Assembly: GCF_020181355.1 (NCBI RefSeq)
Contig: NZ_CP084004.1
Span: 1,488,001-1,552,000 of the forward strand
Origin: Collinsella aerofaciens
Lineage (GTDB): Bacteria > Actinomycetota > Coriobacteriia > Coriobacteriales > Coriobacteriaceae
DNA: 64,000 bases
Direction: 5' to 3'
Position numbers and translations under genes: made by a program. Positions 1 to 64,000 of the stretch are shown here, one piece after another (within the stretch, counting starts at the first letter, position 1; each line of letters starts with the position of its first letter). Under the pieces are notes generated by a model that saw nothing but the letters and a program-made list of their open reading frames with translations, did not search any database and had not been told where the DNA came from.

Positions 1-18
1 ATCACGGATATTTGGCGG

Positions 19-68
19 ACGGGCGTCTTTACCGAGCTTTAGGGCAACGTAAAGCCGCCCGTTCTTTA
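19..68 (+). terminator. Rho-independent terminator at window edge
   Basis: Arms at 19-32 and 49-62 (ACGGGCG then CTTTAC, paired with GTAAAG then CGCCCGT) form a 13-14 bp hairpin followed by a short T-rich run. It most likely ends a gene lying left of the window. Confidence 0.6.
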
Positions 69-177
69 TGCGCGTCTGAGTTAACAGAGCCCTTACCGTG
101 GCGGTACGCTGGGCGTATGGATGCGGGGCACACTGGTTCTTGAGAAATAAGGTCTTTCTCTTGGAGGAAGTGGTCTT

Positions 178-384
178 GTGAATGCTCGAGATATTGCCGT
201 TGCCGCCGTCGCGTTGATGCTTGGCTGCCTTGGCCCCACGGCCGCGCTCGTCGCGGGCATGCTGGGGACATGCGGGGCTGCTCCTATCGTGGCCGGCGCG
301 CTGATCGCGGCCACGCTGCTGGGAAGCACCGGTGTTGTCCTTTGTCGCGACGATGAGGACGAGGTTCCGGAGTCGCAACGCTAG
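178..384 (+). CDS. Small two-helix membrane protein, function unknown
   Basis: 68 residues starting at GTG, with a good GGAGG ribosome-binding site at 163-167. Two hydrophobic stretches (about residues 5-29 and 35-57, rich in Ala, Gly and Leu) would form a membrane hairpin; the tail is charged and acidic (DDEDE). Three cysteines are present. It stands alone between two terminators, so it is probably monocistronic. I do not recognise the family; size and layout also fit a small stress or toxin-like membrane protein, but nothing in the sequence shows that. Confidence 0.55.
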   Translation: MNARDIAVAAVALMLGCLGPTAALVAGMLGTCGAAPIVAGALIAATLLGSTGVVLCRDDEDEVPESQR

Positions 385-421
385 CTGTTGTGAGATTGAC
401 CGCCGGTCATAGACGAAGATG

Positions 422-459
422 AAAGCCGCCGTAAGGGGAGTGCTCCTTGCGGCGGCTTT
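422..459. terminator. Bidirectional terminator hairpin
   Basis: A 15-bp stem (AAAGCCGCCGTAAGG paired with CCTTGCGGCGGCTTT, one G-U) lies between two converging genes. The A run on one side and T run on the other let it act on both strands. Confidence 0.75.
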
Positions 460-492
460 GCTGTTAAGGCTGTTGAATGCGGCGCGTTGGCG

Positions 493-1407
493 CTACCAGC
501 TTTTCTCGATATCGCGGATGCGCCGATAGAGCCACTCGTTTTGCGGTGCCTGGATATCGTGTTTGGCTGCGAGGCGGCAGATGGTGCCCGCGAACTCATC
601 AACCTCGGTTTTGCGCCTTGCGATGCGGTCTTGAGCCATCGAGGGCATACCGGCGGGGTCGATTCCCTCGATGAGGTGCACCATTTGCGTCAGGTCTGCC
701 TCGGTCAGTTCAACGCCCTCGGCGTTGGCGACCGCAAGCGTTTCGCGCATGGCGGAAACAAAGCAGCGACGCTGCTCGGAGCCCGGCTCCGTGGCGCTTC
801 CGTAGGTCCCGCCGTAGGCCAGGCAGGTCTGGTTGATGCCGTCGTTGAGCATGAGTTTGGCCCACATGCGGTGGGCGATGTCGCGCTCGACGGTATGGGC
901 GATGCCGCAGCGCGTGTAGAGCCCGTCGATAGCGGCGACGGTCGCGGGGTCCGTGCCGGCCGCCGCGCCAAAGCGGATCTCGCCCGCATTGGTAAAGGTG
1001 AGCGCGCCGTTGAGGAACACGGCGTCCATGCCCTGGCAGATACCAAGAACGGTATGCTCCCAGCCAAAGCGTTCGGCAATCTTTTGCTCGCTCGTAATGC
1101 CGTTGCATAGCGAGGCGATGAGCGTGTTGGGTCCCACGACGCGCTCCATAGTCTTGAGTGCTTGGTCGAGACCGGTGGTCTTGACTGTCAGGATGACCAG
1201 ATCGGCGGGCGTCGCCTCGCTGGCGCGGACGGACGTGAGATCGCAGGGCTTGCCGTTGACAGTGAGCGCATCGCCCGCGTGACGCTCAAAACGGGTGTCA
1301 TCCATGACGTATTCGACGGCGTCGTTGCCGAGCGCCCGGGCGATCATGCTGCCGTAGAGCAGGCCGACGCCGCCCTTGCCGATAAAGGCGACCTTGTTGA
1401 TCTGCAT
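493..1407 (-). CDS. panE: 2-dehydropantoate 2-reductase family protein
   Basis: Predicted to reduce ketopantoate to pantoate with NADPH (coenzyme A synthesis). The N-terminal Rossmann loop GKGGVG is at residues 10-15, and the C-terminal helical domain has the family's catalytic lysine and partner asparagine in WAKLMLNDGINQ (K184, N188). At 304 residues the length is normal. Two ATGs are 9 nt apart; the upstream one directly abuts GGGGAG, so the inner one at 1407 with a 9-nt spacer is preferred. The gene is followed by the 422-459 hairpin. The family also contains reductases of other 2-oxo acids, so the pantoate assignment is likely rather than certain. Confidence 0.75.
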   Translation of the reverse strand: MQINKVAFIGKGGVGLLYGSMIARALGNDAVEYVMDDTRFERHAGDALTVNGKPCDLTSVRASEATPADLVILTVKTTGLDQALKTMERVVGPNTLIASLCNGITSEQKIAERFGWEHTVLGICQGMDAVFLNGALTFTNAGEIRFGAAAGTDPATVAAIDGLYTRCGIAHTVERDIAHRMWAKLMLNDGINQTCLAYGGTYGSATEPGSEQRRCFVSAMRETLAVANAEGVELTEADLTQMVHLIEGIDPAGMPSMAQDRIARRKTEVDEFAGTICRLAAKHDIQAPQNEWLYRRIRDIEKSW

Positions 1408-1426
1408 GTGAATCATCTCCCCATGT

Positions 1427-1452
1427 AAAAGGCGCCCGCGTAAGGGGCGCCT
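1427..1452 (-). terminator. Terminator of the small gene at 1529-1723
   Basis: On the minus strand an 8-bp stem (AGGCGCCC / GGGCGCCT, 1430-1437 with 1445-1452) is followed by TTTT. It separates the small upstream gene from the reductase, so the two are probably transcribed separately or with partial read-through. Confidence 0.6.
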
Positions 1453-1528
1453 GATGGATTGTATGCTGCCAGGGTGATTGGTGGGTGCGCGGGGCGGCTG
1501 TTATAAAAAAGAAACGTTTGCCTGGACG

Positions 1529-1723
1529 CTACGCTGCAGGGCAGACCGCAAAGACGCGGGCGGGGTATCCGACGCCATCGCGGACCTTGGGGAAGGTGCA
1601 GAAGATGACGGCACCCGTGGCGGGAGGCTCGTCCAGATGGTCCATGACCTCGATCTGATAGCGGTCGACCGAGAGGATGTATTGCTCGCCGGGGTAGGGG
1701 TAGGCGTCTTCGCGCGTGGTCAT
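1529..1723 (-). CDS. Short conserved-looking protein of unknown function
   Basis: 64 residues beginning MTTREDAYPYPGEQYILSVD, with an AAAGGAG ribosome-binding site 7 nt before the ATG and its own terminator downstream, which supports a real gene. It is soluble, with no signal peptide or membrane segment, and is probably a small beta-rich domain (alternating residues in QYILSVDRYQIEVMD and GAVIFCTFPKV). I do not recognise the family. Confidence 0.5.
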   Translation of the reverse strand: MTTREDAYPYPGEQYILSVDRYQIEVMDHLDEPPATGAVIFCTFPKVRDGVGYPARVFAVCPAA

Positions 1724-1886
1724 GCCCGGCTCCTTTCATCGGGCTTTTTGCTGATGTTAAAGCGGTGCCGTGACAGCTCGATTTCTGCTGCGTTACGATA
1801 CGTTCTCGATTGCGATTCCACGATGTTTCGGCTGCGTGACCATTGTGTTTCGCCTTGCCGGGGCGCTGATGGCGAAGGGAGGGGCC

Positions 1887-3077
1887 GTGCAATATCGCGT
1901 TGACCCCAAAAGCGGCAACCGTATCTCGGCGTTGGGTCTGGGCTGCATGAGGTTTCCCGGTGCGCCGGGACGTCCGGATGCGAAGACAGCCGATGCCATC
2001 ATTTCCCGTGCGGTGGAGCAGGGGATTAATTATCTGGACACGGCCTATCTCTATCCCGGCAACGAGGCTTGCGTGGGCGCTTCGCTTGAACGCCTGGGCT
2101 TGCGCGACCAGGTTTTGCTCGCAACCAAGCTGCCGCATGCTTCGTGCAAATGCGCGGAGGATTTCGATCGGTTTTTCGACGAGCAGCTGCGCCGCCTGCA
2201 GACCGACCATATCGACTATTACCTTATGCACAACATCACCTCGCCTGCGCAGTGGGAGCGCGTGGTGGCGCTGGGCATCGAGGACTGGATCGCGCAGCAA
2301 AAGGCTGCAGGGCGTATTCGTCAGATAGGCTTTTCGTACCACGGCAGCGCGGCGGACTTCCTCACGATGCTCGATGCGTATGTGTGGGACTTTTGCCAGA
2401 TCCAGTACAACTACGCTGGAGAGCGATATCAGGCGGGAGCGGCGGGGCTCATGGCCGCCGCCGAGCGAGGTCTCGCGGTGTTTGTGATGGAGCCGCTTTT
2501 GGGCGGACGCTTGGCAGGCAAATTGCCTCCGCGGGCGCGCGCTGTTCTCGATGGTGCATGCGATCGGCATTTGCATACGCCTGCCGCTTGGGGGCTCTCG
2601 TGGGTGTGGAATCATCCCCAGGTGACCATGTTGCTTTCTGGTATGACCGATACCGCGCAAGTGGACGAGAATTCGTCACTGGCAGACCTCGCGTTGCCGA
2701 ATTCGATGACGGCCAACCAGCTCGACACGATTGCGCGCGTGTTGATGGAGTTTGAGAAATCGAACCGTGTGCCCTGCACGGGATGCGGCTACTGCATGCC
2801 ATGTCCCAAGGGTATTAACATTCCCGGCTGCTTTGCCGCTTACAACGCGAGCTACGCGCACAGCTGGTTTACGGGGCTGTCTCAATACTTTACGGCGAGC
2901 GCGGTGCGCACGAGCGAGCCCAAGCTGGTGAGCAATTGCGTCAAGTGCGGTAAATGCGCACGTCACTGCCCGCAGCACATCGATATTCCCGAGCGTCTCG
3001 ATGACGTGCGCCGACGTTTCCAGCCTGGCCCCGTAACGGCTGTGCTTAAAGCCTTCCGCACAACGCGCTCCTCATGA
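1887..3077 (+). CDS. Aldo/keto reductase with C-terminal ferredoxin domain
   Basis: 396 residues. The TIM-barrel half carries the aldo/keto reductase tetrad, read as D51, Y56, K81 and H115. The C-terminal part has two cysteine clusters (C297/C300/C303/C306 and C351/C354/C357/C361) of the 2x[4Fe-4S] ferredoxin type, each followed by Pro. This architecture is common in anaerobes; the substrate is not predictable. The longest reading frame starts at 1770, but only the GTG at 1887 has a ribosome-binding site (AAGGGAGGGG at 1875-1884), and the family's N-terminal strand begins there. The iron-sulfur domain implies electron exchange with ferredoxin or flavodoxin in addition to NAD(P)H. Confidence 0.85.
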   Translation: MQYRVDPKSGNRISALGLGCMRFPGAPGRPDAKTADAIISRAVEQGINYLDTAYLYPGNEACVGASLERLGLRDQVLLATKLPHASCKCAEDFDRFFDEQLRRLQTDHIDYYLMHNITSPAQWERVVALGIEDWIAQQKAAGRIRQIGFSYHGSAADFLTMLDAYVWDFCQIQYNYAGERYQAGAAGLMAAAERGLAVFVMEPLLGGRLAGKLPPRARAVLDGACDRHLHTPAAWGLSWVWNHPQVTMLLSGMTDTAQVDENSSLADLALPNSMTANQLDTIARVLMEFEKSNRVPCTGCGYCMPCPKGINIPGCFAAYNASYAHSWFTGLSQYFTASAVRTSEPKLVSNCVKCGKCARHCPQHIDIPERLDDVRRRFQPGPVTAVLKAFRTTRSS

Positions 3078-3090
3078 TCCTTTTATATCT

Positions 3091-3170
3091 TGTGATGGAA
3101 TAGTTCCTGTGATGGAATAGTTCCTGTTTACGGCAGAATAGGGCAATAGCAGGAACTATTTCGCCGCAAC
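3091..3170 (+). promoter_or_regulatory. Hairpin leader element, copy 1, with tandem 17-mer
   Basis: TGTGATGGAATAGTTCC occurs twice in tandem (3091-3107 and 3108-3124). Its AATAGTTCC part pairs with GGAACTATT at 3152-3160, and the flanking TTG..G/C..CAA also pair. The downstream arm is followed within 15 nt by the ribosome-binding site of the next gene. The same layout with different but still complementary stem bases occurs at 4289-4351. Confidence 0.5.
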
Positions 3171-3185
3171 TAATGGGAGACTATC

Positions 3186-4205
3186 GTGGGTGACCGAGGT
3201 TTACGTAATGATTCGCGTGAGGTTCGTTGGGGCATTTTGGGCGCCGGGCACATTTCTCATCGATTTGCATCGTCGCTCAAGAAGGTCGACGGGGCACGGC
3301 TGGTGGCTGCGGCCGGCCGCACTCCTGCACATGTCGAGGAATTTTGCCGAGCGTTTTCGATCGATGCTGCGCATGGCCATGTCTCGGTCGACGATAACGG
3401 CAATGCGGCTTATGACGCGCTGATTGCCGACCCCGATGTCGACGCAATCTACTTGGCTCTTCCGCATGGCATGCATACGCGTTGGGCCTGTCGCGCGCTG
3501 CGCGCCGGAAAGGCCGTGCTGTGCGAAAAGCCGGCCGTTTTGAGTGAGGAAGAGGCTCTCTCGATTGCCTCCACCTCTCGTGAGCGCGGCGTGCTGTTTA
3601 TGGAGGCGATGAAGAATCGGTTTTGCCCGATGCGCACTCGCGTGAAGGACTTGCTTGCGTCGGGTGAGCTTGGCCGTATTGTCTCGATTGAAAGCGTGCA
3701 AAAGCTCGATTACGGCGAACCTCCTTCGGGCTATCTGCTTGATTCGTTGCAGGGCGGCTGTCTATATGACATGGGCTGCTATGCGGTCGGTTGGTATGAG
3801 GATTTGCTCTCGGGCGCGTGCGAGGTTTCGTCCCGTGAAGTTCGCTGGCGTGACGTATCAGGCGGCCGCGTCGATTGGGCCGACGAGATCCATATGAGCG
3901 TCGGCGGTATACCCATTCATATGGCGTGCGACGGCAAAGCAACATATGAAAGCCGCTTAACGATTGCCTGTGAGCGGGGCTCGTTGGAAATCGAGCGTCT
4001 CCATCGCCCCGAGCGCGCTCATGTGAAGTATTCCGACGGTCGAACGCTAGAAATAAATGCCCCGTTTGAGATCGATGATTTCTACGGCGAAATCCAGCAT
4101 GCGACGCAGCTCATTCAGGCGGGGAAACTCGAGAGTCCCGTCATGCCCCTTGCCGCCACGCAGCGCTGTGCGCACATCATCGATGCAATCCGTCTAGCCC
4201 TCTAG
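3186..4205 (+). CDS. Gfo/Idh/MocA family oxidoreductase
   Basis: 339 residues, GTG start with GGGAGA 5 nt upstream. The N-terminal NAD(P)-binding fold has WGILGAGHIS (G19-S24 region), and the conserved E114-K115-P116 catalytic motif follows. The C-terminal half is the alpha/beta substrate-binding domain typical of glucose-fructose oxidoreductase, inositol dehydrogenase and dihydrodiol dehydrogenase relatives. It therefore oxidises or reduces a sugar or polyol, substrate unknown. It sits alone between two related hairpin leaders and shares leader type with endonuclease IV rather than with any sugar gene. Confidence 0.8.
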   Translation: MGDRGLRNDSREVRWGILGAGHISHRFASSLKKVDGARLVAAAGRTPAHVEEFCRAFSIDAAHGHVSVDDNGNAAYDALIADPDVDAIYLALPHGMHTRWACRALRAGKAVLCEKPAVLSEEEALSIASTSRERGVLFMEAMKNRFCPMRTRVKDLLASGELGRIVSIESVQKLDYGEPPSGYLLDSLQGGCLYDMGCYAVGWYEDLLSGACEVSSREVRWRDVSGGRVDWADEIHMSVGGIPIHMACDGKATYESRLTIACERGSLEIERLHRPERAHVKYSDGRTLEINAPFEIDDFYGEIQHATQLIQAGKLESPVMPLAATQRCAHIIDAIRLAL

Positions 4206-4288
4206 GACTTGGCGCTGACGCGTAGGGGATCATGACGCCGGCGCCCGTGGTGCCTGGCGGCCCACATCTCTGATGCCCCTTTTATAAC

Positions 4289-4351
4289 TTGCGGTGGAAT
4301 ACGGCCTGTTTGCGCCAAAATAAGGCACTAATAGACCGTATTTCACCGCAA
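4289..4351 (+). promoter_or_regulatory. Hairpin leader element, copy 2
   Basis: TTGCGGTGGAATACGG (4289-4304) pairs over 16 positions with CCGTATTTCACCGCAA (4336-4351), with one G-U. It is followed by AACTGATGAGGGGGAG, which holds the ribosome-binding site of endonuclease IV. Loop, flanks and placement match the copy at 3091-3170, but the central stem bases differ in a compensated way. Confidence 0.55.
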
Positions 4352-4371
4352 CTGATGAGGGGGAGCTGGAG

Positions 4372-5238
4372 ATGCTGACAATCGGATGTCATCTTTCGAC
4401 GACGAAGGGCTATCGGGCAATGGGGGAGACGGCGTTGTCCATTGGTGCCAATACCTTTGCGTTCTTTACGCGCAACCCGCGCGGTGGCAAGGCAAAAGAC
4501 CTTGACATGGATGACGTGGCGGCTCTGCGCGAGCTTATGGCGCAAAACGACTTTGGACCGCTGGTGGCGCATGCCCCGTATACCTATAACCCCTGCTCCG
4601 CTAAGGAGCGGGCGCGCGAGTTTGCCCTGGAGGCCATGGCCGAGGATCTGCAGCGCATGGAAGCACTGCCCGGCAACTACTACAATTTTCACCCCGGTGC
4701 GCATGTGGGACAGGGGGCAGACGCCGGCATTCAGATGATTGTCGACACGCTGTGCCAGGTGATGTTTGAGGGACAGCAGACGACGGTATTGCTCGAGACC
4801 ATGGCGGGCAAGGGCACCGAGGTGGGCCGTAGCTTTGAAGAACTGGCGTGCATTATCAAGGGCGTTGCCGCCAAGTGCCCAGAGCTGTCCGATAAGCTGG
4901 GCGTTTGTTTGGACACCTGCCATGTGAGCGATGCTGGCTACGACATCATCCATGATCTGGACGGCGTACTCGACGAATTCGACCGCGTGGTGGGTATCGA
5001 TCGTCTGCATGCCGTACACATCAACGATTCGAAGAACCCTTGTGGCGCCCATAAAGATCGTCACGAGTGCATCGGCAAGGGATACCTTGGCAGCGAGGAA
5101 TTTGGTGGCGGTATGCAGGTTATGCAGAATATTGTATCGAATGGTCGCTTGCGCGCATTGCCATTCATTTTGGAGACACCGAACGAACTTGCAGGTTATG
5201 CGGCTGAAATCAAACTGTTAAGGTCATTGCAGCAGTAA
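4372..5238 (+). CDS. nfo: Deoxyribonuclease IV (endonuclease IV)
   Basis: 288 residues, full length for the family. It cuts DNA 5' to abasic sites in base-excision repair using three metal ions, probably zinc. The TIM-barrel metal-ligand motifs are visible in order: [64 protein letters not shown] and a final ETP. The ATG has a GGGGGAGCTGGAG ribosome-binding site. It is preceded by the hairpin leader shared with the oxidoreductase upstream. Confidence 0.93.
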
Positions 5239-5299
5239 TGGCTGCCATAAAGTGGGACGCTCCATTCACGTTATGGGTTTGTTTCAATCAGTTTTCTAA

Positions 5300-5328
5300 T
5301 TGCAGATTCTTCCAAGCGGGTGCATAAT
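5300..5328 (+). promoter_or_regulatory. Probable promoter of the amino-acid importer
   Basis: A -35-like TTGCAG (5300-5305) and -10-like CATAAT (5323-5328) with an ideal 17-nt spacer and a TG before the -10 box. It lies about 58 nt before the binding-protein start. Confidence 0.5.
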
Positions 5329-5385
5329 AACCCTCAGTTTTTGCAGACCTCTGAATCACGTGGGGTCATTGGAAGGAGACTGATT

Positions 5386-6246
5386 ATGAAGCTGAAGAAG
5401 CTTGGCGCATTTGCCGCCACGGGTGCTATGGCGCTCGCCCTCGCTCTGACGGGCTGCGGCTCGTCCAACGCCACCTCTGGTTCTAATGCCGGTTCCAGCA
5501 GCTCTGACGACGCTAAGGTCGAGAAGGTCGACGGCTCCAAGGAGTACGCGCTCGTCAAGGACGGTACGCTGACCGTCGGCACCTCTGCCGAGTACGCTCC
5601 GTTTGAGTACAAGGATGACAACGGCGATTATCAGGGCTTTGACCTTGAACTCATCAAGGCTATCGGCGACAAGCTGGGCCTGGATGTCGAGTACGTCAAC
5701 AATGACTTCGACACACTCGTACCCGGTGTCGCTTCGGGCGCTAAGTACGACGTCTCCATCGCGGCTATCACCGACACGCCCGAGCGTGAGAAGGAAGTCA
5801 CTTTCTCCGATTCCTACTACATGGACGATCAAGCTATCGTGACCAAGGTCGATAATACCGACATCACGGCCGATAACTACAGCGAGAAGCTCAACAATGC
5901 CGACGCTACCATCATCGTCCAGTCTGGCTCGACCGCCGAGGCCTTTGCCCAGGAGAACTTCCCCAAGGCCAAGATCGTCCCCTACAAGGACGCCACCGAG
6001 TGCTTCAGCGCCCTGCAGTCCGATAAGGGCGACGCCGTAGTCACCAACCGCTCCGTTGCCAGCCAGCTGACCGCCGAGCAGTTCAACACCTGCCAGACCA
6101 TCAAGCAGATCAGCACCGGCGAGGAGTACGCCATCGCCATCAACCAGGGCAACACCAAGCTCAAGGACGACATCAACCAGGCCATCAAGGACCTGACCGA
6201 CGACGGTACCGTCGACGCCCTCATGGCTAAGTACAACATCAAGTAA
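5386..6246 (+). CDS. Polar amino-acid ABC transporter, substrate-binding lipoprotein
   Basis: 286 residues. The signal peptide ends in the lipobox LTGC, so the mature protein is anchored by a lipidated cysteine near residue 22. The mature part is a family 3 solute-binding fold: LTVGTSAEYAPFEYKDDNG, GFDLELIKAIGDKLG and DTPEREKEVTFSDSYY are typical of glutamine, arginine, cystine or histidine receptors. The reading frame extends upstream, but the ATG at 5386 has GGAAGGAG and starts a proper signal peptide. It is first of a three-gene importer operon, with an attenuator-like hairpin after it that would allow more receptor than permease to be made. Confidence 0.88.
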   Translation: MKLKKLGAFAATGAMALALALTGCGSSNATSGSNAGSSSSDDAKVEKVDGSKEYALVKDGTLTVGTSAEYAPFEYKDDNGDYQGFDLELIKAIGDKLGLDVEYVNNDFDTLVPGVASGAKYDVSIAAITDTPEREKEVTFSDSYYMDDQAIVTKVDNTDITADNYSEKLNNADATIIVQSGSTAEAFAQENFPKAKIVPYKDATECFSALQSDKGDAVVTNRSVASQLTAEQFNTCQTIKQISTGEEYAIAINQGNTKLKDDINQAIKDLTDDGTVDALMAKYNIK

Positions 6247-6267
6247 AATAGCTACTTGATTGTGCGC

Positions 6268-6300
6268 AGGCCCTTTCCGTTTTGGCGGAGAGGGCCTTTG
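6268..6300 (+). terminator. Intra-operon terminator after the binding protein
   Basis: A 12-bp stem (AGGCCCTTTCCG / CGGAGAGGGCCT, one G-U) ends in TTT only. Its position between receptor and permease suggests partial termination that sets gene-product ratios. Confidence 0.65.
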
Positions 6301-6364
6301 CGCTTCTCTTGACGGAGAGCATTTCCGTCTCGTTTTGCCGGCAACTTCTACGATAGGAGCCACC

Positions 6365-7726
6365 TTGTCTCGACTGAACAAAGGGGCCGCGGAGCAGCGT
6401 TTTCCACTGCCCGCCTTGCTCCAAAAGCTAGCCTGCGTCATGGCCGTGGCGCTCGCGCTGGTGTGTGCGGGGGCATATGCGCCCACGACCGCCCAGGCGC
6501 TTGAGACCGCAAAGATTACCGCCCGACCCAATACCGGTTCGGGTAGCGCTGTGGTCGGCGGTACCGAGACGCGCATCACCTGGGAAGTTCAGGCCGATGC
6601 CGACGAGGAACTGAGCGGTCTTTCGCTGACGTTTGTCGACGGTACGACGTTTGGTACCGATGACACGCGATTGACGATGCTCTCGGGCGAGGACCTCATG
6701 GATCGTACGCCCATGAAGCCCACGTGCAAGGCTGACGGCCAGACGCTCAAGATCGACTTTGGCGAGACGGCGCCTGCCGGCGGCTTTTTCCGTGTCGAGG
6801 TCTACGGCGTGACCTTCCCCGTCGAGGGCGGCGATGAGGCCTTTAGCGGCACCTACACTTTGGCCGATGGTTCGACCAAGAAGATCTCCAAGATTCCTTC
6901 CGTCGAGATTAAGGGCGTGACGGCATTCGATAACTTCCTGGCCGACCTTAAGGAGCAGCCGTGGGTCGAGGCCTGGAACTCCAATATGTTCCTGCGCCTG
7001 TTCTTGAACCCGGTCATTTTGGTCCAAAGCCTGCCGATCGTCTTTAAGGGCTTCCTTATGTCGCTTTCGATCGTGCTCGTGGCGTTTCCGCTGGCAATTC
7101 CCTTTGGCTTTGCCTTGTCGCTCATGCGCATCTCCAAGTCGCGCATCCTTCGTTGCCTTGCCGGCATTTATGTGAATATCATCCGTGGTACGCCGGCGTT
7201 CCTGCAGATCTACATCGCGTTCTTTGGCCTGCCGCTTGCCGGCGTCAAGGTGGACGACTATGTGTTGGGCGTCATCGTCATGGCCATGAACTCGTCCGCC
7301 TACCTGTGCGAGATCTTCCGCGCCGGTATTCAGTCGATCCCCAAGGGTCAAAACGAGGCCGCTCGCTCGCTGGGCATGAATGCCTTCCAGACGCTGCTCT
7401 ACGTTATGATTCCGCAGACGTTCCGCAATGTCCTGCCTACGCTGACCAGCGAGTTTATCCTGCTTTACAAGGATACGTCGCTGCTCGCGGCCGTGGGCGT
7501 GGTCGAGATCGTCATGAACGCCCGCACCATCGTGGCCACGACGGGCTCCATCACGCCGTATGTGGTTGCCGCCCTGTTCTATCTGGTCATCACCCTGCCG
7601 CTTGCACGCTTGGTGAGCGGTCTTGAGGCGAGGCTTTTGGGCACGGCCGAAACCAAAAAGAAGCGTCCCACCAAGAGCGCCGGACAGGTTGTCGCGACGC
7701 CCGCCGATCACATCGCCGGTCTGTAA
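6365..7726 (+). CDS. Amino-acid ABC permease with N-terminal extracytoplasmic domain
   Basis: 453 residues from a TTG start (TAGGAG just upstream); the frame before it lacks any ribosome-binding site. Residues 21-37 are a signal-type hydrophobic segment followed by a TAQA-like cleavage site. About 46-200 form an apparently secreted beta-rich domain, and from about 210 on is a normal His/Glu/Gln/Arg permease with several membrane spans and the ATPase-contacting EAA loop (EIFRAGIQSIPKGQNEAARSLG begins that loop). Family members are usually about 220-270 residues without the N-terminal domain. The extra domain could bind substrate, receptor or cell wall; I do not recognise it. Confidence 0.85.
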   Translation: MSRLNKGAAEQRFPLPALLQKLACVMAVALALVCAGAYAPTTAQALETAKITARPNTGSGSAVVGGTETRITWEVQADADEELSGLSLTFVDGTTFGTDDTRLTMLSGEDLMDRTPMKPTCKADGQTLKIDFGETAPAGGFFRVEVYGVTFPVEGGDEAFSGTYTLADGSTKKISKIPSVEIKGVTAFDNFLADLKEQPWVEAWNSNMFLRLFLNPVILVQSLPIVFKGFLMSLSIVLVAFPLAIPFGFALSLMRISKSRILRCLAGIYVNIIRGTPAFLQIYIAFFGLPLAGVKVDDYVLGVIVMAMNSSAYLCEIFRAGIQSIPKGQNEAARSLGMNAFQTLLYVMIPQTFRNVLPTLTSEFILLYKDTSLLAAVGVVEIVMNARTIVATTGSITPYVVAALFYLVITLPLARLVSGLEARLLGTAETKKKRPTKSAGQVVATPADHIAGL

Positions 7727-7738
7727 GGAGGTCCTATC

Positions 7739-8491
7739 ATGAGCGAAACCAATAACTCGAACGAGGTCGTCGTCAGCATCAAGAATCTCCAGAAGGCCTT
7801 TGGCGATAACGTGGTCCTGCGCGATATCGATCTGGATGTGCACAAGGGCGAGGTCGTCGTAGTCCTGGGTCCTTCGGGCTCGGGCAAGTCGACGATGCTT
7901 CGCTGCATCAATCGTCTGGAGCATCCCACGAGCGGCTCGATCATCGTTGAGGGCGTGGATGTGTGCGCCAAGGGTGTCGACCTCAACAAAGTGCGCACGC
8001 ACTTGGGCATGGTCTTTCAGCAGTTCAACCTGTTCCCGCACCTGTCAGTCAAAAAGAACGTCATGCTCGCGCAGCAAAAGGTGCTCAAGCGCAGCAAGGA
8101 AGAGGCCGAGAAGATCGCCATCGAGGAGCTGACCAAGGTTGGCCTGTCCGAGCGCATTGACTTTATGCCGAGCCAGCTCTCGGGCGGTCAGCAACAGCGC
8201 GTGGCGATCGCCCGCGCCCTGTCGATGAATCCTCACGTCATGCTCTTTGACGAGGCCACGTCGGCGCTCGACCCCGAGCTGGTTCGCGACGTTCTGGGTG
8301 TCATGCGCGATCTTGCACGTGACGGTATGACCATGATCGTGGTGACGCACGAGATGGGCTTTGCCCGCGATGTCGCCGACCGCGTGGTCTTTATGGACGG
8401 CGGCGTTATCGTGGAAGAGGGTACGCCGAGCGAGGTCTTCGACCACCCCAAGAGCGAACGCACCAAGGCGTTCTTGGGCAATATCTCGTAG
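7739..8491 (+). CDS. Amino-acid ABC transporter ATP-binding protein
   Basis: 250 residues with every ATPase motif: Walker [11 protein letters not shown]-loop [10 protein letters not shown], signature LSGGQQQR, Walker [15 protein letters not shown] and the switch histidine in VVTHEMGFA. It belongs to the GlnQ/ArtP/HisP class that powers polar amino-acid uptake. It starts 12 nt after the permease with AAGGAGG, so it is co-translated as the third gene of the importer. The substrate cannot be told from the ATPase. Confidence 0.92.
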
Positions 8492-8519
8492 CAACGCGTC
8501 GAGGTTGTCGATATAACAA

Positions 8520-8556
8520 ACGGGGATCGGATGTGAATATCCGGTCCCCGTTTTTG
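8520..8556 (+). terminator. Terminator of the amino-acid importer operon
   Basis: 13-bp stem ACGGGGATCGGAT / ATCCGGTCCCCGT (one G-U), 6-nt loop, followed by TTTTTG. Confidence 0.85.
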
Positions 8557-8626
8557 TTTGGGCATGAGCGACTGTTGTTGTGCGGTACTCGGCTGTCAGT
8601 TGCCTTGCGACTTTCTGACGGCTTCG

Positions 8627-9046
8627 TTAGGCCAGCTCCGCTCCCAGGGCCTTGCAGGCCGCTTCACCCTCATCATCGGGGGCGTCGTAGCAGATGACGG
8701 AATCGACGACGTTGACGCCCGCCTCGTCGGCGTCGGCCTTCCAGTTGTCCATCCATTCGCCCTCGGCCCACGAATAGGAGCCAAAGAGGACGACCTTCTT
8801 GTCGCCGAGAGTCTCCTTGACCTCGTCCCACATCGGCTGGAACTCATCGTACTCGAGTTCCTCGGAGCCCATGGCGGGGCAGCCGAAGGCGAAGGCGTCG
8901 TAGTCGGCGGTTTTGTCTGCGGAGAAGTCGGCGCAGGAGATGACCTCTGCCTCGGCGCCGGCACCGCTTGCGCCTTCGGCGACAAAGTTTGCCATGGCCT
9001 CGGTGTTGCCCGTGCCGCTCCAGTAGACGACTGCGATCTTGCTCAT
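8627..9046 (-). CDS. Flavodoxin
   Basis: 139 residues, the size of short-chain flavodoxins. The FMN phosphate loop is VVYWSGTGNTEAMA at the N-terminus, and later aromatic segments (SYSWAEGEWMDNW) supply isoalloxazine contacts. It carries low-potential electrons in anaerobes, often substituting for ferredoxin when iron is scarce. The true start is the internal ATG at 9046 with AAAGGAAAA upstream; the longer reading frame is spurious. It is encoded just after a DUF3793 gene on the same strand, a pairing frequently seen in gut anaerobes. Confidence 0.9.
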   Translation of the reverse strand: MSKIAVVYWSGTGNTEAMANFVAEGASGAGAEAEVISCADFSADKTADYDAFAFGCPAMGSEELEYDEFQPMWDEVKETLGDKKVVLFGSYSWAEGEWMDNWKADADEAGVNVVDSVICYDAPDDEGEAACKALGAELA

Positions 9047-9092
9047 ATGTTTTCCTTTCGGTTGTGCGGCGTGCGGCCGCGTTTTGTATGCT

Positions 9093-9797
9093 CTATCGGG
9101 TTGCCTGGACAAGTTGTCCCAGGGTGCAGCCCTGTTGATAGATGTAGGTAAGGTATTGCGTGCATGCGCGATAGGAATCGAAGGTCGTGAGCGCCTGCTC
9201 AACGTTTGTGTATACCTTCCATGCGCCAAAGACCTTATAGTTTTCGCCGCGCTGGACGATAAACTGATGGACATCTTCGTAGGGATAGCCCAAAAAATAG
9301 CCAATTTCGTGGGGGAACTCGCACGTGCACCCCGTATCGCAGTGCCTATTCCGTGCGAGTGCGCAGACGCTGCCGTCATAGGCGCTTTCTGCGGCATTGC
9401 TGCTTGCCAGCGTGATGCGCGCGGCGAGATGCACCAGTGATGCGGGCAGGTTGTGGACATCGTAACCTTCGGCGGCAAGCGCCGTCGTGGCGCGGGGGTC
9501 GGAGAGGTATCGCATGAGGTCCGCAGGGCGGTACACATAGATGAGCGCTCCGCAGGGGCGCCAGACCAAAACGCTCATATGGATCCCGAGTGGCTGGAGC
9601 TCGCGGTTGCATTGGGCTATGACGGCGAGCAGGCGAGAGCGTCGCCCTTCGATAAGGGCGGCGCCGGGTTTTCCGTTTTGGTTGGCGTAAACGCCGGGAT
9701 AGGTAAAGAGCGAAGCCGGCTTGATACCTGCGAGCGTAGGGGAGCAGTTGCGCACGACCGCTGCCTGAAACGTTGGAATGTCTATGGTTCGAGTCAC
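9093..9797 (-). CDS. DUF3793 family protein
   Basis: 234 residues. The signature block CEFPHEIGYFLGYPYEDVHQFI near the C-terminus and the acidic N-terminal half match what I know of DUF3793, proteins of unknown function typically beside flavodoxin or iron-transport genes. No signal peptide or membrane span. It has cysteines at CALARNRHCDTGCTC, which could bind metal or an iron-sulfur centre. It lies 46 nt upstream of the flavodoxin and probably shares its transcript, suggesting a joint role in redox or iron metabolism. Confidence 0.75.
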   Translation of the reverse strand: MTRTIDIPTFQAAVVRNCSPTLAGIKPASLFTYPGVYANQNGKPGAALIEGRRSRLLAVIAQCNRELQPLGIHMSVLVWRPCGALIYVYRPADLMRYLSDPRATTALAAEGYDVHNLPASLVHLAARITLASSNAAESAYDGSVCALARNRHCDTGCTCEFPHEIGYFLGYPYEDVHQFIVQRGENYKVFGAWKVYTNVEQALTTFDSYRACTQYLTYIYQQGCTLGQLVQATR

Positions 9798-9924
9798 GGC
9801 GCTCCTTCTGGTCCTCGCTGTTAGCCTAGGAAAACTTATACACGAAAGTAAGCCCTGGTCAACTAAAAAGTTTGAACAGGGAAACTAATTGACCGAACGG
9901 ACATGTTTTTGGGTTAAGATGGGG

Positions 9925-9941
9925 ACACCCCATGGGGGTAT
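9925..9941 (+). promoter_or_regulatory. CsoR-like copper operator
   Basis: ACACCCCATGGGGGTAT contains the perfect 10-bp palindrome CCCCATGGGG and closely resembles known CsoR operators (TACCC..GGGGTA type). It lies 30 nt before a gene with a copper-type CxxC domain and just downstream of a TAAGAT box. No csoR gene is in the window. Confidence 0.5.
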
Positions 9942-9970
9942 CTAGATAGGGCTACTTGAAAGGGGAACGC

Positions 9971-10354
9971 ATGAGTGACTTGCTCAACCCTGCGAATCTC
10001 ATTGTGCTTGCCGTGATTGTCGTCGGCATGTTCTTTGGCCTGCGGCGCATTGTCGCTTCGACACACGGGAAGAGTTGTTGCAGCGATGGCGCGAGCGGCA
10101 AGAAGGCCAAGAAGGTAGTGGTTGCGGATACTGATCCGTCCCACTACCCCTATAGCGATGAGCTGCTTATCGGCGGCATGAGTTGCGACGGCTGCGCTCA
10201 GAACGTGGCCAATGCCCTGAATGCGCTGGATGACGTGTGGGCAACGGTGACGTATACGGACCACACGGCACGCGTACGCTCTAAGCAGCCGATCGACCGC
10301 GGCGCTCTCGTGGCGGCCGTGAGAGATGCGGGTTACTACGTTATGAAGCTGTAG
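9971..10354 (+). CDS. Membrane-anchored heavy-metal-binding (HMA) protein
   Basis: 127 residues. Residues 8-25 form one membrane span (NLIVLAVIVVGMFFGL), followed by a cytosolic linker with CCSDG and a KKAKK stretch, then an HMA domain with the metal motif GGMSCDGC and a ferredoxin-like fold ending DAGYYVMKL. Such domains bind Cu(I) and hand it on to transporters or sensors. The ATG at 9971 follows AAAGGGGA; an upstream TTG would place the ribosome-binding site inside the gene. The copper-type palindrome in the promoter fits metal-induced expression. Confidence 0.8.
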   Translation: MSDLLNPANLIVLAVIVVGMFFGLRRIVASTHGKSCCSDGASGKKAKKVVVADTDPSHYPYSDELLIGGMSCDGCAQNVANALNALDDVWATVTYTDHTARVRSKQPIDRGALVAAVRDAGYYVMKL

Positions 10355-10380
10355 GCCTTGCCTTGGATGCGCGTCCTTGT

Positions 10381-10818
10381 CTAGGCTCGTCCGCGTAGCT
10401 CGATGCCTTGGATATCGTCGAAGTTGATGGCGATATCCCTGAGTTTGAGCAGCTTGAATGCGGGTAACGCTTCGTCGAGAATGCCCGTGCGGCTACGATA
10501 GCCGTACGTATCGTAATAGGTGACGCGCACCAAGTCGCCGCGTTTGAGGCCCTCGAGCTTTTGCGAAAGCTCGAGGGCTTTTTCTTCCGTGAGCTCACGT
10601 TTTTGCTCGACGGTGATTTCCTGCTTGCGCACGAGTTCGTAGTATCCCGTGAGGGCGGCAAAGGGCATAAACTGTGCGGCGCGGTTGGCGCGCACGGCAC
10701 CGTTGGCAGTGAGGTTGGGGTCGGCTGCGCGGCGTCTGCCCTCGGGGTCCGCCAGGCGCTCGAAGGCGGTCGGCGGGCGCATGGGCTGTTGTTTGGGTTT
10801 AGGCACGGTGTCCTCCAA
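10381..10818 (-). CDS. YolD-like protein
   Basis: 145 residues with the YolD-type core: RAAQFMPFAALTGYYELV followed by a Glu/Lys helix and a beta barrel-like C-terminal part (GDLVRVTYYDTYGYRSRTG). YolD-like proteins are regularly encoded with UmuC-like polymerases and are thought to be their accessory or UmuD-like partners. Its start overlaps the polymerase stop by 20 nt, so the two genes are translationally coupled and would be SOS-induced together. Confidence 0.85.
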   Translation of the reverse strand: MEDTVPKPKQQPMRPPTAFERLADPEGRRRAADPNLTANGAVRANRAAQFMPFAALTGYYELVRKQEITVEQKRELTEEKALELSQKLEGLKRGDLVRVTYYDTYGYRSRTGILDEALPAFKLLKLRDIAINFDDIQGIELRGRA

Positions 10819-12304
10819 CTTGATCGTTGCGCTCGCGCGCGGTGGCGCCGGCGGTAAAGCTTAATCCCTTGACGAGCGCGTTCTTGCCGTACTTGCCTTT
10901 CACGGCCAGGACGGCGCGCGCCAGGTCGCGCTCGCGCTCATCGGCCTCGATATCGCTGAACAGATCGATGGTGGCAAATTCCTCGGGCACAAGATTGCTA
11001 AAGCCCAGGTTGATGCGCTTGACCGGTCGTTTGGGATCGACAGTCTGCGCCCAGAGCTCATCGAAATAGCCCATGATCTTCTTAAACGAATTGGTGCGCT
11101 CGGGCAGCTTTCGCGAGGCGTTAGAGTGTGCAAAGAGTGCGGCATAGCCACCGCGCGGTTTGCCGCCATGCTCTCCCACAAAGATGCCATCGATTGCCTG
11201 CGCTTCGCGCACCAGGCGACGCCTTTCGTCATCGCGCTGGACGGGCTTGGGAGCACGGGGCGCGAGTTCGGGGCCAGCGGTCGCAGTGGGCTCGATGCTC
11301 GACGTGCTCGAGCGCAGGTGCCCGCATCCGTCCACATATTGCGCTGTACCGCTGGCGTCGAGGCGGCGTATGTCGGCGCGCTCGCTCGCGTAGCCTACAA
11401 AGAGCGAGATGCTGTTGCACACCACGTGCTTATCGACTAAGTCCAGCACAGCGTTGTCGACCATCTCGCGCAAGACGGTGTAGGCCCGTTCATAGGCATA
11501 GCCTTTCGAGAGCACCTGTCCTGTGGTAGTTGAGGTTGCCTGCGGGCGATAGGCCTGAATATCGGCGATAGTTGTCGGCTCGCGCCCAAAGGCGTGGTCG
11601 ATAAGATACTCGGCATTGACGCCGAGCTCGTCGTAGAGCAGGTTTTCGTCGAGCGCCGCGACGCCCATCAGATCGTAGACGCCGTATTTTTCGAGTCGTG
11701 CTGCCACGCCGGGCCCAATGCCCCAGATGTCGGTGATGGGGCGATGGGGCCAGATCTCCTTGCGAAAGGTCTCGTCATCGAGTATGCCGATGCGGCTGGG
11801 TACGTGCTTGGCGGTAATGTCGAGTGCCACCTTGGCCTGGAATAGGTTGGGGCCGATGCCAACCGTTGCCGTGATGCCGGTGCGCGCCAGGACCTCGTCG
11901 CGCAACATGCAGGCGAAGCCTTCAGCGTCGGTGTGATAGAGGTCCAGATAGGGCGTCACGTCGATAAAGCATTCGTCGATGGAGTAGACGTGCACGTCCT
12001 GTGGGCTGACGAATTCCAGATAGATACCGTAGATTTGCGCCGACACCTCCATGTAGTGCTGCATGCGCGGTACGGCCTTGATGTAGTCGATACCGTCGGG
12101 AATCTCGAACAGGCGACAGCGGTTATGGATTCCGAGGTCTTTCATGGCCTGTGTGATGGCAAGGCAGATGGTCGTGCGCCCGCGCGATTCGTCGGCAACG
12201 ACCAGGTTGGTGGTGAGCGGGTCGAGCCCGCGGTCGACGCACTCGACGCTGGCGTAGAACGTCTTGAGGTCGATGCAGACATAGGTGTGACGCTCGTGTC
12301 CCAC
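10799..12304 (-). CDS. UmuC/DinB-type Y-family DNA polymerase
   Basis: 501 residues. The palm motifs are clear: CIDLKTFYASVEC near the N-terminus and YSIDECFIDV holding the catalytic Asp-Glu pair, then a helix-hairpin-helix thumb (DIWGIGPGVAARL) and little-finger domain. It performs error-prone translesion synthesis. The frame opens at 12376, but that part overlaps the SOS box; the GTG at 12304 has GGGAGG 4 nt upstream and starts just before the first catalytic strand, so I choose it. A low-complexity insert (about residues 330-360) lies between finger and tail. YolD follows in the operon. Confidence 0.9.
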   Translation of the reverse strand: MGHERHTYVCIDLKTFYASVECVDRGLDPLTTNLVVADESRGRTTICLAITQAMKDLGIHNRCRLFEIPDGIDYIKAVPRMQHYMEVSAQIYGIYLEFVSPQDVHVYSIDECFIDVTPYLDLYHTDAEGFACMLRDEVLARTGITATVGIGPNLFQAKVALDITAKHVPSRIGILDDETFRKEIWPHRPITDIWGIGPGVAARLEKYGVYDLMGVAALDENLLYDELGVNAEYLIDHAFGREPTTIADIQAYRPQATSTTTGQVLSKGYAYERAYTVLREMVDNAVLDLVDKHVVCNSISLFVGYASERADIRRLDASGTAQYVDGCGHLRSSTSSIEPTATAGPELAPRAPKPVQRDDERRRLVREAQAIDGIFVGEHGGKPRGGYAALFAHSNASRKLPERTNSFKKIMGYFDELWAQTVDPKRPVKRINLGFSNLVPEEFATIDLFSDIEADERERDLARAVLAVKGKYGKNALVKGLSFTAGATARERNDQVGGHRA

Positions 12305-12332
12305 GCGTCCTCCCATCAAACACATGTTCTTA

Positions 12333-12348
12333 TCGAATACTTGTTCGA
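12333..12348 (-). promoter_or_regulatory. LexA (SOS) box
   Basis: TCGAATACTTGTTCGA, read on the minus strand as CGAAC-4 nt-ATTCG, differs by one base from the CGAAC-N4-GTTCG consensus known in Bacillus and Actinobacteria. It is 28 nt upstream of the polymerase start. Confidence 0.75.
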
Positions 12349-12376
12349 TAATACCCGCTCGTCCGGACATCGTCAA

Positions 12377-12394
12377 AACCTGTCCCTTTTTGGT
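12377..12394. repeat. AACCTGTCCC repeat, copy a
   Basis: AACCTGTCCCTTTTTGGT, identical to the copy at 13112-13129. The two bracket the gene at 12528-13052. Shorter relatives containing AACCTG(A/T)CCCC occur at 53547 and 54760. Confidence 0.6.
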
Positions 12395-12527
12395 AGGTAT
12401 GGTCGTGCGGCTGCATCGGGTTTTTTAACGCAGCTCTAAAGAGTGCGAAACAGCTCGGAAAACCTTGCTTCGTAGCATGAGCCTAACAATCGATACCGCC
12501 TATACGCACGGAAGGGTTGTGGGAAAG

Positions 12528-13052
12528 ATGGTCAATTATGGGTTTGGTATGCCGACACGCTTGGTTGCGGATGGGGATGTGGCTCGCTGGTGCGGGCGAT
12601 TGGTTGCCCACTATGGCGGCACTAAGGCACTGGTCGTGCTGGGAGGCGACAAGCACACGCGTGATGAGCTTGTCTCGGCGGCACTCGGCTCGCTTGATCG
12701 AGCTCTGCTCGAGCGCGTGCTTTTCCGCTGCGGCTCGGTTGAGGGTGACGGGGGAGACGAGCTGATCGACGAAGCCGTGGCCCTGGCGACCGACGAAGGG
12801 GTGGACTTTGTATTGGCGATTGGCGATGCCGATACTGCTGGCTTTGCGCGCGAACTCGCGCGTCGCATGGCGGCGCTCGATGCCGGCGAAGACGGTTTTG
12901 TCCCTTATGGATGCATTGTCTCGGAGGGCAAGGTGCCTGCTGTCGTGGGCGTCGGCGAGGTTCCCGTTTTTGCCATCATCGCGCCCGAACTGCTGGAGGG
13001 CATTGGGTCTCCTCTGCGTGAGTTGCTCGGCAGCGTGTGCGCCGCAGCCTAG
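12528..13052 (+). CDS. Half-length iron-alcohol-dehydrogenase-like protein
   Basis: About 174 residues. The start NYGFGMPTRLVADGDVARWC, then TKALVVLGGDKHTRDELV and later VDFVLAIGDADTAGFARELA resemble the N-terminal NAD-binding half of group III (iron) alcohol dehydrogenases. Those enzymes are about 380 residues; the C-terminal helical domain with the metal histidines is entirely absent, so this cannot be a complete dehydrogenase. Start is uncertain (ATG 12528, GTG 12519 or ATG 12477; GGAAGGG at 12510 favours the first two). Bracketed by a repeated sequence. Possibly a stand-alone nucleotide-binding domain or a decaying remnant with an intact frame. Confidence 0.55.
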   Translation: MVNYGFGMPTRLVADGDVARWCGRLVAHYGGTKALVVLGGDKHTRDELVSAALGSLDRALLERVLFRCGSVEGDGGDELIDEAVALATDEGVDFVLAIGDADTAGFARELARRMAALDAGEDGFVPYGCIVSEGKVPAVVGVGEVPVFAIIAPELLEGIGSPLRELLGSVCAAA

Positions 13053-13111
13053 TATTTGGCATAAAGGGATGGGTTATTTTTGGTTGGTAAAGCGTTTGAC
13101 CTGCCAAAATA

Positions 13112-13129
13112 AACCTGTCCCTTTTTGGT
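13112..13129. repeat. AACCTGTCCC repeat, copy b
   Basis: Exact 18-nt match to 12377-12394. This copy is preceded by TTATTTTTGG, which pairs imperfectly with CCAAAATAA just before the repeat. Confidence 0.6.
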
Positions 13130-13251
13130 CGGTTGCCGTTTGGGGGCCGATTGGCAACGCTCGCTGATTATAGTCTTGACCTGCGCTAGAATAGTGGCAT
13201 CTGAATGTCCGGGCGCATGGAGGCGTGCGCCCGTATGCTGAGGAGGACTCT

Positions 13252-14946
13252 ATGGCAACTGTTGCCGCACCTATCGATGCTACGTCGACTGCCGCTTGGA
13301 AGGCACTCGAGGCTCATCAAGAGAAGCTCGAGGCCGAAGGTATCGACCTCAAGGCCTGGTTCGCCGCCGATGCCGAGCGCGTGAACAAGCTGAGCTTTGA
13401 CGCCGGTGACCTGCACTTCGATCTGTCGAAGAACCTGGTGACCGATGAGACCGTCAAGCTGCTGTGCGATCTTGCCCGCGAGGTGAAGCTCGAGGAGCGC
13501 CGCGACGCCATGTTCTCCGGCGAGCACATCAACACCACCGAGGACCGCGCCGTCCTGCACACCGCGCTGCGCCGCCCGGCAAGCGAGAAGGGCCAGCTCA
13601 TCGTTGACGGCCAGGATGTCGTCGCCGACGTGCACGAGGTCCTCGACCGCATGTATGCCTTCGCCGAGCGCGTGCGCTCCGGTGAGTGGAAGGGTGTTAC
13701 CGGCAAAAAGATCGAGCACCTGGTGTCCATCGGCATCGGCGGCTCCGACCTGGGCCCGGTCATGGCTTACGAGGCCCTGCGTCCCTATGCCGACGCCGGT
13801 ATTGATTGCCGCTATATCTCCAACATCGATCCCAACGACCAGGCCGAGAAGCTCAAGGGTTTGGATCCCGAGACCACGCTCGTGATTATCGTCTCCAAGA
13901 CCTTCACCACGCTCGAGACCCTCACCAACGCCCGCGAGGTCAAGACCTGGATGCTCGAGCAGCTCAAGGCTCAGGGCGCCATCGATGGCTCCGATGAGCA
14001 GAACGCCGAGGCCGTGGCAAAGCACTTCGTCGCCGTTTCCACCGCACTCGAGAAGGTCGAGGCCTTCGGCATCGACCCCGCCAACGCCTTTGGTTTCTGG
14101 AATTGGGTCGGCGGCCGCTACTCCGTCGACTCCGCCGTGGGCCTGTCGCTGATCGTCGTGCTCGGCCCCGAGCGTTTCCAGCAGTTCCTTGAGGGCTTCC
14201 ACGCCATCGACGAGTACTTCTGCAACACGCCGCTCGAGAACAATGCCGTCGCGCTGATGGGTCTGCTCAACGTCTGGTACGTCAACTTCTTCGGTTCCAA
14301 GAGCCATGCCGTGCTGCCGTACTGCCAGTACCTGCACCGCTTCCCGGCCTACCTGCAGCAGCTCACCATGGAGTCCAACGGCAAGCATGTCCGCTGGGAC
14401 GGCAGCGCCGTGACCTCCGACACCGGTGAGATCTTCTGGGGCGAGCCCGGTACCAACGGCCAGCATGCCTTCTACCAGCTGCTGCACCAGGGCACCGTGG
14501 TGGTTCCGGCCGATTTCATCGCCTTCGCCAATACCGCCAACCCTGCGACCGATAGCGGTCAGGACGTGCACGAGCTGTTCCTGGGCAACTTCCTGGCCCA
14601 GACCAAGGCACTCGCCTTTGGCAAGACAGCCGACGAGGTTCGTGCCGAGGGCACGCCCGAGCAGATCGTCCCGGCCCGCTGCTTTGAGGGCAACCGTCCG
14701 ACGACCTCGATCTTCGGCGACACGCTGACCCCGTTCGCACTCGGCGAGCTCATCGCCCTGTACGAGCACATCACGTTTGTCGAGGGCACGGTCTGGGGCA
14801 TCGACTCCTACGACCAGTGGGGCGTCGAGCTTGGCAAGCAGCTTGCCAAGCAGATCACCCCGGCCTTCCACGACGACGCCGCCAAGGCCGAGCAGGACGC
14901 TTCGACCCAGGCGCTCATCGAGTTCTACCGCGCTCACCGCAAGTAG
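13252..14946 (+). CDS. pgi: Glucose-6-phosphate isomerase
   Basis: 564 residues, the size of long bacterial isomerases. Interconverts glucose-6-phosphate and fructose-6-phosphate in glycolysis. Phosphosugar-binding SIS motifs are [16 protein letters not shown] and [28 protein letters not shown] and the C-terminal [12 protein letters not shown] block match the family signatures. The ATG at 13252 follows GAGGAGG; the frame before it is not coding. Codon use is strongly biased to C-ending codons, as expected for a highly expressed gene. The glucose-6-phosphate released by the FrlB-like enzyme elsewhere in the window would enter here. Confidence 0.96.
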
Positions 14947-14978
14947 TCTTTGTTGCTGAGATAGGTCATTGCCGAAAG

Positions 14979-15008
14979 GGGCCCGTATCCGTTGGGATAC
15001 GGGCCCTT
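14979..15008. terminator. Hairpin after pgi
   Basis: Perfect 12-bp stem GGGCCCGTATCC / GGATACGGGCCC with a 4-nt loop between two converging genes. The T run is only two bases. Confidence 0.6.
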
Positions 15009-15046
15009 GCTGTTTGCGGTCGAATGTGGCGGACTGCGCGGCGTTG

Positions 15047-16357
15047 TTAGCGGGTTAATTCGACCTGCGTGGTGTCTCGCTGCGCTTCGGGCAGTTCCCC
15101 GTACAGCGGATGGTCTTCGAGCCTAAAGCGTTCGACCTGCTCGGGGGTACGACCGCGCACAAAGAGCCACGAGCGATCGATTGGCGTCGCCATAAGTGTG
15201 CTGGGCAGCGTGTCGGCGCGGTCGGAAAACACCCGGGCACTCTCGGGATCCTGGAACGCCAGCACCAGATGCGTGTCGCAGTTGCCCATGATGGAGCGAG
15301 CGCGCGCTTCGCCATAGAGCGCATCGAGTTGATTGGCCGACTGCAGCAGCAGCGTTGCCCAGATGTTGCGGCTTCGGATAATCGAGAGCACGTTGTCGAT
15401 CTGGGGAATCTGCAGGTTTGCAAAGTCGTCGAGCATAAAGCGCACGGGCACGGGCAGGCTGCCGTCGGGCTGCTTGTCGGCCTCGCGTATGAGGCCCATA
15501 AACGCCTGCGAAATAAAGAGGCCGGTCAGCGGATCGAGATTGCGGTCAATATCGCTCACGGTTACAAACAGGGCGCAGGGGGTGTGTCCCATGGAAGCGA
15601 AGTCCACCTGATGGCACTCACGATAGAGCTGTGCCGCACCGTCGAATCCCAGACACATGACCTTTTCGGCAAGGATGCCGACGATGCTCGCGTGCATGCG
15701 CTCGGCATTTTGCGTAATGGCGTAGCGCCGCCATAGCGAGAGGGCATAGCTTTGGGGGTCGGTCGTGATCAGGTCGTCAAACAATCGACCCGTGGCACCG
15801 TCCTGCAGGTGCTCGATCAGCTTGATGACCGAGCTGATCGTCTGCTCGTCGGCGGGTAGCTGTTCGGTGACGTAGGCGATAAGACACGACAGCAGGTTTG
15901 CCGCCGCATGATCCCAAAAAGGCTGGTTGTTGTCCTCGATGGGGCAGATGGCCTTTGCCACCGAGAGGATGTCCTGCTGGTTGGGCCTGCCGTCCGCCTT
16001 GCGGCGAATGTGCCTCAGGGGGTTGTAGCCGCAGCGCTCGATGCCGGGCGCAAGGGCCGGGACGGTGTTGAGGTCGGCGAAGTTGAGACATTGCACGCGG
16101 TAACCGTGGGCTGCCAGCACGGGTCCCACTTCGCGACAGAGCGTGCCTTTGGTGTCGAGCACGATGTAGCTTGCGTTCATTTGCAGCAGGTTGGGCTTGA
16201 GGACGTTTCGGGTCTTGCCGGCTCCCGAGGGGCCGATCACAAGTGCGTTGTTGTTGAGTCCCGTTTGGCGGGTGTCGCAGGAAAGCGTTCGATCCTTGGC
16301 GAGGATGGTGGACGATGCGGACTCAGGTGCGGCGAGGCAGCTGGCGAGGTTAGGCAT
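15047..16357 (-). CDS. TraG/VirD4-type coupling ATPase
   Basis: 436 residues. P-loop GPSGAGKT near residue 45, Walker B RFMLDDFANL, and the C-terminal region (NIWATLLLQSANQLDALYG) is typical of TraG/TraD coupling proteins that feed substrates into type IV secretion or conjugation. Unusually, it has no N-terminal membrane segments, and no relaxase or VirB genes are near. The start at 16357 has AAGGAGG and overlaps the ClpP-like gene end by 8 nt, so they are translationally coupled. It may be a remnant of an integrative element or serve a different cytosolic role. Confidence 0.8.
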   Translation of the reverse strand: MPNLASCLAAPESASSTILAKDRTLSCDTRQTGLNNNALVIGPSGAGKTRNVLKPNLLQMNASYIVLDTKGTLCREVGPVLAAHGYRVQCLNFADLNTVPALAPGIERCGYNPLRHIRRKADGRPNQQDILSVAKAICPIEDNNQPFWDHAAANLLSCLIAYVTEQLPADEQTISSVIKLIEHLQDGATGRLFDDLITTDPQSYALSLWRRYAITQNAERMHASIVGILAEKVMCLGFDGAAQLYRECHQVDFASMGHTPCALFVTVSDIDRNLDPLTGLFISQAFMGLIREADKQPDGSLPVPVRFMLDDFANLQIPQIDNVLSIIRSRNIWATLLLQSANQLDALYGEARARSIMGNCDTHLVLAFQDPESARVFSDRADTLPSTLMATPIDRSWLFVRGRTPEQVERFRLEDHPLYGELPEAQRDTTQVELTR

Positions 16358-16967
16358 GGGCGACCTCCTTGGTGGTCGAGAGGATTTCGTGGGCAAAGCC
16401 GAGCTCGACGGCGCGCTCGGCCGAAAGGTAGGTGTCTTTTGCAGTGAGGGACTGGATGCGCTTGGGCGTGAGGCCGCTGCGGTCCGAGAGGATTTGCGTG
16501 AGGGTCTTGCGGGTCTGCATGAGACGTCGGCTGGTTTCCTGCAGCGCAAGTGCCGAGCCGCCTGCCCCCTGGGGGATCAGCGGGTCGTGAATCATGAGCT
16601 CTGCATGGGGCGCCATACGGCGATCGTCGCCGCCCATAAAGATCACGGCGCCCATGGACGCGGCGAATTCCAGGCAGACGGTGCGGATGGGGCACGAAGC
16701 GAGGCGCATGGCGTCATAGATCGCAAGACCCGATCGCACGCTTCCGCCGGCGCTGGCGACAAATATGGTGATGGGGCGGCTGGGGTCGGTGGCATCGAGC
16801 AGGCGGATCTGCTGGCATAGGTCGTGGGCCATCGGGGTTTCGATGTTTCCCATGACGGAGAGCTCGCGACGGGCGAGCATCTCATCGTAAATGCTGGTGA
16901 GCGTGATACCTCGGGCGGATTCACGCATGGTGAGGGGGCTGATGATGGGGGAATGATTGGTGTCCAT
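16350..16967 (-). CDS. ClpP-like serine protease
   Basis: 205 residues, close to the ClpP length. It has the oxyanion segment FVASAGGSVRSGLAIYD, the nucleophile serine in FAASMGAVIF and the catalytic histidine in AELMIHDP (usually HQP in ClpP), with DTYLSAERAVELGFAHEI at the C-terminus. It differs from housekeeping ClpP enough to suggest an accessory or element-borne paralogue. AAAGGAG precedes the ATG. It is middle gene of a three-gene operon with an unknown 296-residue protein and a TraG-like ATPase, a combination that hints at protein processing linked to a transfer machine. Confidence 0.82.
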   Translation of the reverse strand: MDTNHSPIISPLTMRESARGITLTSIYDEMLARRELSVMGNIETPMAHDLCQQIRLLDATDPSRPITIFVASAGGSVRSGLAIYDAMRLASCPIRTVCLEFAASMGAVIFMGGDDRRMAPHAELMIHDPLIPQGAGGSALALQETSRRLMQTRKTLTQILSDRSGLTPKRIQSLTAKDTYLSAERAVELGFAHEILSTTKEVAHA

Positions 16968-17030
16968 GAGGACTCCTTTCTGTTGGTTGTGTTGTGGAAT
17001 AGGATTGTTGCCCGCGGAGGGGCTGGCGGG

Positions 17031-17921
17031 CTACAGGGTTCGTCCGAGTCTGAGATCGAGCTCGGTTGTGGGGCAGGCTGCCTGTTCGTGCGGCTCGCAA
17101 GCGCCAAGGGCTCCAAAGCGATGGAGCGTTGCGGCGGGCGTGGTGTAGGCGAGCCGCAGCTGATGCTCGACAGGGGCACATCCGTCATTTTTGTAATGAG
17201 CCGCGTAGTACTGCGCGATGCTGGCGTTCATCTCGCTGCCATTGCGATGGCGCTCAAACTGGCGTCTGCAGGTCTCGATGATCTTTGCTACCGACTTGGG
17301 TGCCGTCGCGGGAACAAGGGCGAGATAGCCCTCAAATAGCTCGTTGATGCTCAGGAGGCACAGCAGGTCGATCAGCGTCCTTATGGCTGCTCCCTCGGCG
17401 GAAAAGTGCGCGGTCATGCGGTTATATCGGTTGCGGTCGACGATGGCCGCATGGGGTCTTGGAGTTTTCTGCTCCGTGGTCCCGGGCTTTTGCCGCGCCT
17501 GTGTATTGAGCTCGACGTTGCAGCGCTTGAGGCCGTCCAACGGAAGGAACAGTGCGGTGCGCAGGGTGTTCCGCTTGCTTTCGAGTTCATGACGTTCGTC
17601 GGGTTTCCATTCGAGCTTGAGTTTCGTGTCGAGCGCCGTAAGCATATGGGCTAGGCAGCCTACGGTAAGAACGTACGAATCGTTGTCGCGTTTTGGGGCA
17701 TAGGGGTCTGTCAGCTTGCGAATGTCGGGGTCGCCCATGATCTTTGTGCAGCGCTTCAGCAGTTGAGGGTGGTCGGCCAAGATCGTCGCGAGCGGTAGCG
17801 ACGCGTAGTTCTTGATGGTCGCGGCGGCAAAGGCGGCGTCATATTCGTTTGCATATGCTCGCTCAATGCGGGCATCCAGAATGCTTTTCTTATCGCCGTC
17901 TTCAGCGTGGTGGTTTGTCAT
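17031..17921 (-). CDS. Unknown protein, first gene of the clpP-traG operon
   Basis: 296 residues, probably helical and soluble; I do not recognise it. It has charged stretches (YAPKRDNDSYVLTVGCLAHML, KLEWKPDERHELESKRN) and a leucine-rich helix at about residues 190-220. The frame extends to 18077, but that part is His/Gln-rich and repetitive (HITHGKHITHDNQHINKQ) from a skewed DNA stretch; the ATG at 17921 has GGAGAA 5 nt upstream and is preferred. Spacing of 63 nt to the ClpP-like gene supports one transcript. Confidence 0.6.
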   Translation of the reverse strand: MTNHHAEDGDKKSILDARIERAYANEYDAAFAAATIKNYASLPLATILADHPQLLKRCTKIMGDPDIRKLTDPYAPKRDNDSYVLTVGCLAHMLTALDTKLKLEWKPDERHELESKRNTLRTALFLPLDGLKRCNVELNTQARQKPGTTEQKTPRPHAAIVDRNRYNRMTAHFSAEGAAIRTLIDLLCLLSINELFEGYLALVPATAPKSVAKIIETCRRQFERHRNGSEMNASIAQYYAAHYKNDGCAPVEHQLRLAYTTPAATLHRFGALGACEPHEQAACPTTELDLRLGRTL

Positions 17922-18407
17922 AGCTTCTCCAATCGGTTGATGTTCGTGCTGTTTGTTGATGTGTTGGTTGTCGTGAGTGATGTGCTTGCCGTGGGTGATG
18001 TGCTGACGCTGGGGTGCTATGCGGTTTTCAAAGAGCCCGTGAGGCAGTTGCTGCAGGGGCGGGATGGAACGGCCCATGCAAGGCGGAAGGCATCGTGCTC
18101 AAAATCGAGACAGCAATGCCCTGGGTGCCTCACATGTGGCAGTTACCTCATTAAGTTGTCATTGCGTTTGGGGTTGTACTTTGCCGATCTTCCTTCTCTT
18201 ACACGCTAAAACTCAAACTGCATATGCTCGATCTACTAAAAACCGCAACGGCGGTCCTTTTTAACTTAAATGTCGGGATGCGTCTTTGCAAGCACTTTTT
18301 TACTTCTTTCAAATGGGGTGGTTTTGCAACCGTCATGCACTGCGCCGTGCGAACGTGCCCCGGCTCGGATAAGATGGTCCACGGAAAAACGATGCAAGGA
18401 GGCGCAT
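17922..18407. other. Gene-poor 486-nt stretch
   Basis: No convincing gene on either strand. The first 130 nt are a T/G-rich imperfect repeat (GTTGATGTG and GTGATGTGCT units). A plus-strand 100-codon frame here mirrors the repeat and lacks a ribosome-binding site. The right part is less GC-rich and carries a hairpin at 18242 and, at its end, a TAAGAT box (18370) and the AAGGAGG of the next gene. A small RNA ending at the hairpin cannot be excluded. Confidence 0.4.
18242..18262. terminator. Short hairpin with T run
   Basis: ACCGC / GCGGT around AACG, then CC and TTTTT. It could act on both strands. No gene clearly ends here, so it may close an unannotated small RNA. Confidence 0.4.
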
Positions 18408-19250
18408 ATGGCAATTAAAGCCATCGCAATGGATATCGACGGTACGCTCACCAACGACCAAAAGGTCATCAGCCCGCGCACGCGCGAGAGGCTGCTCGCG
18501 GCGCAGGAGTCGGGAATTAAGCTCATCTTGGCTTCGGGTCGTCCCGCATGGGGGCTGCACGCCTTGGCGCAGGAGCTCGACCTTCAAAACCATGACGGTC
18601 TGCTAGTCGCTTTCAATGGCGCGCATGTGGTCGATGCTCAGACCGATGAGGTCCTTTTTGACCAGGCCATGCCGGCTGACGAGCTGCACCGTCTGATTGA
18701 TCATCTGCGTAGTTTTGACGTGATCCCTATGATTTCGCTCGGTCGTAATCTGCACGTCGAGGATTCGTACCATTGCATGATCACGCTGCCTGACGGCTCG
18801 CAGAAGAATATCGTCAAGTATGAGCGCGATGCGTGCGATCTTAAGATTCGCGAGGTCGAGAGCTTGCATGAGGTTGTGGACGCTTATCCCGTGGACAAGC
18901 TGCTGACGGCGGGCGATCCGGCCTACCTGCAGGCGCATTACGAGGAGATGTATGCGCCCTTTAAGCAGACGCTTTCGGGCATGTTTACGGCCGACTGGTA
19001 CTTTGAGTACACGGCGCCCGGTATCGACAAGGCCCGTGCGCTCGAGGGTGCCCTGCCCAAGCTCGGCATCGATGCCAGCGATGTCGTATCGTTTGGCGAC
19101 GGCCAGAACGACAAGTCCATGATTGAGTGGGCCGGCACGGGTGTAGCCATGGGCAACGCCGTCGATGAGGTTAAGGCGGTAGCCCAGATGGTGACCGCCA
19201 ATAATAACGAAGACGGTATTGCGGTGGCGCTGGATAAGCTGCTGGGCTAG
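18408..19250 (+). CDS. Cof-type HAD phosphatase
   Basis: 280 residues. HAD motif I is DIDGTLT at residues 9-15, motif II is in LILASGRP, and motif IV is GDGQNDKSMI with the metal-binding aspartates. A C2B cap lies between, placing it in the Cof/YidA subfamily that dephosphorylates sugar phosphates, often with loose specificity. ATG with AAGGAGG; the open frame to the left is unrelated. Followed by a terminator, then a second HAD gene of a different subfamily. Confidence 0.88.
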   Translation: MAIKAIAMDIDGTLTNDQKVISPRTRERLLAAQESGIKLILASGRPAWGLHALAQELDLQNHDGLLVAFNGAHVVDAQTDEVLFDQAMPADELHRLIDHLRSFDVIPMISLGRNLHVEDSYHCMITLPDGSQKNIVKYERDACDLKIREVESLHEVVDAYPVDKLLTAGDPAYLQAHYEEMYAPFKQTLSGMFTADWYFEYTAPGIDKARALEGALPKLGIDASDVVSFGDGQNDKSMIEWAGTGVAMGNAVDEVKAVAQMVTANNNEDGIAVALDKLLG

Positions 19251-19272
19251 AATCGCCGATAATGCATGGTTC

Positions 19273-19299
19273 GGGCGCCTGCTTACAGGCGCCCTTTTG
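19273..19299 (+). terminator. Terminator between two HAD genes
   Basis: Perfect 9-bp stem GGGCGCCTG / CAGGCGCCC, loop CTTA, then TTTTG. Confidence 0.85.
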
Positions 19300-19313
19300 T
19301 TAGGGAGGGTGCC

Positions 19314-19973
19314 GTGTCCGCATTTCCGTTCGACGCCGTTATCTTTGACATGGACGGTGTCATTGTCGATACCGAGTATTACTATCTGGGCGAGACTGCC
19401 GCGTTTGCCAAGGAGCTTGGGTTGAACCTGACTCAAGAGGAGTTGAATGGGCAGGTCGGTACCTCGCATCAGTTCTTTCTGCATATGCTGGTCGATTGGT
19501 TTGAGCGCGCCGGTAAGGGGCATTTTACTGGCGAGGAAGCGTTGGCCCGTTGGGACGAGTGGGCGCATAAGCGTCCGCGCGACTATCAGGCTTTGATTAA
19601 CCCAGGCGCCGTGGATACGATTCGAGAGCTGCCGCGCCGTGGCGTTCGCGTGGCGCTTGCCAGCTCGTCGCCCATGGTTAGCATCGAGGAAGTGCTCAAC
19701 GCGTGTGGGCTGTCGGATGCCTTTGAGTATGTGGTGAGCGGCGAGCAGTTTAAGGAGAGCAAGCCCGAGCCCGACATCTACCTGCATGCGCTGGATCTGC
19801 TGGGGCTGCCCGCGAATCGCTGCTGCTGCGTTGAGGATTCGGTGCCTGGCATCACTGCCGGCAAGCGAGCCGGCCTGACAGTCATTGCCAAGCGCGAGGA
19901 GCGCTTTGGCTTTAGCCAGGATGCCGCGGACAAGATTATCGACCAGCTGCCGGAGCTGCTCACGCTTTCTTAG
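19314..19973 (+). CDS. HAD hydrolase, beta-phosphoglucomutase-like
   Basis: 219 residues from GTG with AGGGAGG just upstream. Motif I FDMDGVIVDTE has the second Asp and the cap-domain placement of the PGMB/YcjU and phosphoglycolate-phosphatase subfamily; motif II is VALASSSP, and motif IV is CCCVEDSVPGITAGKRAG. It may act as a sugar-phosphate mutase or phosphatase; the sequence alone does not decide. Its natural terminator is probably the hairpin at 21708, now 1.7 kb away because an IS30 element sits between them. Confidence 0.85.
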   Translation: MSAFPFDAVIFDMDGVIVDTEYYYLGETAAFAKELGLNLTQEELNGQVGTSHQFFLHMLVDWFERAGKGHFTGEEALARWDEWAHKRPRDYQALINPGAVDTIRELPRRGVRVALASSSPMVSIEEVLNACGLSDAFEYVVSGEQFKESKPEPDIYLHALDLLGLPANRCCCVEDSVPGITAGKRAGLTVIAKREERFGFSQDAADKIIDQLPELLTLS

Positions 19974-19986
19974 GAGCGCGGTAGTT

Positions 19987-20000
19987 GCGCGTTTTTCGGG
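19987..20000 (+). repeat. Left direct repeat of the IS30 insertion
   Basis: GCGCGTTTTTCGGG abuts the left end of the element and recurs at 21638-21651 on its right. It is either an unusually long target duplication or a pre-existing repeat. Confidence 0.6.
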
Positions 20001-20227
20001 GGTTGATTTCCGATCTCAGCCGAACACATTGAGCAAATAGGCCATTCCCGCAGTTAGCTGAACGCCCCCGCGGCCCCTCCTGGGGTCCGGGGGCGCCGTT
20101 TTCCCAGTTGAAGGAACGGTGGAGATGTGTTTCGATGGGTCCGGTGGCCATGCTCCGCCCTCCGCCCGGCACCTCTTCCCAGACTCAGCCGGACGGCCGG
20201 TCCGTCTATTCCGTTTTTTCCTTCAGG

Positions 20228-21520
20228 CTAGGACAGCGGGGCATCGCCCCTCTCTGCGCGCGCCCGCCCTATCAGTCCCGGCGTCAGGTCGAGCTCGCCG
20301 AGCGGCACGTCCTCCACGCCGTAGGCGTCCAGCAGCGCCGCCGCGTCGTCCCCGAGCATCGCCCTGAAGGCGCGGGCGGGCGTCGTGAAGCCGAGCGCGC
20401 CGCGGGGCTCGGAGTTCACGTGCGACATGGCCAGCGCCAGGTCGGCCGGGGAGAGCCGGTCGAACCTGATTCCGGCGCCCTTGGGCAGCAGCTTCCTTAT
20501 CTCGACGTGGTTGCGCTCGCAGGCGCCCTTCTGGTCGCTTCGCCCGGGGTCGCAGTAGAACAGCCTCGTCTCGCCCGGCCCCTCGCCGAGCAGCGCCGCG
20601 ATCGCCGCCTCGTCGGAGAACTCGGCGCCGTTGTCGGTGAGCACGGCGCGGAAGACCCTGCCCATGCCGTCGGCGCCGAGGACCTCCCTGATATCGCCCA
20701 GGGCGTCCGCGACGCACCCGGCGGTCTTCTCCTCCAGCGGCAGCGCGAGCTGGAGCCTGCTGGGGCGGTGCAGCAGCGTGAGCAGGCAGGCGGAGTCCTC
20801 CCGCGCGCCCTCGACCGTGTCCATCTCCCAGGCCGCGGCGCACGCGTCCTCCCCGAGGGCGAGGAACGCGGCATGCGACCTGCGGGCGGAGTGGCGCGTG
20901 GCCGCCCGGCCGGCGGCGCTCTTCCTCGGCCTGTAGCCGACCTTGCGCCTGAGCTCCATGTTGGTCATGCCGTCGTAGCCCGCCGAGACCCAGCGGTAGA
21001 TGGTCGACGGCGACAGGTCCACCGGGCCGCCGTTGCGCGCCGCCATCTGCTCGGGCGAGAGCCCCCGGCGCAGGCAGTCCCTTATCGCCTCCAGCCTGGC
21101 CGCCGCGGCGGGCTCGTCGGCGTCTATCCCGCGCCTGGACGAGACGAGGACCGAGTCGGCGCACAGCTGCGCGGCCCGGGCCTCGTAGAAGACGTGGGGG
21201 CGGCGCTTGCAGCCGATCGCGCGGTACCGGCCGCAGCCGTTGCAGCATCGCGGCCACGCGGCCAGGCGCGGGCAGGCCGCCGACAGGTCGGCGGAGGCGT
21301 CCACGCGCTCGCCGCGCCTGGACTTCGGCGCCGTCACGAACCTGTGCGACGCCACCTCGGCGCTCACCGTCGAGGGCGACCTGCCCAGCTCCCTCGCGAT
21401 CTCCCTGCACGAGGCCCCGCGCTCCAGCATCCTCTGGACCGTGTCCCGCTCGTGCCTCGTGAGCCTTCCGTAGGCCCTCGGGACCGCCCTCGCGGAGCCC
21501 CTATTCTTCTTTCCGGACAT
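20228..21520 (-). CDS. IS30-family DDE transposase
   Basis: 430 residues. An N-terminal HTH_38-type helix-turn-helix (YGRLTRHERDTVQRML...REIARELGRSPSTVS) binds the IS ends. The catalytic core is WEMDTVEG, VLTDNGAEF and the Glu of KGACERNHVEIRKL, giving the DDE triad with the IS30-type spacing and the terminal RFDRLSPADLALAMSHVN block. The ATG at 21520 has GGAGG 5 nt upstream. GC-rich codons throughout indicate a recent donor with higher GC than this host. All catalytic residues are intact, so it is probably active. Confidence 0.92.
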   Translation of the reverse strand: MSGKKNRGSARAVPRAYGRLTRHERDTVQRMLERGASCREIARELGRSPSTVSAEVASHRFVTAPKSRRGERVDASADLSAACPRLAAWPRCCNGCGRYRAIGCKRRPHVFYEARAAQLCADSVLVSSRRGIDADEPAAAARLEAIRDCLRRGLSPEQMAARNGGPVDLSPSTIYRWVSAGYDGMTNMELRRKVGYRPRKSAAGRAATRHSARRSHAAFLALGEDACAAAWEMDTVEGAREDSACLLTLLHRPSRLQLALPLEEKTAGCVADALGDIREVLGADGMGRVFRAVLTDNGAEFSDEAAIAALLGEGPGETRLFYCDPGRSDQKGACERNHVEIRKLLPKGAGIRFDRLSPADLALAMSHVNSEPRGALGFTTPARAFRAMLGDDAAALLDAYGVEDVPLGELDLTPGLIGRARAERGDAPLS

Positions 21521-21571
21521 GCCGTCCTCCGATCTCCCGGGGCCGGCCGGTCCGGCCCTCAGGGTATCGGG

Positions 21572-21611
21572 TTCCCACATTCATCCGCACATGTGCGGAT
21601 GAATGTGGGAA
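21572..21611. repeat. Perfect 40-bp palindrome at the IS30 right end
   Basis: Each 20-nt arm reads TTCCCACATTCATCCGCACA. It lies between the transposase start and the right terminal repeat. As RNA it would form a very stable hairpin near the 5' end of the transposase transcript or of transcripts entering from outside. Confidence 0.8.
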
Positions 21612-21637
21612 GTGTTCGGATGAAGTTGATAATCAAG

Positions 21638-21651
21638 GCGCGTTTTTCGGG
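21638..21651 (+). repeat. Right direct repeat of the IS30 insertion
   Basis: Second copy of GCGCGTTTTTCGGG, identical to 19987-20000. Confidence 0.6.
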
Positions 21652-21707
21652 TCAGATGAGTAAATAGCCAACATTTTGGTGCGGCAGCAAGCATACTTTA
21701 TGCTAAT

Positions 21708-21749
21708 GCGGGCTCAAGGGCTTGTTGAATGCCCTTGAGCCCGCTTTTG
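21708..21749 (+). terminator. Strong terminator right of IS30
   Basis: Perfect 14-bp stem GCGGGCTCAAGGGC / GCCCTTGAGCCCGC followed by TTTT on the plus strand. Before the IS30 insertion it would have closed the HAD gene at 19314-19973; now it shields the GntR gene. Confidence 0.85.
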
Positions 21750-21774
21750 ACTTAATTGTGCTGGGAGAGGGTAT

Positions 21775-22518
21775 ATGCCACCGACTGAAGGGCTAACTGA
21801 CGGTAAAGCAGCGATACCGCTGTACCAACAGGTTATCGATATCATCAAAAACGAAATCAACTCCGGCGCCTACAAGGCAGGTGCGCGGATACCCAACGAA
21901 TTCGAATTGGCTGAGAGCTATAAAGTTGGCCGCGTTACCGTGCGACGCGCTATTGAGGAGCTCGTCCAGCAGGGTTATCTAACGAAGCGACAGGGGAAAG
22001 GCACGTTTGTCAATGCCCCCAAGCTCAAGCGCAAGATTCGCCAGAAGGATGACGTCCAGAGTTTTTCGGACGCATGCCGCGTTAATGGAATGGAACCGGG
22101 GGCGTGTGTCATTTCGAGAAAGATACTGCCGGCGGATTCCACCGAAGCGCAGTTCTTTGGTGTTCCCGTTGGAACTGATTTGATTTGCGTTGAGCGTGTG
22201 CGTACTGCCGATGGAGTCCCCGTCATGCTCGAGAACAACATATACGTTTACGAGGACAACGCTTATCTATCAACGGCACCTCTATCTAACCAATCCATTT
22301 TTGAGTTCGTGCGTAACCGGACGGGCCGTACGCCCGCGTTTACCGACCCGTGCACACTCGAGATCGCGTGCGCGTCGCCCGAGGTCGCTCGGCTGTTGGC
22401 AGTTCCCGTTGGCGAACCCTTGTTTTATATGGAAGCCTTCTTTTTCGACGAGCAGCGGCGGCCGTTTATCATCGGTCGTCAGCGGATCGTTGGGTCTCGC
22501 TACGTTTTTGACATCTAG
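21775..22518 (+). CDS. GntR/HutC-family regulator (FrlR-like)
   Basis: 247 residues. The N-terminal winged helix is typical GntR (PLYQQVIDIIKNEINSG...GRVTVRRAIEELVQQGYL, then RQGKGTFV). Residues about 85-245 form a UTRA effector-binding domain (LICVERVRTADGVPV, PLFYMEAFFFDEQ). HutC-type regulators usually sense a substrate or phosphorylated intermediate; E. coli frl is controlled by a relative. ATG with GGGAGAGG. It is the first gene before the catabolic operon and probably represses it through the palindrome at 22672-22694. Confidence 0.9.
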   Translation: MPPTEGLTDGKAAIPLYQQVIDIIKNEINSGAYKAGARIPNEFELAESYKVGRVTVRRAIEELVQQGYLTKRQGKGTFVNAPKLKRKIRQKDDVQSFSDACRVNGMEPGACVISRKILPADSTEAQFFGVPVGTDLICVERVRTADGVPVMLENNIYVYEDNAYLSTAPLSNQSIFEFVRNRTGRTPAFTDPCTLEIACASPEVARLLAVPVGEPLFYMEAFFFDEQRRPFIIGRQRIVGSRYVFDI

Positions 22519-22671
22519 GACATTGCGAATTGAGACGCCCGGTGGATCATCTCACCGGGCGTCTCCATACCGTTCACGGCGCAAACGCAACCGTTCAACC
22601 GCGTTGCGGCAATCAGTTTGAAATTATCTTGATGACGAGAAAAGCTGCTGGTAATCTATGGGACGTCATAG

Positions 22672-22694
22672 AACGTTTGCATTGTGCAAACGTT
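22672..22694 (+). promoter_or_regulatory. Palindromic operator before the catabolic operon
   Basis: Perfect 10-bp arms AACGTTTGCA and TGCAAACGTT are separated by TTG, 43 nt before the transporter start. It is the best candidate binding site for the GntR protein encoded just upstream, although TGCAAACGTT half-sites are also used by LacI-family proteins. Confidence 0.65.
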
Positions 22695-22736
22695 GAAGCG
22701 AGATGCGATGCAGTCTCGAGTTCTTTGGAGGTATCT

Positions 22737-24200
22737 ATGTCAGATACGAAGGCGAAGAAGACAAACAGACGTTTTAAGTTCAAATTACCGCATGTCTATA
22801 CGATCATGTTCTTGCTGATCGTTGTCTTTGCGGTCCTGACTTGGATCGTTCCCTCTGGTCAGTATCAGCGCAAGACGATTTCGACAGCGGCGGGCGAGCG
22901 TGAAGTCGCCGTTGCTGGAACCTATGAACAGGTCGATAAGAACTACACCGATTCCGAGACCGGCGAGACCATCAATCTGGGCCAGGATATCTTCGCGGTT
23001 CTGCAAGCGCCCACCAAGGGTATCCAAGAGGCCGCCGACGTCGTTGCGTTCGTCTTATTGATTGGCGGATCGTTCGCAATCATCACCAAGACCAACGCTT
23101 TGAATGCCGGCATGAGCCGTGTGATTAAAAAGCTCAAGAACAAGGACATCCTCATCATCCCCATCACGATGACATTGCTGTCCATTTGCGGCACTACGTT
23201 TGGTATGTCTGAGGAAGCCCTGCCGTTCTATGCCATCTTCATTCCCATCATGATGGGTATCGGTTATGACTCGATGACGGCATTCATCATCTGCTTCCTT
23301 GGTCCTAACCTGGGATATTGTGCTTCGACCATCGACCCGTTTAATGTTTTGATCGCCCAAGGCATCATTGGCATCGAGGGTAATCCGCAACTGTGGCTGC
23401 GTGCCGTTTCTTGGGTCATCTTCACTGCCGTCGGTATCGCATGGGCCATGCGCTACGCCATGCGCGTCAAGAAAAACCCCGAGTCGTCCATTGTGTACGA
23501 GGACGATAAGCTCAAGCGTATTGAGTTTTCCGTGACCGATGCCTCCATCGAGGAAGAGTTCACTATCCGTCAGAAGCTCGTGCTTATCGATTTTGCTTGC
23601 GGTATGGGCATTATCGTCTGGGGTCTTGTTACCCAGGGCTGGTACATGAATGAGATTTCCGCCGTGTTCCTTGGCATGGGCTTGCTTGCCGGTATCCTGG
23701 GCGGTCTTGACCAGCAGACGATCGCAGAGGAGTTCGTTAAGGGTCTTGCCGACTTTGCGTACGCTGCCATCGTTATCGGTATCGCTCGCGGTATTCTGGT
23801 CATCGCCGAGGGCGGCATGATCATCGACACCATCCTCCAGGCGCTCGCTACTGCGCTTGCCGGTGCACCCGCCGCCGTCTACACCACGTTTATGTATATC
23901 GTCCTTGGCCTGCTCTCTTTGCTGGTTCCCTCGAGTTCTGGCCTGGCGGCGCTCACCATGCCCGTTATGGGCCCCCTGACCGAGCTCATGGGCCTCAATC
24001 CCGAGGCGGCCGTCACCGCGCTCCAGTTTGCCAACCAGACCATCAACACCATCAGCCCCGTGGCGGGTATGACGGTCGCCGGCCTTGCCGTGGCTAAGAT
24101 TTCGTTTGGCCAATGGTGGAAGACCATTTGGAAGTTCTTCATCTTCATGGTCGTGTTTGGCCTGATCGTAACGGCAATTTCTGGCATGCTTCCGGTGTAG
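22737..24200 (+). CDS. YfcC-family membrane carrier
   Basis: 487 residues with about 11-12 hydrophobic spans. N-terminal basic segment, then PHVYTIMFLLIVVFAVLTWIVPSGQY, a motif shared by YfcC/DcuC-type C4-dicarboxylate or amino-acid antiporters. Re-entrant motifs are GTTFGMSEEALPFYAIFIPIM and the C-terminal LLVPSSSGLAALTMPVMGP. The ATG follows TTGGAGG. As first structural gene of the operon it probably imports the operon's substrate, plausibly a glycated amino acid or peptide, in place of the APC-type FrlA of E. coli. Confidence 0.85.
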   Translation: MSDTKAKKTNRRFKFKLPHVYTIMFLLIVVFAVLTWIVPSGQYQRKTISTAAGEREVAVAGTYEQVDKNYTDSETGETINLGQDIFAVLQAPTKGIQEAADVVAFVLLIGGSFAIITKTNALNAGMSRVIKKLKNKDILIIPITMTLLSICGTTFGMSEEALPFYAIFIPIMMGIGYDSMTAFIICFLGPNLGYCASTIDPFNVLIAQGIIGIEGNPQLWLRAVSWVIFTAVGIAWAMRYAMRVKKNPESSIVYEDDKLKRIEFSVTDASIEEEFTIRQKLVLIDFACGMGIIVWGLVTQGWYMNEISAVFLGMGLLAGILGGLDQQTIAEEFVKGLADFAYAAIVIGIARGILVIAEGGMIIDTILQALATALAGAPAAVYTTFMYIVLGLLSLLVPSSSGLAALTMPVMGPLTELMGLNPEAAVTALQFANQTINTISPVAGMTVAGLAVAKISFGQWWKTIWKFFIFMVVFGLIVTAISGMLPV

Positions 24201-24209
24201 GTGGTTGTG

Positions 24210-25793
24210 ATGTCTGATCGTTTGACGGTCCTGACGTCTAAGAGCGTCTTTACCGGTACGGGGGACCTGCCGTTTGAAGGTTTCGTAGCGGTCCGTGGCA
24301 ATCGAATTGAGGCGGTTGGCACCAAGTGTGAGGTGGCTTCGTATTTGACCCAGGCGGACGAGGTAGTTGATCTGGGCGACCGCACCGTCATGCCTGGTCT
24401 GATCGATGTACATACCTTCTATACAGGCTGGGCGCTGCGGACGTTGGGGTCTGATCTGTCCGGCATCGATGATGCCAAAGAGGCCGTGTCGCTCTTGCGT
24501 GCATGGAAAGAAGATCATCCGGATTGCGCGGCGGCTTTTGGCCACAACCTATCCGAAACGTTGGCATCGGATGCCGAGAACGCAAATACGGCAGCTGTGT
24601 TTGACGAGTTTTTTGGTGATATCCCTGTCGTCTGCTTTACACCGGGCGCGGAGACCTGCGTTCTCAATGCTGCCGCCAGTGCGCGATACGGTTTTACACC
24701 GCAGGCGTGCTATGCCGAGAAGATCTGGCGCATGATGAGCGATTTCCTCGCGTTGCCCGAGGTGCGCGCGGGGTATTCGAACTACATGAGCATGCTTAAC
24801 GAGCGCGGCGTTACCGCCATCAAGGAGATGGCGTTTGATGACTACTACGGCTTTGCCGACGAAATGGCTCGCCGTGAGGAATCTGGCGAGCTGACGGTTC
24901 GCGTCTCTATGATGTCGCAGCCGGTGGGCGCTGGTGCAAATCTGGCATATGCTCGCGAGGCACGAGAGCGCTTCCGGGGACCGTTCGTTCGTTTTTCTGG
25001 CTTCAACCGTATGACCGATCGCGGCGTATGGGCGGGGCTTGCCGAGATGATTGACCCCTATGAGGATACGGCCGATGCGGGCGCTGCCGGCAAGACGGTC
25101 GTCGAGGAGCCAGAGTGGGATCTGATTGAAAGCGAGCTGCGTGCAATTGATGCTGACGGCTTCCGATATTCCTTGCATTGCCAGGGCGATGGCGCCGTTC
25201 GTCGCACCGTGACGCTCTATGCCTCGCTGCCTCGAGACGAGCATGGACGGATGCTTCGCCGCCATGCGATTACCGATCTCGAGAACTCTGACCCGACCGA
25301 TCTTGTCGAGTTTGGCAAGTTAGGTGGAATTTGCGAGGTCTATCCGCAGATTCTGACGCTGGACCGGCGCGAGGATTGCCTGTCGATGATGCGTCGACAA
25401 ATTGGCGAGACGCGACTTTTGCACAGCTGGAATCGCCGCGGCATGGAAGATTCCGGATGCACAGTGTGCTGTGGAACGGATTTGCCACTGCTGATTCCGA
25501 GCCTGGGCGAGTCAATATACAGCGCGTGCGGTGGATTCTTCGCCGACGGACTGCCCGTGAATGAGGTCAACACGCTGACGCTTGTCGAGCTCTTGCGCGC
25601 TTGGACTGCCGGGGGCGCGTACGATCTGATGCGCGAAGACGAGCTGGGTACGCTTGAGGTTGGCAAGCTTGCCGATATCTGCGTGCTCGATCGGGATGTG
25701 TTCGACCTCGATTATCGCGACGCACGCGATCTTGCGGTTGATATGACGATGTCGGACGGACAAATCGTGTTCGATCGAAATAAGGAGGCATAA
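24210..25793 (+). CDS. Amidohydrolase (YtcJ/Amidohydrolase_3 type), altered metal site
   Basis: 527 residues. The N-terminal beta sandwich and PGLIDVH entry, then FRYSLHCQGDGAVRRTV (usual HAxGD), RRHAITDLEN (usual EHA) and GTDLPLLIPSLGES (usual GSDxP) place it in the Amidohydrolase_3 group. The usual first-strand HxH is here H-T-F, so one metal ligand is missing. Starts 9 nt after the carrier, AGGTGG before ATG 24210; an in-frame GTG at 24201 lacks a site. It could release an acyl or amide group from the imported conjugate before the sugar steps; this is inference. Confidence 0.75.
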   Translation: MSDRLTVLTSKSVFTGTGDLPFEGFVAVRGNRIEAVGTKCEVASYLTQADEVVDLGDRTVMPGLIDVHTFYTGWALRTLGSDLSGIDDAKEAVSLLRAWKEDHPDCAAAFGHNLSETLASDAENANTAAVFDEFFGDIPVVCFTPGAETCVLNAAASARYGFTPQACYAEKIWRMMSDFLALPEVRAGYSNYMSMLNERGVTAIKEMAFDDYYGFADEMARREESGELTVRVSMMSQPVGAGANLAYAREARERFRGPFVRFSGFNRMTDRGVWAGLAEMIDPYEDTADAGAAGKTVVEEPEWDLIESELRAIDADGFRYSLHCQGDGAVRRTVTLYASLPRDEHGRMLRRHAITDLENSDPTDLVEFGKLGGICEVYPQILTLDRREDCLSMMRRQIGETRLLHSWNRRGMEDSGCTVCCGTDLPLLIPSLGESIYSACGGFFADGLPVNEVNTLTLVELLRAWTAGGAYDLMREDELGTLEVGKLADICVLDRDVFDLDYRDARDLAVDMTMSDGQIVFDRNKEA

Positions 25794-25794
25794 G

Positions 25795-26646
25795 ATGTCT
25801 GAATCCAAACCGACGCTGCGTCGCGAGCAGATTGCGGGCATGAATATCCACTACATCATGTGGTCGCTCGATTACTTCCTTGATGTGCAGCAGCGCTTGG
25901 GCTTTGAGTCTATTGAGCTGTGGTGTGCAGAGCCGCATGTGACGCTCGACCATACGGGCTACTTTGAGGCTGAGGTCCTGGCGAAAAAGGCTGCAGACCG
26001 TGGGCTTAGGTATCGTACTCTGTGCCCCGAGAATGTTGTCTATCCTTGGCAGTACTGCGCACGCAAGCCGCTGCATGAACAGCGCAGCCTGGCGTACTTT
26101 AAACACGGCATTGAACTTGCCGAGGTACTTGGGTGCGACCGTATGTCCATCAACTCGGGCTGGGGCGACTGGGACGAGGACCGCGAGGAAGCCTGGAAGC
26201 GCAGCCGCGAGCACTTGTCCATTCTGGCGGAGTATGCCGGCGAGCACGGTCTGGTGCTTACGATGGAAAGCCTGCGTCCCGAGGAGAGCAACCTCGTGAC
26301 GACGGTTTCCGATGCGAAGCGCATGATTGACGAGGTCGCGAGCCCGTACTTACAGCCCATGGTTGATACAACCGCGATGGGCGTCGCAGGCGAGACGCTC
26401 GAGGACTGGTTTGCCGCCTTTGGCGATGGGGCAATTCACGAGATGCACTTTATCGACGGTGACCCGTATGGCCATCTGGTGTGGGGCGATGGCAAGCACG
26501 ATATGGACGCCTTCGTCGCCACGCTCAACGCCCATGGTTTCGACGGCATGCTGGGCCAGGAAATCACGGACGGTCGTTACTACGATGACCCGGCGGCCGC
26601 AGATGCCAAGAACATGGCCGCATTCGAGAAATATCTGATTGACTAA
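25795..26646 (+). CDS. FrlC-like sugar epimerase (TIM barrel)
   Basis: 283 residues, AP-endonuclease-2 type isomerase fold. Sequence GFESIELWCAEPHV and ESLRPEESNLV correspond to segments I know from fructoselysine 3-epimerase (FrlC), and the metal ligands are seen as E in the LTMESL strand, D in MVDTTA, H in EMHFIDG and the terminal E of GQEITDG. It would interconvert psicoselysine-type and fructoselysine-type Amadori sugars. It starts one base after the amidohydrolase stop (AAGGAG within the end of that gene), so translation is coupled. Confidence 0.7.
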   Translation: MSESKPTLRREQIAGMNIHYIMWSLDYFLDVQQRLGFESIELWCAEPHVTLDHTGYFEAEVLAKKAADRGLRYRTLCPENVVYPWQYCARKPLHEQRSLAYFKHGIELAEVLGCDRMSINSGWGDWDEDREEAWKRSREHLSILAEYAGEHGLVLTMESLRPEESNLVTTVSDAKRMIDEVASPYLQPMVDTTAMGVAGETLEDWFAAFGDGAIHEMHFIDGDPYGHLVWGDGKHDMDAFVATLNAHGFDGMLGQEITDGRYYDDPAAADAKNMAAFEKYLID

Positions 26647-26708
26647 AACAACCATCGGCCACGCAACCAACGTCATTGATTGCGGGCCAAACAAGAAAGG
26701 AACTGGAT

Positions 26709-27677
26709 ATGAACGCACACGATCTGATTAAAGAGGCAATTGCCGAGAAGGGCAAGTTCGACAGCGTCTACTGGATTGCTTGCGGTGGCTCCATGATCGA
26801 TTTGATCCCGGCTCATGAGCTTCTGCAGCGCGAGGCTACCACCTTCACTTCGTATATCTATACCGCGCGTGAATTCGACATTATGCGTCCGCGTCGTCTG
26901 GGCGAGAAGTCCCTGGTCATCGCTTGCAGCCACAGCGGCAATACCCCCGAGGTCGTCGAGGGCTGCGAGATTGCCCTTGCTGCCGGCGCTACAGTGATCG
27001 CCCAGACCGACAACGCTGGATCCAAGATTGACTCCGGCAAGTGGACCACGTGGGTCTACCCATGGGGCGAGGGCGTGCCGCAGGCCGAGGTCCCCGCTGG
27101 CATTTCGCTGTCGCTTGCGGCAGAGCTGCTCGATCAGCAGGAGGGCTACGCCGATCTTGCCGATATGTATGCCGGTATCGCCGAGATGGATAAGATTCTT
27201 CCCCCGGCACGCGAGAAGGTAAATGCCGAGCTGGGCGATCGCTTTGCCAAGCTTTGCCAGGAGCACGAGTTCTTCTATATTCTGGGCAGCGGTCCCAACT
27301 TTAGCCAGACCTACGGTTTCGCTATCTGCTCTCTTATGGAGATGCAGTGGCAGCACTGCAGCTACATTCACTCTGCCGAGTACTTCCATGGCCCCTTCGA
27401 GGCTACTCAGGATGGCGTTTTTTACTTCCTGCAGATGGGCTCCAGCGAGTGCCGTGCTATGGATGAGCGCGCCCTGGCGTTCCTTAAGACGCATACCGAT
27501 ACGCTGATGGTGCTCGATGCCAAGGAGTACGGTATGGAAGCCGTGCCGGCGAGCGTCCGTGCTTATCTGGACCCGGTGCTGTTCTACGCCATGAACTGCG
27601 AGCTGCGTGCCGCACGCGGCAAGGTGTTTGATCACGATCCCGATTTCCGTCGCTACATGGGCGTCGTCGAGTACTAG
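26709..27677 (+). CDS. frlB: FrlB-like Amadori 6-phosphate deglycase (SIS protein)
   Basis: 322 residues with two SIS domains. VYWIACGGSMIDLIPA and VIACSHSGNTPEVVEG bind the phosphosugar; the second half has FFYILGSGPNFSQTYG and EYFHGPFEATQ, and the end DHDPDFRRYMGVVEY closely parallels the end of E. coli FrlB. FrlB splits fructoselysine-6-phosphate into lysine and glucose-6-phosphate. AAAGGA before the ATG. The conserved Glu/His in SAEYFHGPFE likely act in catalysis. Substrate could be another Amadori phosphate, so the exact amine is open. Confidence 0.75.
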   Translation: MNAHDLIKEAIAEKGKFDSVYWIACGGSMIDLIPAHELLQREATTFTSYIYTAREFDIMRPRRLGEKSLVIACSHSGNTPEVVEGCEIALAAGATVIAQTDNAGSKIDSGKWTTWVYPWGEGVPQAEVPAGISLSLAAELLDQQEGYADLADMYAGIAEMDKILPPAREKVNAELGDRFAKLCQEHEFFYILGSGPNFSQTYGFAICSLMEMQWQHCSYIHSAEYFHGPFEATQDGVFYFLQMGSSECRAMDERALAFLKTHTDTLMVLDAKEYGMEAVPASVRAYLDPVLFYAMNCELRAARGKVFDHDPDFRRYMGVVEY

Positions 27678-27690
27678 AAGGATAAATACC

Positions 27691-28554
27691 ATGGCATTTA
27701 ACGTTAACGCGCTCGGATTTGGCGACAACGTCGTCGATCGCTACGAGCATATCCACACCATGTATCCTGGCGGCAACGCGGTGAACTTCGCCGTTTATGC
27801 CAAGAAATGCGGTGCCGCACGCTCCGCATACATGGGCATTTTTGGCAATGACGCCGCTGCCGAGCATGTCATTGCAAGCCTCGAGGATGAGGGTATCGAG
27901 CTTGACAAGTGTGAGCAGATGATTGGCGAGAACGGAGCGGCTCGCGTGACCGTCGTTGACGGTGACCGTGTCTTCCTTGGCTCCAACGAGGGCGGTATCC
28001 GTGGCGATGCGCGCTATGTCCTCGATCGCTTTGACCTTTCGTACATGAAGCAGTTCGATGTGGTTCATTCGGGCAACTATTGCTTTACCGAGCGCGAGCT
28101 GCCCAAGCTGAAGGCTGCGGGCGTCACGGTCTCTTTTGACTTTTCGGACGACTCCACCGACGAGTACTACGAGCAGATTGCACCCTACGTCGATTTTGCC
28201 TTCTTTAGTGCGGCGGATGCCGCGAGTGAGGACGAGATTCGCGAGCGTCTGGCATGGGTGAAGGGCCTGGGTCCGCGTTTTGTGTCGGCTACGGCGGGTG
28301 CCGAGGGCTGCATTGCTTACGACGGCGAGCGTTATTACCGCCAGCTGGCTAAACCGGTAACGGACATGAAGGACACCATGGGAGCGGGCGACTCGTTCCT
28401 CACTTCGTTTTTGATGTGCTATCTCGATTCCGCTAAGCGTGGTGAGGATGGCGCCGAGGCCATCGAGCGCGCGCTCGACTTTGCTGCCGGGTTTGCCTCG
28501 ACCGTGTGCGGCATGGAAGGTTCTTGGGGCCACGGAGCACCAATCGTCGAATAG
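27691..28554 (+). CDS. frlD: FrlD-like PfkB sugar kinase 1
   Basis: 287 residues, ribokinase/PfkB fold. GFGDNVVDRYEH and PGGNAVNFAVYAKKCG match the FrlD N-terminus; the anion hole and base are in DTMGAGDSF, preceded by the nucleotide segment SATAGAEGC. It would phosphorylate the Amadori sugar on C6 to give the FrlB substrate. It begins 13 nt after frlB with AAGGA. Downstream an internal hairpin separates it from a second, related kinase. Confidence 0.75.
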   Translation: MAFNVNALGFGDNVVDRYEHIHTMYPGGNAVNFAVYAKKCGAARSAYMGIFGNDAAAEHVIASLEDEGIELDKCEQMIGENGAARVTVVDGDRVFLGSNEGGIRGDARYVLDRFDLSYMKQFDVVHSGNYCFTERELPKLKAAGVTVSFDFSDDSTDEYYEQIAPYVDFAFFSAADAASEDEIRERLAWVKGLGPRFVSATAGAEGCIAYDGERYYRQLAKPVTDMKDTMGAGDSFLTSFLMCYLDSAKRGEDGAEAIERALDFAAGFASTVCGMEGSWGHGAPIVE

Positions 28555-28624
28555 CTTAAGAAAGCGTACGGCGGTCTGGCTATGAGGCTTTGGACAGCCG
28601 ATGCAAAACAATAAGCGAAACGCG

Positions 28625-28660
28625 AAAAGGGGGCTCGCCATGTGGTGGGTCCCCTTTTGA
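28625..28660 (+). terminator. Intra-operon hairpin between the two kinases
   Basis: 15-bp stem from AAAAGGGG...GCTCGCC to GGTGGGT...CCCCTTTT with three G-U pairs, loop ATGT, T4 in the 3' arm. It likely lowers expression of the distal genes. Confidence 0.65.
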
Positions 28661-28675
28661 ACATTGGAGAAGACC

Positions 28676-29476
28676 ATGGGTATTAAAGCGTGCGCAGCTG
28701 GTTTTTGCTGTGCGGACGTCTATCAAAACATCGGCGTGTTCTATCCGACTGGTAATGGCATTGACTGGGGTATCCATCTTGCACGAATGGGCGTTTCGGT
28801 ATCCGCCGTGTCGGTTGTCGGCAAGGACGAGTACGGAGACAAGATGAGGGAGGCGCTGGCCGCTGAGGGGTTCGATATCTCACATCTGCGGGTGGAGGAT
28901 GGCGACACCTCGGTGATGCTCATGGCGTTGAAAGACGGCGTCGATCGCGTACATCTCGAGGCAATCGATGGCGTAATGGAGGCATATCGACCGAATGAAG
29001 ATGACCGGGCGTTTATCCTAGAACATGACATCATTCACACCGACCTGTTTGGCAATTGTTTGGACCTCCTGCCCGAATGGCATGATGCGGGCAAGACGGT
29101 GGTTATGGACTTCTCGGTGTTCAGCCAGGATCCCGAATATGCCTGCGAGAACCATTTTCCCTACGTTGACTATGCGTTCATGTCGTTTGAAGAGGACACT
29201 CCGGAGCTGCGTGATTGGGTACGTCACGTACAGGAGCTGGGACCGCGGGTGGCAGTTGCCACGCTTGGTGAGAAGGGAAGCATTGCCTATGACGGTGAGC
29301 GCTTCTATGAGTGCGGGATCGTGCCGGCGGAGAAGGTCGTTAACACCGTGGGTGCCGGCGACTCGTATATTGCCGGGTTTACCAAGGGCGTGATCGATGG
29401 CCTTGATATTCCGGCGTGTATGAAGGCGGGCGCTGAACTGTCGTCCCGAGTGATTGGTTCGTTTGAGCCGTACTAG
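28676..29476 (+). CDS. FrlD-like PfkB sugar kinase 2
   Basis: 266 residues, paralogue of the preceding kinase. CCADVYQNIGVFYPTGNGIDWGIHLARMG corresponds to the substrate-binding start (GNGIDWGI where kinase 1 has GGNAVNFA), and VNTVGAGDSY is the catalytic motif. The altered binding segment suggests a different glycated or amino sugar. The first ATG of the frame is 12 nt upstream; ATG 28676 with TTGGAGAAG is preferred. Together with kinase 1 and the FGGY kinase this operon has three sugar kinases. Confidence 0.7.
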   Translation: MGIKACAAGFCCADVYQNIGVFYPTGNGIDWGIHLARMGVSVSAVSVVGKDEYGDKMREALAAEGFDISHLRVEDGDTSVMLMALKDGVDRVHLEAIDGVMEAYRPNEDDRAFILEHDIIHTDLFGNCLDLLPEWHDAGKTVVMDFSVFSQDPEYACENHFPYVDYAFMSFEEDTPELRDWVRHVQELGPRVAVATLGEKGSIAYDGERFYECGIVPAEKVVNTVGAGDSYIAGFTKGVIDGLDIPACMKAGAELSSRVIGSFEPY

Positions 29477-29503
29477 GGCCAAATGCCTGGAAAGGAGTAC
29501 GAA

Positions 29504-30364
29504 ATGGTTATCGACATGTTGGTCCATCCTATGCTCTATGGCGAGATCTGTACGCCGGGTGATGAGCCTGATGGATTCGGTTTTTGGTCACGAGAATTTG
29601 GTATGGGGCATATGGGCCCCATGGATTGGGATGAGCTTCAAGTCGAGATGGACGTCTGCGACGTGCGGAAGAGCGTGCTCATGCCGCTCGATGTAACCAC
29701 GGCATGCGGAGGACACTTTGGCACCAATGACCAGATTGCCATGCTGGTTGCCGCGCACCCCGATCGTCTGTGGGGATTTGCGAGCGTAGATCCGCAGGTG
29801 AGCGGTGCCGCAGACGAATCGGAGCGCGCCTTTACCGAGTTGGGGGCAAAGGGGCTTTGCCTGCATCCGGCAAAGCAGGGTTTTGCCCCCGATGATGCTG
29901 TGGCCGAGCCGCTTTACGAGCTGTGCGAGCGCTATAACAAGCCGGTGGTTTTCCATGCCGGTATGTCTTGGGAGCCGGGCGCAGAGCTCTCGCGCAGTAA
30001 CCCGCTTGCATTTGAGCACACAATCGCAACGCATCCAAATGTGCGCTTTAGTTTGACCCACTTTGGCTGGCCCTGGGTGCGCGAGACCGTGGCGATGCTG
30101 CTCAAGTATCCCAACTGCTACACGGACACCTCTATCACTTACATCGATTCGCCCGAGGAGATGATGCAGCGCCTTTTTACGGTCGATATGGGGCCGCTGT
30201 GGTATGAGCGCGCGCTATCGCATCAAGTGATGTTCGCCAGCAATACGCCGCGTTTCCGTGCATTCAAACTCAAGCGGGCGCTCGATACCGTGCTCATGCG
30301 CGATGATGCGCGAGAAAGGCTCTACTGGGGTAATGCCCTGCGTTTTCTTGAAGGGGATGAGTAA
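29504..30364 (+). CDS. Amidohydrolase_2 family protein
   Basis: 286 residues, TIM-barrel metal hydrolase/decarboxylase type. The N-terminal motif is IDMLVHPM (the usual DxHxH is reduced to D-x-x-x-H). VVFHAGMSWEPGAE, SLTHFGWPWVRET and CYTDTSITY follow the family order, and the end is YWGNALRFL (usual GNA..L). Members include decarboxylases and lactonases, so a lactonase or decarboxylase step in sugar-acid or amine breakdown is possible. AAAGGAG before ATG 29504. The two non-canonical metal motifs in this operon are worth comparing. Confidence 0.7.
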   Translation: MVIDMLVHPMLYGEICTPGDEPDGFGFWSREFGMGHMGPMDWDELQVEMDVCDVRKSVLMPLDVTTACGGHFGTNDQIAMLVAAHPDRLWGFASVDPQVSGAADESERAFTELGAKGLCLHPAKQGFAPDDAVAEPLYELCERYNKPVVFHAGMSWEPGAELSRSNPLAFEHTIATHPNVRFSLTHFGWPWVRETVAMLLKYPNCYTDTSITYIDSPEEMMQRLFTVDMGPLWYERALSHQVMFASNTPRFRAFKLKRALDTVLMRDDARERLYWGNALRFLEGDE

Positions 30365-30366
30365 AC

Positions 30367-30795
30367 ATGGTGACGCTCGAGACATTGAGCTATCTATCGA
30401 CTGCTCCGGACCAGTTCATCGATATTACCGAAGATGTGCACGCTGCCATCGAACGCAGCTCGGTGACCAATGGCTTGGCAGCGATTATTTTGTCGCATAC
30501 GACCTGTGGAATCGTGGTAAACGAGGGACTGCCCTGCGTGGAGACGGATCTTATGGAGACGCTTGATCGCATCGCCCCGCTCGATGCCCCCTATGCGCAT
30601 GCACACTTCCTGCCGAGCTATGGAGCCACCGGTAACAACTCCTGTGGGCATATCAAGAGCATGATTTGTGGAAACAGTTGCTTCTTTCCCGTCCAAGATG
30701 GCCACATCGTGTGCGGAGGTGCCCAGAACATCTATCTTGCGGAGTTTGACGGTCCGCAGAAGCGAAAAGTGTACGTCGAGGTGCTGGGGGAGTAA
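30367..30795 (+). CDS. YjbQ (UPF0047) family protein
   Basis: 142 residues. IILSHTTCGIVVNEG, the HAHFLPSYGATGNNSCGHIKS block and the terminal CGGAQNIYLAEFDGPQKRKV match the YjbQ fold, which has weak thiamine-phosphate-synthase activity in E. coli but no settled role. It starts 2 nt after the amidohydrolase stop and is followed closely by BtpA/SgcQ. Recurrent placement with sugar genes suggests a catabolic or damage-control role rather than thiamine synthesis. Conserved His and Asp/Asn residues could bind metal. Confidence 0.75.
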   Translation: MVTLETLSYLSTAPDQFIDITEDVHAAIERSSVTNGLAAIILSHTTCGIVVNEGLPCVETDLMETLDRIAPLDAPYAHAHFLPSYGATGNNSCGHIKSMICGNSCFFPVQDGHIVCGGAQNIYLAEFDGPQKRKVYVEVLGE

Positions 30796-30828
30796 CGTCC
30801 CTGCAATGACCCTAAGAAGGAGCACGTT

Positions 30829-31638
30829 ATGTCGTTTCTAACCTCGATGTTCAAGACCGAAAAGCCGGTTATTGGAATGCTGCACCTGCGTCCTCTGCCG
30901 GGCGATCCACTGTATTACCCGGGCGGAAGCGTGTCGCAGGTCGTGGAAGCCGCCAAGCGCGATCTCGAGGCGTTGCAGCAGGGCGGTGTCGATGGCATTT
31001 TGATTACCAATGAGCTCTCGATGCCCTATGAGCAGCATGTTTCTCCCTCAACCCTTGCATCGATGGGCTATGTAATCGGGGCTCTATCCCATGATTTGTC
31101 GACTCCTTGGGGAGCTGAAGCTATTTACGATGGTGATGCCACAATCGAGCTGTGCGCTGCCGTCGACGCGCAGTTCACGCGTTGCAATTTTTGCGGTGCC
31201 TGGGCCGGTGATCTCGGGCTGATTAACCGAGATTTCGCTCACACCATGCGTCGCAAGGCGGCGCTGCGCCTGGACGACCTCAAGCTTTTTCACTTCATCA
31301 CGAGCGAGGGGGAGGTTTATCTCAACGACCGCACGACTGCGGACATTGCCGATTCACTTCTCTTTAATTGCCTACCGGATGCGATGGTCATCGGCGGTTC
31401 GGCTGCCGGTCGTGGCGCTTCGGGCGAGCTTGCCGATGAGGTCCGTGAGCGTGTTGGCGAAGTGCCCGTGGTATGTGGCACCGGTTGTCGCGAAAATACC
31501 GTGGCTGACGTATTTGCTCACTACGATGGCGCGTTTGTCGGCACCTGCTTAAAGCGCGACGGAAAGCTGGATGCCCCGGTTGATGTTGAGCGGGTAGCTC
31601 GTTTTATGGCTGCCGCTCGTACGGCGCGAGGGGAGTAG
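30829..31638 (+). CDS. BtpA/SgcQ family TIM-barrel protein
   Basis: 269 residues. The start PVIGMLHLRPLPGDPLY is the hallmark of BtpA/SgcQ, followed by GGVDGILITNELSMPY and C-terminal GTGCRENTVADVF...FVGTCLKRDGK resembling phosphate-binding barrel strands. SgcQ is encoded in E. coli sugar operons, BtpA was linked to photosystem I assembly; the catalytic activity is not established, and a phosphosugar or nucleosidase-like reaction is suspected. AAGGAG before ATG. The next gene starts 6 nt later, so it is cotranslated with the FGGY kinase. Confidence 0.8.
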   Translation: MSFLTSMFKTEKPVIGMLHLRPLPGDPLYYPGGSVSQVVEAAKRDLEALQQGGVDGILITNELSMPYEQHVSPSTLASMGYVIGALSHDLSTPWGAEAIYDGDATIELCAAVDAQFTRCNFCGAWAGDLGLINRDFAHTMRRKAALRLDDLKLFHFITSEGEVYLNDRTTADIADSLLFNCLPDAMVIGGSAAGRGASGELADEVRERVGEVPVVCGTGCRENTVADVFAHYDGAFVGTCLKRDGKLDAPVDVERVARFMAAARTARGE

Positions 31639-31644
31639 GCACCT

Positions 31645-33162
31645 ATGGCGCTCTATCTGGGTATTGATATTGGGACAAGCGCCTCTAAAGGCGTTTTAAT
31701 CGATGATCGATGCAACATCGTTTGCCAAGCCTCTTGTGGACATGAGACGGACAACCCGTGTGACGGATGGTACCAGCATGATGCCGAGGCCGTTTGGTGG
31801 GGCGATTTTTGCCGCTTGTCGCGCGAGCTGGTGGCGCGATCGGGGGTTAACGCGGCACAGATCGGATGCGTGGGCCTTTCCGCATTGGGCTGCGACTGTG
31901 TGCCGGTCGATACCGAGTGCAACGCGCTGGCGCCCGCGATTTTGTATGGAGTCGATGCACGTTCGAAACCGCAGATTGACGAGCTTCTTTCCGAATATGG
32001 GTCAGATCGCGCACGCGAGCTTTTCGGGCACGATCCCTGTTCGTCAGATATTGCTCCCAAGATCTTGTGGTTTAAGGAGAATATGCCCGAGGTGCACGAA
32101 CGTGCCGCGAAGTTCCTGACGGCGTCATCGTTTCTGTGCGCAAAGTTGACGGGGCGTTTTACGGTGGACCGTTATTTGGCGGAGGATTTTCTTCCCCTAT
32201 ACGACCGCTTCACTTGGAAGGTTGATGCTCGGGAATGTGCTCGTTTCTGCCGGCCTGACCAGATGGCGGAGGTAATGTCGGCTACCGATATTGCCGGGGT
32301 GATTACTCAGCGTGCGGCTGAGGCGACGGGGCTCGCGGCAGGGACACCTGTCTTAGTGGGAACGGGCGACTCTGGTGCCGAGGCCATTTCGACGGGTGTA
32401 TTTCGTCCCGGCGATATGATGGTTCAGTTGGGGAGTACGGCGTATTTCATCTATCTAGCTGATCATATGGTCGATGATGCCCGCCTGTGGCCAGGGACGT
32501 TTATCATTCCCGGAACTTACGGGATCTGCGCGGGGACCAATACGGCGGGTGCGCTCACATCGTGGCTGCGCCAAGAGCTGTATCGCGACGCCGTGGAGGC
32601 CGAGGGCCACGGTGGCCCCGATGCATATTCGGTTATGGCGCATGATGCCGCCGGTGTGGCGCCGGGTGCCGATGGGCTCCTGTGTCTGCCGTACTTTGCG
32701 GGGGAGCGCACTCCGCTCAACGATCCCGAGGCGCGTGGCGTCTTCTTTGGCCTGACCGGAAGGCATACGCGAGCCCATATGGTTCGTGCCGCCTTGGAAG
32801 GCGTCGCGTATACCGTTGCATCCCATGTCGACATTATCGAGCGAGAACATGGACTGCCAATTGGGCGCATTATGCTTGTCGGAGGTGGAACCAAGAATCC
32901 AGTTTGGATGCAGGCTATCGCCGACGTATGTGGGCGCGAGGTCTCGGTTGCCAAGGTTACGGTGGGCGCATGCTTCGGTGATGCCATCATGGCAGCTCTC
33001 GCAGGTGGCGCCTATGCATCATGGGATGAGCTCGCCCAAGTCCTTGGCGTTGCGCAAACAATCGTGCCTGATATGACTGCCCACGAGTTATATGCGTCGC
33101 GCCGTCATATCTTTGACGAATTGTATGCACGCAACCGTGATCTCATGCACGAATTGGTGTAA
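31645..33162 (+). CDS. FGGY-family carbohydrate kinase
   Basis: 505 residues, full length. The N-terminal ATPase motif YLGIDIGTSASKGVLID and the second-domain GTGDSGAEAIS, then ERTPLNDPEARGVFFGL and VGGGTKNPVWMQAIADV, resemble xylulokinase-like members. It phosphorylates a pentulose, polyol or related sugar. It ends the operon, so the pathway probably yields two sugar products: one handled by the Frl-like enzymes, one by this kinase plus BtpA and YjbQ. Confidence 0.88.
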   Translation: MALYLGIDIGTSASKGVLIDDRCNIVCQASCGHETDNPCDGWYQHDAEAVWWGDFCRLSRELVARSGVNAAQIGCVGLSALGCDCVPVDTECNALAPAILYGVDARSKPQIDELLSEYGSDRARELFGHDPCSSDIAPKILWFKENMPEVHERAAKFLTASSFLCAKLTGRFTVDRYLAEDFLPLYDRFTWKVDARECARFCRPDQMAEVMSATDIAGVITQRAAEATGLAAGTPVLVGTGDSGAEAISTGVFRPGDMMVQLGSTAYFIYLADHMVDDARLWPGTFIIPGTYGICAGTNTAGALTSWLRQELYRDAVEAEGHGGPDAYSVMAHDAAGVAPGADGLLCLPYFAGERTPLNDPEARGVFFGLTGRHTRAHMVRAALEGVAYTVASHVDIIEREHGLPIGRIMLVGGGTKNPVWMQAIADVCGREVSVAKVTVGACFGDAIMAALAGGAYASWDELAQVLGVAQTIVPDMTAHELYASRRHIFDELYARNRDLMHELV

Positions 33163-33214
33163 TGCTGCCGAATTGTACTGTCTTCCAAAATAGGGACTGC
33201 GTTGTGCGATTTGC

Positions 33215-33232
33215 ATGCCCCTTGGCATTTTT
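33215..33232 (+). terminator. Weak terminator after the catabolic operon
   Basis: 5-bp stem ATGCC / GGCAT with loop CCTT, then TTTTT. It is the only candidate at the end of the operon, 50 nt after its last stop. Confidence 0.4.
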
Positions 33233-33243
33233 GCCCACAGGAG

Positions 33244-34026
33244 TTAGCGAAGGTCAAAAACAGAGTGCGCATTTGCTAAAACTGCCGACTCGATGCGCTT
33301 TGCGTCACAGTTTTTGAGTGAGGCAATGCGCATCGAGGTCCTTGTGAGCGATCTGATGAGCGATTGCGCGCTTGTTTCTGTGTTTGCCTCGGCTGGCGCA
33401 TCGGTCTCGAGCAGTAGACGGTCGAGTGGAATCTGCCGGGCATATTCGCGACCGCGCTTGGTGGCGAGCATACGCTCGTTCACGGAAAAATAGCAGTTTG
33501 CGTTTCGCGCGCGGGCGAGTTCGTTCGAAGTGCCGCTAAACCAGTGGAAGATGATAGCGGGGGAGTCGGGGTTTGGGATGAGTAGTCCATGCGATTCGAG
33601 GACGTCCAGTACGGCTCCTGCCGAACGAACGGCGTGAATTGATATCACGCGCCCGGTAAGAGGATGCTGCACGAGTGCATCGCAGAGCCGGTTAAGTGCC
33701 TGTATTTGTAGCGGCTCACTTCCAGCAAAGCGCGCGGAAAAGTCGAGCCCGACTTCGCCGATGTAGCGCTCTTGGGCAGCAACTTCGCAAAGCAGATTGA
33801 CTTCGGCGGGACCGCAGCGGCCGTCGGCGAGCCACCAGGGATGGAGGCCGATGCCCTTGATGACGGTAGGAAGGCGACGGGTTCGCCCGTGTGCGCTAGC
33901 GAAGTCGCGTGGATCGACGCCGCAATCAAATAGACCCAAGCCCAGCGCCGTTGCCTCATCGGCAACGGCGTCCGGGTGAGCCATTAAATCAAGATGGCAG
34001 TGTGCATCAAATAACCGGGGCTCCAT
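33244..34026 (-). CDS. TatD-family metal-dependent hydrolase
   Basis: 260 residues. Metal-ligand motifs in order: FDAHCHLD, GEVGLDFSARF, ISIHAVRSAG, FHWFSG and LLLETDAPAE. TatD proteins are 3'-5' DNA exonucleases or related phosphoesterases. It lies 14 nt after the TcdA gene on the same strand, so the two probably form a small operon. It is slightly divergent from housekeeping TatD, so substrate is uncertain. Confidence 0.85.
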   Translation of the reverse strand: MEPRLFDAHCHLDLMAHPDAVADEATALGLGLFDCGVDPRDFASAHGRTRRLPTVIKGIGLHPWWLADGRCGPAEVNLLCEVAAQERYIGEVGLDFSARFAGSEPLQIQALNRLCDALVQHPLTGRVISIHAVRSAGAVLDVLESHGLLIPNPDSPAIIFHWFSGTSNELARARNANCYFSVNERMLATKRGREYARQIPLDRLLLETDAPAEANTETSAQSLIRSLTRTSMRIASLKNCDAKRIESAVLANAHSVFDLR

Positions 34027-34040
34027 CTCGGCGCGCTCCG

Positions 34041-34835
34041 CTAGTCTAGGCGCTGGCCATCGGCACGCACGTGCTCGGTGCCGCGGCCACTGATCTGGCG
34101 GATAACCTCGCCGGCGATCATCTGGCCCATGATGGGCGGCATAAAGCTGGCGGTTCCGAGCTCGGTACGCTCGTGGATGTTGGAAGGGTCGCGGGGCTGT
34201 GTCTTAACCGATTCCTCGCAGCTAAACAGTACATGTAGGCTCTTGATTCCGCGCTTCTTACATTCTTTGCGCATAATGCGGCTCATGGGGTCACGTACCG
34301 TATCGAAGATGTCGGCAAAGCGGAGGCACTCGGGATGGAGCTTGTTGGCCCCGCCCATGGAGCTAACCAAACGAATGTCGTGGTCCTGAGCATATTTGGC
34401 AATGGTGAGCTTGGCCGAGATGGTGTCGATGGCGTCGACGACGTAGTCGAGCTTGCCGTCCGTCTGCTCCAAAACGCTCGCGAAGAACTCGTCGATGTTG
34501 TCGCTCAGCAGGTATTCGGTGCGTTTGATAACGGTGGCGGCGGGATTGATATCGCGGATCATGGCATCCATCACGTCCACTTTGCGCTTGCCGACGGTGC
34601 TGTGAAAGGCGATGGCCTGGCGATTGATATTGCTGGGCGCGATGATGTCCTTGTCCAGAATGACGAAATGACCGATGCCGCCGCGGGCGAGTGCCTCGCA
34701 GCAGTTGGAGCCCACGCCTCCGCAGCCGAGCACCAGCACCGTGGCGGCGGCGAGTTTGTCGAGCGCCTCGCGGCCCATGATGATTTCGAGCTTGGTATCG
34801 CGCGTCTCGACGAGAGCGGCAGCGGTTTCGGCCAT
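34041..34835 (-). CDS. tcdA: tRNA threonylcarbamoyladenosine dehydratase (TcdA)
   Basis: 264 residues, ThiF/E1-like. The ATP-binding motif is VLVLGCGGVGSNCCEALARGGIGHFVILD, with the downstream N-x-N-R (APSNINRQ) and DAIDT segments; the C-terminal RIMRKECKKRGIKSLHVLFS is characteristic of CsdL/TcdA. It cyclises t6A37 to ct6A in tRNAs that read ANN codons. Two ATGs lie 6 nt apart after GGAGG; the second, at 34835, has the better spacing. Confidence 0.88.
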   Translation of the reverse strand: MAETAAALVETRDTKLEIIMGREALDKLAAATVLVLGCGGVGSNCCEALARGGIGHFVILDKDIIAPSNINRQAIAFHSTVGKRKVDVMDAMIRDINPAATVIKRTEYLLSDNIDEFFASVLEQTDGKLDYVVDAIDTISAKLTIAKYAQDHDIRLVSSMGGANKLHPECLRFADIFDTVRDPMSRIMRKECKKRGIKSLHVLFSCEESVKTQPRDPSNIHERTELGTASFMPPIMGQMIAGEVIRQISGRGTEHVRADGQRLD

Positions 34836-34950
34836 AGACATCCTCCGATTGGGAAGCGAATCGTGTTTTAGCTATCGTCATTATAGGTAATCGCCCATAG
34901 GTTGCGATGGCGTTTGCTTTGATGTGGATTGAAGCATTGCGATTAGATAG

Positions 34951-34980
34951 TTAGACAAACATCTAAATATCGAGTATAGT
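34951..34980 (+). promoter_or_regulatory. sdpRI promoter with overlapping operator
   Basis: -35-like TTAGAC (34951) and -10 TATAGT (34975) with an 18-nt spacer. The inverted repeat TTAGA / TCTAA at 34951-34966 covers the -35 box, and another TTAGAT lies just upstream. Binding of the ArsR-type repressor here would give autoregulation. Confidence 0.6.
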
Positions 34981-35014
34981 GTGCGCGTCGAACGAAATGC
35001 TGAGAGGAGGTCCT

Positions 35015-35293
35015 ATGCCGGGAGAGGGTTTTAAGGCGCTTGCCGATCCAACGCGACGGCGCATTTTGGAGTTGCTGCGCGAGGGCAATTGCACGGCGGG
35101 GGAGCTTGCCGAGCATTTCGATATCAGTAAGCCATCGCTGAGCCATCACTTGGCGACGCTCAAAAACGCCGGGTTGGTGACCGACGAGCGCCATGGCCAA
35201 AACATCGTATACAGCTTAAACACCACCGTCATGCAGGATTTAATTGGCTGGTTTATGGGCTTTACAAACACGGAAGGTGATAAGGATGAATAA
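35015..35293 (+). CDS. ArsR-family autorepressor (SdpR-like)
   Basis: 92 residues, a winged helix: FKALADPTRRRILELLREG, then SKPSLSHHLATLKNAGLV as recognition region and QNIVYSLNTTV as wing. It lacks the metal cysteines of arsenic sensors. In B. subtilis SdpR represses sdpRI, and SdpI sequesters it at the membrane when the SdpC toxin is sensed. ATG 35015 has GAGGAGG. Its last 8 nt overlap the SdpI start, the same gene order as in Bacillus. Confidence 0.85.
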   Translation: MPGEGFKALADPTRRRILELLREGNCTAGELAEHFDISKPSLSHHLATLKNAGLVTDERHGQNIVYSLNTTVMQDLIGWFMGFTNTEGDKDE

Positions 35294-35990
35294 CGAAAAC
35301 AAGGGCATTCACCCCACGGGGGTATCGTCGCGCGTGTGGATTGCGCTGGTTGCTCTGTGCGTCGCCAATGTCGTAGCGCACCTCATGGTGATGCCGAGCT
35401 TGCCTGCGCAGATTCCCACGCACTGGGGAGCGAACGGCGCCGTCGACGGTTGGGGCCCTAGCTGGATGGCCTCCGCGCTCGGCGTGCTGCCTCTGGCACT
35501 TCTTGCAATGTTCTGCGTGGTGCCGCGCATCGATCCTAAAGGTGAGGCATATCGAACCTCGGGCAAGTTCTATCAGGGCTTCGTAATCGCCTTTACCTTG
35601 TTCATGTGTGCCGTAAGCTGGCTGGGAGAGCTTACGGTCTGGGGCGTGGTGCCGGCGGTCGGTTCGGTCAACGTGCTGATTTCCGGTGCTATCGGTTTGC
35701 TGTTCATCGGCGTAGGCAACTACTTGCCGCGTGTGAAGCAGAACTATACGCTCGGTATCAAGACGCCTTGGGCGCTTGCCGATCCCGAGAACTGGCGCCG
35801 TACGCAGCGCTTTGGCGGTGCCTGCTTTATGGTGCTGGGTGTTGGCCTGATTGCGATGGGCGTGGCAGGTGCTGTGCTTTCGAATGAAGTCGTCGCCGCG
35901 GTGATTGCGGTTCTGGCGTTTGGTTCGGTCGGAGCCGTCTACGTCTACTCGTATCTGCTGTGGCGCAAATCTCAGCGGGCTGTTCGTTAA
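35286..35990 (+). CDS. SdpI-family immunity/signal membrane protein
   Basis: 234 residues with about six spans. The first extracytoplasmic loop IPTHWGANGAVDGWG is the DUF1648 signature, and GVGNYLPRVKQNYTLGIKTPWAL...WRRTQRFGG is the SdpI block. SdpI protects against the SdpC peptide toxin and binds SdpR in Bacillus; here no toxin gene is nearby, so it may give immunity to foreign peptides or serve cell-envelope signalling. Start overlaps sdpR, and a terminator follows at 36057. Confidence 0.85.
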   Translation: MNNENKGIHPTGVSSRVWIALVALCVANVVAHLMVMPSLPAQIPTHWGANGAVDGWGPSWMASALGVLPLALLAMFCVVPRIDPKGEAYRTSGKFYQGFVIAFTLFMCAVSWLGELTVWGVVPAVGSVNVLISGAIGLLFIGVGNYLPRVKQNYTLGIKTPWALADPENWRRTQRFGGACFMVLGVGLIAMGVAGAVLSNEVVAAVIAVLAFGSVGAVYVYSYLLWRKSQRAVR

Positions 35991-36056
35991 GGTTGCGGAA
36001 AACTAGCGTACGCAGTTCATGGTATGTTCTGGGGGATTTTTCCCAGGTAGTATTAG

Positions 36057-36083
36057 GGGGTATGGGCAACCATGCCCCTTTTT
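36057..36083 (+). terminator. Terminator of sdpRI
   Basis: 9-bp stem GGGGTATGG / CCATGCCCC (one G-U), loop GCAA, then TTTTT. Confidence 0.75.
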
Positions 36084-36174
36084 CGTTACGTTTCAGAGCT
36101 AGTTTTCTCATTTCGTTTCCACTAAAGCGAATCAAGAATAGGGAAACAACAGGTAGAAAGGATAAAACAGACAA

Positions 36175-37854
36175 ATGGCGGAGTTTATCTACCAGATGTA
36201 TCAGGCTCGCAAGGCCCATGGCGACAAGGTAATCCTTGACGACGTGACCCTGAGCTTCTACCCCGGTGCCAAGATCGGCGTCGTGGGCCCCAACGGTATG
36301 GGCAAGTCGACCCTGCTCAAGATCATGGCCGGCATCGAGGAGGTCTCCAACGGCGATGCCAGGCTTACCCCCGGCTACACCGTGGGCATCCTGCAGCAGG
36401 AGCCGCCGCTTGACGACGACAAGACCGTCATCGAGAACGTGCGCATGGCGTTTGGCGACATGATCGCCAAGGTCGATCGCTTCAACAAGATCGGCGAGGA
36501 GATGTGCGATCCGGACTGCGACATGGACGCCCTCATGGCCGAGATGGGAAAGCTCCAGGACGAGATTGACGCCGCCGACGGCTGGGATATCGATTCCAAG
36601 CTCGGCCAGGCCATGGACGCCCTGCAGCTGCCCGATTCCGACATGCCGGTCAACGTGCTCTCTGGCGGCGAGCGCCGCCGTGTGGCCCTGTGCAAGCTGC
36701 TGCTCGAGGCTCCCGACCTGCTGCTGCTCGACGAGCCCACGAACCACCTGGACGCCGAGTCGATCCTGTGGCTCGAGCACTTCCTGCACAACTACCAGGG
36801 CGCGGTGCTTGCCGTCACGCACGATCGCTACTTCCTGGATAACGTTGCCGAGTGGATCTGCGAGGTCGACCGCGGCCACCTTTATCCCTACAAGGGCAAC
36901 TACTCCACGTATCTGGAGACCAAGGCTGCCCGTATCGAGGCGCAGGGCAACCGCGATGCCAAGCTCGCCAAGCGCATGGAGGCCGAGCTCGAGTGGGTAC
37001 GCAGCTCGCCCAAGGCTCGCCAGGCCAAGAACAAGGCCCGTCTGGCTCGCTACGAGGACATGGAGGCCGAGGCCCGCGCAAGCCAGAAGCTCGACTGGAC
37101 TGACATTCGCATTCCTGTGGGCCCGCGTTTGGGCAACAAGGTGCTCGAGGCCCATCACCTGCACAAAGAGTTCGATGGCCGCGTGCTTATCGACGACCTT
37201 TCGTTCACCCTGCCGCGCAACGGCATCGTGGGCGTCATCGGCCCCAACGGCGTCGGTAAGACCACGCTGTTCAAGACGATTGTGGGTCTGGAGCCGCTGA
37301 CTTCGGGCGAGCTCGAGGTGGGCGAGACCGTCAAGATTTCTTACGTCGACCAGAACCGTTCCGGCATCGACCCCGATAAGAACCTATGGGAGGTCGTCTC
37401 GGACGGCCTGGATCACATGATGGTCGGCGAGACCGAGGTTCCGAGCCGCGCTTATGTGGCGAGCTTTGGCTTTAAGGGCCAGGACCAGCAGAAGCGCGCT
37501 GGCGTACTTTCCGGTGGCGAGCGCAACCGTCTGAACCTGGCGCTTACGCTCAAGCAGGGCGGCAACCTGCTGCTCCTCGACGAGCCCACGAACGACCTCG
37601 ACGTCGAGACGCTGTCCTCGCTCGAAGCGGCGCTGCTCGAGTTCCCGGGCTGCTCGGTGGTCATTAGCCACGACCGTATGTTCCTGGACCGCGTCGCCAC
37701 GCACATTCTGGCGTGGGAGGGCACCGACGAGAATCCGGGCAACTGGTATTGGTTCGAGGGCAATTTCGAGGCCTATCAGGCCAACCGCATCGAGCGCCTG
37801 GGCGAGGACGCAGCCCAGCCGCATCGTATTCACCGCAAGCTGACGCGTGACTAG
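36175..37854 (+). CDS. ettA: EttA, ABC-F translation factor
   Basis: 559 residues, two ABC domains in one chain: Walker A GPNGMGKST and GPNGVGKTT, signatures LSGGERRRV and LSGGERNRL, Walker B LLLLDEPTNHLD and LLLLDEPTNDLD. The inter-domain linker and the arm insertion in domain 1 (residues about 95-135) are EttA-type. EttA binds the ribosomal E site and gates the first peptide bond depending on ADP/ATP. AAAGGA is 11 nt upstream of the ATG. C-biased codons suggest strong expression. Confidence 0.93.
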   Translation: MAEFIYQMYQARKAHGDKVILDDVTLSFYPGAKIGVVGPNGMGKSTLLKIMAGIEEVSNGDARLTPGYTVGILQQEPPLDDDKTVIENVRMAFGDMIAKVDRFNKIGEEMCDPDCDMDALMAEMGKLQDEIDAADGWDIDSKLGQAMDALQLPDSDMPVNVLSGGERRRVALCKLLLEAPDLLLLDEPTNHLDAESILWLEHFLHNYQGAVLAVTHDRYFLDNVAEWICEVDRGHLYPYKGNYSTYLETKAARIEAQGNRDAKLAKRMEAELEWVRSSPKARQAKNKARLARYEDMEAEARASQKLDWTDIRIPVGPRLGNKVLEAHHLHKEFDGRVLIDDLSFTLPRNGIVGVIGPNGVGKTTLFKTIVGLEPLTSGELEVGETVKISYVDQNRSGIDPDKNLWEVVSDGLDHMMVGETEVPSRAYVASFGFKGQDQQKRAGVLSGGERNRLNLALTLKQGGNLLLLDEPTNDLDVETLSSLEAALLEFPGCSVVISHDRMFLDRVATHILAWEGTDENPGNWYWFEGNFEAYQANRIERLGEDAAQPHRIHRKLTRD

Positions 37855-37862
37855 TAGCAAGT

Positions 37863-37893
37863 AGAAAGGCCGCCTCCAAGGGCGGCCTTTCTT
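37863..37893 (+). terminator. Terminator of ettA
   Basis: Perfect 12-bp stem AGAAAGGCCGCC / GGCGGCCTTTCT with a 6-nt loop and T-rich end. Confidence 0.85.
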
Positions 37894-38134
37894 GTAGCAA
37901 TTGCACTGCAGCTATGCCCTGGCTGCTGGTTTGATTCATAATCAAAGTCATCTCTTTGGGATTAAAGCCCGTTTTTGCTATGAGTGATTTTCTAATTCCG
38001 TTTAAAACGTAAAGACGCATTGGGTTGCAAGGACATAAGCAAATCGAATTGAAATATAACCAGTGCTGTAACGTTACAAAAAAGATTATAGAATAGGAGT
38101 ACCTTATAAGTCGCTTCTCTAGAAAGAAGAACAT
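37894..38134 (+). promoter_or_regulatory. Severed leader of the gene at 40515
   Basis: 241 nt without a gene, AT-rich like the gene beyond the IS element. It ends in AGAAAGAAGAACAT. Removing the IS and one target copy joins this directly to ATG at 40515, giving a purine-rich ribosome-binding site at the right distance. A TATAGAAT box is at about 38085. It is therefore probably the original promoter and leader of the peptidase-like gene. Confidence 0.55.
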
Positions 38135-38241
38135 TGTTAGCGCCGGAATAATTTAGCCAAATATAGTCGGCCGAGATTGACCAATCCCGGCCGACCCATT
38201 TTAGCCAACACGCCCGCATCTATGACTTTCCTATCGCATTC

Positions 38242-39069
38242 CTACATCCCCTCGGGCTGGATCCCCCTCACCTTCACCGCCTGGGGGACGGCCTCCACCG
38301 AGTAGGTGTCAAGCTCCCTGCCGCGGTAGCTCGGGCCCCGCATCACGAACACCGACGCCTTGTCGAACAGCCTGTCGAGGGCGCAGAGGAGCGTGTCGTC
38401 GCCCGTGAAGAACTCATCCCACCCGCTCGGGGCGATGTTGCTCGTGAGGACCATCGCGTTCGGCCCCTCCTTCTCGTAGCGCCTGTCGACGACATCGAAG
38501 AACAGGTCGGTGCACGGCCTGTCGTAGACGCATCTCCCCACCTCGTCAACGATGAGGCACGACGGCTTGACGAGCGAGGAGACGACCCGCGAGGTGTTTC
38601 CCCGCTGGACGGCCTTCTGGAACCTGTCCCTGAGCTCGGTCGCCTTTATGTAGTAGGTCTTGAGCCCCCGCATGCAGCACTCGCGCCCGTAGGCCTGCGC
38701 GAGGTGCGTCTTCCCTATGCCGCCGGGCCCGACGAAGGCGACGTTGCGGTGCGCGTAGAGGTCGGCCAGCGACGGGAGCTTGCCCAGCGCGGCCGCGTCC
38801 CGGCCCTGGATCCTGGAGAAGTCGAAGCCCTCGAAGGTCTTGGGCTCGCGCCTGGGCAGCCTGCTCAGCCTCAGCAGCGTCTCGATGGAGGCGAGCCTCC
38901 TCTTCTCCGCAAGGTAGGAGAAGGTGGCTGCCACGGCGGCCATCTCCCCGTCGCCGAGGTCGAGGTCCGAGGCGAGGGTCGCGAGCTCCTCCGCCCCGAC
39001 GGCGATCCCGAGCCTCGACGCGGCGTCGCTCGCGAGCTCGTAGGGGCTCGCCCCCGCGCCCGCCATCAT
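38242..39069 (-). CDS. istB: IS21 helper ATPase IstB
   Basis: 275 residues, AAA+/DnaC-like. P-loop GPGGIGKTHLAQAYG, Walker B CLIVDEVGRCVYD, and sensor segment VLTSNIAPSGWDEFF. IstB chooses target DNA and activates the transposase. The reading frame extends much further upstream, but the start is the ATG at 39069, which overlaps the istA stop as ATGA. GC-rich codons match istA. Confidence 0.92.
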   Translation of the reverse strand: MMAGAGASPYELASDAASRLGIAVGAEELATLASDLDLGDGEMAAVAATFSYLAEKRRLASIETLLRLSRLPRREPKTFEGFDFSRIQGRDAAALGKLPSLADLYAHRNVAFVGPGGIGKTHLAQAYGRECCMRGLKTYYIKATELRDRFQKAVQRGNTSRVVSSLVKPSCLIVDEVGRCVYDRPCTDLFFDVVDRRYEKEGPNAMVLTSNIAPSGWDEFFTGDDTLLCALDRLFDKASVFVMRGPSYRGRELDTYSVEAVPQAVKVRGIQPEGM

Positions 39070-40373
39070 TCGGCCCTCCCGAAGTCGAACCTCTCGAAAC
39101 CGGGTTTCGTCCTGGGCGGGGCGATTTGCTCGACCACGGTCCCCACCGGCTGGGTCGGCAGCTCCTCGGGCTGCGCCGGCGATGTCTCCCACTGCCCCTC
39201 GCACCAGCTGTCGGCGCCGGTGCCGACGGCGTGGGCGACGAGCTCGCGGGAGAGGTCGTCGCTGTATATGTGCACCACGCGCCCCTCCCGGTTCACCCTG
39301 CACTCGCGGCGGACGTACCAGTAGGGCACGCCGTAGCGGTGCCCCTCGAAGCTCACGAAGCCGTCGAAGGAGATCTTCCGGCGCGGGCACAGGTACCGCT
39401 CGACCTCGGCCGTGACCTCGAGCGGCCTGGTGTTCGCCGAGCACGCCGCCTCGTGCTCGCGCATCGGGACGCATGCCGCCGCGCGCCGCCAGCGGCCTCC
39501 CTGCTCGGCGCACCAGAGGGCGGCCTCCCGGTTGAGGGCGTCAAGGTCGGTAAAGGACCTTCCCGCGAGGAAGTTCCCCTTCACGAAGCGGACGAGCCTC
39601 TCCACCTTGCCCTTCGTATAGGGGTGGCGCGGCCTGCACAACCTGGTGCGGAAGCCGACGACGCCCATGAACTCGGCGTAGTCGGCCTGCCAGACGGGCC
39701 GGCCGTCGGCATCGCGGCGGACGACCACGCTCTTCATGTTGTCGGTGAGCACGGTCGCGGGCACGCCCAGCGCCGAGAACGCGTGCAGCATCCCGATGAG
39801 GAGGTTCTCCTGGCGCGCGTTCGGGAAGAACTCGACGTGGGCGCCCCCGCAATGGTGGCAGACCATGGCGAAGCAGGCGATCCGCGCCCGCTCCCCGCCA
39901 GGGCGCTCGACCGCGACGAAGCCCCAGTCCATCTGGTAGGCCTCTCCGGGCGCCGTCCTGAAGCGCTGGCCGCGGCAGCCCTGCGGGGCCGCCTGCCGCC
40001 TCTTCGCGGGCACGAGGTCCCGGTGCGCGGCGATATAGGTCTTCACCGTGGTGAGGCCGCCGGCGTAGCCCTGGCCGAGCAGCCGCTCGAATATCACCTG
40101 CGAGTTGGTGACGCCCTTCCGCAGGAGGTCGTCCACCAGGCCGGTGTGGCCGGCGAGCACGCCCGGCGCGGCCCTCCTCCCGCTGTTCCCGTGGGGCAGG
40201 GCCCTGAACCCGTGTGCCCTGACCGTCCTCGCGCGGGAGCGGGTGAGCCCCGTCCTCCTGCAGAACTCCGCGAGGTTGCATGCCTGCGGGTCGAACCCGT
40301 CGCCCTCCTCCGCGGCCATCTCCCGGAGCGCCGCGTCTATAATCTCCTGTAGGTCATCGTGTCTCTCGTTCAC
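39066..40373 (-). CDS. istA: IS21 transposase IstA
   Basis: 435 residues. N-terminal helix-turn-helix (ACNLAEFCRRTGLTRSRARTV), then an RNase H-type DDE core: YQMDWGFV, VLTDNMKSVV and KGKVERLVRFVKG provide D, D, E. A C-terminal beta domain (ISFDGFVSFEGHRYGVP) follows, as in IstA proteins. ATG at 40373 lies 137 nt inside the right IS end. Much higher GC than the AT-rich gene it interrupts. Confidence 0.93.
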   Translation of the reverse strand: MNERHDDLQEIIDAALREMAAEEGDGFDPQACNLAEFCRRTGLTRSRARTVRAHGFRALPHGNSGRRAAPGVLAGHTGLVDDLLRKGVTNSQVIFERLLGQGYAGGLTTVKTYIAAHRDLVPAKRRQAAPQGCRGQRFRTAPGEAYQMDWGFVAVERPGGERARIACFAMVCHHCGGAHVEFFPNARQENLLIGMLHAFSALGVPATVLTDNMKSVVVRRDADGRPVWQADYAEFMGVVGFRTRLCRPRHPYTKGKVERLVRFVKGNFLAGRSFTDLDALNREAALWCAEQGGRWRRAAACVPMREHEAACSANTRPLEVTAEVERYLCPRRKISFDGFVSFEGHRYGVPYWYVRRECRVNREGRVVHIYSDDLSRELVAHAVGTGADSWCEGQWETSPAQPEELPTQPVGTVVEQIAPPRTKPGFERFDFGRAE

Positions 40374-40514
40374 CTCAATGGTCCTCCTAACGCCGGCGTG
40401 TTGGCACCACCAGCGTAGTGGCGGCGGGGAGGCACGGTGGCCATTATTCGGTGACCGGGATTGGTCAAAATAGTTTGACTATTAGCGGCTAAAATCGCCC
40501 GGCGCTAACAACAT

Positions 40515-41642
40515 ATGCTTTCGCGTCGTCGTTTTCTGCAACTTGTCGCGTCTTCAATTGTCGCCTTAGCCGCACGTCCGAAAGAGGTTTTTGCTTCGAC
40601 GGGCAATATTGATGGTGAGCAGATACAATTTACTTCTGAAATTGCGCAAGAGCTTGCCGATAAATATATAAAGGGACTCCTCGGCTATTCGTATACGCCT
40701 TCTGACCCTATTCCTTTTGTAGATGTTGATGGGTCCCCGCTTGGTTACATTGTTCCGGTTGTGACATCCAATAGAGCCGCGGGCTATTTGGTTTTAGATG
40801 CTTCAGATGATGAAATACTTACGGGATATCGTTTTGGAGACGGCTTAGTCAGCCCTATGGATCGGGGAGGAGATCTTGGTGTCGAGTCTTATTCTTTCAA
40901 TAACCCAGTCGTAATGATCAATCCATTCGAATTCGGCGTGCAATCTTTGGACGGTTCAATAACAACAAATTGCGGAAGAACAATCCCGGCTGTTTCCATA
41001 GAAGGACGGCCTGTCGTTTTATCGAATAAACCTTCAAGCTGGAACGATGTTGTAATTTACGCAACTCAAATGCAGGATTACACAGTATCTGGATTTCGTT
41101 CCATTTCTCAGTTTATGTCATATGATGAAAGCGAGATTAAGAGGCTTACCGCCCACTATGCTTGTATGGTGACAGCTTTTTCGAACGTTGCGGAACTGTA
41201 TGGCATTGCCAATTTATATAGCGACCCTTCGCAATATATGCAGATATGGAATTACACCAATACCCATGCTCTTTCCGATGAAGAACAGACTGTTCCCGGC
41301 GTTGTTTTGGGTGGAACGCCGATATCAACCTGTGCAACGGGGTTTACAAATTACTGCGCAAGCAGAGGAAGTACTCTTATCGCCCGCACTGTCTCCTCTC
41401 CGGCTATCGCGAGCATTCAAAATGAGATTAACTCTAATAGACCGAATGTTTTACATGCGAGTTTGTACAACGGATCAGCCCATTCTGTAACAGCGGAGGC
41501 TTACGCCACACTTACTGGTAAGAAAACTGGAGAGACAAGGCAGATGATTGGCATAGCGGACGGCTGGAATTCATCTTTATCCTTCCTGAAGTATGATCAG
41601 AGCTATTATGCGTGGACTTATGGAACGACTTTTTCGAAGTAG
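40515..41642 (+). CDS. Tat-exported cysteine-peptidase-like protein
   Basis: 375 residues. The N-terminus MLSRRRFLQLVASSIVALAA fits a twin-arginine signal (S-R-R-x-F-L). The C-terminal half has HYACMVTAFSNVAELYG, with a likely nucleophile Cys, and AHSVTAEAYATL with a His, then IGIADGWN; this order resembles C39/C10-type papain-fold peptidases. No clear family name. GC is clearly lower than in neighbours, suggesting transfer. The IS21 element ends 4 nt before its ATG, so its ribosome-binding site is gone and expression now depends on sequences in the IS end. Confidence 0.6.
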   Translation: MLSRRRFLQLVASSIVALAARPKEVFASTGNIDGEQIQFTSEIAQELADKYIKGLLGYSYTPSDPIPFVDVDGSPLGYIVPVVTSNRAAGYLVLDASDDEILTGYRFGDGLVSPMDRGGDLGVESYSFNNPVVMINPFEFGVQSLDGSITTNCGRTIPAVSIEGRPVVLSNKPSSWNDVVIYATQMQDYTVSGFRSISQFMSYDESEIKRLTAHYACMVTAFSNVAELYGIANLYSDPSQYMQIWNYTNTHALSDEEQTVPGVVLGGTPISTCATGFTNYCASRGSTLIARTVSSPAIASIQNEINSNRPNVLHASLYNGSAHSVTAEAYATLTGKKTGETRQMIGIADGWNSSLSFLKYDQSYYAWTYGTTFSK

Positions 41643-42021
41643 GGCGATTCGTCTAGCTCTGTCTTTGGTGCTGATGGCTTCATTGGTGGGCTGTTCAACA
41701 AAGGAAGAGATATCGCGCGGAGGTTCCGGAGAAGTGACTGCGACAGACTCAGGTTCATTAGAAATAGCTGGCGGGCATGCCGATGTGATGTTACAAGGAA
41801 AAGGCGTGCTTAGGTCGATTGATGCTGAAGACGCTGTCTGCTCAATAGAGGATTTGAAGACAGGTGAAACTGCATCGTACCGTATTTCAGATAATGCTGC
41901 GAATATGATTGAGTCGATACCGATTGGAGCACAAGTTTCTTTTAGGTATTTTGCTCCGCAACTTGAGGAGGAGCTTGCTTCTCTGGTGTCTATATGTGCT
42001 GATGACAGCCAAAAGGTCTGA
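41620..42021 (+). CDS. Small lipoprotein downstream of the peptidase-like gene
   Basis: 133 residues. Signal peptide (RSRAIRLALSLVLMASLVGC) ends in a lipobox with Cys near 25, so it is anchored outside the membrane. The mature part is a small beta domain with no family I recognise (GKGVLRSIDAEDAVCSIEDLKTGETASY), possibly OB-like. It overlaps the previous gene by 23 nt with a weak ribosome-binding site, so it is probably translationally coupled and functionally linked, perhaps as inhibitor or partner. ATG 41608 is an alternative start. Confidence 0.55.
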   Translation: MERLFRSRAIRLALSLVLMASLVGCSTKEEISRGGSGEVTATDSGSLEIAGGHADVMLQGKGVLRSIDAEDAVCSIEDLKTGETASYRISDNAANMIESIPIGAQVSFRYFAPQLEEELASLVSICADDSQKV

Positions 42022-42025
42022 TTTC

Positions 42026-42066
42026 AAACGGCCCTGGATGGTCAAATGGCTATCCAGGGCCGTTTT
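42026..42066. terminator. Bidirectional terminator
   Basis: Perfect 14-bp stem AAACGGCCCTGGAT / ATCCAGGGCCGTTT with A and T runs on the two sides, between converging genes. Confidence 0.85.
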
Positions 42067-42067
42067 G

Positions 42068-43375
42068 TCACTCGGCCGGGGCGTTGACCTTGTCGATGGT
42101 CCAGGCGGCTCCGAGGCCGCCGGTGGTGTTGCGGCGGATGCGCACGGTGACTTCGTGGCGCTCGCCTGCCTGCGTGTAACGCAGGGGGAAGCTTGCGCGG
42201 TTTCGCGCGGCCTCGATGGTACCGCGTTCGCGGGCGATCCAGTAGTACTCGCCGACGATGCCGAGCGTGTCGGCGCCGTAGGGGAGATAGGTCGACAACT
42301 GGTGTAGCAATGGGCCGGGGCAGAAGACTTCGGTTGCGAAATCGATGGGGAAGTCCTCGGGGATGGCGGGCGCTGCAGGTGCGGGGGCTGGGGCCGCTAC
42401 GGGTACCGAAGCCGGTGCCGGTGAGGGAATTTGGTCGCAAGCAGAGGCGGGCACGGATTCGATGACGGGTGCGGGCTCCGGCGTCGTTTTCGGCTTGATC
42501 GTGGAATCTGCGGGCTTCACGGTGACGGGCGCGTCTGCAGCTGCAGTTTCAACCTCAACCTGCGTCGCGTTCTCGTTCTCGACGCTCGACTTTGCGTCGA
42601 TGGGCGTGGATGCCATGGTGGTTATGCCGGCGTTGGCGTTCTCGGGGTCATAGACGACCGTGAGCGAGATGGCGGGCTGCGGCGTCTCGGGCTCCGGCGT
42701 CGACTCAGTAGCGCCTTGATCGGCGGGCTCGTCGGGCTGATCGTCCTCGGCCTCGTCGCCAAAGACATCGCTGTTTTGGAACGCAGACGTCTCGGGCTGG
42801 TCAGCGGCTTCTTCGGTTGTCGACTTGGGAGCCTCGTTGAGCTCGGCAGTGGCTTGCTGCTCGGATATGACTTCGGGATCGGTCGTGGCGGCGATTTCGG
42901 TTTCGGCTTCTGCCGTTACCTCAATAGCGACTTCGATCTCTGCCTCGGGCTCGGGCTCCGGAGCGACTTCGGCCATGGGCTCGGGCTCGGCGCGCTTAAC
43001 GTGCTTGGGGCGCACGGCCTTGAGGTCCTTCTCGCCGCGCTTTTTCTTTTTGTAGGACTGCTTGGCACCCTTGGCAGCCTTGGGCTTGTCCTCGCCCTTG
43101 GCAAGGGCGGCATCCCAGGCCTCGTTGGCGATGACCGTGGCATACAGGCGACCGCCCTTAAAGACGGTCAGCTTAATGCAGTCGTCGAGCTCCTCGAGCA
43201 GCTCGCGCGTGGACTCGAAGCCCAGGTCATAAGCGGCCATGTCACCAGCGGCGAGTGCCTCCTCGACCTGCGTCATAAACGTTTGCTTGCCGCATCCGAT
43301 TGCGTCGCGCAGCAGGCGATACAGATAGATGTGGTTGCCCAGCGAAAGTGTGGGCCTAACTATTGTCTTGCTCAT
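42068..43375 (-). CDS. Unknown protein with long Pro/Ala/Glu linker
   Basis: 435 residues in three parts. About 1-80 is a compact, probably winged-helix-like domain (HIYLYRLLRDAIGCGKQTFMTQ, GGRLYATVIANEAWDAALA). About 85-340 is a basic patch (KKKKRGEK) then a very acidic, low-complexity Pro/Glu/Ala/Thr linker. About 345-435 is a conserved-looking C-terminal domain (FCPGPLLHQLSTYLPYG...TVRIRRNTTGGLGAAWTIDKV). I do not recognise it. The architecture suggests two folded domains tethered by a flexible arm, perhaps nucleic-acid linked. ATG 43375 has GAGGAG. Confidence 0.6.
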   Translation of the reverse strand: MSKTIVRPTLSLGNHIYLYRLLRDAIGCGKQTFMTQVEEALAAGDMAAYDLGFESTRELLEELDDCIKLTVFKGGRLYATVIANEAWDAALAKGEDKPKAAKGAKQSYKKKKRGEKDLKAVRPKHVKRAEPEPMAEVAPEPEPEAEIEVAIEVTAEAETEIAATTDPEVISEQQATAELNEAPKSTTEEAADQPETSAFQNSDVFGDEAEDDQPDEPADQGATESTPEPETPQPAISLTVVYDPENANAGITTMASTPIDAKSSVENENATQVEVETAAADAPVTVKPADSTIKPKTTPEPAPVIESVPASACDQIPSPAPASVPVAAPAPAPAAPAIPEDFPIDFATEVFCPGPLLHQLSTYLPYGADTLGIVGEYYWIARERGTIEAARNRASFPLRYTQAGERHEVTVRIRRNTTGGLGAAWTIDKVNAPAE

Positions 43376-43446
43376 GGCAAATCTCCTCTTTACACACCAA
43401 AGCATCTTACCATCGCACGGGGCGTGCCACCTCGGCGCCCAAGGCA

Positions 43447-43479
43447 AACGGGCGCGACCGTTGCCGGTTCGCGCCCGTT
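43447..43479. terminator. Terminator after the Ser/Thr-tail gene
   Basis: 11-bp stem AACGGGCGCGA / TCGCGCCCGTT with TTT on the minus strand, downstream of the minus-strand gene at 43514. Confidence 0.7.
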
Positions 43480-43513
43480 ATATAGGTCGATTATCTATGA
43501 GAGGCAAACGTGC

Positions 43514-44467
43514 TTAGTTGCCCGATGCCGTGCCTTGGCTCGAGCTGTCAGATGCCGTGCCGGACGCGGTTCCGCTCGAGCTATTCGAGCTGTCGGTGTT
43601 GCCGTTGTCGGTAGATCCCGTGCCCGATGTATTGCCGCTCGTCTGGTCGCCCGTGCTCGGTTGAGAGCCGTCAGTCGTTTGGCTTGAGTCGGTTGTGCCG
43701 GATTGCGTACCGCTGTTGTTCACAGAGGAATCGGCGCCCTGCGACTGATCGGGGGTGTTCGAGGACGAGTCGGTGGATGCGGAGGTGCCCTGCGGGTCGT
43801 CCTGCTGGCTTTGCGATTGACCGGAGCTATCCGCGTCGTGCTCGGTCGTGCGCGACGAAAGGATTGGCTCGGGGCGCTCGCCCAGACCCTCACCGGCGGT
43901 GGTTATAAGGATGGCGCCGGTGCAGGCGATGACCGCGACGATGGCGATGGCGATCGAGAAGACGATGACCTTCTTTTGCGTCTGGCTGCGCTCTGCCGCG
44001 GCCTTGGCGCGCAGGCTGTTAGGGGCGACGCGCGCCGTGGTCGCACGCCCCGCAACCTGGCGCATCTCCTGCGTGGTCGCGGCGCCACCTAGGTGCTCCT
44101 CGGCATCAAACTCAACGGGCTTATAGGCGCCGGCGGGGTAGTCGACGTCGGCGTGCGTACCTTTGAGGGCTTTGGTGCTGGCAGAGATAAAGTGGCGGTA
44201 GACCTGCGAGGACACAACGGTGATGACCGAGCTCACGGCGGCGCCAATTACTGAACCCGCGATACCGATCTTGGAGGCAAGTGCAACGCTCGTGGCGGCA
44301 GCTGCGGCGCCGGCGATGATCTGGGGAATGGAAATGTCGTCAAACAGGCCCTTTTTGGGCGCGATGGCCATGGTCTGTCCGATGGAATGGTTCTCGTGCA
44401 CGCCGTTGTTGAGCGATGCCGGCGTCATGACGCGCGTGCGCGGCGCGTCGGTGTACTTGGTTGTCAT
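43514..44467 (-). CDS. Membrane protein with low-complexity Ser/Thr/Gly tail
   Basis: 317 residues. An N-terminal Ala/Gly-rich hydrophobic region (IAGAAAAATSVALASKIGIAGSV onward, about 45-80) could form a membrane hairpin; a clear single span is at about 165-190 (IVFSIAIAIVAVIACTGAIL). After it comes a roughly 110-residue tail of Ser, Thr, Asp, Gln and Gly with no fold, probably outside the cell and possibly glycosylated. ATG 44467 has GGGAGG. Family not recognised; a wall-spanning or adhesin-like role is possible. Confidence 0.6.
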   Translation of the reverse strand: MTTKYTDAPRTRVMTPASLNNGVHENHSIGQTMAIAPKKGLFDDISIPQIIAGAAAAATSVALASKIGIAGSVIGAAVSSVITVVSSQVYRHFISASTKALKGTHADVDYPAGAYKPVEFDAEEHLGGAATTQEMRQVAGRATTARVAPNSLRAKAAAERSQTQKKVIVFSIAIAIVAVIACTGAILITTAGEGLGERPEPILSSRTTEHDADSSGQSQSQQDDPQGTSASTDSSSNTPDQSQGADSSVNNSGTQSGTTDSSQTTDGSQPSTGDQTSGNTSGTGSTDNGNTDSSNSSSGTASGTASDSSSQGTASGN

Positions 44468-44642
44468 ACGGGGTCCTCCCGGTGTAAATCTGCTTCGTTT
44501 CGTGTAGCCATCAGGGTACCCACCAGATGTGAATCGTACGTGACATTTAACAGATACCATCAACTCATCAAGGGGGGCTTGCTGTCTTTGGTGCAATAGC
44601 TTGATGCTAAACTGGATTTACGATTGCGAGGTGGTTTACGTG

Positions 44643-44882
44643 ATGTACCCATATATGACATTCGAAGACGGTACCGAGGTCGTTCATTCTGACCTGATAA
44701 CAGATGGGGACATCGAAAAGGTTATCGTGCATTTTGAACGACCGACGGCAGAGGGCTTCGACTCCGCTCGTTGTGAGTTGCCTTCCTGTTCGTGGACTGA
44801 CTGGGAAGGGCATTTTACTCAGAGTGAAAAACGAGCTTTCGAAGAGTGTTTGAGCAAATCATTTAGATTAGTTCGAGTTTAG
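44643..44882 (+). CDS. Small acidic protein of unknown function
   Basis: 79 residues beginning MYPYMTFEDGTEVVHSDL, with GAGGTGG 8 nt before the ATG at 44643. It reads like a small cytosolic alpha/beta protein (EKVIVHFERPTAEGFDSARCELPS). I have a general impression of similar small proteins in gut anaerobes but cannot name a family. It opens an AT-rich island and precedes the RiPP-like operon by 79 nt; a role there is not shown. Confidence 0.55.
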   Translation: MYPYMTFEDGTEVVHSDLITDGDIEKVIVHFERPTAEGFDSARCELPSCSWTDWEGHFTQSEKRAFEECLSKSFRLVRV

Positions 44883-44915
44883 TTCGAATATAGAAGCCGA
44901 ATGAGATGACCTAAA

Positions 44916-44946
44916 GCGTATGCATTTTTAGTATTAGATGCGTATG
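44916..44946 (+). promoter_or_regulatory. Direct repeat upstream of the RiPP-like operon
   Basis: GCGTATG occurs at 44916-44922 and 44940-44946, 24 nt apart, between the small gene at 44643 and the DUF2087 gene. The spacing puts both on roughly the same DNA face, suggesting a regulator site. Confidence 0.35.
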
Positions 44947-44961
44947 AAATGGAGGATGTGA

Positions 44962-45243
44962 ATGGATGAGCTAATAGACTTTAAAAAACGATTTCTCAAG
45001 AATGGCGAGCTGGTTTCAATTCCAAAAAAGGAAAGCTATAAAAGAATCATGCTGCTATGGGCCGTCTCTTTCTTTGAATTAAATACAAGTTATACGGAGC
45101 TTCAGGTTAATCGTGTGTTGTCACAGCTCTATCCTGATTATGCCGTGTTGAGGCGGTACTTGGTTGATTATGGATTCCTATTAAGGGATGAACGAGGCCT
45201 GAAATACGAGGTTAATCGTGATGTTCACGGTATTGAGAGCTAG
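44962..45243 (+). CDS. DUF2087 protein
   Basis: 93 residues. Pattern FLKNGELVSIPKKESYKRIMLLWAVSFFELNTSYTELQVNRVL...YAVLRRYLVDYGFLLRDERGLKYEV fits DUF2087, a winged-helix-like domain often fused to or next to ArsR-type DNA-binding domains. It has GGAGG 6 nt before the ATG. Its end overlaps the MFS start by 23 nt, so it is the first gene of the operon with the exporter, radical SAM enzyme and peptide, and may regulate it. Confidence 0.75.
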   Translation: MDELIDFKKRFLKNGELVSIPKKESYKRIMLLWAVSFFELNTSYTELQVNRVLSQLYPDYAVLRRYLVDYGFLLRDERGLKYEVNRDVHGIES

Positions 45244-46405
45244 CCATCCGGTTCGGGTCCTATATATTGCTAGAGGGATAAGCGAAATAGGCAATTGGTG
45301 TGCGAATATTGCTTTGCCAATGCTGATTTACGAGGTAACTCACGATGTTTCTGCAACTGCTTTGATGGTCTGCTGCAGATTTGCCCCCTCTCTGTTTTCA
45401 GTTGCGCTCGCGCAGCTGCCTCAGAAGATGGGTATCGGGACACTGCGGGCCATGAGATTGGCAGACTTAATTCGCGCGGGATTATTCGTTTGCTATATTT
45501 TTGTTGATAGTAAATGGAGTATGTTTGCTATTACGTGCGCGGTATCGCTTTGCCGAACGGTTGAAATGCCCTGCTTTTACTCGTTGTTAAGAGCCAATAC
45601 GAATAGTATCAATCGCGACGTAATTAATAATTCGTTTGGGTTTCTGCAGAATTTGATGATGGTTCTGGGGCCAGTTGCCGGCGGTTTTGTTGTCGCTCAA
45701 TTTGGGGCGGAGGCTGTTCTTGCATTAGACGCGCTTTCTTTTGCCGCGTCGTTCTGGTTGCTGCGAGATGTTCCGTCGGTTATCGAGGTTAATGATAAAG
45801 AGGGGATAAGCAAAAATGAAAAAAACAGGACTGCATTTAGTGATCTTAGCGCGAAGCACTTGGCAATTGGTTTCCTATTAATCGATATTTCTAGTGGCGT
45901 GGCATTCGGCTCTCTGAATTCTCTTTTGCCAGCTATAGCGCAATTGCAATTTGACTCGTCATCGATACAATACGGATTCCTTCAGAGTAGTCTTACAATC
46001 GGACTGTTGTTCGGAAATACAATATATGGTCGTTTAATCAGTGGTTCCGATTGCGTTAAATCATATTGTTTTGTGACGTATCTTGCGCTCGGTGCGTATC
46101 TGGCGTTTGGCTATCGCTATGCGTCTGGGATATCGTTTATTTTCCTTTTTATCGTCGGTGCCGGAAACGCCATTCAAGATGTGCTTCTCATAACATCGCT
46201 GCAGGATTTGGCGAGAGACGGATCTGAATCGATAAGCCTGTTTTCAATTAGGGAGTCTTTGCAATCGGTTGCTGTTGTTATTTCAACACTCCTTGTTTCG
46301 CTGTTCACGAGCATCGCGATGTTCTCAATTCTCGTTACAGGACTTGGTGTATTTTCAATTATGATGGTAGTTGTGTTTCAATTGAATTATTTGCGAAAGA
46401 TGTGA
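45221..46405 (+). CDS. MFS exporter of the RiPP-like operon
   Basis: 394 residues with about 12 spans. LYIARGISEIGNWCANIALPMLIYEVTHDVSATALMV at the N-terminus is typical of the drug/macrolide-efflux-like MFS group (usual GxxxSxxGD replaced by GISEIGNW). A hydrophilic central loop (EVNDKEGISKNEKNRT) splits the halves. Position between the DUF2087 gene and the radical SAM enzyme suggests export of the modified peptide or self-protection. ATG 45221 overlaps the preceding gene; a GTG at 45218 is possible. Confidence 0.8.
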   Translation: MFTVLRASHPVRVLYIARGISEIGNWCANIALPMLIYEVTHDVSATALMVCCRFAPSLFSVALAQLPQKMGIGTLRAMRLADLIRAGLFVCYIFVDSKWSMFAITCAVSLCRTVEMPCFYSLLRANTNSINRDVINNSFGFLQNLMMVLGPVAGGFVVAQFGAEAVLALDALSFAASFWLLRDVPSVIEVNDKEGISKNEKNRTAFSDLSAKHLAIGFLLIDISSGVAFGSLNSLLPAIAQLQFDSSSIQYGFLQSSLTIGLLFGNTIYGRLISGSDCVKSYCFVTYLALGAYLAFGYRYASGISFIFLFIVGAGNAIQDVLLITSLQDLARDGSESISLFSIRESLQSVAVVISTLLVSLFTSIAMFSILVTGLGVFSIMMVVVFQLNYLRKM

Positions 46406-46412
46406 CGTTGAT

Positions 46413-48734
46413 ATGCCTAAAACGCTTTTAGTATTTCCCCCAGGATGGAGTCCAGTGGGGCCGTATCTTGCCTTGCCTGTTTTGAAGTCATATCTTCAAG
46501 AGGTTGAACAATACAAAGTTGACATTGTTGACTTAAACGTGGAATTTTACGATGACCTCCTATCTTTTAGACATGTCGAAGAGTGCTGTAAAAGGTATCG
46601 GGAATCAAAGGATTCGTTTAGTTCGAATGTTCAATTAACAATCGAGTTGATACAAAAGTCAGCACTTAATGTTGACGAAGCAAAAGATATTTTCAGATCA
46701 AAGAGATACTTTAATCTAAAAGAAAGACAATATGCTGAAAACATTTTTAGAAATGCACTCTATATCATAAATCACGTCTCATATGGAGTTAAATACACGT
46801 TCAACTCCATAGATCTGCCCTATGATTATTATTCGACACCAGAAATAATGAAATCGCTTGCGGATACCTTGCATAATCCGTTTATTTCCTTCTATGAAAC
46901 TGCCTTTCTTAAGCGTATTCAGAGGGAAAAAATCGAGTTTATTGGGATTTCGGTGAGCGGCTGTTTCCAATTGATTTCCGCAGTTACGTTAGCGAAACTG
47001 ATTAAAGAAGAATGTCCATCTGTTAAACACGTCTCATTGGGCGGCAATTACATTACTCGTTTAGCAGATGACTGCATGAAAGAATGGCATCCCTTTTTTG
47101 AATACATTGATTCGATAATGATGTATGACGGCGAAGAGCCGCTTGCACGTCTTCTTGAGGCTCTTGACTCTGGTGATGACAATCTCGACTGTGTTCCAAA
47201 CCTTTGCCATGCTAAAGGTGGAAAGATATATAAAAACCATCGGATTGAGCAAACATTTATCAACGATACAGTTCCCGATTTCGATGGCTTCGCCCTTTCT
47301 AAATACTTCATGCCTGAGTTAATATTGCCGGTTTATTCCTCTAGGCAGTGTTTTAATCATTGCGCCTTCTGCACCATTCCCGGTGCTACTGGTGGTTGTT
47401 ACCGAAAGATGCCCATATCGAGAGTATTTGAAATAATGTGTCGGTTAAATGAAAAATACGGCACGAGAGTTTTCTCTTTTGTGGATGAAACATTCGAAGG
47501 CAAAAGAATGGAGCAACTCGCGGATGAAATAAACGCATCGGGAAAAACGTTTTTCTGGCATGGAGAAACGAGGTTCTCTCCAACCCTAAGTACAGACGTT
47601 TTCAACAAGATATACCAAAGTGGATGTAGGCAGATTCAGTTTGGCCTCGAGTCATACAACCAAAGAGTTCTTGATCTAATGAAGAAGAACACGAGAGTTG
47701 ATTGGATTGATCGCAATATCCATGATTGTCTCAATGCGGGTATTCCTGTTCATCTATTCTTTATGATTGGCTTTCCGACCGAAACTAAAGAAGAGGCTCT
47801 GAACACCTTAGCTTATACAGAGAATGTTTTGAATTATTCAAAACAGGTATGTGGTGTTCCATATTCCACGAGAGGATTTACGAATTTTGGTCTCGTTATG
47901 GGGTCGGATGTTTGGAATCATCCCGATAAGTATGGTGTCTCTGTAATGCCGAAGTCCCAATATGAGGATTTGCGCCTCGAAGTGGATTATGTTTCAGGCA
48001 CTGGTTTAACTTTAAATGAAGCAAAATCCTTATCTGATGAGCATCATATTGATTTTTATATGCAAGAGGTCATAAACGGTAGCGACACAATTGACTTGCC
48101 CCAGCGGCTTCATATTTCAGAGGTGACCTGGATCCTAGATTCTATTCACGCTGTCAGGTATAAGGGACATTTGACCAAAGTAAAGCGACGGCTAACTAGT
48201 CTAAATCCAGCTGATCGAATCTGGCTGGATTCCAAGACCTCTGTCGTGCTCGTTGAGCCATTTGCCTACTTCTATAATTCTGAATACCATCATGTCTATG
48301 CTGTTTCCCAGTTGGTATACCTTAAGTTGGCCCGTTTATTGGAGGCTGATTGTAGCATTTCTCTTATCCTTGATCAGGGCGATCTCGAGCTGACAAGGGC
48401 GATAGAAGAACTGTTGCATTATGGATTGCTGAATACAAATATCGATGCCGATTATGTAATGCACGATAATGGTTTTCAATTGGTTAAAAGTTCGTTTGTG
48501 AAAGAAGTCGGACGCTCAAAAGAGGGGTTAAGAGTACTGCTGAGTTGTGCCACCCATAGAATGTGTGCGGTTAATGATTTTTCGTTCGCTTTGCTTTCGT
48601 TGTTTGAAAAGCCGATTACTAAGAACGAGGTGCGCGACATTTTGAAAAAAGAGGGACTATCGGCAAACGAGGAGCAATTAAACAAGTTGGTTGATAATTG
48701 CATGAAAGCAGATATACTACAATTGATTAGATAG
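46413..48734 (+). CDS. B12-binding radical SAM enzyme, RiPP-maturase-like
   Basis: 773 residues. About 1-240 is a cobalamin-binding-type domain (TLLVFPPGWSPVGPYLALPVLKSYL, GISVSGCFQLISAVTLAKLI, HVSLGGNYI). The radical SAM cluster ligands are C313-x3-C317-x2-C320, with later barrel strands (FSFVDETFEGKRM, QIQFGLESYNQRVLDLMKK, FFMIGFPTETKEEA). About 600-700 and 703-773 look like two PqqD-like winged-helix regions, the kind that bind leader peptides. It would methylate or cross-link a peptide. It lies 7 nt after the MFS gene, and a 36-codon gene follows after 13 nt. Low GC points to acquisition by transfer. Confidence 0.82.
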   Translation: MPKTLLVFPPGWSPVGPYLALPVLKSYLQEVEQYKVDIVDLNVEFYDDLLSFRHVEECCKRYRESKDSFSSNVQLTIELIQKSALNVDEAKDIFRSKRYFNLKERQYAENIFRNALYIINHVSYGVKYTFNSIDLPYDYYSTPEIMKSLADTLHNPFISFYETAFLKRIQREKIEFIGISVSGCFQLISAVTLAKLIKEECPSVKHVSLGGNYITRLADDCMKEWHPFFEYIDSIMMYDGEEPLARLLEALDSGDDNLDCVPNLCHAKGGKIYKNHRIEQTFINDTVPDFDGFALSKYFMPELILPVYSSRQCFNHCAFCTIPGATGGCYRKMPISRVFEIMCRLNEKYGTRVFSFVDETFEGKRMEQLADEINASGKTFFWHGETRFSPTLSTDVFNKIYQSGCRQIQFGLESYNQRVLDLMKKNTRVDWIDRNIHDCLNAGIPVHLFFMIGFPTETKEEALNTLAYTENVLNYSKQVCGVPYSTRGFTNFGLVMGSDVWNHPDKYGVSVMPKSQYEDLRLEVDYVSGTGLTLNEAKSLSDEHHIDFYMQEVINGSDTIDLPQRLHISEVTWILDSIHAVRYKGHLTKVKRRLTSLNPADRIWLDSKTSVVLVEPFAYFYNSEYHHVYAVSQLVYLKLARLLEADCSISLILDQGDLELTRAIEELLHYGLLNTNIDADYVMHDNGFQLVKSSFVKEVGRSKEGLRVLLSCATHRMCAVNDFSFALLSLFEKPITKNEVRDILKKEGLSANEEQLNKLVDNCMKADILQLIR

Positions 48735-48747
48735 AGGAGGTTTCTGC

Positions 48748-48858
48748 ATGGACGTTATTAACAAAGATCTCTTGGAGCAACTGAAAGAGTTTCAGGAAGA
48801 GGGCGTCGTGGTAGAAGTGTTCGACTTTGAGGACTACATGGATAAATTCTGCCATTAG
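48748..48858 (+). CDS. 36-residue putative RiPP precursor peptide
   Basis: Too short for routine gene finding. ATG preceded by GAGGAGG at a good distance, 13 nt after the radical SAM stop and 24 nt before a strong terminator. It is very acidic (11 Asp/Glu, 3 Lys). Residues 5-18 form a likely amphipathic helix (NKDLLEQLKEFQEE), a usual leader feature; then a hydrophobic strand GVVVEVF, and an aromatic, acidic end with Phe25, Phe27, Tyr30, Phe34, Cys35 and His36. The terminal D-K-F-C-H would be the likely core. No Gly-Gly cleavage site is seen. Confidence 0.65.
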   Translation: MDVINKDLLEQLKEFQEEGVVVEVFDFEDYMDKFCH

Positions 48859-48882
48859 TTTCGGAATTTACTCGCCTCGCTT

Positions 48883-48916
48883 AAAGGAGAAGTCGATTAT
48901 CGATTTCTCCTTTTTT
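48883..48916 (+). terminator. Terminator of the RiPP-like operon
   Basis: 14-bp stem AAAGGAGAAGTCGA / TCGATTTCTCCTTT (one G-U), loop TTA, followed by TTT. It directly follows the small peptide gene. Confidence 0.85.
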
Positions 48917-49046
48917 AATTAAAGATTTTTTTGAAATACATGCTCTTAGCACAGGTTGGCCTCTCAGTAAACTGGGAGGTTGCTTTGGCTAGTTAGAGGT
49001 ATGTGAACGTTCGTTAGACTGAATCTCAGGGTAGAAGGGGCCTCCA

Positions 49047-51047
49047 GTGTCCAGATCAACAAGGCAATGCTGCGTTTCGGCTAATAAGAACGATGGCTTT
49101 TTGCGTGTGGCGGCGGCGTCGCCGCAGATTCGCGTTGCCGATGTCGAGGGCAATGCCGAGGTTGCGTTGGCGGCTGTTCGCGAGGCTGCCGAGCGCGGCG
49201 TTCGTGCTCTGGTGCTGCCCGAGCTTAACTTGTGCGGCTATACCGCGGCCGATCTGTTCCATAACCGCACATTACTGCATGCCTGCGAGGCTGCTTTGGT
49301 GCATATCCTCGATGTGACTCGTGAGCTGCCGATTGTCTTTACCATCGGTCTTCCCGTTGCAGTTGCCGAGAATATCTACAACTGCGCCGCCGTGTGCTGC
49401 GCGGGTGAGCTTTTGGGCCTCACGGCCAAGAAGTATCTGCCCAACTATGGCGAGTTCTACGAGCGCCGCTGGTTTGCTCCGGCGCCCACAGATCCCGTGT
49501 GGGTTGAATTTGCCGGTCAGGGTCCGGTTCCGCTGGGTTCGGGGCTTGTCTACCGCTGCTGTGATGAGGGTGCTGAGGACCTGGTGCTGGGCGTCGAGGT
49601 CTGTGAGGACCTGTGGGTACCTGCGCCGCCCTCGACCGAGATGGCGCTTGCCGGTGCCACGGTGATTCTCAACCCCTCCGCTTCCGACGAGATCATCGGT
49701 AAGGCAGATTACCGACGTAGCCTCATCTCCAATCAGTGTGCGCGCCTCTACTGTGCCTATGCCTATGCGGACGCGAGCGAGGGCGAGTCCACGACCGATA
49801 TGGTCTTTGCGGGCGAGAACCTCGTCTACGAAAACGGCTCTAAGCTGGCGGCGACGAAGCTCCTTACCTGCGATATGGCGGTTGCCGATGTTGACCTCGA
49901 CCGTCTGGTTGCCGAGCGCCGTCGCTCGACGACGTGGACGCGCGCGGACGATGCGCCGGAGGCCACAACCGTTGAATTTTCGTTTGAGGGCGTGCTGGCC
50001 AAAGAGCCTGTCCTGCGCGATGCACTCGACATCGACCGTGTCTTCCCCCGTGCTCCCTTTGTGCCGGCCGACCACGGCGACTTGGCAGAGCGCTGCGAGA
50101 CGATCCTCGATCTGCAGACTGCGGGCCTCAAGACCCGCCTTGCCCACACGGGTACCAAGGCTGCGGTCATCGGCCTTTCGGGCGGCCTGGACTCCACGCT
50201 GGCGCTGCTTGTGACCGTGCGTGCCTTCGATGCGCTGGGGCTGCCGCGCACCGGTATCACAGCCGTGTCCATGCCTGGCTTTGGCACGACGCATCGCACC
50301 AAGTCCAATGCCGAGTCGCTTGCCCGCGACCTGGGTGTGAGCTTCCGCGAGGTTTCGATCCACGCGGCTGTGGAGCAGCACTTCAAGGACATTGAGCACG
50401 ATTCGGCCGTGCAGGACGTGACCTACGAGAACAGCCAGGCCCGCGAGCGCACGCAGATTCTGATGGATCTGGCCAACCAGGCTGGCGGTTTTGTCATCGG
50501 TACGGGCGATCTGTCGGAGCTGGCGCTCGGCTGGGCTACCTATAACGGAGACCACATGAGCATGTATGCCGTCAATGCGAGCGTGCCCAAGACGCTTGTG
50601 CGCCATCTGGTGCGCTATGCGGCTGATGTCTTTGGCGGGCGTATTGCCGAGGTCTTGCTCGATATCCTCGATACGCCGGTATCTCCCGAGCTTCTGCCGC
50701 CCACGGGCGACGGCGAGATTGCGCAGAAGACTGAGGATTTGGTGGGCCCGTACGAGTTGCACGACTACTTCCTCTACTACCTGCTGCGTTTTGGCTTTGA
50801 GCCGGGCAAGATCTACCGCATGGCGCTCAAGAGCTTCGAGGGCGTCTACGACGCCAAGACCGTCCACACGTGGCTACGTACGTTCTACCGTCGCTTCTTT
50901 GCCCAGCAGTTTAAGCGCAGCTGCCTGCCCGATGGTCCCAAGGTGGGTTCGGTGACGCTCAGCCCGCGCGGCGATTGGCGTATGCCGAGTGACGCTAGCT
51001 CGCGTCTGTGGCTTGCGCAGATCGACGCGCTCAATCCAGTTGACTAA
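49047..51047 (+). CDS. nadE: Glutamine-dependent NAD+ synthetase
   Basis: 666 residues. N-terminal nitrilase-type glutaminase triad: Glu in LPELNLCGYTAADLF, Lys in KKYLPNYGEFYERRWF, Cys in GVEVCEDLWVP. C-terminal synthetase: ATP loop GLSGGLDSTLALLV, GTGDLSELALGWATYNGDHMSMY. It makes NAD+ from deamido-NAD+ in the cytosol. GTG start at 49047 with AAGGGG. Before it, ACCTCCCAGTTTACTGAGAGG-type pairing at about 48960-48985 could shape the leader. Confidence 0.93.
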   Translation: MSRSTRQCCVSANKNDGFLRVAAASPQIRVADVEGNAEVALAAVREAAERGVRALVLPELNLCGYTAADLFHNRTLLHACEAALVHILDVTRELPIVFTIGLPVAVAENIYNCAAVCCAGELLGLTAKKYLPNYGEFYERRWFAPAPTDPVWVEFAGQGPVPLGSGLVYRCCDEGAEDLVLGVEVCEDLWVPAPPSTEMALAGATVILNPSASDEIIGKADYRRSLISNQCARLYCAYAYADASEGESTTDMVFAGENLVYENGSKLAATKLLTCDMAVADVDLDRLVAERRRSTTWTRADDAPEATTVEFSFEGVLAKEPVLRDALDIDRVFPRAPFVPADHGDLAERCETILDLQTAGLKTRLAHTGTKAAVIGLSGGLDSTLALLVTVRAFDALGLPRTGITAVSMPGFGTTHRTKSNAESLARDLGVSFREVSIHAAVEQHFKDIEHDSAVQDVTYENSQARERTQILMDLANQAGGFVIGTGDLSELALGWATYNGDHMSMYAVNASVPKTLVRHLVRYAADVFGGRIAEVLLDILDTPVSPELLPPTGDGEIAQKTEDLVGPYELHDYFLYYLLRFGFEPGKIYRMALKSFEGVYDAKTVHTWLRTFYRRFFAQQFKRSCLPDGPKVGSVTLSPRGDWRMPSDASSRLWLAQIDALNPVD

Positions 51048-51115
51048 GGTTGGCTAAATTGAACCAATACGGGGGTTGCAAGCGTTACACTTTTGCAATC
51101 TGATGGCCCGTATCG

Positions 51116-51147
51116 CGCGGCGCTCTTGTCGGAGCGCCGCGTTTTTT
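51116..51147 (+). terminator. Terminator after nadE
   Basis: Perfect 10-bp stem CGCGGCGCTC / GAGCGCCGCG, 6-nt loop, TTTTTT. Confidence 0.88.
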
Positions 51148-51165
51148 ATATCGAAAGGTGGCACC

Positions 51166-52329
51166 ATGCAGGCATCGCAGCGTCTCGACCGCTTTGGCGC
51201 GGAGGTCTTCGCCTCGCTCAACAACAAGCTTCTCGCGCTGAAGGCTCAGGGCAAGACCATTTACAACATGAGCGTGGGCACGCCCGACTTTAAGCCGTAC
51301 GACCATGTGGTCGAGGCGCTCACGCAGGCAGCCCAAGATCCCGAGATGTGGAAGTATGCCCTGCGCGACCTGCCCGAACTCAAGCAGGCCGTGTGCGATT
51401 ACTATGAGCGTCGCTTTGGCGTTTCGGGCATTACGCCGTCTATGGTGCAGTCGTGCAACGGCACGCAGGAGGGGGTGGGCCATTTGGGCCTTGCCCTGCT
51501 CGATCCGGGTGACACCATTTTGGTTCCCGATCCGTGCTACCCGGTCTTTGAGGCGGGTGCCAAGATCGCCGATGCCAAGCTCGAATACTATCCGCTGGTT
51601 GCCGAGCACAATTACCTGCCCTATGTGGCGGGTATCGATCCCGAGGTTGCCGATCGTGCCAAGTACATGATCGTGTCGCTGCCCGCGAACCCGGTCGGCT
51701 CGGTGGGCACGCCCGAGGTCTACGAGGAGATTATCGCCTTTGCCCGCGAGCATGATCTGTTGATCGTCCATGATAACGCGTACTCCGACATCGTGTTTGA
51801 CGGCGAGCCCGGCGGCAGCTTCTTGCAGTATCCCGGCGCGCTCGAGGTGGGCGTTGAGTTCTTCTCGCTCTCCAAGTCGTTTAACGTCACCGGTGCCCGC
51901 ATCGGCTTTTTGGTCGGTCGCGAGGATGTGGTCTCTGCCTTTGCCAAGCTGCGCGGCCAGATCGACTTTGGTATGTTCTTCCCGATTCAGAAGGCCGCCA
52001 TCGCGTGCCTGAACGGTCCGCGCGATGAGGTCGAGGCGCAGCGTCTGAAGTACCAGGAACGCCGCGATGCCCTGTGCGACGGTCTTGAGGGCCTGGGCTG
52101 GGAGCGTCCCAACGCGCATGGCTCTATGTTTGTGTGGGCCAAGCTTCCCGGTGGTCGCACCGATTCCATGGCGTTTTGCGAGGAGCTCATGGAGAAGGCC
52201 GGCGTTGTGGTGACGCCGGGCGCGAGCTTTGGCCCTTCGGGCGAGGGGCACGTGCGCATGGCGCTGGTCCTGCCGCCCGATCAGATCGCTTTGGCTGTCG
52301 AGGCCATTCGCGAGGCGGGCCTGTATTAG
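51166..52329 (+). CDS. Class I/II aminotransferase (DAP-aminotransferase-like)
   Basis: 387 residues, PLP fold type I. The cofactor lysine is in SLSKSFNVTGARIGFL; other contacts are SCNGTQEGVGHLGLAL, the Asn of SLPANPVGS and HDNAYSDIVFDG. Overall it resembles LL-diaminopimelate aminotransferase-like enzymes and alanine/methionine aminotransferases. Because the window encodes the acetyl-DAP route without an obvious aminotransferase, this enzyme could fill that step, but it is 4 kb from the lysine operon. ATG 51166 follows AAAGGTGG. Confidence 0.82.
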   Translation: MQASQRLDRFGAEVFASLNNKLLALKAQGKTIYNMSVGTPDFKPYDHVVEALTQAAQDPEMWKYALRDLPELKQAVCDYYERRFGVSGITPSMVQSCNGTQEGVGHLGLALLDPGDTILVPDPCYPVFEAGAKIADAKLEYYPLVAEHNYLPYVAGIDPEVADRAKYMIVSLPANPVGSVGTPEVYEEIIAFAREHDLLIVHDNAYSDIVFDGEPGGSFLQYPGALEVGVEFFSLSKSFNVTGARIGFLVGREDVVSAFAKLRGQIDFGMFFPIQKAAIACLNGPRDEVEAQRLKYQERRDALCDGLEGLGWERPNAHGSMFVWAKLPGGRTDSMAFCEELMEKAGVVVTPGASFGPSGEGHVRMALVLPPDQIALAVEAIREAGLY

Positions 52330-52472
52330 AAACCTATTTCGACTCGTCAATAGCTCGAAACCGATTTCGTGCAGTTATTTTACGAATGCTGCAAACAATT
52401 TCGGTAAACGGTCGATTTTTGGCTGCGAATAGGGGCATAATCAAAGACCCGATTAGATGTATTGGGATTACG

Positions 52473-52507
52473 ACAAGCCGCTCGGGTCGTTCCCGGGCGG
52501 CTTGTTT
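52473..52507 (+). terminator. Hairpin before lactate dehydrogenase
   Basis: 14-bp stem ACAAGCCGCTCGGG / CCCGGGCGGCTTGT (one G-U) followed by TTTG. It ends 23 nt before the ldh start and overlaps its leader, so it may attenuate ldh or end the aminotransferase transcript. Confidence 0.65.
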
Positions 52508-52530
52508 GTGGAGAGAGATGGGAGTTTCTA

Positions 52531-53481
52531 ATGGTTAACGAGAAGAAGGTCGCTATTGTCGGCTGCGGTTTCGTCGGTTCGTCTTCGGCGTTCGCTCTGA
52601 TGCAGAGCGGTCTGTTCTCCGAGATGGTCCTCATCGACGTGGACAAGAACCGTGCCGAGGGTGAGGCCCTGGATATCGCGCACGGCATGACGTTTGCCGA
52701 GCCGATGAAGATCTACGCCGGCGATTATTCCGATGTCGCCGACGCCGCCATGATCGTCGTCACCGCTGGCGCTGCCCAGAAGCCCGGTGAGACCCGCCTG
52801 GACCTGGTCAACAAGAACGTCAACATCTTTAAGTCCATTATCCCCGAGATTAAGAAGTCCGGCTTCGACGGCATTCTGCTAATCGTCTCCAACCCGGTCG
52901 ATGTTCTGACCTACGCCGCCATCAAGATGTCCGGCCTGCCCGAGGGCCACGTCATCGGTTCCGGCACCGTGCTCGACACCGGCCGCCTGCAGCAGATGCT
53001 TGGTGCCCACGTCGAGGTTGACCCGCGCGATGTCCAGGCCTATGTCATGGGCGAGCACGGTGACTCCGAGTTTGTCGCTTGGTCCAGCGCTCAGGTTGCC
53101 GGCGTTCCGCTGAACACCTTCTGTGAGCTTCACGGCCACCTGGAGCATGAGGCTGCCGAGAAGCGCATCGCTGAGGACGTCAAGAACTCCGCCTACACCA
53201 TCATCGAGAAGAAGCACGCCACCTACTATGGCGTCGCCATGGCCGTCAAGCGCATCTGCACCGCCGTTATGCGCGATGAGCAGACCGTTCTGCCTGTCTC
53301 CTCGCTCATGGTGGGCGAGTATGGCCTGTCCGATCTTGCCATCTCCATGCCGACCGTCGTTGGCCGCGACGGCGTTGTCTGCCGCGTCCCCGTGCCGCTG
53401 AACGATGACGAGCAGCATGAGCTCACCGTCTCCGCCAAGGCCCTCAAGGACATCATCGACAGCGTCGACTTCTCCTGCTAA
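52531..53481 (+). CDS. ldh: L-lactate dehydrogenase
   Basis: 316 residues. NAD loop VGCGFVGSSSAFALM, VTAGAAQKPGETRLDL (substrate arginine loop), SNPVDVLTY, and the catalytic histidine in MGEHGDSEFVAW. Reduces pyruvate to L-lactate to regenerate NAD+ during fermentation. Gln rather than Arg at the specificity loop (AAQKPGETR) supports lactate over malate. ATG 52531 with GGGAG. C-ending codons suggest high expression, together with pgi indicating a saccharolytic fermenter. Confidence 0.94.
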   Translation: MVNEKKVAIVGCGFVGSSSAFALMQSGLFSEMVLIDVDKNRAEGEALDIAHGMTFAEPMKIYAGDYSDVADAAMIVVTAGAAQKPGETRLDLVNKNVNIFKSIIPEIKKSGFDGILLIVSNPVDVLTYAAIKMSGLPEGHVIGSGTVLDTGRLQQMLGAHVEVDPRDVQAYVMGEHGDSEFVAWSSAQVAGVPLNTFCELHGHLEHEAAEKRIAEDVKNSAYTIIEKKHATYYGVAMAVKRICTAVMRDEQTVLPVSSLMVGEYGLSDLAISMPTVVGRDGVVCRVPVPLNDDEQHELTVSAKALKDIIDSVDFSC

Positions 53482-53515
53482 ATCAAGCTCGCTAGAGCGA
53501 AAAGCTACAATGAAG

Positions 53516-53549
53516 GCGTCCGAGTCCACGCGGCCCGGGCGCTTTTTTG
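53516..53549 (+). terminator. Terminator after ldh
   Basis: Stem GCGTCCG / CGGGCGC (one G-U) followed by TTTTTT. The T run merges into the palindromic repeat at 53547. Confidence 0.7.
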
Positions 53550-53578
53550 GTGCAAAGTAACCTGACCCCAATGCACCA
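53547..53578. repeat. Palindromic repeat, left copy
   Basis: TTGGTGCAAAGTAACCTG then ACCCCAATGCACCA: ends TGGTGCA / TGCACCA pair around an AACCTGACCCC core. A near-identical copy lies right after the following gene (54760-54792). Confidence 0.65.
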
Positions 53579-53595
53579 TAGTTGATGGGAGGGCC

Positions 53596-54756
53596 ATGTC
53601 GGATTCGCCTAATTTTTTGACCTATGCCCAGACAGCGTTTGATCCGTTTGAGGAACGGCCGTTCTGCGCGGTGGATAGCCTGGTCTTTGCGTGGTTGTCC
53701 TATTTGCGTTTGCCGGGTGATATGGCGGAGCTGACGAACTGGCAGGGCCTAGACGTACGCGAGCTGCTGCGCGCCGAGTGCTACCAAGACATGATTGGCG
53801 ACCTGTGGGATCCGGAGGGGAGTCGTGCCCTGTTGGAGGCCGTGGCAGCAAGCCCTCGCTACCGTGGCGTTCGTGTTTGCGGCTATCGTAGCGTGAGTGA
53901 TGCCGAGACAACGGAGCAGTTTGCGGCCATGACGTTCCGATTTCCGGCGGGGTTTAGCTATCTTGCCTTCCGGGGGACCGACAGCACGATTGTGGGCTGG
54001 AAAGAGGACTTTAACATGGCGTTCCGGTGTCCTGTGCCGGCCCAGGAATCCGCGGCGCGTTATGTAGACGAGGCGGCGGATGCGATTGACGGGCCGCTTT
54101 TGTGCGGAGGTCATTCCAAGGGTGGAAACCTTGCGGTGTACGGTGCGGCGATGTGCCCCGATGTCGCCCGTGAGCGAATCGAACGGGCGTATTCCCATGA
54201 TGGTCCGGGCTTCGTCGAGGAGTTTCTGAGCGGCAACGCCTTCGCCGATCTATCCGGTCGAATCGACAAGACGCTACCTCGGTCGTCGATCTTTGGCATG
54301 ATGTTCGAGACACAGGAGGACTATGCCATCGTTGAGAGCACCGAGTTCAGCCTGCTTCAGCATAATCCCTTTAGCTGGGTGGTTGATGGTCGCGACTTCG
54401 TGTACTGTGAGCGCCTGTCCGCCGGTGCTCGATACGTTGATGGCTCCATTCGCGAGATGCTGCTTGCGGTGTCGCCTAACGAGCGCGAGCGTTTTGTAGA
54501 TGCGTTGTTCTCCGTGCTTGAGGCTACGGGTGCTGAGCGGTTTGCGGATATCGCTGGGAATCTACGCGAGAGCCTGCCCGTGATGCTCCAGGCTGCGCAA
54601 GGCTTTGACAAGGATACGCGACGCTTTGTCTCGCAGACTATCGTTGCGATTCTTAAGTGTGCGCTTCTGCCCAAACGCCCCCAGATCGACATGCCCGCTG
54701 CCGGCAAGAGCTTGGCAGAACAGCTCGAGGCTTGGCAGTCCGAGCTCCTGCGCTAA
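53596..54756 (+). CDS. Mbeg1-like (DUF2974) alpha/beta hydrolase
   Basis: 386 residues. Typical start SPNFLTYAQTAFDPFEERPFCAVDSLVFAWLSYL, then FSYLAFRGTDSTIVGWKEDFNM and the nucleophile elbow GGHSKGGNLAVYGA, with the serine in G-H-S-K-G. These proteins are predicted lipases or esterases, found across Firmicutes and Coriobacteria, function undetermined. No signal peptide, so it is cytosolic. The gene is bracketed by two copies of a palindromic repeat. Confidence 0.82.
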   Translation: MSDSPNFLTYAQTAFDPFEERPFCAVDSLVFAWLSYLRLPGDMAELTNWQGLDVRELLRAECYQDMIGDLWDPEGSRALLEAVAASPRYRGVRVCGYRSVSDAETTEQFAAMTFRFPAGFSYLAFRGTDSTIVGWKEDFNMAFRCPVPAQESAARYVDEAADAIDGPLLCGGHSKGGNLAVYGAAMCPDVARERIERAYSHDGPGFVEEFLSGNAFADLSGRIDKTLPRSSIFGMMFETQEDYAIVESTEFSLLQHNPFSWVVDGRDFVYCERLSAGARYVDGSIREMLLAVSPNERERFVDALFSVLEATGAERFADIAGNLRESLPVMLQAAQGFDKDTRRFVSQTIVAILKCALLPKRPQIDMPAAGKSLAEQLEAWQSELLR

Positions 54757-54759
54757 CCA

Positions 54760-54792
54760 TTGGTGCAAAGCAACCTGTCCCCGATGCACCAA
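54760..54792. repeat. Palindromic repeat, right copy
   Basis: TTGGTGCA ... TGCACCAA with core AACCTGTCCCC. It differs from the copy at 53547 at four internal positions and keeps the pairing ends. Confidence 0.65.
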
Positions 54793-54858
54793 TCTTCGAT
54801 GCGCCTGGGGCGGGATCGACCGCTATACTGGTTCGTGCCGAAATCGATCTAGAACGGA

Positions 54859-55872
54859 ATGCCGTATATGAAAATCAATCACGCGATTCTGCATATCCTG
54901 GACTTTGACTCTGCCGTCAACGTTATGAGCCAGCGCGAGCTCGATATCGAGAGCCGCACCGTGCGTAATTTCGTAACCACGCACCTGCGGCGCGCTCGTA
55001 CCTCGGCCGACAACAAACGCGCCACGTTTGCCGAGAACTCTGCGTTTGGTGGTGAGCTCAAGGGCTATTTCTTTGGCGAGCGCGAGTTCGTGGACCTGTC
55101 GCAGCAGATTGCGGAGTTTATCTCCTCCGAGCTCACCAAAGCCGAGAAAGCCGAGTCCACCGACGTGCTCGTGGCTGATTTTGACGACGATGAGGATGCC
55201 CGCTGGTTTGCCGTGATGCTGCTGGGCTCCAAGCAGGCTTTTATGCACGAAGTGGGCCGCGAAGAGGGGGAGGTGCGCAACGACATCGCGCGCCACTACG
55301 CCATTCTGCCGAACCCCTCGCAAAAGGTGCCGAGCTATGCAATCGTGCGTGCAAGCACCATGGAGATCGGCTATGTGGATAAGAAGCGCAAGATTGCCGG
55401 CGAGGATCGCATGCTCATTCCCGATGGCCTGCTGCAGTGCGACACGGGGGTATCGGGCAAGGAGGTCATCGACACCGTGACGCGTGTGGTCGAGGAAGTC
55501 GCCGAGGAGCACGGTGCCAACACGGCCGTGGCGCTCGCCAAGGTTAAGGCTGCCGTTGCCGAGAAAGTCGAGGATGACGAGGAGCTGCCGCCTTGGGATA
55601 TTGTCGACGAAGTCTTTGAGGACGAGCCGGTCATCAAGGAGAGCGTGCGTGCGGCACTGACTGAGGAGAAGGTGCCTGAGCGTGTGCCCGTGGAGCGCAA
55701 GCAGGTCGAACGTGCGGCGGTGCGCAACCACAAAATCCGTACCGATACGGGCATCGAGATCAGCTTCCCGGCCGAGATGGGTTCGAACTCTGAGTACATC
55801 GAGTTTGTCAACGAGCCCAACGGCCTCATCTCCATCGAGCTCAAGAACATCGGAAGTATTGAGAATCGATAA
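54859..55872 (+). CDS. Nucleoid-associated protein, YejK/NdpA family
   Basis: 337 residues. MKINHAILHILDFDS at the start, the AFGGELKGYFFGEREFVDLSQ region, and KVPSYAIVRASTMEIGYVDKKRKIAG fit NA37/YejK-type proteins, which bind nucleoid DNA. An acidic middle stretch (EKVEDDEELPPWDIVDEVFEDE) is followed by a beta C-terminus with GIEISFPAEMGSNSEYIEFVNEPNG. Start is either ATG 54859 or ATG 54868; neither has a strong ribosome-binding site. Terminator follows. Confidence 0.75.
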   Translation: MPYMKINHAILHILDFDSAVNVMSQRELDIESRTVRNFVTTHLRRARTSADNKRATFAENSAFGGELKGYFFGEREFVDLSQQIAEFISSELTKAEKAESTDVLVADFDDDEDARWFAVMLLGSKQAFMHEVGREEGEVRNDIARHYAILPNPSQKVPSYAIVRASTMEIGYVDKKRKIAGEDRMLIPDGLLQCDTGVSGKEVIDTVTRVVEEVAEEHGANTAVALAKVKAAVAEKVEDDEELPPWDIVDEVFEDEPVIKESVRAALTEEKVPERVPVERKQVERAAVRNHKIRTDTGIEISFPAEMGSNSEYIEFVNEPNGLISIELKNIGSIENR

Positions 55873-55897
55873 ACTGCTCTTGGACGTTGCAAAAAAC

Positions 55898-55933
55898 AAA
55901 GGCCGAAGCCTTTTGGGACTTCGGCCTTTTTTG
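55898..55933 (+). terminator. Terminator after the YejK-like gene
   Basis: Perfect 11-bp stem AAAGGCCGAAG / CTTCGGCCTTT, 10-nt loop, T run. Confidence 0.85.
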
Positions 55934-55984
55934 TTTTCGGCTTGGTTGCTGACATTGCGCCGCAGGTTGAGCATACGTCAGCGA

Positions 55985-56082
55985 AAACGCCCCTAGGCGA
56001 GCAAGGTGACGTGAAAGAGGAGGGAAGCGTACTTCGGTACGCGACCGACGATTGAACGTCAGATTGCCGCTTAGGGGCGTTT
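55985..56082. ncRNA. Structured RNA-like element of unknown class
   Basis: Three nested stems: outer AAACGCCCCTAGGCG / CGCTTAGGGGCGTTT; middle GCAA..TGACGT / ACGTCA..TTGC (56001-56012 with 56056-56067); inner GCGTAC-TTCG-GTACGC (56027-56042). Between middle and inner stems is an asymmetric purine-rich loop (GAAAGAGGAGGGAA opposite GACCGACGATTGA). It is far more elaborate than a terminator and sits between converging genes that already have simple hairpins. Confidence 0.45.
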
Positions 56083-56095
56083 GCAGCGTCGAGCC

Positions 56096-56123
56096 GTTAC
56101 GCGGTTTGGCAAAACCGCGTAAC
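56096..56123 (-). terminator. Hairpin after dapH
   Basis: Perfect 12-bp stem GTTACGCGGTTT / AAACCGCGTAAC with loop GGCA, 2 nt after the dapH stop. No T run, so it may be an RNA 3' stabiliser. Confidence 0.5.
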
Positions 56124-56125
56124 TT

Positions 56126-56845
56126 CTACAGCTGGCGCAGGCCCTCTTCCAGGCCGGTCTTGCTGTCGGTCTTCTCGTCGCGCATCTTGATGGCGCGGGC
56201 GGGGACACCGGCCACGACGGCGCCGGCGGGGACGTCCTCGACGCACACGGCGCCGGCGGCAACTACAGCACCCTTGCCCACGTGCACGCCTTCCAGGACC
56301 ACGGCGTTTGCGCCGATCATGACATCGTCCTCGATGATGACGGGCGTGGCGCTGGCGGGCTCCACAACGCCTGCCAGCACGGTGCCGGCGCCGATGTGGC
56401 AGTTCTTGCCCACGGTGGCGCGACCGCCCAGCACGGCGCCCATATCGATCATGGAACCCTCGCCGATAACGGAGCCGATGTTGATGATGGCGCCCATCAT
56501 GATGACGGCACGGTCGCCAATCTCGACGCGGTCGCGGATGATCGCGCCCGGCTCGATGCGGGCGTTGATGCCCTTAAGGTCGAGCATGGGCACGGCGGAG
56601 TTGCGGCAATCGTTTTCAACGTCGTAGTAATCGATGGAGTCGGCATTGGCGTCCAGGATGGTCTTGAGCTCGTCCCAGTCGCCAAAGACGGTCTTGCCGC
56701 GACGGCCGCCGTAGACATGTGCGTCGCCCCAGGCAACCTTCATGCCCGGCTTCTCGCGCACGTACAGCTTGACGGGCGTCTTTTTGGGCGCGGTGGCGAT
56801 GTAGTTGATAATCTCCTGTGCATCCATCTCGGCTGCGTTGCTCAT
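56126..56845 (-). CDS. dapH: Tetrahydrodipicolinate N-acetyltransferase
   Basis: 239 residues, left-handed parallel beta-helix made of hexapeptide repeats ([56 protein letters not shown] show the pattern in parts). N-terminus [22 protein letters not shown] and the block [25 protein letters not shown] parallel Bacillus DapH. It acetylates tetrahydrodipicolinate, committing to the acetyl branch of lysine and cell-wall DAP synthesis. Last gene of the lysine-riboswitch operon, 39 nt after dapB. Confidence 0.93.
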
Positions 56846-56884
56846 TTGCTATCTCTCCTTTGGGTGGATTCGGTTGATACCTGG

Positions 56885-57625
56885 TTAGGCAAACATGACC
56901 TTGTCGAACGTATAGAAGCCGGGTTCGCGGGTGACGAGCTTCTGCGCGGCTGCCAAGGCGCCGTTGACAAAGATCTGACGGCTCGTGGCGCGGTGGGTGA
57001 GCGTGACCTCCTCGTCCTGGCCAAAGAAGCTCACCTCGTGCACACCGGCGACGGTGCCGCCGCGCAGCGAATGCATACCGATTTCCTTGGGATCGCGTGC
57101 TCCGCACATGCCCTCGCGGCCATAGACGGGGTGGTAGCCTGCCTCGGGCTCGGCTTCGACGACGGCGTCGAGCAGTAGCTTGGCAGTGCCGCTGGGGGCG
57201 TCGACCTTTTGGTTGTGGTGCGTCTCGACGATTTCGCAGTCAAAGCCGGGCAGCTCGCGTGTAGCCTGCGCTACCAGATGGCGCAGGGCTGCGATACCGA
57301 TGGAGTAATTGCCCGAGTGCATAACGCGGGTGTTCTGGCCCAGCTCACGCAGGCGGTCCATCTGCTCGGGGGTGTAGCCTGTGGTGCCTGAGACCAACGC
57401 CGCGCCCGTGCGCTCGACATAGGCGACGACGGCTTCGAAGGTCACGACGTTCGAGAAGTCGATGATAACGTCGGCCGCCGGGGCGCTCTCGAGCTCGGAC
57501 AGATCAAAACCGATCTGGGCGACGATATCAAAAACGGGCTGCCCGCCGGCGTCGACAATGCCTTCGGCGGTAGTGCGGATGAGCGAGCCCATGCGGCCCG
57601 TTCCCATAATGACGGTCTTAATCAA
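56885..57625 (-). CDS. dapB: 4-hydroxy-tetrahydrodipicolinate reductase
   Basis: 246 residues. NAD(P) loop IMGTGRMGSLI, then VSGTTGYTPEQM, GNYSIGIAALRHL and the catalytic/substrate motif ETHHNQKVDAPSGTAK. It reduces the DapA product to tetrahydrodipicolinate. Start overlaps the upstream gene's stop by 8 nt, so it is translationally coupled to the LysA-DapA frame. Confidence 0.95.
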   Translation of the reverse strand: MIKTVIMGTGRMGSLIRTTAEGIVDAGGQPVFDIVAQIGFDLSELESAPAADVIIDFSNVVTFEAVVAYVERTGAALVSGTTGYTPEQMDRLRELGQNTRVMHSGNYSIGIAALRHLVAQATRELPGFDCEIVETHHNQKVDAPSGTAKLLLDAVVEAEPEAGYHPVYGREGMCGARDPKEIGMHSLRGGTVAGVHEVSFFGQDEEVTLTHRATSRQIFVNGALAAAQKLVTREPGFYTFDKVMFA

Positions 57626-59927
57626 GTAGACCAGCTCCCTTCAGAGCATCGGTAAGTGCGGCTCGCGTGTCGTCTGCCATGGGGCACAGCGGCATACGGT
57701 AGTTTGCCTCGATCATGCCCATCTGGGCGAGCGCTTCCTTGACGGGGATGGGGTTGACCTCGCTAAAGAGGGCGTTGATGAGCGGCTGGCCGGCAATCTG
57801 GATATCGCGGGCGCGCGCTACGTCGCCGTCCAGATAAGCGCGGCACATGTCGTGTACAAGCTGCGGCTGCACGTCGGCCCACACGCTGATGGTGCCCGAA
57901 GCGCCCAGGCTCATGAGCGGCACTGTGAGTGCATCCTCGCCCGAGTACATGCGGAAATCGTCGGACAGCAGGTGGGCGATCTTGGCCGCGTAGGCGACGT
58001 TGCCCGAGGCCTCCTTGATGCCCATGATGTTGGGGTGCGCGGCTAGACGCTCTACGTTGCGCTCGCTGATACCGCAGCCGCAGCGGCCGGGGATGTTGTA
58101 CAGGATGCAGGGGATGTCAACGGCATCGGCGACGGTCTTAAAGTGCTGATAGATACCCTCTTCGTTGGACTTGTTGTAGTAGGGGGTAATGAGCAGCAGG
58201 CCGTCGGCTCCCAAGCCCTGATAGGTGAGCGACTTGGTGAGCATGGTCTGCGTGGAGTTGGAGCCCGAGCCGGCAATAACGGGGACGCGTCCTGCAACAT
58301 GCTTGACCACAGCGGCGACGACGGAGTTGTCCTCGTCATCGGTCATCGTGGCGCTCTCGCCGGTGGTGCCCAGGGTGAGAATGGCGTCGGTGCCATTTTG
58401 CAAGTGGAAATCGATAAGGCGCTCGAGCGCGTCAAAGTCGACACTGCCGTCCTTTTTAAACGGCGTAACCAGGGCGACGATTGAGCCCTCGAGATTGCGG
58501 ATATCCATGTTCTTCTCCTTCGCCTCCGCGATCTGGATGCGTTTGTTCCATTGAGCTGCGACTGCCAGGCGCTCGTCTTGGGCGCGACGGCGGGCGCTTT
58601 CGGCGCGCGACTTGGCCAGCAGCTCTCGGCCGCACGGCAGCACGTCGAGCGTGGAAAAGTAATCGCCCGGGCGCTCGGCGCGGCGGATGAGGTCGGCCGC
58701 GCCATCGGGGCGCAGCAGGACCTCGGCGGAGCGCAGACGTCCGTTGTAGTTGTAGCCCATGGAGTAGCCATGCGCACCGGTATCGTGGATTACAAGCAGG
58801 TCACCCATGTCGATATGCGGCAGCTCGCGGTCGATGGCGAACTTATCGTTGTTCTCGCACAGATTGCCCGTGATGTCATAGGTGTTCGTGACGGGCGCCG
58901 TGGCCTTGTTGGCGCCGCCCGGCTGACCCATCACCGTAATGTGGTGGTAGGCGCCATACATGGCAGGGCGAATCAAATCGACGGCGCTTGCATCGACACC
59001 GATATAGTCCTTGTAGATCCGCTTCTCGTGGATAGCCTTGGTGACCAGACAGCCGTAGGGGCCCATCATAAAGCGGCCCATCTCGGTGCAGATGGCCACA
59101 TCGCCCATGCCGGCGGGAACCAGGATCTCGTCGTATGCCGCGTGTACTCCCTCGCCGATGGCGCGAATGTCGTTGGCCTGCTGCTCGGGCAGGTAGGGGA
59201 TGCCGACGCCGCCGGACAGATTGATGAAGGCGACGTGTGCGCCGGTCTCGCGCTCCAGGCGTACGGCAAGCTCAAAGAGGATACGCGCGAGCTCGGGGTA
59301 GTAGTCGTTGGTGACGGTGTTGCTGGCAAGGAATGCGTGGATGCCAAAGTCCTCGGCGCCCTTGGCTTTGAGCATGCGGAAGGCCTCGAAGAGCTGCTCG
59401 GTGGTCATGCCATATTTGGAGTCGCCCGGGTTGTCCATGATGCCGTTGGAGAGCTGGAACAGGCCGCCTGGATTAAAGCGGCAGCCGACCGTTTTGGGGA
59501 TGGGTCCCGCAACACGCTCAAAGAACTCGATGTGGCTGATGTCGTCAAAGTTGACGATGGCACCCAGCTTGTCGGCGAGCTCAAAGTCGGCAGCCGGCGT
59601 ATCGTTGGACGAGAACATGATGTCGTGTCCCGTGATACCCAGCGAGCGGGCGATCATGAGCTCGGTATAGCTCGAGCAGTCGCAGCCGCAGCCGTATTCG
59701 TTGAGAATGGAGATGAGCGCCGGGTTGGGGTTGGCCTTGACGGCAAAGTATTCCTTAAAGCCCGGGTTCCATGCAAAGGCGTCGCGCACTTCTTGCATGT
59801 TGCGGCGGATGCCCGCCTCGTCGTATAGATGAAACGGCGTGGGGAACTGCTCGACGATATGCTCGAGTGTCTCCTTGTCCACAAACGGCTGCTTGGCCGC
59901 ATATGCCTCGTTGGGGGTCAATACCAT
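57618..59927 (-). CDS. LysA-DapA fusion: DAP decarboxylase plus dihydrodipicolinate synthase
   Basis: 769 residues in one frame. Residues 1 to about 445 are a PLP-dependent diaminopimelate decarboxylase (Lys64 in FAVKANPNP, NLSGGVGIPY, ENNDKFAIDRELP). About 446-473 is a charged linker. Residues 474-769 are a complete DapA (LGTTGESATM, YNIPGRCGCG, Schiff-base Lys in IMGIKEASGN). At the junction an AAGGAG lies 6 nt before Met474 (58508), so a separate 296-residue DapA may also be made from the same message. First and last enzymes of the lysine branch are thus linked. Loss of a stop by sequencing error is possible. Confidence 0.85.
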   Translation of the reverse strand: MVLTPNEAYAAKQPFVDKETLEHIVEQFPTPFHLYDEAGIRRNMQEVRDAFAWNPGFKEYFAVKANPNPALISILNEYGCGCDCSSYTELMIARSLGITGHDIMFSSNDTPAADFELADKLGAIVNFDDISHIEFFERVAGPIPKTVGCRFNPGGLFQLSNGIMDNPGDSKYGMTTEQLFEAFRMLKAKGAEDFGIHAFLASNTVTNDYYPELARILFELAVRLERETGAHVAFINLSGGVGIPYLPEQQANDIRAIGEGVHAAYDEILVPAGMGDVAICTEMGRFMMGPYGCLVTKAIHEKRIYKDYIGVDASAVDLIRPAMYGAYHHITVMGQPGGANKATAPVTNTYDITGNLCENNDKFAIDRELPHIDMGDLLVIHDTGAHGYSMGYNYNGRLRSAEVLLRPDGAADLIRRAERPGDYFSTLDVLPCGRELLAKSRAESARRRAQDERLAVAAQWNKRIQIAEAKEKNMDIRNLEGSIVALVTPFKKDGSVDFDALERLIDFHLQNGTDAILTLGTTGESATMTDDEDNSVVAAVVKHVAGRVPVIAGSGSNSTQTMLTKSLTYQGLGADGLLLITPYYNKSNEEGIYQHFKTVADAVDIPCILYNIPGRCGCGISERNVERLAAHPNIMGIKEASGNVAYAAKIAHLLSDDFRMYSGEDALTVPLMSLGASGTISVWADVQPQLVHDMCRAYLDGDVARARDIQIAGQPLINALFSEVNPIPVKEALAQMGMIEANYRMPLCPMADDTRAALTDALKGAGLLD

Positions 59928-59997
59928 GTCCCGTAAACCTCGCTATCCAGACGGCGCCATCTGCGCATCGAATCCGCATAGCGTGGACCCAATGTCC

Positions 59998-60155
59998 GGA
60001 TAGCGCTCCCGCATTGCTGCAGACAGTCCTGTGGGTGTTTCCCACAGGCCCACCAGGTTGTTCGTGCCCGAAAACCCAGTTCGGCGGGTTTCGCCTCCCC
60101 ACGGGGTCAAAGCCTGCCGGCTCGCCCGCGGCTCTTCGTGCCCGCGCCTCTATCA
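59998..60155 (-). promoter_or_regulatory. Lysine riboswitch upstream of lysA-dapA
   Basis: On the minus strand the conserved L-box order is visible: GATAGAGGCGCG, AAGAGC, then GGGGAGGCGAAACCCGCCGA, GGGCCTGTGGG..CCCACAGG and GGGAGCGCTATC. GATAG and CTATC close P1. Beyond it, CTATCCGGAC can instead pair with GTCTGGATAG (about 59944-59953), next to the GAGG before lysA, and ACGCTAT (near 59980) can also pair with ATAGCG. This suggests translational control by ribosome-binding-site masking. Confidence 0.85.
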
Positions 60156-60304
60156 AGTGGTAAAGACCCTATCACGTTGCACTTTACCAAACAAGAGTAT
60201 TCGTATATAACGTTTAAAAAATGCAGGGATATGCTGGAAACATGTGCGCCACAATCCTGTATCACAATAAGTTGCAACAGATGTGCCTCACGAAGGGATT
60301 CTCT
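60156..60304. promoter_or_regulatory. Divergent promoter region, lysine operon and M20 gene
   Basis: An inverted repeat TGGTAAAG (60158-60165) / CTTTACCA (60182-60189) with a 16-nt centre lies at the minus-strand promoter of the riboswitch transcript, where TTGTTT and TAGGGT could serve as -35 and -10. The rest is AT-rich leader of the plus-strand gene, ending GAAGGGATTCTCT before its ATG. Confidence 0.4.
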
Positions 60305-61492
60305 ATGACCGAGCTCCAAGAACTCCGTCGCTATCGCCGCGATCTCCATCGCATTCCGGAGCTCGATTTCGATCTTCCGCAAACCATTGCCTATATCGAG
60401 GGCGTGCTGGCACCGCTCGCTTGCGAGGTGACCCATCCGTGCCCCAGCTGCGTCTGTGCTTTCTTCGACGCCGGTGTTGATGCCGCGCATGCCACGGCGA
60501 TTCGCGCCGATATGGATGCGCTGCCCATCGCGGAGGCGACGGGAGCGGCCTTTGCCTCAACCCATCCCGGCAAGATGCACGCTTGCGGACATGACGGACA
60601 CATGGCCATGGCGCTTGCCGCCGCGACGTATGTTGACCGTACGATTCGCGAACAGCCGGGCGCCATTAGGCGCAACGTTCTCTTTGTGTTCCAGCCGGCC
60701 GAGGAAACGACCGGTGGTGCCAAGACGGTATGCGAGAGTGGTGTGTTCGAGCGCTATGGGGCCGACCGCATTTTTGGCTTTCATGTGTGGCCCGATCTGC
60801 CCGCCGGCACGTTGGCGAGCTGCCCCGGTCCGCTGCTGGCGCGCTCAAGCGAGACGCACATTCATATCCATGGAACGAGTATCCATATCGCCAAGACCTA
60901 CGGCGTTCCAGTCGAGGAATCGCGCGATGCCGCGCTGGCAGCGGCCAAGTTCTTAGTTTCCGAGCGCGAGCTCATGGACGAGTTGGGTGCCGATGAGCCC
61001 TGCATTGGCAAGTTCGGCCTGCTGCAGGCAGGCACCGTCTGCAATGCGGTGGCGGGGGAGGCCCATGTTGCCGGTAGCTTGCGTGTGTTTACGGACGCCA
61101 TGTTCGACCGTGCGCGCGAGGGCGTACGCCGTGCGCTCGACGAGGCGTGCACCGCAACGGGCTGTACGTACGATCTCGACTTTGCCGAGGGCTATCCGCC
61201 AGTCGATAACGACCCCGAGTTGTTTGCCCACATTGCGCCTGCCTTGCCCGAGCTGCAACTTGTGGACGAGCCGCTGCTGATCGCCGAGGATTTCGCGTTC
61301 TATCAGCGCCATCTGCCGGGCGTGTTTTTCCTGCTGGGCACGGGTATGCCAGAGGACCAAGACAACCCGAGTGATTCGGATGGCTGCCCCGCCTATGCCA
61401 CAAGCGTTCTGCATACCGATAGCATGCTCTTCGACGAGGAAATCCTACTCAAAGGTCTCGATGTCTACAAACGATTGCTTTTGCTTGACTAA
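60305..61492 (+). CDS. M20D peptidase, probable N-acetyl-DAP deacetylase
   Basis: 395 residues. Metal motifs are AIRADMDALPI and HACGHDGHMAMAL, then QPAEETTGGAKTV and a C-terminal ADFAFYQRHLPGVFFLLG (read as ISEDFAFY). The M20D group includes N-acetyl-diaminopimelate deacetylase, hippurate hydrolase and indole-acetyl-amino-acid hydrolases. Its position divergent from a DapH-type operon suggests the deacetylase of that pathway. AAGGGA precedes the ATG at 60305. Confidence 0.75.
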   Translation: MTELQELRRYRRDLHRIPELDFDLPQTIAYIEGVLAPLACEVTHPCPSCVCAFFDAGVDAAHATAIRADMDALPIAEATGAAFASTHPGKMHACGHDGHMAMALAAATYVDRTIREQPGAIRRNVLFVFQPAEETTGGAKTVCESGVFERYGADRIFGFHVWPDLPAGTLASCPGPLLARSSETHIHIHGTSIHIAKTYGVPVEESRDAALAAAKFLVSERELMDELGADEPCIGKFGLLQAGTVCNAVAGEAHVAGSLRVFTDAMFDRAREGVRRALDEACTATGCTYDLDFAEGYPPVDNDPELFAHIAPALPELQLVDEPLLIAEDFAFYQRHLPGVFFLLGTGMPEDQDNPSDSDGCPAYATSVLHTDSMLFDEEILLKGLDVYKRLLLLD

Positions 61493-61506
61493 GGCGTGAA
61501 GGACTA

Positions 61507-61543
61507 TTTGTTCTAGAAAACACGAACAAACGTACGATATAAT
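61507..61543 (+). promoter_or_regulatory. Promoter and operator of the higBA remnant
   Basis: A consensus -10 TATAAT (61538-61543) is preceded by the inverted repeat TTTGTTC (61507-61513) / GAACAAA (61524-61530), placed over the -35 region. A further perfect 13-bp palindrome ACGTTACTAACGT is at 61571-61583. HigA-type antitoxins bind such sites. Confidence 0.55.
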
Positions 61544-61545
61544 AG

Positions 61546-61685
61546 AGATGTAAGTCTATAGAAACGTTTGACGTTACTAACGTAAGGCGATACTATGATT
61601 GCATCGTAATGAGCGCTATCGGGTCTGTTTTGAGTGGAGACAGGAGATGGCTTGGAATGTCGAAATCGTCGATTATCACAAGTGA
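61546..61685 (+). pseudogene. Remnant of HigB toxin, frameshifted
   Basis: The frame ending at 61685 reads NERYRVCFEW...MAWNVEIVDYHK, the unmistakable HigB/RelE C-terminus (usual RxCFxW...DVEIVDYH). Its upstream half (RRYYDCIV) is in another frame and would join if one A were added near 61608. The N-terminal two thirds and any start codon are missing, so no toxin is made. Confidence 0.7.
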
Positions 61686-61998
61686 TGAGACCTCGTCCGA
61701 TTTGCTGTCGCCAGTGACTCCTGGTGAGCTTCTCAAAGAGGAGTTTCTTGTTCCCATGGGCATTTCTCAATATCGCCTTGCGAAAGAGACCGGGATTCCG
61801 GCTCAGCGTATCGGGCAGATTGTCTTGGGAAAACGTCGCGTGACGGCCGACACCGACCTCCGTCTTTGCCGTTATTTTGGCCTGACGGATGGTTATTGGC
61901 TGCGCGCTCAGGTGGCGTTTGACCTTGAGGCCGAGAAAAGGCGGATCGAACCGGAACTCGATAAGATCGTTCCTGTTCAGCAGGCCATTGCGCTGTAG
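61657..61998 (+). CDS. higA: HigA-family antitoxin
   Basis: 113 residues, XRE helix-turn-helix: TPGELLKEEFLVPMGISQYRLAKETGIPAQRIGQIVLGKRRVTADTDLRL in parts is the classical HigA/VapI signature, followed by YFGLTDGYWLRAQVAFDLEAEKRR. It binds its own promoter and the HigB toxin. AGGAG lies 10 nt before the ATG and the start overlaps the HigB remnant by 29 nt. Since HigB is broken, it is now an orphan antitoxin or plain repressor, possibly neutralising related toxins. Confidence 0.88.
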   Translation: MSKSSIITSDETSSDLLSPVTPGELLKEEFLVPMGISQYRLAKETGIPAQRIGQIVLGKRRVTADTDLRLCRYFGLTDGYWLRAQVAFDLEAEKRRIEPELDKIVPVQQAIAL

Positions 61999-62027
61999 TG
62001 CTCAGAGATGATGGGGGTGGCGTGACG

Positions 62028-62351
62028 ATGAGGCGACGCCGACAGCCTGCCGTATATAGTCCGGGTGGATGCGGGTGCGGTTTGCTGCTGCTTCCGGTCA
62101 TCGCTGTGAGCATTGGCGTAATGTTTGCGCTTGCCGGGTTGGCAGCAGCGGCACTCGTGTTGCTGATTGTGGCCATTGGCGTGATGATTTGGCTTTGCCG
62201 CAATCGCGAGCAACGCCGTGCCGACGGTAAAACCACTGTCGGCTGGGTCGTCTTCCTGATTATTGCGTACCCGCTGAGTGCCAGCTACCTGGTGTTCTTT
62301 GTCCTGTTGATGATCAGCGCCTTTACTGGGGAATCCGTAACGGTGGGTTGA
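62028..62351 (+). CDS. Small membrane protein with three spans
   Basis: 107 residues. Basic start MRRRRQPA, a Cys/Gly segment (GGCGCG), then hydrophobic spans at about 21-37, 40-60 and 76-99. GGGGGTGG before ATG 62028. Family not recognised. It lies 29 nt after higA and may be cotranscribed. Confidence 0.55.
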   Translation: MRRRRQPAVYSPGGCGCGLLLLPVIAVSIGVMFALAGLAAAALVLLIVAIGVMIWLCRNREQRRADGKTTVGWVVFLIIAYPLSASYLVFFVLLMISAFTGESVTVG

Positions 62352-62515
62352 CGCGCTGCCAGCAGACGGTTGCGCAAAGTGCGTTTGCTCGGCGTTTGGA
62401 TAACTGCATTGGCCGTTTACTGCAGCCTTAGCTCTCAGCTAATGAATTCAAGTTCAATCCTTTCTACGATGTGCTGTATGCCGGCGCGGTAGCCGGATCG
62501 TAGGAAGGATGAATA

Positions 62516-62959
62516 ATGGCAAAAGAGGGAAAGAAGCCGATCGGCAAGATTGTCCTAGGCGTCATCGTGGTGCTGGTTATCGTCGGTGCCGTGGGCTCTA
62601 TGGGTGGCAATTCAACCGATTCGTCTGCGAGCGATTCGGCAAAACCTGCCGAGGCGACACAGCAGGCTGAGGAGCAAAAAGAACCGCAAGAACCGTATGC
62701 CATTGCTGATGAGGCTGAAGACACCTCCAATCAGTTTGCCTATAAGATCACGGGCACGCTGACCAATAACACGGACAAGGAAAAGAGCTACATTCAGATT
62801 GAGTATGTTCTGTATGATGCCGATGGCAACCAGGTTGGAACGGCTCTTGCAAACACCAATCATCTGAAGGCGGGCGGCTCCTGGAAGTTCGAGGCGCTGG
62901 GTACAGTGTCTCCCGACCAGGTTGCTAGCTGGGAGCGTTCTGACGTAAGTGGTTTCTAG
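62516..62959 (+). CDS. Membrane-anchored FxLYD-domain protein
   Basis: 147 residues. Single N-terminal span (KIVLGVIVVLVIVGAVGSM, about 11-29), a Ser/Asp/Glu/Gln linker (30-60), then a beta-sandwich with KITGTLTNNTDKEKSYIQIEYVLYDADGNQVGTAL and terminal KAGGSWKFEALG: this is the FxLYD type, where Y-V-L-Y-D is the name motif. Exposed outside the cell; such proteins are common in gut Firmicutes and Actinobacteria, role unknown. GGAAGG before ATG. Confidence 0.75.
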   Translation: MAKEGKKPIGKIVLGVIVVLVIVGAVGSMGGNSTDSSASDSAKPAEATQQAEEQKEPQEPYAIADEAEDTSNQFAYKITGTLTNNTDKEKSYIQIEYVLYDADGNQVGTALANTNHLKAGGSWKFEALGTVSPDQVASWERSDVSGF

Positions 62960-62991
62960 CATGTTGCATGCACTGGGGGAGGTGAAGCCGT

Positions 62992-63414
62992 ATGCCCGAT
63001 AAAAAGCTGACCGAGGAGTTGCTTAATGAGCTTCTCGACGCGCCAAACATCGATGGCTATATCAAAGAACACGACTTTGCCGCCCCATCGCTTTCGGACT
63101 ACCTGAAGCGGCTACTGCAGGAAAAGGGCTTGGAGCGCTCGCGCGTGGTTCGTATGGCCGATCTCAATGAGACCTTTGGCTATCAGATCTTTACCGGTGC
63201 GCGTCATCCGAGTCGCAATAAGGTGCTGCAGATTGCCTTTGCGATGGCACTGACGCTCAAAGAGACCAACCGTGCGCTGACGGCTGCCGGGGTAAGCGTC
63301 CTTAACTGCAAGGACCGCCGCGATGCGATTATCATCTTTTGTATCGATCGCGGGTGCAGCCTCCAAAAGGTCAACGAGGAGCTGTATCGCTTTGGCGAGG
63401 AGACGGTGAGTTAG
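62992..63414 (+). CDS. XRE-like helix-turn-helix protein, kinase-linked
   Basis: 140 residues. SLSDYLKRLLQEKGLERSRVVRMADLNETFGYQIFTGARHPSRNKVLQIAFAM shows a divergent XRE-type helix-turn-helix, then LKETNRALTAAGVSVLNCKDRRDAIIIFCI and LQKVNEELYRFGE. This type often precedes a serine/threonine kinase gene in gut anaerobes, as here, and may be its substrate or partner. GGGGAGG before ATG. Confidence 0.7.
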   Translation: MPDKKLTEELLNELLDAPNIDGYIKEHDFAAPSLSDYLKRLLQEKGLERSRVVRMADLNETFGYQIFTGARHPSRNKVLQIAFAMALTLKETNRALTAAGVSVLNCKDRRDAIIIFCIDRGCSLQKVNEELYRFGEETVS

Positions 63415-63512
63415 CGGTTGATATCTGAGCTGGCGGAGCTGCCGAACAACGACGCAAACGAACGGGGCGCGGATGCCATGGGGTGTCTGCGCCCTGCGCT
63501 ATGATGGAGGCT

Positions 63513-64000
63513 ATGGATACTCAGAGCCCAACATATTCCGATGACGAGCTGACCGCAGCGCTTGCCGAGCACCTGGCGTCGCTCGATCGCGACGACAGCT
63601 ATCGCGTGGAGCGTGTACTTAAGCGCTCGTCCGTTGAAGCAACCGAGCTCGTGTACTTTGAAGGAACCGGCGGTGGTTCGCTCGGCCCCTTTGTCCGTAA
63701 ACGCATCGATGCTTCGGCTCAAATCGGCGGGGCATACGAGCGTCTGTTTGCCGCTCAGCGGGCAGGCAGGCGTTTTGAGCACCTGCCCAGAATCGTCGAT
63801 TGTCGTCGTGTGGGCGACGAGCTCAACGTGGTTATAGAATACATCGAAGGGGAGACGCTCGGGGCGCTGGTGGACCGTCTGGGAGCCACCCCCGATTATG
63901 CGCGTGAATTGTATCCTGTCCTTTGCGACGCCGTGGGCGAGCTCCATGCCGGTTTTTCAATGGCGGGGGAGACGTCGGCGCCGGTGATCCATCGTGACCT
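63513..64000 (+). CDS. Ser/Thr protein kinase, cut by the window edge
   Basis: First 162 codons of a gene that runs off the window. ATG 63513 follows TGGAGG. VRKRI holds the likely ATP-binding lysine, VVIEYIEGETLGALV is the hinge region, and the last residues VIHRD are the start of the catalytic HRD loop. The glycine-rich loop is unusual (EGTGGGSLGP). It belongs to the eukaryotic-like kinase fold. Follows the XRE-like gene by 98 nt. Confidence 0.8.
   Translation, partial: MDTQSPTYSDDELTAALAEHLASLDRDDSYRVERVLKRSSVEATELVYFEGTGGGSLGPFVRKRIDASAQIGGAYERLFAAQRAGRRFEHLPRIVDCRRVGDELNVVIEYIEGETLGALVDRLGATPDYARELYPVLCDAVGELHAGFSMAGETSAPVIHRD

What the first reader, a model, noticed from the sequence alone, without database searches (positions are those of the whole stretch)
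44962..48916. Candidate new RiPP pathway: DUF2087 + MFS + B12 radical SAM + 36-residue peptide
Seen: four closely packed genes in an AT-rich island closed by one strong terminator, with overlaps or short gaps. Known: RiPP operons pair a radical SAM maturase, a transporter and a short precursor. Inference: the 36-residue product is the substrate. The combination of a cobalamin-binding radical SAM enzyme with an MFS exporter and DUF2087 protein matches no RiPP class I can name.
Basis: partly seen in the sequence, partly recalled or inferred. Interest (0 to 1): 0.88.

Follow-up and report, generated by a model that had tools for sequence, protein, structure and literature searches.

The report
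B12 radical enzyme peptide-tailoring operon
A four-gene island in a gut Collinsella-type bacterium encodes a probably vitamin-B12-dependent radical enzyme, a tiny peptide it very probably modifies, an exporter and a regulator; the same kinds of genes recur, reshuffled, in unrelated bacteria, which makes this a credible small new family of modified-peptide pathways rather than a chance gene cluster.

Summary
In detail: DUF2087, MFS, B12-type radical SAM and a 36-codon ORF with a strong Shine-Dalgarno, closed by a 14-pair hairpin, in a 41.9% G+C insert (44572-49091; rest of window 59.3%) that is missing from 12 of 20 sister loci. The peptide is real. A profile-similar ORF directly follows the enzyme in 12 of 13 close relatives with DNA held there (6 Collinsella, Olsenella, 4 Lacrimispora, G1352); the thirteenth (G1310, wrecked enzyme) has an ORF by position only. 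Two Lacrimispora loci were found by the peptide profile alone. Each of the four lineages also carries DUF2087 and MFS genes. The enzyme's C-terminus matches a PqqD (RRE, leader-binding) profile; shuffled and HTH controls do not. The combination has precedent: bottromycin clusters pair a DUF2087 regulator, an MFS exporter and B12 radical SAM methyltransferases, and ApyD is an RRE-bearing B12-rSAM that beta-methylates a penultimate Tyr. Here the B12-rSAM is the only maturase in the island, and no library searched knows the peptide. Best reading: a new minimal B12-rSAM RiPP family, probably C-methylating near the peptide's C-terminus; chemistry, product and activity are untested. Unexpectedly, the enzyme is damaged in 8 of 17 loci.

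The parts
44572..49091 (.). inserted island; about 123 bp stand in its place in sister genomes
   Evidence: of 20 sister loci 12 align up to 44571 and resume at 49092, 7 carry the island, 1 (G158) has something else there
44962..45243 (+). DUF2087 gene (93 aa), probable cluster regulator
   Evidence: PF09860 72 bits; relatives carry a LuxR-type HTH in [Clostridium] aerotolerans and an ArsR-type HTH in G1352
45218..46405 (+). MFS transporter (395 aa), probable exporter and/or immunity
   Evidence: PF07690; Olsenella counterpart 30% identity, E=1.7e-37, itself just under the Pfam cut-off (32.9 of 33.4 bits); Lacrimispora MFS not detectably orthologous, E=0.03
46413..48734 (+). B12-type radical SAM enzyme (773 aa), proposed peptide maturase
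   Evidence: CxxxCxxC at 313/317/320
48483..48725 (+). PqqD/RRE-like stretch of the enzyme (residues about 691-771)
   Evidence: hhalign to a PqqD profile: score 37.7-40.7, probability 94-95%, best of 40 sliding windows; 40 column-shuffled PqqD profiles max 11.5; HTH_5 11.0, DUF2087 10.8
48748..48858 (+). 36-aa proposed precursor peptide, C-terminus ...FEDYMDKFCH
48883..48913 (+). hairpin terminator
   Evidence: 14 pairs; inverted repeat I5
44601..44882 (+). 93-aa ORF inside the island, upstream of DUF2087; no family; probably not part of the pathway
   Evidence: of 7 other Collinsella copies compared, nonsense codon in 3 and not in the stretch held in 1; homologue beside a DUF4160 gene in G158

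Best explanation
It is a compact RiPP biosynthesis operon. Step 1 (inferred): the DUF2087 protein tunes its expression. Step 2 (inferred): the N-terminal part of the 33-39-residue acidic peptide (leader, LLExLKE... in most) is bound by the PqqD-like (RRE) stretch at the enzyme's C-terminus (the domain is shown by profile comparison only). Step 3 (inferred): the CxxxCxxC cluster cleaves SAM, and methylcobalamin delivers a methyl group to an unactivated carbon near the peptide's C-terminus. The feature shared by all six distinct C-terminal ends is an aromatic residue, Tyr or Phe, preceded by Lys or Gln, second or third from the end (DKF-CH, VKY-CN, MKY-AT, MKY-AN, TQY-V, and TKY-A of G1310, which is assigned by position only), so the beta-carbon of that aromatic is my first choice of site, as ApyD does to a penultimate Tyr. 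Step 4 (inferred): a host protease frees the C-terminal fragment and the MFS protein exports it. The product is most likely a short modified peptide used against, or to signal to, neighbours. Shown here: recurring gene set, conserved peptide with low dN/dS, RRE-like profile match, low divergence that points to recent horizontal spread. Confidence is for 'the peptide is the substrate of the enzyme'; for C-methylation as the reaction about 0.45, and for the aromatic beta-carbon as the site about 0.3.
For: Profile-similar peptide directly downstream of the enzyme in 12 of 13 close loci where the enzyme's 3' end and what follows are held: 6 Collinsella, Olsenella, Lacrimispora G395, G401, G724, G1199, G1352. 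The peptide profile found G724 and G1199 without any use of the enzyme; the enzyme lies next door. G401 was chosen for a fragment of the enzyme on another contig (L049), and the profile then led to the contig with the rest of the enzyme beside the peptide. The profile finds nothing at E below 0.7 in 7 genomes that hold only distant or decayed enzymes (L036, L037, L038, L040, L042, L051, L052). In 391 Clostridia the enzyme passed E 1e-40 only in two genomes, both with the peptide. Peptide dN/dS 0.09-0.12 between L. algidixylanolytica and two relatives (dS 0.68-0.74), 0.19 for a close pair (only 33 codons). Enzyme + peptide + DUF2087 + MFS in Collinsella, Olsenella, Lacrimispora and G1352, in three orders. 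RRE-like C-terminus with controls. NCBIfam's nearest families are RiPP C-methyltransferase TIGR03975 and PhpK, both below cut-off. Precedents: PMC7113386, PMC11117315, PMC11285071, passages of each.
Against: No modified peptide has been seen. TIGR03975 scores 120 bits against a cut-off of 282, so the enzyme is not a member of that family. The Pfam B12-binding model is below its cut-off and Pfam finds no RRE; no structure could be predicted. No protease lies in the island. Tyr30 is not conserved in G1352 or G1310, and the G1310 ORF scores nothing with the profile. The nearest outside relative (Acidobacteriota L036, 31%) has no such downstream ORF. In G401 the expected start codon of the peptide reads ATA. 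The Collinsella copies are too alike to test selection on the peptide there (0-1 change each, one of them an amino-acid change). The enzyme is damaged in 8 of 17 loci, so it is often dispensable.
Confidence: 0.8

Rival explanations
1. Same pathway, different reaction: the B12-rSAM makes a cross-link rather than a methylation, for example between Tyr30 and the aromatic four residues on, or with Lys33.
For: PbsB, a B12-rSAM, cross-links two ortho-Tyr side chains in a RiPP, and also works on a YTY variant (PMC12257519, passages). Collinsella, Olsenella and Lacrimispora peptides have D-Y-x-x-K-[YF].
Against: The first Tyr is absent in G1352 (TCSNSTQYV) and in G1310, so a Tyr-aromatic link cannot be general. 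No partner oxygenase was found in the island.
Confidence: 0.18
2. The enzyme builds or modifies a small molecule that MFS exports; the 36-mer is a helper, regulator or scaffold and not itself the product.
For: B12-rSAM enzymes also act on small molecules (recalled); PhpK-type P-methyltransferase is the second-best (window) or best (L035, L102) NCBIfam match. No leader protease in the island. A peptide can serve as a scaffold (3-thiaglutamate; start of the abstract of PMC9016710 seen in the listing).
Against: RRE-like C-terminal stretch, expected for leader binding; the C-terminus of the G1352 peptide differs while its position and leader pattern are kept; no other biosynthetic gene in the island.
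Confidence: 0.15
3. The product is a peptide signal sensed by the DUF2087 protein, not an antimicrobial.
For: DUF2087 with an HTH domain in two lineages; a response regulator gene of LytTR type follows the MFS gene in Lacrimispora L107.
Against: In bottromycin the DUF2087 protein BtmL only modulates precursor expression (PMC7113386, passages); the Collinsella DUF2087 protein shows no DNA-binding domain in Pfam, and the Olsenella one is equally short (92 aa; not scanned with Pfam); frequent loss of the enzyme also fits antagonism.
Confidence: 0.25
4. The 36-codon ORF is a chance frame next to an orphan enzyme.
For: Short ORFs are common: 80 ORFs of at least 30 codons overlap 42500-51000.
Against: Profile E-values of 5e-16 to 3.5e-17 in genomes not used to build it, beside the enzyme each time; rank 1 of 193 and 1 of 171 ORFs; low dN/dS.
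Confidence: 0.02

Closest known systems
Bottromycin clusters (btm/bot/bmb)
   Same: DUF2087 regulator (BtmL), MFS exporter (BtmA/BotT), class B (B12) radical SAM C-methyltransferases and a precursor peptide gene in one cluster (PMC7113386, passages; PMC11285071, passages). G1352's regulator has an ArsR-type HTH + DUF2087, the layout that paper proposes for BtmL.
   Different: One B12-rSAM instead of three. The island holds no further gene with a biosynthetic Pfam family. The bottromycin core is N-terminal with a C-terminal follower (PMC11285071); here the variable part is C-terminal. Enzyme relatedness to BotRMT1-3 was not tested.
ApyD (aminopyruvatide B12-rSAM)
   Same: B12-rSAM carrying its own RRE, acting near the C-terminal end (beta-methyl on the penultimate Tyr; PMC11117315, passages); 84.6 bits to NF050148.
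   Different: Far below the ApyD cut-off of 750 bits; no MNIO, P450 or second methyltransferase in the island; different precursor.
TIGR03975 RiPP maturation radical SAM C-methyltransferase
   Same: Best NCBIfam match of the window enzyme, residues 6-519.
   Different: 120.1 bits against a cut-off of 281.85; the window enzyme has a further C-terminal part that holds the RRE-like stretch.
PbsB (biphenomycin-type B12-rSAM cross-linkase)
   Same: B12-rSAM acting on aromatic residues of a RiPP (PMC12257519, passages).
   Different: PbsB works after an MNIO, an arginase and a hydroxylase; none is in the island. Sequence not compared.

Membership tests
RiPP pathway (in general) | ribosomally made precursor encoded beside the maturase | tested here: met
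   12 of 13 close loci by sequence, 1 by position only; dN/dS 0.09-0.19. Translation itself not shown
RiPP pathway (in general) | leader recognised by the maturase (RRE or equivalent) | tested here: inconclusive
   PqqD-like profile match at residues 691-771 with negative controls; Pfam finds none; structure prediction switched off
RiPP pathway (in general) | conserved leader, varying core | tested here: inconclusive
   G1352 keeps the leader pattern and EVFD but has a different C-terminus; few distinct peptides known, and the Olsenella leader is itself divergent
RiPP pathway (in general) | post-translational modification of the peptide | not testable with these tools
   needs co-expression and mass spectrometry
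TIGR03975 RiPP C-methyltransferase | NCBIfam cut-off 281.85 bits | tested here: not met
   120.1 bits; L033, L035, L102, L036 score 94.6-115.6
ApyD (NF050148) | cut-off 750 bits | tested here: not met
   84.6 bits
PhpK P-methyltransferase (TIGR04479) | cut-off 600 bits | tested here: not met
   107.4 bits
B12-dependent (class B) radical SAM enzymes | radical SAM CxxxCxxC with an N-terminal cobalamin-binding domain | tested here: inconclusive
   CxxxCxxC invariant in four aligned enzymes; PF02310 19.8 bits, below cut-off 32.1; several NCBIfam matches are named B12-binding families
Bottromycin-type clusters | DUF2087 + MFS + class B rSAM beside a short precursor | tested here: met
Bottromycin-type clusters | additional cyclisation enzymes (YcaO; recalled) and N-terminal core | tested here: not met
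   island 44572-49091 holds only the four genes and one 93-aa ORF without Pfam family; variable part is C-terminal. The rest of the genome was not searched for YcaO
DUF2087 (PF09860) | cut-off 22.4 bits | tested here: met
   72 bits

The most novel reading that the evidence does not exclude
A RiPP class in which one B12-dependent radical SAM enzyme with a built-in RRE-like domain is the sole maturase, writing a C-methyl mark near the C-terminus of a 33-39-residue precursor; it moves between Actinomycetota and Bacillota as an antagonism trait whose enzyme is repeatedly switched off at its 5' end while exporter and regulator are kept, as in immune non-producers.
Probability: 0.3. Interest if true: 0.75.

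Novelty: new variant of a known kind. Interest (0 to 1): 0.6.

Why it matters
B12 radical SAM enzymes put methyl groups on carbons that ordinary chemistry cannot reach, but in the RiPP cases whose passages I saw (bottromycin, aminopyruvatides, biphenomycin-type) they work among several other enzymes. A four-gene system with a 36-residue substrate would be a simple case in which to ask how such an enzyme finds its peptide and picks its carbon. It also points to an unread peptide product in gut bacteria, and its patchy decay gives a natural experiment on what the product costs and who benefits.

Tried and rejected
Viral contigs: two scans with the enzyme found no relative, so no sign of phage carriage there. 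Plasmids: 100 records match, none over 80% of the query; the 20 rows listed are at 28% identity or less. Three of these neighbourhoods were fetched: no DUF2087 or MFS gene is annotated beside the enzyme; small ORFs were not sought there and the gene tables are incomplete.

More distant B12-rSAMs (14 loci, about 24-36% identity) were looked at and set aside. No peptide of this kind was noticed in the small-ORF lists, and the peptide profile gave nothing at E below 0.7 in the 6 of these genomes that were searched with it (L036, L037, L038, L040, L042, L051). L036 has the C-terminal extension but no downstream ORF and instead a second B12-rSAM. L050 (a 49-residue match at a contig end, same genome as the distant L044) was left out of the 17 loci.

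Weak peptide-profile hits were dropped: G779 (E=5e-4, inside a 485-codon frame) and 7 hits at E 0.7-2.1 in four genomes (G395, G398, G401, G403). Defence-system library: no hit for the four genes; one marginal hit (E=6e-4) for the Lacrimispora regulator. Rfam at gathering thresholds: only a lysine riboswitch, unrelated. The upstream repeat (residues about 616-675) against PqqD is weak (score 16.0, probability 5%; shuffled max 12.3), so tandem RREs are not claimed.

Papers (listings; only open-licence papers are held): Collinsella + RiPP + radical SAM gave 1 paper and Lacrimispora + radical SAM + peptide 1 paper, neither on this by title. Wider queries listed only part of what they found (25 of 67; 20 of 815; 12 of 745; 12 of 21); no listed title or abstract start names this system. 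DUF2087 occurs in 5 held papers, one of them on a RiPP. One query found no paper. PMC9062424 (passages) concerns another radical SAM family and was not used.
Full report
WHAT IS THERE. Domain calls are firm for DUF2087, MFS and radical SAM; the cobalamin domain is weak in Pfam (19.8 bits, cut-off 32.1), but several NCBIfam matches are named B12-binding families. The host is an unnamed 2.28-Mb genome; same-genus carriers appear as Collinsella (mostly C. aerofaciens), so it is most likely a Collinsella (inference from matching contig lengths).

ISLAND. G+C is 0.419 in 44572-49091 and 0.593 elsewhere. A left-flank search found a match in 41 of 43 same-genus genomes. Of the 20 best loci other than our own, 7 carry the island, 12 run from 44571 through about 123 bp to 49092, that is the empty site, and one (G158) has a different insert; the remaining genomes were not judged. 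Between the window and three carriers, enzyme dS is 0.02-0.03 while the neighbouring NAD synthetase has dS 0.22-0.34 (per-bin divergence). I read this as recent spread of the island by recombination; constraint is less likely because synonymous sites are affected.

THE PEPTIDE IS REAL. In a search of 395 genomes of the order, 9 have the enzyme at more than 40% identity: 8 in the window's genus including our own (98-100%), and one Olsenella (51% over the best segment). The Olsenella copy is followed by a 39-codon ORF ending EVLDHEDYLVKYCN, against EVFDFEDYMDKFCH in the window. [Clostridium] aerotolerans has a 46% enzyme followed by MDKQLLEMLKELEEKEIIAESLENQDYVMKYAT. A profile of these three found copies in G724 and G1199 with no use of the enzyme, and in G401 (L. 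algidixylanolytica, E=4.8e-16), a genome chosen because the enzyme scan had met a fragment of the enzyme at the end of another contig (L049). In all three the enzyme lies just upstream. In 7 genomes with only distant or decayed enzymes the profile gave nothing at E below 0.7. G1352, found with the enzyme, has MSKEILKQLQEEALTKEVTAEVFDTCSNSTQYV behind a strong Shine-Dalgarno and a TTG start: the frame is best of 170 ORFs with a four-sequence profile (E=8e-4, next 0.55). So 12 of 13 close loci with the enzyme's 3' end and downstream DNA have it. The thirteenth, G1310, where the enzyme is wrecked, has a 33-codon Shine-Dalgarno-led ORF in the right place that the profile does not score. Two Collinsella carriers (G150, G172) cannot be judged because contigs end inside the enzyme. 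In G401 the expected start codon reads ATA, with an in-frame ATG six codons upstream. Against L. algidixylanolytica, two Lacrimispora copies have peptide dS 0.68-0.74 and dN 0.06-0.08 (ratio 0.09-0.12); the close pair has 0.19; these are 33 codons with few changes. The 3' flank is 45% identical ungapped. Within Collinsella variation is too low to test: 6 copies, 0-1 change each, one of them an amino-acid change.

GENE SET. Enzyme, peptide, DUF2087 and MFS occur together in Collinsella (DUF2087-MFS-enzyme-peptide), Olsenella (DUF2087 divergent; enzyme-peptide-MFS), Lacrimispora (enzyme-peptide-DUF2087-MFS) and G1352 (same order). Pfam was run on the window, L035 and G1352 genes and on the Olsenella MFS, which scores 32.9 bits against a cut-off of 33.4 but matches the window's MFS at E=1.7e-37; the Olsenella DUF2087 gene matches the window's at E=1.2e-23; the other Lacrimispora copies were recognised by likeness to L035. 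DUF2087 is fused to a LuxR-type HTH in [Clostridium] aerotolerans and to an ArsR-type HTH in G1352. Lacrimispora's MFS is not detectably orthologous to the window's (E=0.03), so the function is kept rather than the gene. The enzyme is rare at the thresholds used: 2 of 391 Clostridia, 3 of 338 Bacillota, 2 of 82 in the class of G1352, 1 of 3 in that of G1310, peptide in 4 of 25 of the aerotolerans genus; these samples overlap and two of the hits (G1310, G1559) are remains.

RRE. The last 180 residues have no Pfam family. A PqqD profile built from 18 stop-free stretches (of 20 taken from the 30 matches) aligned best with residues 691-771 (hhalign score 40.7, probability 95%) among 40 sliding windows; windows before residue 599 scored at most 14.8; 40 column-shuffled PqqD profiles gave at most 11.5. 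An ArsR-type HTH profile (22 sequences) scored 11.0 and DUF2087 10.8. An upstream repeat is too weak to claim.

WHAT IT WORKS LIKE. Bottromycin clusters contain a DUF2087 regulator (BtmL, which raises precursor expression), an MFS exporter and class B radical SAM methyltransferases, one of which methylates Phe (PMC7113386 and PMC11285071, passages). ApyD is an RRE-containing B12-rSAM that beta-methylates the penultimate Tyr of its precursor (PMC11117315, passages). PbsB, another B12-rSAM, instead cross-links aromatics (PMC12257519, passages). In our six distinct C-terminal ends the shared feature is [KQ]-[YF]-[CAV]. I therefore predict a C-methyl group near the C-terminus, first choice the aromatic beta-carbon; the Tyr four residues earlier is missing in G1352 and G1310, which speaks against a general Tyr-aromatic link. 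All of this is inference.

MEMBERSHIP. The enzyme fails the cut-offs of TIGR03975 (120 of 282 bits), PhpK (107 of 600) and ApyD (85 of 750), and the four relatives scanned do too. It works like these but is not filed under them. PDB sequence search with the enzyme profile gives one distant relative, an apramycin radical SAM enzyme (6fd2, E=1.6e-7). Pfam, NCBIfam and PADLOC do not know the peptide (one chance-level NCBIfam match at E=0.04).

DECAY, NOT EXPLAINED. Of 17 close loci with the enzyme or its remains, 8 are damaged: G152 (start codon changed to ATA, the mildest), G153 (nonsense, codon 11), G154 (2-nt insertion, about codon 16), G177 (nonsense, codon 29); G724 (60-residue in-frame deletion); G1310 (IS66 element inside, Pfam E=1e-102, and further loss); G1559 (only about the first 117 residues); Enterococcus PF1-24 (fragments of MFS and enzyme). 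Of the other 9, four (G150, G157, G172, G401) are cut by contig ends and were only partly seen. In the four Collinsella mutants MFS, DUF2087 and peptide frames are intact, as expected for immune non-producers; against this, G150 has a frameshifted MFS gene with the visible part of the enzyme intact, and G172 an altered MFS start. All four Collinsella lesions fall in the first 29 of 773 codons, which I cannot explain; those in homopolymers (G154 enzyme, G150 MFS) could be sequencing errors.

VERDICT. A real, conserved, rare four-gene system; very probably a RiPP pathway with a B12-rSAM as sole maturase in the island; new as a family, with clear functional precedents. Chemistry and product are open and easy to test.

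Noticed in passing
L106 (G158:C21:7500-15000), 2229-5220: At the same chromosomal site a sister genome carries a different candidate RiPP cluster: a radical SAM protein (best NCBIfam match the SPASM ryptide maturase, 158 of 600 bits), a 45-codon Shine-Dalgarno-led ORF and a protein with weak ABC-type ATPase matches; the site may be a hot spot for such clusters.
   Followed up: partly
window 44601-44882: 93-aa ORF inside the island without family; its homologue in G158 lies beside a DUF4160 gene, so it may be a toxin-antitoxin remnant; of 7 other carriers compared, nonsense codon in 3 and not in the stretch held in 1.
   Followed up: partly
Collinsella carriers, first 29 codons of the enzyme: Four different lesions in four genomes, all at the 5' end of a 773-codon gene; unexplained.
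   Followed up: partly
L036, 5671-10279: Acidobacteriota contig with two consecutive B12-type radical SAM genes and a 96-codon ORF upstream; possibly another peptide pathway.
   Followed up: partly
L040, L041, L043, L045, L047: Five distant B12-type radical SAM genes (four on Gastranaerophilales contigs, L040 unclassified) are each followed by a 106-115-codon ORF sharing LIGTNIN; function unknown.
   Followed up: no
L052, 7636-12325: Beside the decayed enzyme in Enterococcus sp. PF1-24 lie another radical SAM gene, a methyltransferase-like gene, a transporter-like gene and an 84-codon ORF.
   Followed up: no
window 59993-60160 (-): Lysine riboswitch, 75.6 bits.
   Followed up: no
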